From Rhizobium sp. Q54 (GTDB lineage Bacteria > Pseudomonadota > Alphaproteobacteria > SMXS01), in the NCBI GenBank assembly GCA_945872035.1, contig CAMBYA010000028.1, positions 1 through 13,692 of the forward strand: 13,692 nucleotides of DNA, written 5' to 3'. The first letter of the stretch is position 1, and every line of letters begins with the position of its first letter. The notes beneath the pieces are model-generated. The model was not told where the DNA came from. It saw only the letters and a list, made by a program, of their open reading frames with translations, and did not search any database. A program made the position numbers and the translations under genes. Positions 1 through 13,692 of this stretch are shown one piece after another.

Positions 1-1
1 C

Positions 2-667
2 TACCAGCACCGGGTGCTGTTCTGGGGCATCCTGGGCGTGATCGTCCTGCGGGCGATCATGATCGGCTTTGGCGCCGCGATCGTGTCCGAGTTCTCCTGG
101 GTGCTCTATGTGTTCGCCGCGTTCCTTATCATGACCGGCATCAAAATGCTGGTGTTCGAAGAGAAGCCGCGCTCCATAGCCGACAATCCGCTGCTGAAAA
201 TGTTCCGCAAGCGGTTCAACGTCACCGATGAGCTGCACGGCCAGCGCTTCCTTGTGAAGCAGCCTCATCCGACGACCGGCAAGCTGGTCTGGTTTGCGAC
301 GCCGCTGTTGATGGCGCTGGTTCTGATCGAAATCGCCGACGTCATCTTCGCCGTGGACTCGGTGCCCGCGATCTTCGCCATCACCACGGACCCGTTCATC
401 GTCTACACTTCCAACATCTTCGCCATCCTGGGCCTGCGAGCCTTGTATTTCGCCCTGGCCGCGATCGTTGACCGGTTCCATTACCTGAAGACCGCGTTGG
501 CGGTGCTGCTGATCTTCATCGGCGGCAAGGTTTTCGTCGCCGATCTGATCGGCCTCGAGAAGTTCCCGCCGACCCTGTCCCTGGTCGTCACCCTCCTCAT
601 CCTCGCGTCGGGCGTCGCGTATTCCCTCTGGCGAACGCGCAAGCCCGCCGTCGACCGCCCGGCATGA
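2..667 (+). CDS. terC: TerC-family integral membrane protein (5' end outside window)
   Basis: The reading frame is open from the window edge (base 2), so the start and roughly the first 100 residues of a usual ~320-aa Alx/TerC protein are missing; 221 codons are visible. The visible part has about five hydrophobic segments. It carries the family hallmark at 335-370, encoding ADVIFAVDSVPA, followed by the AIFAI and NIFAILGLRALYF blocks, whose acidic residues lie inside membrane helices. A hydrophilic loop (about 165-290) follows the first visible helices, as in Alx-type members. TerC-family proteins sit in the inner membrane and are linked to Mn2+ export or metal loading and, in ter clusters, to tellurite resistance; which cation is moved here cannot be told from sequence. 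A TerB-like gene follows 133 bases downstream, supporting a ter/metal context. The end is TGA at 665-667. Family call is firm; substrate is inference. Confidence 0.93.
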   Translation, partial: YQHRVLFWGILGVIVLRAIMIGFGAAIVSEFSWVLYVFAAFLIMTGIKMLVFEEKPRSIADNPLLKMFRKRFNVTDELHGQRFLVKQPHPTTGKLVWFATPLLMALVLIEIADVIFAVDSVPAIFAITTDPFIVYTSNIFAILGLRALYFALAAIVDRFHYLKTALAVLLIFIGGKVFVADLIGLEKFPPTLSLVVTLLILASGVAYSLWRTRKPAVDRPA

Positions 668-693
668 CGAACGCGTGACCTGGGGCCGGAGTC

Positions 694-780
694 CCGCTGG
701 TGAGGCCGTCGATGCGGCGGTCCCCAGCGGCGAAGGCAACCGGCCCGAACGGCGGAAATCAACACCGGGCACAGTCCCGG
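694..780 (+). promoter_or_regulatory. Possible structured RNA leader before the TerB-like gene
   Basis: The 133-base gap between the TerC and TerB-like genes contains two clear hairpins. The first pairs CCGCTGG (694-700) with CCAGCGG (724-730) and encloses an inner stem GCCG (705-708) with CGGC (715-718). The second pairs CCGGG (765-769) with CCCGG (776-780) around a six-base loop and ends about ten bases before the AAAGGG ribosome-binding site. I do not recognise a known riboswitch class; it does not read as a yybP-ykoY manganese element. In such GC-rich DNA hairpins arise by chance, so this is only a candidate leader or attenuator. Confidence 0.25.
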
Positions 781-800
781 TCAAACGGAAAGGGCTGAAC

Positions 801-1268
801 ATGCCATATCGACGCTCACTGGGAAGGTTCTCGAACAGGACCTGGGAAGAGTTCAACGCCGAAGTGCACAGGGCGCGTAGCGAGCACTTGCTGGAAGGGA
901 TCATCGCCGGCTGTGCCATCGTCGCCTATGCCGATGGATGGGCTACCCAGGAGGAGCGAGACCGCATGCTCGGGCTGATCCGCGGCTTCGAGCCCATTGC
1001 CGCATTCGGCCTCGACGATGCATTGGCGACGTTCGAAGCGCTCAGCGACCGCTTCGTCAGCGACCACGAGCGGGCCGAGCGCGAGTCGCTGGAGGCGGTC
1101 GCCAAGCTTCGCGGCGCCCAGCGCTACCCGGCGCTGCTCGTGGAGGCGTGTTGCGCGATCGCGGCCGCGGATGGCGGTTTTGATGCCGAGGAACGCAATG
1201 CGGCCATCCGGATTTGCACTGTGCTCGGGCTCGATCCTGCCCAGTTCAACATAGCGGACGCGCCATGA
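801..1268 (+). CDS. TerB-like (tellurite-resistance/acidic helical) protein
   Basis: A 155-aa soluble protein. The ATG at 801 is preferred because AAAGGG lies 7-12 bases upstream; an in-frame GTG at 675 would add a 42-residue tail of low-complexity, non-conserved sequence. The protein shows the internal two-fold pattern of TerB/DUF533-like domains: AYADGWATQEERDRM (residues 42-56) and AAADGGFDAEERNAAI (121-136). Each is a helix end with an ADG turn and an EE pair that make an acidic, metal-binding-like site. TerB proteins are cytoplasmic or membrane-associated helical bundles that occur with TerC/TerD in metal and tellurite stress clusters; their biochemical action is not settled. Two adjacent cysteines (C117, C118) lie in the second helix. 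Position directly after TerC supports the call and suggests co-transcription. Confidence 0.85.
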   Translation: MPYRRSLGRFSNRTWEEFNAEVHRARSEHLLEGIIAGCAIVAYADGWATQEERDRMLGLIRGFEPIAAFGLDDALATFEALSDRFVSDHERAERESLEAVAKLRGAQRYPALLVEACCAIAAADGGFDAEERNAAIRICTVLGLDPAQFNIADAP

Positions 1269-1327
1269 CCCGGGCCATCGGCCTTGCCAAGGTCCGCCAT
1301 GCGCGGCCCGACCTGGCACTCACCACC

Positions 1328-1332
1328 AGGAG
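1328..1332 (+). promoter_or_regulatory. Ribosome-binding site of the 104-aa gene
   Basis: AGGAG lies six bases before the ATG at 1339. It is one of the best Shine-Dalgarno matches in the window and supports this small unknown gene as real and this start as correct. Confidence 0.7.
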
Positions 1333-1338
1333 CCCCGG

Positions 1339-1653
1339 ATGATCAACGAGCTCATTATGTACTTGGTATCGGTTTTCATTATCGAGCCTTTCGATGTGGC
1401 GATGGGTGATGCGCTGCGGGAAGCGCAGGCGCCGGCGGCGGTGGTGGAGCAAGTGAGCGGATGCATCGCCACCGCGCCCGTCGTCCTGGCCGAGAAGGTG
1501 CAGGGCGACTGGGGGTGGGCGATCGGCGCCGCGGTCAAGGTGGCGGTTGGCCTCGATTCGGTCGAGTCTGTGGTGTCCGGCGCGGTCCCCGAGTGCGGCG
1601 CCGCCCTCGCTGCGGTCAAACCCTTTCTGTCGGGAAGCCCCGGCGAGGCATGA
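1339..1653 (+). CDS. Unknown small protein with hydrophobic N-terminus (104 aa)
   Basis: I do not recognise a named family. The start is set by AGGAG six bases upstream. The first ~18 residues (MINELIMYLVSVFIIEPF) are hydrophobic and could be a membrane anchor. The remainder is alanine/valine-rich and moderately acidic, with two cysteines (C42, C86) near the start of the middle part and near the C-terminus that could form a disulfide if exported, and a tryptophan pair W58/W60. The start of the next gene is 19 bases after the stop, so the two probably share a transcript. Reality as a gene is supported by the ribosome-binding site, the tight spacing to the next gene and the GC-rich third codon positions; function is unknown. 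Its place between TerB and the channel genes hints at a membrane or envelope role, which is inference. Confidence 0.7.
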   Translation: MINELIMYLVSVFIIEPFDVAMGDALREAQAPAAVVEQVSGCIATAPVVLAEKVQGDWGWAIGAAVKVAVGLDSVESVVSGAVPECGAALAAVKPFLSGSPGEA

Positions 1654-1672
1654 CCCCGGACAGGTGACCGCA

Positions 1673-2044
1673 ATGCCTCACAGCCAGTTCAGGAAGCCGG
1701 GTCGCGGGCGGCGGGTGCCTGCCGGGGGGCCGTCTCCTCACCGGCAAGTCCGGGAAACCCTGATCCGTGTGGGCCTGCCGCTGCTCGTGGCGCTGTTGGT
1801 CGCCGTATGGCTGCCTTCGCCGCTGTTCCTGCCCGTAATGGAGGTGTTCTCGTTCTATGCGGCGATGGGCATGGCTCTGTCGGCCTTCTGGCGCCGCGAA
1901 GAGGTGGCCGAGGCAGGCCGGTTCAATCGCTGGGACAGCGCCATGATCCTGATGGCGGCAAGCATGACTTTCGCCTTGTTCGTCGACGAAGCGGCTGCCC
2001 TCGCATTCATCGAGAAGTCGATCGATGACTCGCTCGCGCACTAG
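1673..2044 (+). CDS. Unknown small membrane protein overlapping the channel gene (123 aa)
   Basis: No family is recognised. The ATG at 1673 is chosen because GGACAGG lies just upstream (1658-1664) and the preceding frame would overlap the upstream gene by more than 100 bases. The first 28 residues are basic (many Arg, Pro, Gly), then come about three hydrophobic segments: ~33-47, ~51-73 and ~90-106, the last running into an acidic pair D105/E106. The basic N-terminus predicts a cytoplasmic N-terminus by the positive-inside rule. The last 20 bases overlap the start of the BacNav-type channel in another frame, so translation of the two is probably coupled. An accessory or assembly role for the channel is attractive but rests only on this overlap. 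Confidence 0.75.
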   Translation: MPHSQFRKPGRGRRVPAGGPSPHRQVRETLIRVGLPLLVALLVAVWLPSPLFLPVMEVFSFYAAMGMALSAFWRREEVAEAGRFNRWDSAMILMAASMTFALFVDEAAALAFIEKSIDDSLAH

Positions 2045-2840
2045 AGCCGCCCTTCAGCGCTTTATCGAAGCCGGGCCGACCCGGGGCGTGATCATGGCGG
2101 CCATCATCATCAGTTCCGCCGCCCTGGGCCTGGAAACCTGGCCCGTTGCCGCCGAGCGGTTTGGCGGTGTCTTTCGCGCTGTCGACGTGATGGCCGTCAT
2201 GATCTTTACGAGCGAACTCGCCATCAAGCTGTTCGTCTACCGGTGGGCGTTTTTCCGCGATGGCTGGAACGTCTTCGACTTCATCATCGTAAGCCTGTCG
2301 ATTGCGACGCTGGGTTCGGGCACCGGCGTCCTGCGTGCGCTGAGAATTCTCCGCACCCTGCGCCTGCTGTCGCTGGTGCCGCGGATGCGCGTGGTGATCC
2401 AGGCGCTTCTGGGCGCCATTCCGGCAATGGGCGCGGTCTTCTTCCTCATCGCGCTGGTGTTCTACGTCTCTGCGGTCATGACCACGAAGCTCTTCGGCGC
2501 GGCATTTCCCGACTGGTTCGGCTCCATCGGCGCCTCGCTGTATTCGCTGTTTCAGATCATGACGCTGGAAGCCTGGTCCGACGGCATCGTCCGTCCGATC
2601 ATGGAGGTCTATCCGCTCGCCTGGATGTTCTTCATCCCCTTCATCCTGATTACGTCGTTCATCGTCCTGAACCTGTTCATCGCGATCATCGTCAACGCGA
2701 TGCACGGCATCGATCGCGAACAGGCGGTGGCGGACGAGCAGGGATTGTCGCGCCAGATCGCCCTGCTCCGAGAGGAGATCTCGGCCTTGCGTGCCGAACG
2801 GGTGTCGGGGAACGCCACGCCGATCGCCCATTCAACCTGA
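2025..2840 (+). CDS. Bacterial voltage-gated cation channel (BacNav/NaChBac family)
   Basis: A complete 271-aa six-helix channel subunit (NaChBac is 274 aa), expected to form an inner-membrane tetramer. The voltage sensor has E64 in S2, N82/D85 in S3 and an S4 with arginines every third residue: R104, R107, R110, R113, then R120 and R122. S5 covers about 131-155. The pore filter is TLEAWSD (180-186), followed by S6 (about 200-225) with the family NLFIAIIVNAM block. The tail holds a predicted coiled coil (about 234-262, LSRQIALLREEISALRAE), the usual BacNav tetramerisation element. The filter keeps Glu182 and Trp184 but has Ala183 where Na+ channels have Ser and Asp186 where NavAb has Met, so selectivity may be mixed Na+/Ca2+ (inference). 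The start overlaps the preceding membrane-protein gene by 20 bases. A GAGAAG sequence (2012-2017) may serve as ribosome-binding site. Confidence 0.94.
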   Translation: MTRSRTRAALQRFIEAGPTRGVIMAAIIISSAALGLETWPVAAERFGGVFRAVDVMAVMIFTSELAIKLFVYRWAFFRDGWNVFDFIIVSLSIATLGSGTGVLRALRILRTLRLLSLVPRMRVVIQALLGAIPAMGAVFFLIALVFYVSAVMTTKLFGAAFPDWFGSIGASLYSLFQIMTLEAWSDGIVRPIMEVYPLAWMFFIPFILITSFIVLNLFIAIIVNAMHGIDREQAVADEQGLSRQIALLREEISALRAERVSGNATPIAHST

Positions 2841-2866
2841 AACACTGCTCTCGAAAGGCCGGAGTC

Positions 2867-4210
2867 ATGCCAACGACCTCTCAAGCCATCGACACGGGGT
2901 ACCGCCCCGCCCATGCCTGGTATGCGGTGGGCGTGCTGGTCCTTGCCTACACGTTTTCTTTCATCGACAGACAGATACTCGGGCTGCTCGTCACCCCCAT
3001 CAAGCGGGACCTGGGAATCGGCGACTTCGAAGTCGGCTTGCTCGGCGGGTTGGCCTTCGCGTTGTTCTATACGTGTCTCGGCCTTCCGATAGGTCGGCTC
3101 GCGGACCGTCACAACAGGCGCAACATCATCGCCATGGGCATTGCCGTCTGGAGCGTCATGACCGCGGTCTGTGGTCTTGCCAAGACTTTCGGAGGTCTGT
3201 TCCTGGCGCGCATGGGCGTGGGCGTCGGCGAGGCGGCGCTGTCGCCGCCGGCCTATTCGCTGATCGCCGACATGTTTCCGCCCGAAAAGCTTGCCCGCGC
3301 CCTGAGCGTCTACAGCACGGGCATTTTCATCGGCAGCGCGCTGGCCTACATCCTCGGTGCCAGCGTTGTGCAGATGGTCGCCGATGCGCCGCCAATATTG
3401 TTGCCCGTCCTCGGCGAAATTCACGCCTGGCAGCTAACGTTCTTCATCGTCGGGCTGCCCGGACTGCTGGTGGCGCTGCTGATGCTGACGGTGCGCGAAC
3501 CCGCCCGGAAAACCGGCCACGATGCATCGCGCAGCCCCGGGGACACAGTTCCTCTGCGCGAAGTGGTGGCATTCCTTCGGGCCGGGAAGGGAACCTTTGG
3601 GGCCCATTTCGCCGGTTTTTCAATGCTGGCGGTCTTCGGCTACGGCACGGCGATGTGGATACCGGAGTTCATCAACCGGAGCCACGGGTGGGCAATCTAC
3701 GATGCGGGATATGCCTATGGTTTTCTCATTCTGGTGTTCGGCATATCCGGCGTGCTGCTGGGCGGGGTGTTCAGCGACTGGCTACGCCAGAGGGGGCGGA
3801 CCGACGCCTATATGCGGGTGGTCATGCTGGCGGCCTGCGCCATGGCTCCGTGCGCGATCCTCTTTCCGCTGGTCGGGTCCGAGGTGATCATGCTTCTACT
3901 GCTCGCCCTCGTGGTGTTTTTCGGCGCCATGCCCGCGGGTGTGGCCGCTGCGGCGCTCCAGAGCGTCACGCCCAACCACATGCGGGCGCAGGTGTCGGCC
4001 CTGCACCTGTTTTTCGCGAACCTGATCGGCATGGGCGTGGGGCCGGGGTTGGTCGGATTCTTCACCGACTATGTGCTCTTCGATCCGGGGAAGTTGAACA
4101 TCGCGCTGAGCCTGACCGCGATGGCCACCGTTCCTGTCGCGGCGATTATCCTCATGCTGGGCCTCAAGCCGTTCCGCGCGAGCGTTGCGATGGCGAGGGG
4201 CTGGAGTTAG
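2867..4210 (+). CDS. MFS transporter, spinster-like
   Basis: A 447-aa major facilitator of the usual size. The ATG at 2867 follows the channel stop by 26 bases, with AAAGG (2854-2858) upstream; the frame is open much further 5' but that part is a shadow of the channel gene. TM1 carries the spinster-type FIDRQILGLLVTPIKRDL block (D34, R35). Motif A between TM2 and TM3 reads GRLADRHNRRN (76-86), and TM4 has R115 in ARMGVGVGEAAL. A central loop near 210-240 separates the two six-helix halves. A segment between TM5 and TM6 (about 170-188) is longer than in many MFS proteins. Bacterial spinster homologues are proton-coupled exporters or importers of lipids, organic acids or drugs, often unassigned; the substrate here is unknown. 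It may be the last gene of the terC-to-channel run, since 438 bases without an intact gene follow. Confidence 0.9.
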   Translation: MPTTSQAIDTGYRPAHAWYAVGVLVLAYTFSFIDRQILGLLVTPIKRDLGIGDFEVGLLGGLAFALFYTCLGLPIGRLADRHNRRNIIAMGIAVWSVMTAVCGLAKTFGGLFLARMGVGVGEAALSPPAYSLIADMFPPEKLARALSVYSTGIFIGSALAYILGASVVQMVADAPPILLPVLGEIHAWQLTFFIVGLPGLLVALLMLTVREPARKTGHDASRSPGDTVPLREVVAFLRAGKGTFGAHFAGFSMLAVFGYGTAMWIPEFINRSHGWAIYDAGYAYGFLILVFGISGVLLGGVFSDWLRQRGRTDAYMRVVMLAACAMAPCAILFPLVGSEVIMLLLLALVVFFGAMPAGVAAAALQSVTPNHMRAQVSALHLFFANLIGMGVGPGLVGFFTDYVLFDPGKLNIALSLTAMATVPVAAIILMLGLKPFRASVAMARGWS

Positions 4211-4325
4211 GGTCGGGCATCCTGCGGTTTCCGGCTGGCCGGTGGCGTTGGCGCCGGGCCGCGGAACCAATCCGGCATCCGCGCTATTCACCGCTCGCTA
4301 CACTGCGGGCCAGGGGTAGGTTGAT

Positions 4326-4574
4326 GTGAGTGGGAGGCAGCACGGATTGGACGGCATGGCCGCGCGCCTCGGCGCCTGCGACTGGTCGCGCAAGCCGCTC
4401 GGCCCGCGTGAACACTGGCCGCCCGCATCCGGGAGCTGGTCTCCCGGTCAAAGGCCACTGATGCGGGGCCGAAGTATACCGAAAGATTACCGGAGGCGCC
4501 CGGAATGCAAGGCGTTACCATCGCGTCGCTGGCTGGTCGTTGCGCGCCGTGCGAACATGCCCGAACACGTTTGA
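4326..4574 (+). pseudogene. N-terminal stub of a PAS-type sensor histidine kinase
   Basis: From a GTG at 4326, with AGGGGTAGG (4312-4320) upstream, the frame encodes GMAARLGACDWSRKPLGPRE then HWPPA. The pattern D-W-x-x-x-P-L-G-P-x-x-x-W-P is the typical opening of many alphaproteobacterial PAS sensor kinases, which continue into a PAS domain. Here the likeness stops at about 4428 and the frame runs on without recognisable sequence to a TGA at 4572-4574. In the neighbouring frame after the break (from about 4425) RIRELVSRSKATDAG could be a scrap of a kinase dimerisation region, which is weak. The intact kinase would be several hundred residues longer, so this is a deletion relic and probably non-functional. 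If expressed it would be an 82-aa protein. Confidence 0.5.
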
Positions 4575-4598
4575 CAGCGCCGCGCCATAGGCGCTAGA
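4571..4598 (+). promoter_or_regulatory. Sigma70-type promoter of the Nudix-DUF47 gene
   Basis: A perfect -35 box TTGACA (4571-4576) is followed after 16 bases by a weak -10 box GCTAGA (4593-4598). Transcription would start near 4605 and leave a leader of only about 26-44 bases, depending on which start codon is used. Orientation and distance fit the downstream gene. Confidence 0.5.
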
Positions 4599-4648
4599 GC
4601 GGTGGTGAAGCCGTCACATCGGGGGTTACGATTCAACAGATCGCCGCA

Positions 4649-5752
4649 TTGCCCTACAGGGCCACGTCGGACGCGCTCGACGCGCCCGTAAGCGTCCTGC
4701 TGGTCACGTCCATGGAGACGAAGCGGTGGGTATTGCCCAAGGGCAACCTGGTGAAGGGCCTGTCGGCCCATGCCTCTGCCGCGCACGAGGCCGAGGAGGA
4801 GGCGGGCGTGCTCGGCGCCGCGTGTCCGACGTCCATCGGGTCGTACCGTTACCGCAAGCGGCGCAACAACGGCGCCTCGCTGATGGTGGACGTGGACGTG
4901 TTCCCGATCGCCGTCACCGACGAGCTGGATGAGTGGAAGGAGCAGGACCGCCGCGAGCGACGCTGGTTCTCGCTGGTCGATGCCGCCAACGCCGTCGATG
5001 AGCCCGAGCTCAAGGGCATCATCCGCGGCTTCAGGGCAAATGAAGTCAACCGGGCCTTCAAGGCCGGGCCCCTGGCAAGCTTCAGGGAAATGGGGAGAGG
5101 ATTCCGGTTGTTTCACCGGTTCCAGGCGCTGTTGCCGCGCCAGGGCAACTTCTTCGCGCTTTTCGAGGCCCAAGCCCGGACGCTCAATGCCGGCAGTGAT
5201 GCGCTGGTTCGCTTGTTGCAGGGCGGCCCGGGCATGCAGGACCACATCACCGAGATCATCAGGCGCGAGCACGAGGCCGATGACATCATTCGCGAGGTGA
5301 TGCAGACCGTGCGTCGCACTTTCCTGACGCCGTTCGACCGCAGCGCGATTATCCGCCTGATCAGCGCCATGGACGATGCCATCGACCAGATGCAGCAGAC
5401 CGCCCAGGCGATCAGCCTTTACGAGGTCATGGAATTCGACCAGGAAATGAAGGATATCGCGGCGATCATCGTCGATGCCTCGCGGCTTATCTCCGAGGCG
5501 CTGCCGCTGCTGCGCAAGATCGGCGACAACGGCGTGCGGCTGCACGAGCTGACCGAGCGGCTGGTGAAGATGGAAGGCCACTCCGAGGAGATCCATGCCG
5601 CCGGCCTCAAGGCGCTGTTCAAGGCGCACGGGCAGAGCAATACGCTGCGCTTCATCGTCTCGCGCGAGATCTACAGCCATTTGGAGCGCGTCGTCGACCG
5701 GTTCGAGGACGTGGCGAACGAGATCGATGGGCTTGTGATCGACCACGCCTGA
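4649..5752 (+). CDS. Nudix hydrolase-DUF47 (PhoU-like) fusion protein
   Basis: A 367-aa two-domain protein. Residues ~1-130 are a Nudix domain of the diphosphoinositol-polyphosphatase-like type, with WVLPKG (27-32) and the box tail HEAEEEAGV (46-54). The usual Arg is His46 and the first box Glu is Leu38, but the metal-binding E47, E50 and E51 are kept. Residues ~155-365 are a DUF47/PhoU-like helical bundle with ExxxD-type motifs: E207-D211, D242-D246 and ERVVD near the C-terminus. DUF47 proteins act with Pit phosphate permeases; Nudix enzymes cleave X-linked diphosphates. A role in phosphate control through a phosphorylated nucleotide, inositol pyrophosphate or polyphosphate is inferred. The start is uncertain: TTG 4649 has no ribosome-binding site, and the codons just before it (QQIAAL) look like conserved domain sequence, so an ATT at 4631 behind GGGGG is possible. 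The stop overlaps the Pit remnant (TGATG). Confidence 0.88.
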   Translation: MPYRATSDALDAPVSVLLVTSMETKRWVLPKGNLVKGLSAHASAAHEAEEEAGVLGAACPTSIGSYRYRKRRNNGASLMVDVDVFPIAVTDELDEWKEQDRRERRWFSLVDAANAVDEPELKGIIRGFRANEVNRAFKAGPLASFREMGRGFRLFHRFQALLPRQGNFFALFEAQARTLNAGSDALVRLLQGGPGMQDHITEIIRREHEADDIIREVMQTVRRTFLTPFDRSAIIRLISAMDDAIDQMQQTAQAISLYEVMEFDQEMKDIAAIIVDASRLISEALPLLRKIGDNGVRLHELTERLVKMEGHSEEIHAAGLKALFKAHGQSNTLRFIVSREIYSHLERVVDRFEDVANEIDGLVIDHA

Positions 5753-5913
5753 TGGAAACCACGATCATCGACAAGGACATCGTCGCCCCTCAGGTGATCT
5801 CCGGCGCGCTGATCGGCGGACTGGTCGTCGCCGGCGTTGCGCGGGCCGGCCTTGACAGCATTGTCTGGCCGGGCGTGATCAAGACCGCCTCGGCCATCGT
5901 CCTGTCGCCATGA
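5752..5913 (+). pseudogene. Remnant of a Pit-type inorganic phosphate permease
   Basis: A 53-codon frame starts by TGATG overlap with the preceding stop. Its text matches pieces of Pit permeases. DIVAPQVISGAL (residues 9-20) fits the block before the re-entrant loop. IGGLVVAGVARAGL (21-34) fits the block just after the SSSSHAL signature. Then WPGVIKTASAIVLSP (39-53) fits the next helix. The stretch between GAL and IGG, which in Pit holds the helix and the SSSSHAL signature, is absent, as if ...GAL and ...HAL had been joined. A TGA follows VLSP directly; with one extra base the text would go on as MMGL, which also fits the family, so a frameshift is likely. The large N-terminal and C-terminal parts of a normal Pit protein (roughly 330-500 aa) are missing. 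Location after DUF47, the usual pit partner, strongly supports the identity. It cannot transport phosphate. Confidence 0.75.
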
Positions 5914-5930
5914 TGGGGCTGTTCCGAGGC

Positions 5931-6629
5931 TCAGCCCGACGCGCCGACCTTTTGCGGCAGCGGGAACAGGGTGATGAACCGGTTTGCGATGGTGTTGTAG
6001 CCATCCACCTCCAGGGCGCCATCCGCTTCCAGCGCGGCCAGCTTCACGCCGCCATAGACCGCGCCCGCCACCGCTTGCGGCGCGCCGGTGAACATCACAT
6101 CGGCGTTCTCGATGGCCTCGCGCGCCGCCTCGATCCGGCCCTTCGCGATCCGCACCATGTACTCCTCGCCGCCCAGCCGGAAGCCGATCCGCGCCTCGAA
6201 TCCGTCCGCGCGGGCGGGATCGAACATGGTCCGGAACGACAGCATCAGCGAGACCGGACTGAGCGGCAGCATGGGCTCGTGTAGCGGCGACCGCGTCGCC
6301 CAGCGTCCCAGCGCCTGCATGATCGGCTCGGCGTCGTAGCCCCACGGCGTCAGTTCGTAGACCTGGGCCGCCGCGGGCGGCGGCAGCTTGCGCTTCACCA
6401 ATGCCCCGATGCCTTCCAGGCCCTCCAGCCGCTGTGTCAGCACGTTCGCCGAGATGCCCGGCAACGCGGCCCGCAGGTCGCTGAAGCGCAGGGGGCCCAA
6501 CATCAATTCGCGCATCACCAGGATTGCCCAGCGCTCGCCGATCAGGTCGAGCGCATGCGCCGCGCCGCAGGCGTCGTCATAGGAGCGGCCCGGCAGTGAC
6601 GGCGCGTTAGTTGTTTTTGATAACTTCAT
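5931..6629 (-). CDS. HxlR-family transcriptional regulator with SCP2-like C-terminus
   Basis: A 232-aa protein. Residues ~18-112 form the HxlR-type winged helix: C21 at the start (the conserved cysteine used for redox or electrophile sensing in some members), LDLIGERWAILVMREL (28-42), the recognition helix region LPGISANVLTQRLEGLE (56-72) and the wing ending in YELTPWG. The C-terminal ~110 residues, with NADVMFTGAP and NRFITLFPLP blocks, resemble an SCP2/sterol-carrier-like domain, a combination known in longer HxlR proteins. It probably binds DNA as a dimer, with the C-terminal part as a possible small hydrophobic ligand sensor. There is no Shine-Dalgarno before the ATG, and a promoter match predicts an almost leaderless mRNA. 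The genes on both flanks are remnants, so its original target may be lost. Confidence 0.9.
   Translation of the reverse strand: MKLSKTTNAPSLPGRSYDDACGAAHALDLIGERWAILVMRELMLGPLRFSDLRAALPGISANVLTQRLEGLEGIGALVKRKLPPPAAAQVYELTPWGYDAEPIMQALGRWATRSPLHEPMLPLSPVSLMLSFRTMFDPARADGFEARIGFRLGGEEYMVRIAKGRIEAAREAIENADVMFTGAPQAVAGAVYGGVKLAALEADGALEVDGYNTIANRFITLFPLPQKVGASG
6609..6625. promoter_or_regulatory. Possible operator AGTT-N9-AACT at the hxlR-type start
   Basis: AGTT (6609-6612) and AACT (6622-6625) form an inverted repeat in an AT-rich pocket that covers the first codons of the regulator. HxlR proteins bind short inverted repeats near their own or divergent promoters, so an autoregulatory site is possible. 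The half-sites are only four bases long, so chance is a fair alternative. Confidence 0.2.
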
Positions 6630-6637
6630 GGTTGTTA

Positions 6638-6666
6638 TTGGTACCCATGTCGGCTACGAACGTCAA
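6638..6666 (-). promoter_or_regulatory. Promoter of the HxlR-type gene, predicted leaderless
   Basis: Read on the - strand, TTGACG (6666-6661) is followed after 17 bases by TACCAA (6643-6638). Transcription would begin near 6631, one or two bases before the ATG at 6629. This agrees with the absence of a ribosome-binding site there. Confidence 0.4.
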
Positions 6667-6730
6667 GTTGCAAACGACAAGCGAGTCGCATGTCCAACGA
6701 GGCCAGAGGACCTGCGGCCATGAGCCTTCC

Positions 6731-6826
6731 AACCCGCGGATGAAGACGCCAGACGTCATGCCGTTCAACACCCAGCGGATGATTTTCGGCGGTTTCGAGG
6801 TCATCGTCGAGGCGGGGCGCAAGTGA
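6731..6826 (+). pseudogene. C-terminal remnant of a DUF1428 protein
   Basis: The frame encodes NPRMKTPDVMPFNTQRM then IFGGFEVIVEAGRK and a TGA. This matches the end of DUF1428 proteins, which characteristically close with DPRM(K)...MPFDGKRMIYGGFE-V/P-IV. Only about the last 31 of ~120 residues remain. The frame is open upstream to an ATG at 6647, but the text there (from MSATNVKLQ) has no likeness to the family. DUF1428 proteins are small dimeric alpha/beta-barrel-like proteins of unknown function. The relic lies divergent to the HxlR-type regulator, the classic position of a target gene, which suggests a former regulator-target pair. It could still be translated as a 60-aa chimeric peptide. 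Confidence 0.65.
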
Positions 6827-6983
6827 TGTCCAGGATCGCAACATGCCTGTGGTTCGACAGGCTCCGGTGAGGACGCGGGATTGGATCTAGCCGCGCTTCT
6901 TCAAACGCGCATTCCAAGGCGAAGCACAATCCATTGCAATCAGCGCCTGTTGCGCCGCGGCAGTTTAGCGGCTCAGAGCGGCC
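6827..6983. other. Gene-free stretch with a REP-like hairpin
   Basis: No gene is seen in these 157 bases. They hold the hairpin at 6845-6862 and then unremarkable sequence up to the end of the alcohol dehydrogenase gene. No U-rich transcription terminator is visible for that gene. Confidence 0.5.
6845..6862. repeat. REP-like hairpin, half of a GGTTCGACAGGCTC repeat
   Basis: GCCTGT (6845-6850) pairs with ACAGGC (6857-6862) around the loop GGTTCG. The text GTGGTTCGACAGGCTC (6849-6864) is the half-site of a palindromic intergenic repeat that is widespread in sphingomonads and related alphaproteobacteria, usually in the form TGAGCCTGTCGAACCA (from memory). Only one copy, apparently one half, lies in the window. 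Confidence 0.35.
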
Positions 6984-8033
6984 TCAGGGCCGCAGCACGA
7001 CCCTGCCGGTGATCTTGCCGTTGCGCAGGTCGTCGAGCGTGGCGCTGGCCTGGTCCAGCGGTCGTTCGGCGACCGGGATGGGATCGACCGCGCCCTGCTT
7101 CACCATCTCCAGCATCTCCTTCGTTTCCGCCAGTGAGCCGACGAACGAGCCTTTCAGCTGCATGGAGGTGAAGGGGAACATGGGAATCGGCATGGAAAAG
7201 GCGCCACCGAACAGGCCGACGACCACCGCGGTGCCGCCCTTGCGCAGGCTGTTGCGGGCCAGCGCGAACGAGCTTTCCGAGCCGACGAAATCGATGGCCG
7301 CGAACACGCCGCCACCGGTATCGGCCTTGATCTGCCGGGTGATCTTGGCGTCGGACGCGTCATAGGCCGCCCCGGCGCCCGCCTTCTGGGCGGCGGCCAT
7401 GCGGTCGGCGCTGATGTCGGCGACCAGCGGCGCCTTGCCGAACAAGGCCTTGGCGAACTGCACGCCCATCATGCCGACGCCGCCGACGCCAACGATCAGG
7501 ATGGCGTCGTCCGGGCCGGGCTGGTCGATCTTCTTCAGCGCGCTGAATGCGGTCAGGCCCGAGCACATGTAGGTGGCGGCCAGGCCTTCCGGGATGCCGG
7601 CATAGTCGAGCAGGTACTTCTCGTGCGGCACCAGCACGTGGTCGGCATAGCCGCCGGCGACATTGACGCCGAGCTGGCGCGGCGCGTTGCACAGATGCTC
7701 GTCGCCCCGGGCGCAGATCGCGCAAGCGCCGCAGCCGATCCACGGGAACGCAACCCGCCGGTCGCCCACCTTCACCGCCTTGGAGTCGGGGCCGACGGCG
7801 ACGACCTCGCCTTCGATCTCGTGGCCGAGGGTGAAGGGCAGCCGGATGCCGCGGGTCATGTCCAGCTTGTTGCCGCCGCCCATGTCGAAATGGCCGTCAT
7901 GGATGTGGACGTCCGAGTGGCAGACGCCGCAATGGGTGACCTTGAGCAGCACTTCGGCGCCCTGCGGCGCCGGCGTATCGCTGGTGACTTGCTCGAGCGG
8001 CTGGCCGAACGCGGTGATCGCCTGGCTCTTCAT
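6984..8033 (-). CDS. Zinc-dependent alcohol dehydrogenase, NAD-type
   Basis: A complete 349-aa medium-chain dehydrogenase/reductase that oxidises an alcohol or reduces an aldehyde in the cytoplasm. The N-terminal GroES-like domain holds catalytic zinc ligands C38 (GVCHSD), H71-E72 (GHE) and C157. The structural-zinc loop has all four cysteines, C101, C104, C107 and C115. The Rossmann fold has GVGGVG (182-187), and D206 at the end of the second strand (LVADIS) favours NAD+ over NADP+. An insert of about nine residues with MGGGNKLDM lies between the two catalytic ligands, as in the AdhP-like subgroup with HIHDG(Y/H)FD. The substrate is not determined. GGGGAG (8041-8046, - strand) precedes the ATG at a good distance and a promoter lies further upstream, so it is probably its own transcription unit. 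Confidence 0.93.
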   Translation of the reverse strand: MKSQAITAFGQPLEQVTSDTPAPQGAEVLLKVTHCGVCHSDVHIHDGHFDMGGGNKLDMTRGIRLPFTLGHEIEGEVVAVGPDSKAVKVGDRRVAFPWIGCGACAICARGDEHLCNAPRQLGVNVAGGYADHVLVPHEKYLLDYAGIPEGLAATYMCSGLTAFSALKKIDQPGPDDAILIVGVGGVGMMGVQFAKALFGKAPLVADISADRMAAAQKAGAGAAYDASDAKITRQIKADTGGGVFAAIDFVGSESSFALARNSLRKGGTAVVVGLFGGAFSMPIPMFPFTSMQLKGSFVGSLAETKEMLEMVKQGAVDPIPVAERPLDQASATLDDLRNGKITGRVVLRP

Positions 8034-8065
8034 GATGGTACTCCCCGAAGGCTGGAATTCGCCGG

Positions 8066-8095
8066 CATTAGGCGGCGGGGCTCGCGCCTTGTCAA
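8066..8095 (-). promoter_or_regulatory. Sigma70-type promoter of the alcohol dehydrogenase
   Basis: On the - strand a perfect TTGACA (8095-8090) is followed after 17-18 bases by CCTAAT/CTAATG (8072-8066). Transcription would start near 8059, giving a leader of about 25 bases with GGGGAG before the ATG. It lies between the YihY-type stop and the dehydrogenase start. Confidence 0.6.
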
Positions 8096-8102
8096 CCGGC
8101 GG

Positions 8103-9521
8103 TCACGGCGCCGGCGGCACCACCGGATAGCTGAACGGCGGCGCATCCGGCGCATCGATCAGCGACTTTATGGTCTGGCCGCGCAGCACGTCGTCGCGCG
8201 CCCTTTCGGATTCTTCGATCAGCTTCGTCGCCTGGGGATCCTCCGGCGGCTTCAGCTTTGATGGCGTGCCCGTCGAATCCGCGTCCCGCAGCACGGTTAC
8301 CATGTCCGCCAGGGTCACGACGGACGGGTCCTTGGCCAGCATCAGGCGCGTGGGCTTCTTGCCGCTCTCGCACAGCAGGCCGCCCGCCAGCAGCGCGCAC
8401 ACCGTCCATTCCACCGCCGGGTCCGGCGCGTCGATATGGTTCGCCAGCTCGGCCACGGTCCAGGACGGCGCGCCGGCCTGGAACCGGCTGGCGATCTCGC
8501 GCATCACCGCGACGGCGATGATTTCGCGGGCGCGGGCGCTGAGCTTGAGCGCGTCGGGTTCGACGGTGGCGTATTGCGGATGCTGGATGTAGCAGGCGAT
8601 GGACGAGCCGACGAGCAGGATCAGCCAGCTGCCGTAGAGCCAGAACATGAAGATGAACAGTGTGGCGAAGGCGGCATAGATGGCGTAGCCGGCCGAATTG
8701 GCGAGGAACGCCGCGAACATCCAGCCCCACAGCTCCCACAACGCCGCCGAGATAGACGCGCCGATCAGCGCCGGTTTGAACCGGACCGAGGTGTTCGGCA
8801 CCATCATGTAGACGAAGGTGAAGGCGACCACGAGGATCACGTAGGGCACCAGTTGCCCGCCCCAGGCGATAGCGGTTTCGTAGCCTTGCCGGTGCGCCAG
8901 CCAGTCGATCACGCTGTCGGTGGCCAGCGCCGAGATCAGGCTGATCGCGCCGAATACCAGCAGAGGTCCCACCAGCAGCACGCTCAGATAGATGGCGAAG
9001 GTCTGGCCCAGGCTTCGGCCGCGCTTGATGTGCCAGGTGTAGTTGAGCGCGTCCTCGATCTTCTGCATCAGCAGCAGGACTGTGTAGATCAGCATCAGCA
9101 GGCCGACGCCGCCCAGCAGGCCCACCTTGACGTTGTCGACGAAGGCGATGATCTGGTCGCCCAGCTCGTGCGCCTTCTGCCAGCCCAGCGGCCGCAGTAC
9201 GTTGTAGAGCAGCGGCTGAACCTGGTTGTGGACGCCGAAGCCCTTCAGCACCGAGAAGCTCACCGCCAGCAGCGGCACCAGCGACAACAGCGTGGTGTAG
9301 ACCAGGCTCATGGCCTGCAGGCTGAGATGGCCGTGGACTAGGTCGCGCCAGCCGGCCCGCAGCACGCGGAGCACCAACGCCCGCCGCCGGACGCCTTCCG
9401 GCAGCCAGCGCAGCGGCGCCGGACCGGTCAGCGTCAGCCAGTGGCGCTTGGCCGACGCGACGCGGCGACGCGCCCATGACGGGCGCCTGGCATCCGGTGA
9501 GTCAGGGTTGGCTGCGTCCAC
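8103..9521 (-). CDS. YihY/BrkB (UPF0761) family membrane protein with C-terminal extension
   Basis: A 472-aa protein starting with GTG at 9521; no in-frame ATG occurs before residue 71, which is inside the conserved core. The ribosome-binding site is weak (GGAG about 12 bases upstream). The basic N-terminus (~1-60) leads into the family core: HGHLSLQAMSLVYTTLLSLVP (64-83), then about five more hydrophobic segments near 133-152, 175-200, 223-242, 250-275 and 283-310, with the family blocks YTWHIKRGRS and MVPNTSVRFKPALIGA. The tail from ~325 to the end is soluble; residues ~330-400 look like a winged-helix-type fold, and the last ~70 are charged and proline-rich. YihY/BrkB proteins are inner-membrane proteins of uncertain function, once taken for a tRNA nuclease (RNase BN) in error. 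The length exceeds the ~290 aa E. coli YihY because of the extension. Confidence 0.9.
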   Translation of the reverse strand: MDAANPDSPDARRPSWARRRVASAKRHWLTLTGPAPLRWLPEGVRRRALVLRVLRAGWRDLVHGHLSLQAMSLVYTTLLSLVPLLAVSFSVLKGFGVHNQVQPLLYNVLRPLGWQKAHELGDQIIAFVDNVKVGLLGGVGLLMLIYTVLLLMQKIEDALNYTWHIKRGRSLGQTFAIYLSVLLVGPLLVFGAISLISALATDSVIDWLAHRQGYETAIAWGGQLVPYVILVVAFTFVYMMVPNTSVRFKPALIGASISAALWELWGWMFAAFLANSAGYAIYAAFATLFIFMFWLYGSWLILLVGSSIACYIQHPQYATVEPDALKLSARAREIIAVAVMREIASRFQAGAPSWTVAELANHIDAPDPAVEWTVCALLAGGLLCESGKKPTRLMLAKDPSVVTLADMVTVLRDADSTGTPSKLKPPEDPQATKLIEESERARDDVLRGQTIKSLIDAPDAPPFSYPVVPPAP

Positions 9522-9645
9522 GTTGGCGCGTCACTCCGTTACCGCGCAAGGAATCCCCTTGGCCTTGCCATAGCCTATCAACGCCGCGGTGACGCTGTTA
9601 ATGACTTTCACGCAACGTCCCGGGCGGCCGGCGGTTCCGATGGGA

Positions 9646-9659
9646 GCCGCGGCCGCGGC
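9646..9659. repeat. Perfect GC palindrome just after the RND gene
   Basis: GCCGCGGCCGCGGC at 9646-9659 is fully self-complementary and begins two bases after the RND stop codon. It could form a hairpin that protects the mRNA 3' end, but no T-run follows on the - strand, so it is not a classical terminator. Confidence 0.3.
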
Positions 9660-9660
9660 C

Positions 9661-12600
9661 TCAAGGGGCGACCGGATGGGGTTGGACGGCGATCCGGCGG
9701 TCGCGCTGGTCGCGGGCCATGACCAGGTAGACGGTGGGCACCACGAACAGGGTGAACAGGGTGCCGATGCCCAGTCCGGTGCTGATCACCAGGCCGATGT
9801 CGAAGCGGCTCCGGGCGCCCGGACCGTCGGCCAGCAGCAGCGGGACCATGGCGAAGATCATGGCGACGGTGGTCATCAGGATCGGCCGCAGGCGGACGGC
9901 GGCCGCCTTGACCACGGCGGCCCGCTTGTCGAGGCCTTCCTTCAGCTGCAGCCGGTTGGCGAAATCGACGATCAGGATGCCGTTCTTGGCGATCAGACCG
10001 ATCAGCGTGATCAATCCCACCTGCGTGTAGATGTTGATGCTGGCGACGCCCAGGGTCAGGAAGATCAGCGCGCCGGCGATGGACATGGGCACCGACACCA
10101 GGATGATGATCGGGTCGCGCCAGCTTTCGAACTGGGCCGCCAGCACCAGGTAGATCACCAGGATCGACAGGAAGAAGGTGGCGATCAGGGCGCTGCCTTC
10201 CTGGGCGTATTGCCGGGATTCGCCGGTATAGTCGTAATGGTATCCCTCGGTGAAGCGCTTGCCGGCGATGCCGCGAAGCTCTTCGAGAGCCTCGCCAAGC
10301 GTGGTGCCCATGGCCGGCACGCCCTCGAGGGTCACGGCGTTGAGCTGCTGGAACTGGGTGCGCTTGCTGGGCTCCACCGACTCCTTGAACCGGACGATGG
10401 ACGACAGCGGCACCAGCTGGCCGCCGCCGGCGCGGATATAGTAGCTGTCGAGCAGCTCGTGGTTGGCGCGGAAGTCGCGCGCCACCTGCGGGATCACCTC
10501 GTAGGACCGGCCCTCGATACTGAAGCGGTTGACGTAACCGCCGCCCAGCATGGCCGACAGGTTGGCGCCCACCTCCTTCATGTCGATGCCGAGCTGCGCC
10601 GCGCGGTCGCGGTCGATCTCCAGCGTGGTGCGCGGCCGGCTGAACTCTGTGGACTTGCGCAGGAACATGAATCGGCCGCTGGCCATGGCGTCATCCAGCA
10701 TCTGGCTGGCCATGCGGTCCATGTCGGTGAAATCGTGATGGGAGGTGAGGACGAACTGCACCGGGAAACCGCCGCCGCTGCCGGGGAGGCTGGGCCGCGG
10801 CGCCATGTTGACCTGGATGCCCGGGATCTTCGACACCTTGCCCTGGATTTCCGGATAGACGTCGAACACCGATCGCTCGCGCTCGTCGGACGCCACCATC
10901 TTGAAACCGCCGAAGCTCAGGCTGGGATTGCCGCTGCCGCCCAGCATCAGGAAGCTGTGGCGGTATTCGGGGATGGTCTCGAACTGCTTCACCATCTCCT
11001 TGGCGTAGGTCTGAACATAGTCGATGGTCGCGGTCTGCGGCGCCGAGATCTGCACGAACAGGATGCCCTGGTCCTCGACCGGCGCCAGCTCGGTCTTTGT
11101 GGTGACAAACATGAAGTAGATGCTGGCCAGCACGATGACGGCGAAGGTCAGCACCACCGCCACATGGTCCAGCACCTTGGACAGCAGCGCCTGGTAGCGG
11201 TCCGCCAGGTTCTGGAAGAAGTGCTGGACGGCCTCCTCGATCTTCCCGTGGCTGCTCGCCGGCTTCAGGATGCGCGACGACAGCATGGGTGACAGGGTCA
11301 GCGCGATGACGCCCGAGATCAGCACGGAACCCGCCAGCGCGAAGGCGAACTCGACGAACAGATTGCCGACCAGGCCGCCCATGAAGCCGATCGGCACATA
11401 GACCGCGATCAACGTCGTGGTCATGGAGATGATCGGCACCACCAGCTCGCGGCCGCTGTTGATGGCCGCCTGGAACGGTGTCTGCCCCTCGACGATGTGC
11501 CTGTCCACGTTCTCGACCACGACGATGGCGTCGTCGACGACCAGGCCGATGGCCAGCAGCATGGCCAGCAGGGTCAGCAGGTTGAGGGAGAATCCCATCA
11601 ACAGCATCATGAAGCAGCAGCCGACCAGCGCCAGCGGCACGACGACGCTGGGAATCACCGCGGCGCGCAGCGATCCCAGCGAGATCAGCACCACCAGCAG
11701 CACGATCAGCACGGTCTCGCCCAGGGTCCAGAACACCTCGGCGATGGACTCGCTGATGTACTCGCTGAAGTCGACCGCCAGGTCCATCCGCAGGCCGGTG
11801 GGCAGCTGCGCCTTGATGTCCGGCAACAGCGCCAGCACCTGCTTGGACACGGTCAGCGGGTTGGCGCCCGGCGTCTGCTCGACGGCGAGGAACATGGTGG
11901 TCTTGCCGTTGTACCAGGTCGTCATCTCGTAATTGCGTGCGCCCAACTCCACGTCGGCCACATCGCGCAGCCGCACCAGCGTGTCGGCGTCGCGCCGGAT
12001 CACCATGTTGCGGAAGGCTTCGGGGTCCCGGATGTCGGTCTCGGCGCTCATGTCGATGGACACCGACGCGCCCTTGGTCTGGCCCACCGCGGCCAGGTAG
12101 TTGTTGGCGCGCAGCGCCGAGGCCACGTCGTCGGCGGTCATGCCGAGGGAGGCGAGGCGCTTGGGGTCGAGCCACACCCGGAGCGCGAAGGTCTTGTCGC
12201 CCATCAGGGTCGCCTTGGCGACGCCGGGAATGGCCTGGATGCGGGGCTGGACCGTGCGGATCAGGTAGTCGTTGATCTGCGACGGCGACATGACGTCGCT
12301 GAAGAACGCCACATAGATCAGCGCCATGTTCTCGCCGGTGGTCGAGCTGATCACCGGATCCTGGGCGTCCTGCGGCAATACGTTGCGCTGGCTGCCCACC
12401 TTGGCCTGGATCTCGGCCACCGCGGCGTTGGGATCGTAGTTCAGCCGCATGTGGGCCTCGATCACCGACATGCCCTGCGTGCTGGTCGACGAGATGTAGT
12501 CGATGCCCTCGGTTTCGGCGACGGCCGCCTGCAGCGGCGTCGTGACATAGCCCTGGATCAATTCAGCGCTGGCGCCCGGATAGGCGGTGCGCACGGTGAC

Positions 12601-12732
12601 CACGGTGGACTTGGTTTCGGGATATTCGCGCAGGTCCATCATGAACACGGACCGCAGGCCGATCAGCAGGATCAGCAGGCTGATCACGCTCGCCAGCACG
12701 GGGCGGCGGACGAATATGTCGGTGAACCTCAC
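9661..12732 (-). CDS. RND-type multidrug efflux pump, inner-membrane component (MexI/MexK-like)
   Basis: A 1023-aa HAE1-family RND permease of full length (AcrB is 1049). The start is GTG at 12732, giving MRFTDIFVRRPVLASVIS; upstream in-frame codons are shadow of the fusion-protein gene. It has TM1, a large periplasmic loop, a first helix cluster with the proton-relay pair D400-D401 (GLVVDDAIVVVENVDRHI), a second periplasmic loop from about 540-560, and the second cluster with K916 (GLIAKNGILIVDF), matching AcrB D407, D408 and K940. The REYPE and VRTAYPGASAELIQGYVT blocks resemble MexI/MexK more than AcrB/MexB. It should export drugs or other amphiphiles by proton antiport as a trimer. The fusion-protein gene ends 25 bases upstream and no outer-membrane channel gene follows, so an external TolC-like partner is likely. 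A tiny ATG-GCC-GCG-TGA frame lies directly before the GTG. Confidence 0.95.
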   Translation of the reverse strand: MRFTDIFVRRPVLASVISLLILLIGLRSVFMMDLREYPETKSTVVTVRTAYPGASAELIQGYVTTPLQAAVAETEGIDYISSTSTQGMSVIEAHMRLNYDPNAAVAEIQAKVGSQRNVLPQDAQDPVISSTTGENMALIYVAFFSDVMSPSQINDYLIRTVQPRIQAIPGVAKATLMGDKTFALRVWLDPKRLASLGMTADDVASALRANNYLAAVGQTKGASVSIDMSAETDIRDPEAFRNMVIRRDADTLVRLRDVADVELGARNYEMTTWYNGKTTMFLAVEQTPGANPLTVSKQVLALLPDIKAQLPTGLRMDLAVDFSEYISESIAEVFWTLGETVLIVLLVVLISLGSLRAAVIPSVVVPLALVGCCFMMLLMGFSLNLLTLLAMLLAIGLVVDDAIVVVENVDRHIVEGQTPFQAAINSGRELVVPIISMTTTLIAVYVPIGFMGGLVGNLFVEFAFALAGSVLISGVIALTLSPMLSSRILKPASSHGKIEEAVQHFFQNLADRYQALLSKVLDHVAVVLTFAVIVLASIYFMFVTTKTELAPVEDQGILFVQISAPQTATIDYVQTYAKEMVKQFETIPEYRHSFLMLGGSGNPSLSFGGFKMVASDERERSVFDVYPEIQGKVSKIPGIQVNMAPRPSLPGSGGGFPVQFVLTSHHDFTDMDRMASQMLDDAMASGRFMFLRKSTEFSRPRTTLEIDRDRAAQLGIDMKEVGANLSAMLGGGYVNRFSIEGRSYEVIPQVARDFRANHELLDSYYIRAGGGQLVPLSSIVRFKESVEPSKRTQFQQLNAVTLEGVPAMGTTLGEALEELRGIAGKRFTEGYHYDYTGESRQYAQEGSALIATFFLSILVIYLVLAAQFESWRDPIIILVSVPMSIAGALIFLTLGVASINIYTQVGLITLIGLIAKNGILIVDFANRLQLKEGLDKRAAVVKAAAVRLRPILMTTVAMIFAMVPLLLADGPGARSRFDIGLVISTGLGIGTLFTLFVVPTVYLVMARDQRDRRIAVQPHPVAP

Positions 12733-12757
12733 GCGGCCATACTCACAGGAGCCATCC

Positions 12758-13692
12758 TCACGGGAGATCCACCGCCTGCGGCGGCGCCACCCGGTTGTCG
12801 ACGGCCACGGTCTGGCCGTTGCGCAGCTTGTTCTGTCCGACGGACACGACCTGGTCGCCCAGTTTGAGCCCACCCGTGATCTCGATCATACCGTCGCGGG
12901 TCTCGCCCGTCTGCACCGGCGTGGTCTGGGCGGTGTTTCCGCCGTTCTTCTCGACGATCAGGAATACCGAATTGCCATAGGGATTGTAGGTGACCGCCGA
13001 CAGCGGCAGGGCCAGCACCTTGCGCTCGCTCGGCAGCCCCACGGTCATCTGCGCGAACATGCCGGGGCGCAGCGTGCGCTCGGCATTCTCGATGGTGGCC
13101 TGCAGCGCGATGGAGCGGGTGGCGCTGTCCACCTGCGGGCTCACGGCGGTCACCTTGCCGGTGAACGCCCGCCCGGGGAAAGCGGCCACGGAGAAGCTCA
13201 CGGTCTGGCCAGGGCCGAGGGCGTCAATGTAACGCTCGGGCAGGGTGAAGTCGGCGTAGATCGGGTCGAGTTGCTGCAGGTCCACCATGGGCGTGCCAGC
13301 CTGGACGTACTGTCCGAGGTTCACCTTGCGGATGCCGAGCCGGCCGGGGAACGGCGCCGCGATCACCTTCTTGGCGATCAGCGCCTTCTGCTCGTCGGCC
13401 TGGGCCAGCAGGCTGTCGAGGCTGCTCCTTGTGGCGTCGAGCCGCGCCTGCGACACATGGCCCTGGTTGATCAGCTTGGTGTCGCGCTCGTAGTTGGCGC
13501 GTGCCAGAGCCACCTGGGCCATCAGCGATTTCAGGTGGGCTTCCTCGGCCGTGGTGTCGAGGCGCACCAGCGGCGCGCCCTGCGCGACCTCGGTGCCGGA
13601 TTCGAACAGGATCTGGCGGATGGTGCCGGCGACCTCCGTGGTCAGGTTGATGCTCTGGACCGCGCGCAGCGTGCCGACGGAGGTCAGTTCGG
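12758..13692 (-). CDS. RND efflux membrane fusion protein (5' end outside window)
   Basis: 310 codons are visible, open to the window edge, so the signal sequence and first residues are missing; a GTG at 13567 is not the true start because the conserved lipoyl half lies upstream of it (TTEVAGTIRQILFESGTEV, then QGAPLVRLD). Next come the alpha-hairpin, with repeated coiled-coil text around ARANYERDTKLINQGHVSQ, then the second lipoyl half (IAAPFPGRLGIRKVNLGQYV), the beta-barrel (FTLPERYIDAL, FSVAAFPGRAFTGKVTAVSP) and the membrane-proximal domain ending in QAVDLP. These adaptors sit in the periplasm, bound to the RND pump and the outer-membrane channel. The RND gene starts 25 bases after the stop, so the two form an operon whose promoter lies outside the window. 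Closest style is MexH-like. Confidence 0.94.
   Translation of the reverse strand, partial: ELTSVGTLRAVQSINLTTEVAGTIRQILFESGTEVAQGAPLVRLDTTAEEAHLKSLMAQVALARANYERDTKLINQGHVSQARLDATRSSLDSLLAQADEQKALIAKKVIAAPFPGRLGIRKVNLGQYVQAGTPMVDLQQLDPIYADFTLPERYIDALGPGQTVSFSVAAFPGRAFTGKVTAVSPQVDSATRSIALQATIENAERTLRPGMFAQMTVGLPSERKVLALPLSAVTYNPYGNSVFLIVEKNGGNTAQTTPVQTGETRDGMIEITGGLKLGDQVVSVGQNKLRNGQTVAVDNRVAPPQAVDLP

Follow-up and report, generated by a model that had tools for sequence, protein, structure and literature searches.

The best-described relatives of the channel treated here are the BacNavs NavMs and NavAb, which carry the selectivity filter TLESWSM, with Ser178 and Met181 of NavAb at filter positions 4 and 7 (PMC12919392). 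In the N49K/T206A background of NavAb, S178A (TLEAWSM) has a PCa/PNa of 0.12 and M181A one of 0.36, the loss of Met181 thus raising the ratio from <0.05, and the double mutant S178A/M181A (TLEAWSA) reaches 0.41 with a PLi/PNa of 1.09 (PMC12919392). S178G gives <0.05, or 0.47 when combined with M181A, and is not Ca2+-selective (PMC12919392). The LESWSD mutant of NavMs has no functional current, nor have four other outer-filter mutants of that channel (PMC4972137).

CavMr (TLEGWVD) has a PCa/PNa of 218, compared with 144 in its D7M mutant, 11.9 in G4S and 7.7 in G4D; Gly4 is the determinant of its Ca2+ selectivity, which requires Val6 as well but can do without Asp7 (PMC7041947). The same source describes NavPp (TLEDWTD) as a Na+ channel with a PCa/PNa of 0.31 and a low-affinity block by Ca2+, recounts the Ca2+-selective aspartate filters, namely TLDDW(S/A)D and the TLEDWSD and TLEDWAD mutants of NavAb and NaChBac, and reports that one filter can behave differently on different backbones. 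Among eukaryotic channels, OsEukCatA1 of a diatom (TLDAWAD) is non-selective and EhEukCatB1 of a coccolithophore (TGESWSE) is Na+-selective with Ser4 and an acidic position 7, and the article in question cautions that selectivity can no longer be read from the charges of a filter (PMC8002053). According to a review, Na+ is favoured when position 4 is a small neutral residue other than Gly, and the outer ring is of little weight (PMC10120453).

The channel and its gene block

Our window, i.e., the whole stretch of 13,692 nucleotides of Rhizobium sp. Q54, an uncultured alphaproteobacterium, that was analysed, opens at the first base of its contig in a draft genome of 2.38 Mb that is 78% complete. 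The following features are relevant to the channel:

14..667, + strand: TerC/Alx-family membrane protein, truncated by the contig start (Pfam PF03741; TIGR03718, 266.9 bits, cut-off 246.4)
795..1268, + strand: TerB-like protein (Pfam PF05099, 65.2 bits)
1339..1653, + strand: 104-residue protein with one hydrophobic N-terminal stretch (hydropathy)
1673..2044, + strand: 123-residue protein, predicted from hydropathy to lie in the membrane; the end of its ORF shares 20 bases with the start of the channel gene
2025..2840, + strand: single-domain six-helix BacNav channel of the NavAb/NavMs type, 271 residues (Pfam, PDB, model)
2334..2363, + strand: part of the S4 voltage sensor, containing the four arginines R104, R107, R110 and R113
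2562..2582, + strand: selectivity filter, TLEAWSD at residues 180-186 when numbering begins with the ATG at 2025 (codons ACG CTG GAA GCC TGG TCC GAC)
2703..2810, + strand: C-terminal helix after S6, the end of model helix 197-262
2867..4210, + strand: MFS transporter, last of a four-gene block (Pfam PF07690, 157.5 bits)

The channel gene is an unbroken reading frame from an ATG at 2025 to a stop at 2840, whose product matches the Pfam Ion_trans model PF00520 at 141.9 bits (cut-off 25) and, among PDB sequences, NavMs (E 1.9e-66) and NavAb (E 1.2e-65); no NCBIfam model matched the protein. An AlphaFold2 model, which as a monomer alone is unable to rank ion selectivity (mean pLDDT 80.9, pTM 0.56), is closest to the NavAb structure 5vb2 and places the filter loop (180-188) between the P1 (168-179) and P2 (189-195) helices. 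The six-transmembrane Ion_trans domain, an arginine-bearing S4 and the pore loop are all present, as in the canonical NavAb-like BacNavs, and R104, R107, R110, R113 and the pore residue E182 are invariant in an 18-sequence alignment. The protein agrees in fold and length with NavMs and NavAb, its best PDB relatives by both sequence and fold, and shares with them the four arginines of S4, the ring of Glu3, the GIVRP motif after the filter and the C-terminal helix, which by analogy with other BacNavs is presumably a tetramerising coiled coil. It differs from them in having Ala4 for Ser and Asp7 for Met, and thus departs from the canonical filter with Ser4 and Met or Ser7. It further differs at Ser30 and Thr95, both shared with two loci of the same genus, L002 (genome G001) and L003 (genome G002); the TLESW rows have Asn at the former site in 86 of 86 cases and Pro at the latter in 85 of 86. 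The dN/dS of the channel gene, 0.21 against L002 and 0.23 against L003, indicates that it is under selection, even if these values are somewhat above those of TerC, TerB and MFS (0.08-0.13). Judged by its sequence, the channel is a canonical BacNav by descent and a filter variant, ordinary except for the filter and a few conserved sites.

CavMr and AnclNav resemble the window channel in Glu3, a small residue at position 4 and Asp at position 7, but have Gly rather than Ala at 4 and Val rather than Ser at 6. The window protein has no Cys and hence lacks the disulphide of the L6 loop extension of CavMr (PMC10120453); moreover, it groups with TLESWSM rows in a tree that does not contain CavMr or NavPp. 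A CavMr-type Ca2+ channel was rejected on these grounds, namely the lack of Gly4, the lack of Cys for a disulphide loop and the grouping with TLESWSM in that tree. OsEukCatA1 has the nearest natural filter found with a measured phenotype, sharing Ala4 and Asp7, but it is a eukaryotic channel with Asp3 and Ala6 in place of Glu3 and Ser6 (PMC8002053). The engineered CavAb (TLDDWSD) shares Ser6 and Asp7 with this natural channel, but has Asp at positions 3, 4 and 7, of which the window channel has only the last, with Glu3 and Ala4 at the others.

The order TerC/Alx, TerB-like, 104-residue protein, 123-residue protein, channel and MFS transporter on one strand is kept in L002 and L003. The 104-residue protein, 89% identical in L002 and 74% in L003, had no NCBIfam match and in Pfam gave only a sub-cut-off hit to PF08046 (E 0.008); the 123-residue protein (89% and 72%, respectively) had no Pfam or NCBIfam match and is possibly an accessory subunit of the channel. 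In another genome of the genus (G004), the last four genes (1339-4210 in the window) are absent: there, about 40 bases after TerC-TerB (L209, 4372-4411), the sequence that follows MFS in L002 and the window sets in. This joining of TerC-TerB to the post-MFS flank indicates that the four genes occur as an all-or-none block. Downstream of MFS, the L003 sequence differs from that of L002 and the window. A further window ORF at 4649-5752 combines an N-terminal NUDIX with a C-terminal PhoU_div/DUF47 domain. As regards a possible flagellar role of the channel, a flagellin N-domain was not found in the organism's own 78% complete genome.

Upstream of TerC, the Rfam terC RNA (RF03067) is found in L002 (2561-2622), L003 (2570-2631) and the G004 locus (2639-2700); the window contig begins inside TerC, so the corresponding region lies beyond it. 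Given its position in the genus, the terC RNA may regulate the gene block to which the channel belongs. TerC/Alx is also seen beside BacNav-like channels in alphaproteobacterial lineages with TLEGWPD and TLESWSV filters (L109 23-1752, L107 1285-2999 and L093 1402-2940; 14-2840 in the window). In the two TLEGWPD genomes among these, TerC directly precedes the channel on the same strand, with a 4-base overlap in L109 and an 8-base gap in L107. A tblastn search over the collected loci recovered TerC in the genus loci, the TLEGWPD genomes G116 and G367 and the TLESWSV genome G015, and found none in the available flanks of three other distinct TLEGWPD channels (G012, G147, G245); a general rule of TerC beside the channel was accordingly rejected. 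The G015 channel (L192, L093), with its TLESWSV filter, is one residue shorter ahead of the P2 helix, and in one tree it clusters with the TerC-linked TLEGWPD channels (91). TerC proteins have been tied to Mn2+ handling (PMC10550928), and a link between TerC and the ion of the channel is speculation.

Rarity of the filter and the possible tie between positions 4 and 7

The earlier note had presented the gene as a BacNav with an unusual filter, TLEAWSD, at residues 180-186, and had proposed an alignment of homologues as a check. The identity is borne out by the Pfam Ion_trans domain, the NavMs and NavAb matches and the fold; the filter is spelled by codons 2562-2582 of an intact ORF; and its unusual nature is evident from the 80 nearest loci, 76 of which read TLESWSM. 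These 80 are the best of 503 confirmed relatives, the other four reading TLESWSN (two, L002 and L004), TLESWST (one) and TLEAWSD (one, L003). A survey of 159 distinct channels found Ala4 and Asp7 together in two, each of them from this genus. A chance reading of the filter was rejected given the unbroken ORF with strong family matches. An assembly or sequencing error is unlikely, as the separately assembled L003 has the identical filter in partly different codons and the dN/dS values are 0.21 and 0.23. Hence, this is a known fold with a new filter variant, and the filter is both real and rare.

The 159 channels with a readable filter come from 204 loci and constitute a non-random sample: it pools the 80 nearest loci, draws from Alphaproteobacteria and channels from a pattern search, the last selected because their position 7 is Asp or Asn, residues in which the sample is therefore enriched. 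Channels were counted as distinct when their last 150 residues differ, so that L002 and L004 count once. Six ORFs whose filter was unread by the pattern were left out (L059, L150, one in L179, L183, L185 and L104), and the TLSSWE rows are possibly in a shifted register. Alignment A1 is without L008 and L010, which have a stop in the translated stretch, and L016, L053, L054 and L055 were dropped alongside. Within this sample TLESWSM accounts for 121 channels and the combination of Ser4 and Met7 for 122, and position 4 is occupied by Ser (130), Gly (21), Asp (5), Ala (2) or Asn (1), both Ala4 channels being the TLEAWSD channels of the window's genus. Among 385 genomes of the class, eight contained the pattern FQ-x-M-TL(D/E)-x-W-x-(D/N), seven with Gly4 and one, the window, with Ala4; a DNA pattern for Ala4 matched a single genome, the window's own, among 299 of the phylum, a denominator that counts genomes with or without a BacNav. 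A search of mainly open-access literature found TLEAWSD, LEAWSD, TLESWSN, LESWSN and TLEAWS in no paper.

An acidic residue at position 7 is present in 19 of the 159 channels, accompanied by Gly4 in 16, Ala4 in two and Asp4 in one. Expressed differently, it occurs in 19 of 29 channels lacking Ser4 versus 0 of 130 with Ser4 in this non-random survey (Fisher p = 1e-17, a value that takes no account of common descent or of the enrichment of the sample in Asp/Asn7). Mapped on the tree, the residue at position 4 requires 12 or more changes, as does the acidic position 7; only four independent pairs fall on well-supported (starred) branches, nearly always going the expected way (sign test p 0.125). 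The tie between the two positions in the sampled prokaryotic channels is therefore suggestive and unproven, and the changes from Ser4 to Ala and from Met7 to Asp may, by their sequence pattern, be one coupled change. As a general law such coupling was rejected: EhEukCatB1 pairs Ser4 with an acid at 7 (PMC8002053), as does CavMr-G4S (TLESWVD), which conducts nonetheless (PMC7041947). In view of these exceptions we retain it as a tendency among the prokaryotic channels sampled, and any rule would belong to NavAb-like backbones. The non-conducting LESWSD mutant of NavMs lends weak support to the coupling, since four other outer-filter mutants also failed.

Origin of the filter within the genus

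The channel is present in three of seven genomes of the genus, with TLEAWSD in two and TLESWSN in one; no second channel match was found in the window's own 78% complete genome. Relative to the window channel, the L002 protein (TLESWSN) is 91% and the L003 protein (TLEAWSD) 81% identical. L004 is 99.8-100% identical to L002 outside a missing stretch of 607 bases and is hence not an independent case. The stretch, corresponding to L002 4686-5292 and missing at about position 1309 of L004, takes with it most of the 123-residue ORF and the first 97 channel residues; this could be a broken copy or a misassembly.

A first tree, built by a quick search from an alignment that retained the filter columns, with SH-aLRT as its sole measure of support and with several long branches flagged in other parts, unites the window, L002, L003 and L004 in one clade (100, starred), joined by the TLESWSM rows L007, L008 and L084 (99, starred); it leaves the branching order within the genus clade open. 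With positions 4 and 7 masked, FastTree again places the genus sequences among TLESWSM rows and pairs the window with the TLESWSN channel (98), the other TLEAWSD channel falling outside, an arrangement in line with the identities of 91% and 81%. CavMr, NavPp and OsEukCatA1 are not among the tree sequences. The nesting of the genus clade within TLESWSM channels indicates that TLEAWSD was derived from a Na+-type filter. From these sequences, two gains of Ala4/Asp7, or one gain with a reversal to Ser4/Asn7, would fit equally well. Asn and Asp are one base apart, as are the position-4 codons TCG (L002) and GCG (L003). A more far-reaching proposal is that within the genus a NavAb-type filter switches between Ser4/Asn7 and Ala4/Asp7 by coupled changes, giving near-isogenic channels (91% identical) that would differ in Na+/Ca2+ selectivity, with Ca2+ permeability re-invented from a sodium-channel pore independently of the CavMr line; we regard this as doubtful.

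Expected permeation and its alternatives

The earlier note had taken Glu3 as a mark of Na+ channels and the outer Asp as a gain of the Ca2+ type. Both points are weak: CavMr has Glu3 too, CavMr-D7M keeps a PCa/PNa of 144 and NavPp prefers Na+ (0.31). An outer Asp is thus neither needed nor sufficient for Ca2+ selectivity, and its sufficiency was rejected on the evidence of the latter two channels. Asp at position 7 alone is said, in work by Yue in 2002, to have raised Ca2+ permeability in NaChBac. The note's statement that CavMr has Gly at position 4 and Asp at position 7 agrees with the published TLEGWVD (PMC7041947). By the published mutants, position 4 would be at least as telling as the outer Asp.

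The note's further suggestion of a mixed or Ca2+-permeable pore is upheld as the best reading by analogy with NavAb TLEAWSA (0.41) and the non-selective OsEukCatA1 (TLDAWAD). From these two analogues we infer, with a probability of roughly one half, a Na+-conducting pore with weakened discrimination between Na+ and Ca2+, i.e., a mixed Na+/Ca2+ pore with a PCa/PNa of roughly 0.3 to 10, through which some calcium probably passes along with sodium. Four subunits would assemble into a pore that opens on depolarisation and has the usual ring of Glu3; the intact voltage-sensor arginines and E182 in the 18-sequence alignment support such a function. Ala4 would remove the Ser hydroxyls and widen the outer mouth, Asp7 would supply a second ring of carboxylates there, and the loss of Met7 would remove a residue that NavAb needs for Ca2+ exclusion. 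The resulting pore would conduct Na+ and Li+ about equally and be neither a strict Na+ channel nor a Ca2+ channel of CavMr grade. Against this, the Ala4 mutants of NavAb still prefer Na+ (PMC12919392), the review ties a small neutral non-Gly position 4 to Na+ (PMC10120453), EhEukCatB1 is Na+-selective with an acidic position 7, and the behaviour of a filter can vary with its backbone.

An unlikely alternative is a native Ca2+-selective channel built on the backbone of NavAb, with Ala4 as the counterpart of CavMr's Gly4 and Asp7 filling the last place of a Ca2+-type filter. The predominance of Gly4, the CavMr arrangement, among channels with an acidic position 7 (16/19) is consistent with it, as are the PCa/PNa of 11.9 kept by the CavMr backbone with Ser4 and Asp7 (G4S) and the conversion of NavAb and NaChBac to Ca2+ selectivity by aspartates (PMC7041947). 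However, even Gly4 does not make NavAb Ca2+-selective, be it alone (S178G, <0.05) or with M181A (0.47; PMC12919392); CavMr requires Gly4 and Val6 and not Asp7 (PMC7041947); and its disulphide loop extension (PMC10120453) is absent from the Cys-less window protein. We accord a similarly low probability to an ordinary Na+-selective BacNav whose filter is tolerated drift, the outer Asp merely raising conductance or divalent block. NavPp (TLEDWTD), a Na+ channel with low-affinity Ca2+ block (PMC7041947), and the Na+-selective EhEukCatB1 (TGESWSE; PMC8002053) provide precedents, Ala4 in NavAb leaves the Na+ preference in place (0.12; PMC12919392), and drift would accord with a dN/dS of 0.21-0.23 versus 0.08-0.13 in TerC, TerB and MFS. 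Yet the residues of the prevalent Ser4 and Met7 pair (122/159) have both changed, and to a small position 4 with an acid at 7 like the Gly4 channels, and the loss of Met181 in NavAb by itself lifts PCa/PNa from <0.05 to 0.36 (PMC12919392).

It is very improbable that the channel conducts poorly or is degenerating and being lost by the genus. Its presence in three of seven genomes, the 607-base gap in L004, though possibly a misassembly, and the absence of current in NavMs LESWSD and four other outer-filter mutants (PMC4972137) point that way; the ORF is, however, open in the window, L002 and L003 with a dN/dS of about 0.2, the arginines of the voltage sensor and E182 of the pore are in place, and the gene block is conserved.

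Returning to the mixed pore, the change from a Na+ to a Ca2+-permeable pore has mostly been studied through engineered mutants, some of which, as in NavMs, do not conduct. The genus supplies natural homologues, 91% and 81% identical to the window channel, with TLESWSN and TLEAWSD filters, and the existence of such natural sister channels with different filters makes a patch-clamp comparison worthwhile. If the tie between positions 4 and 7 is true of NavAb-like channels, it would tell which residue has to yield before an acid can be placed at the outer mouth.
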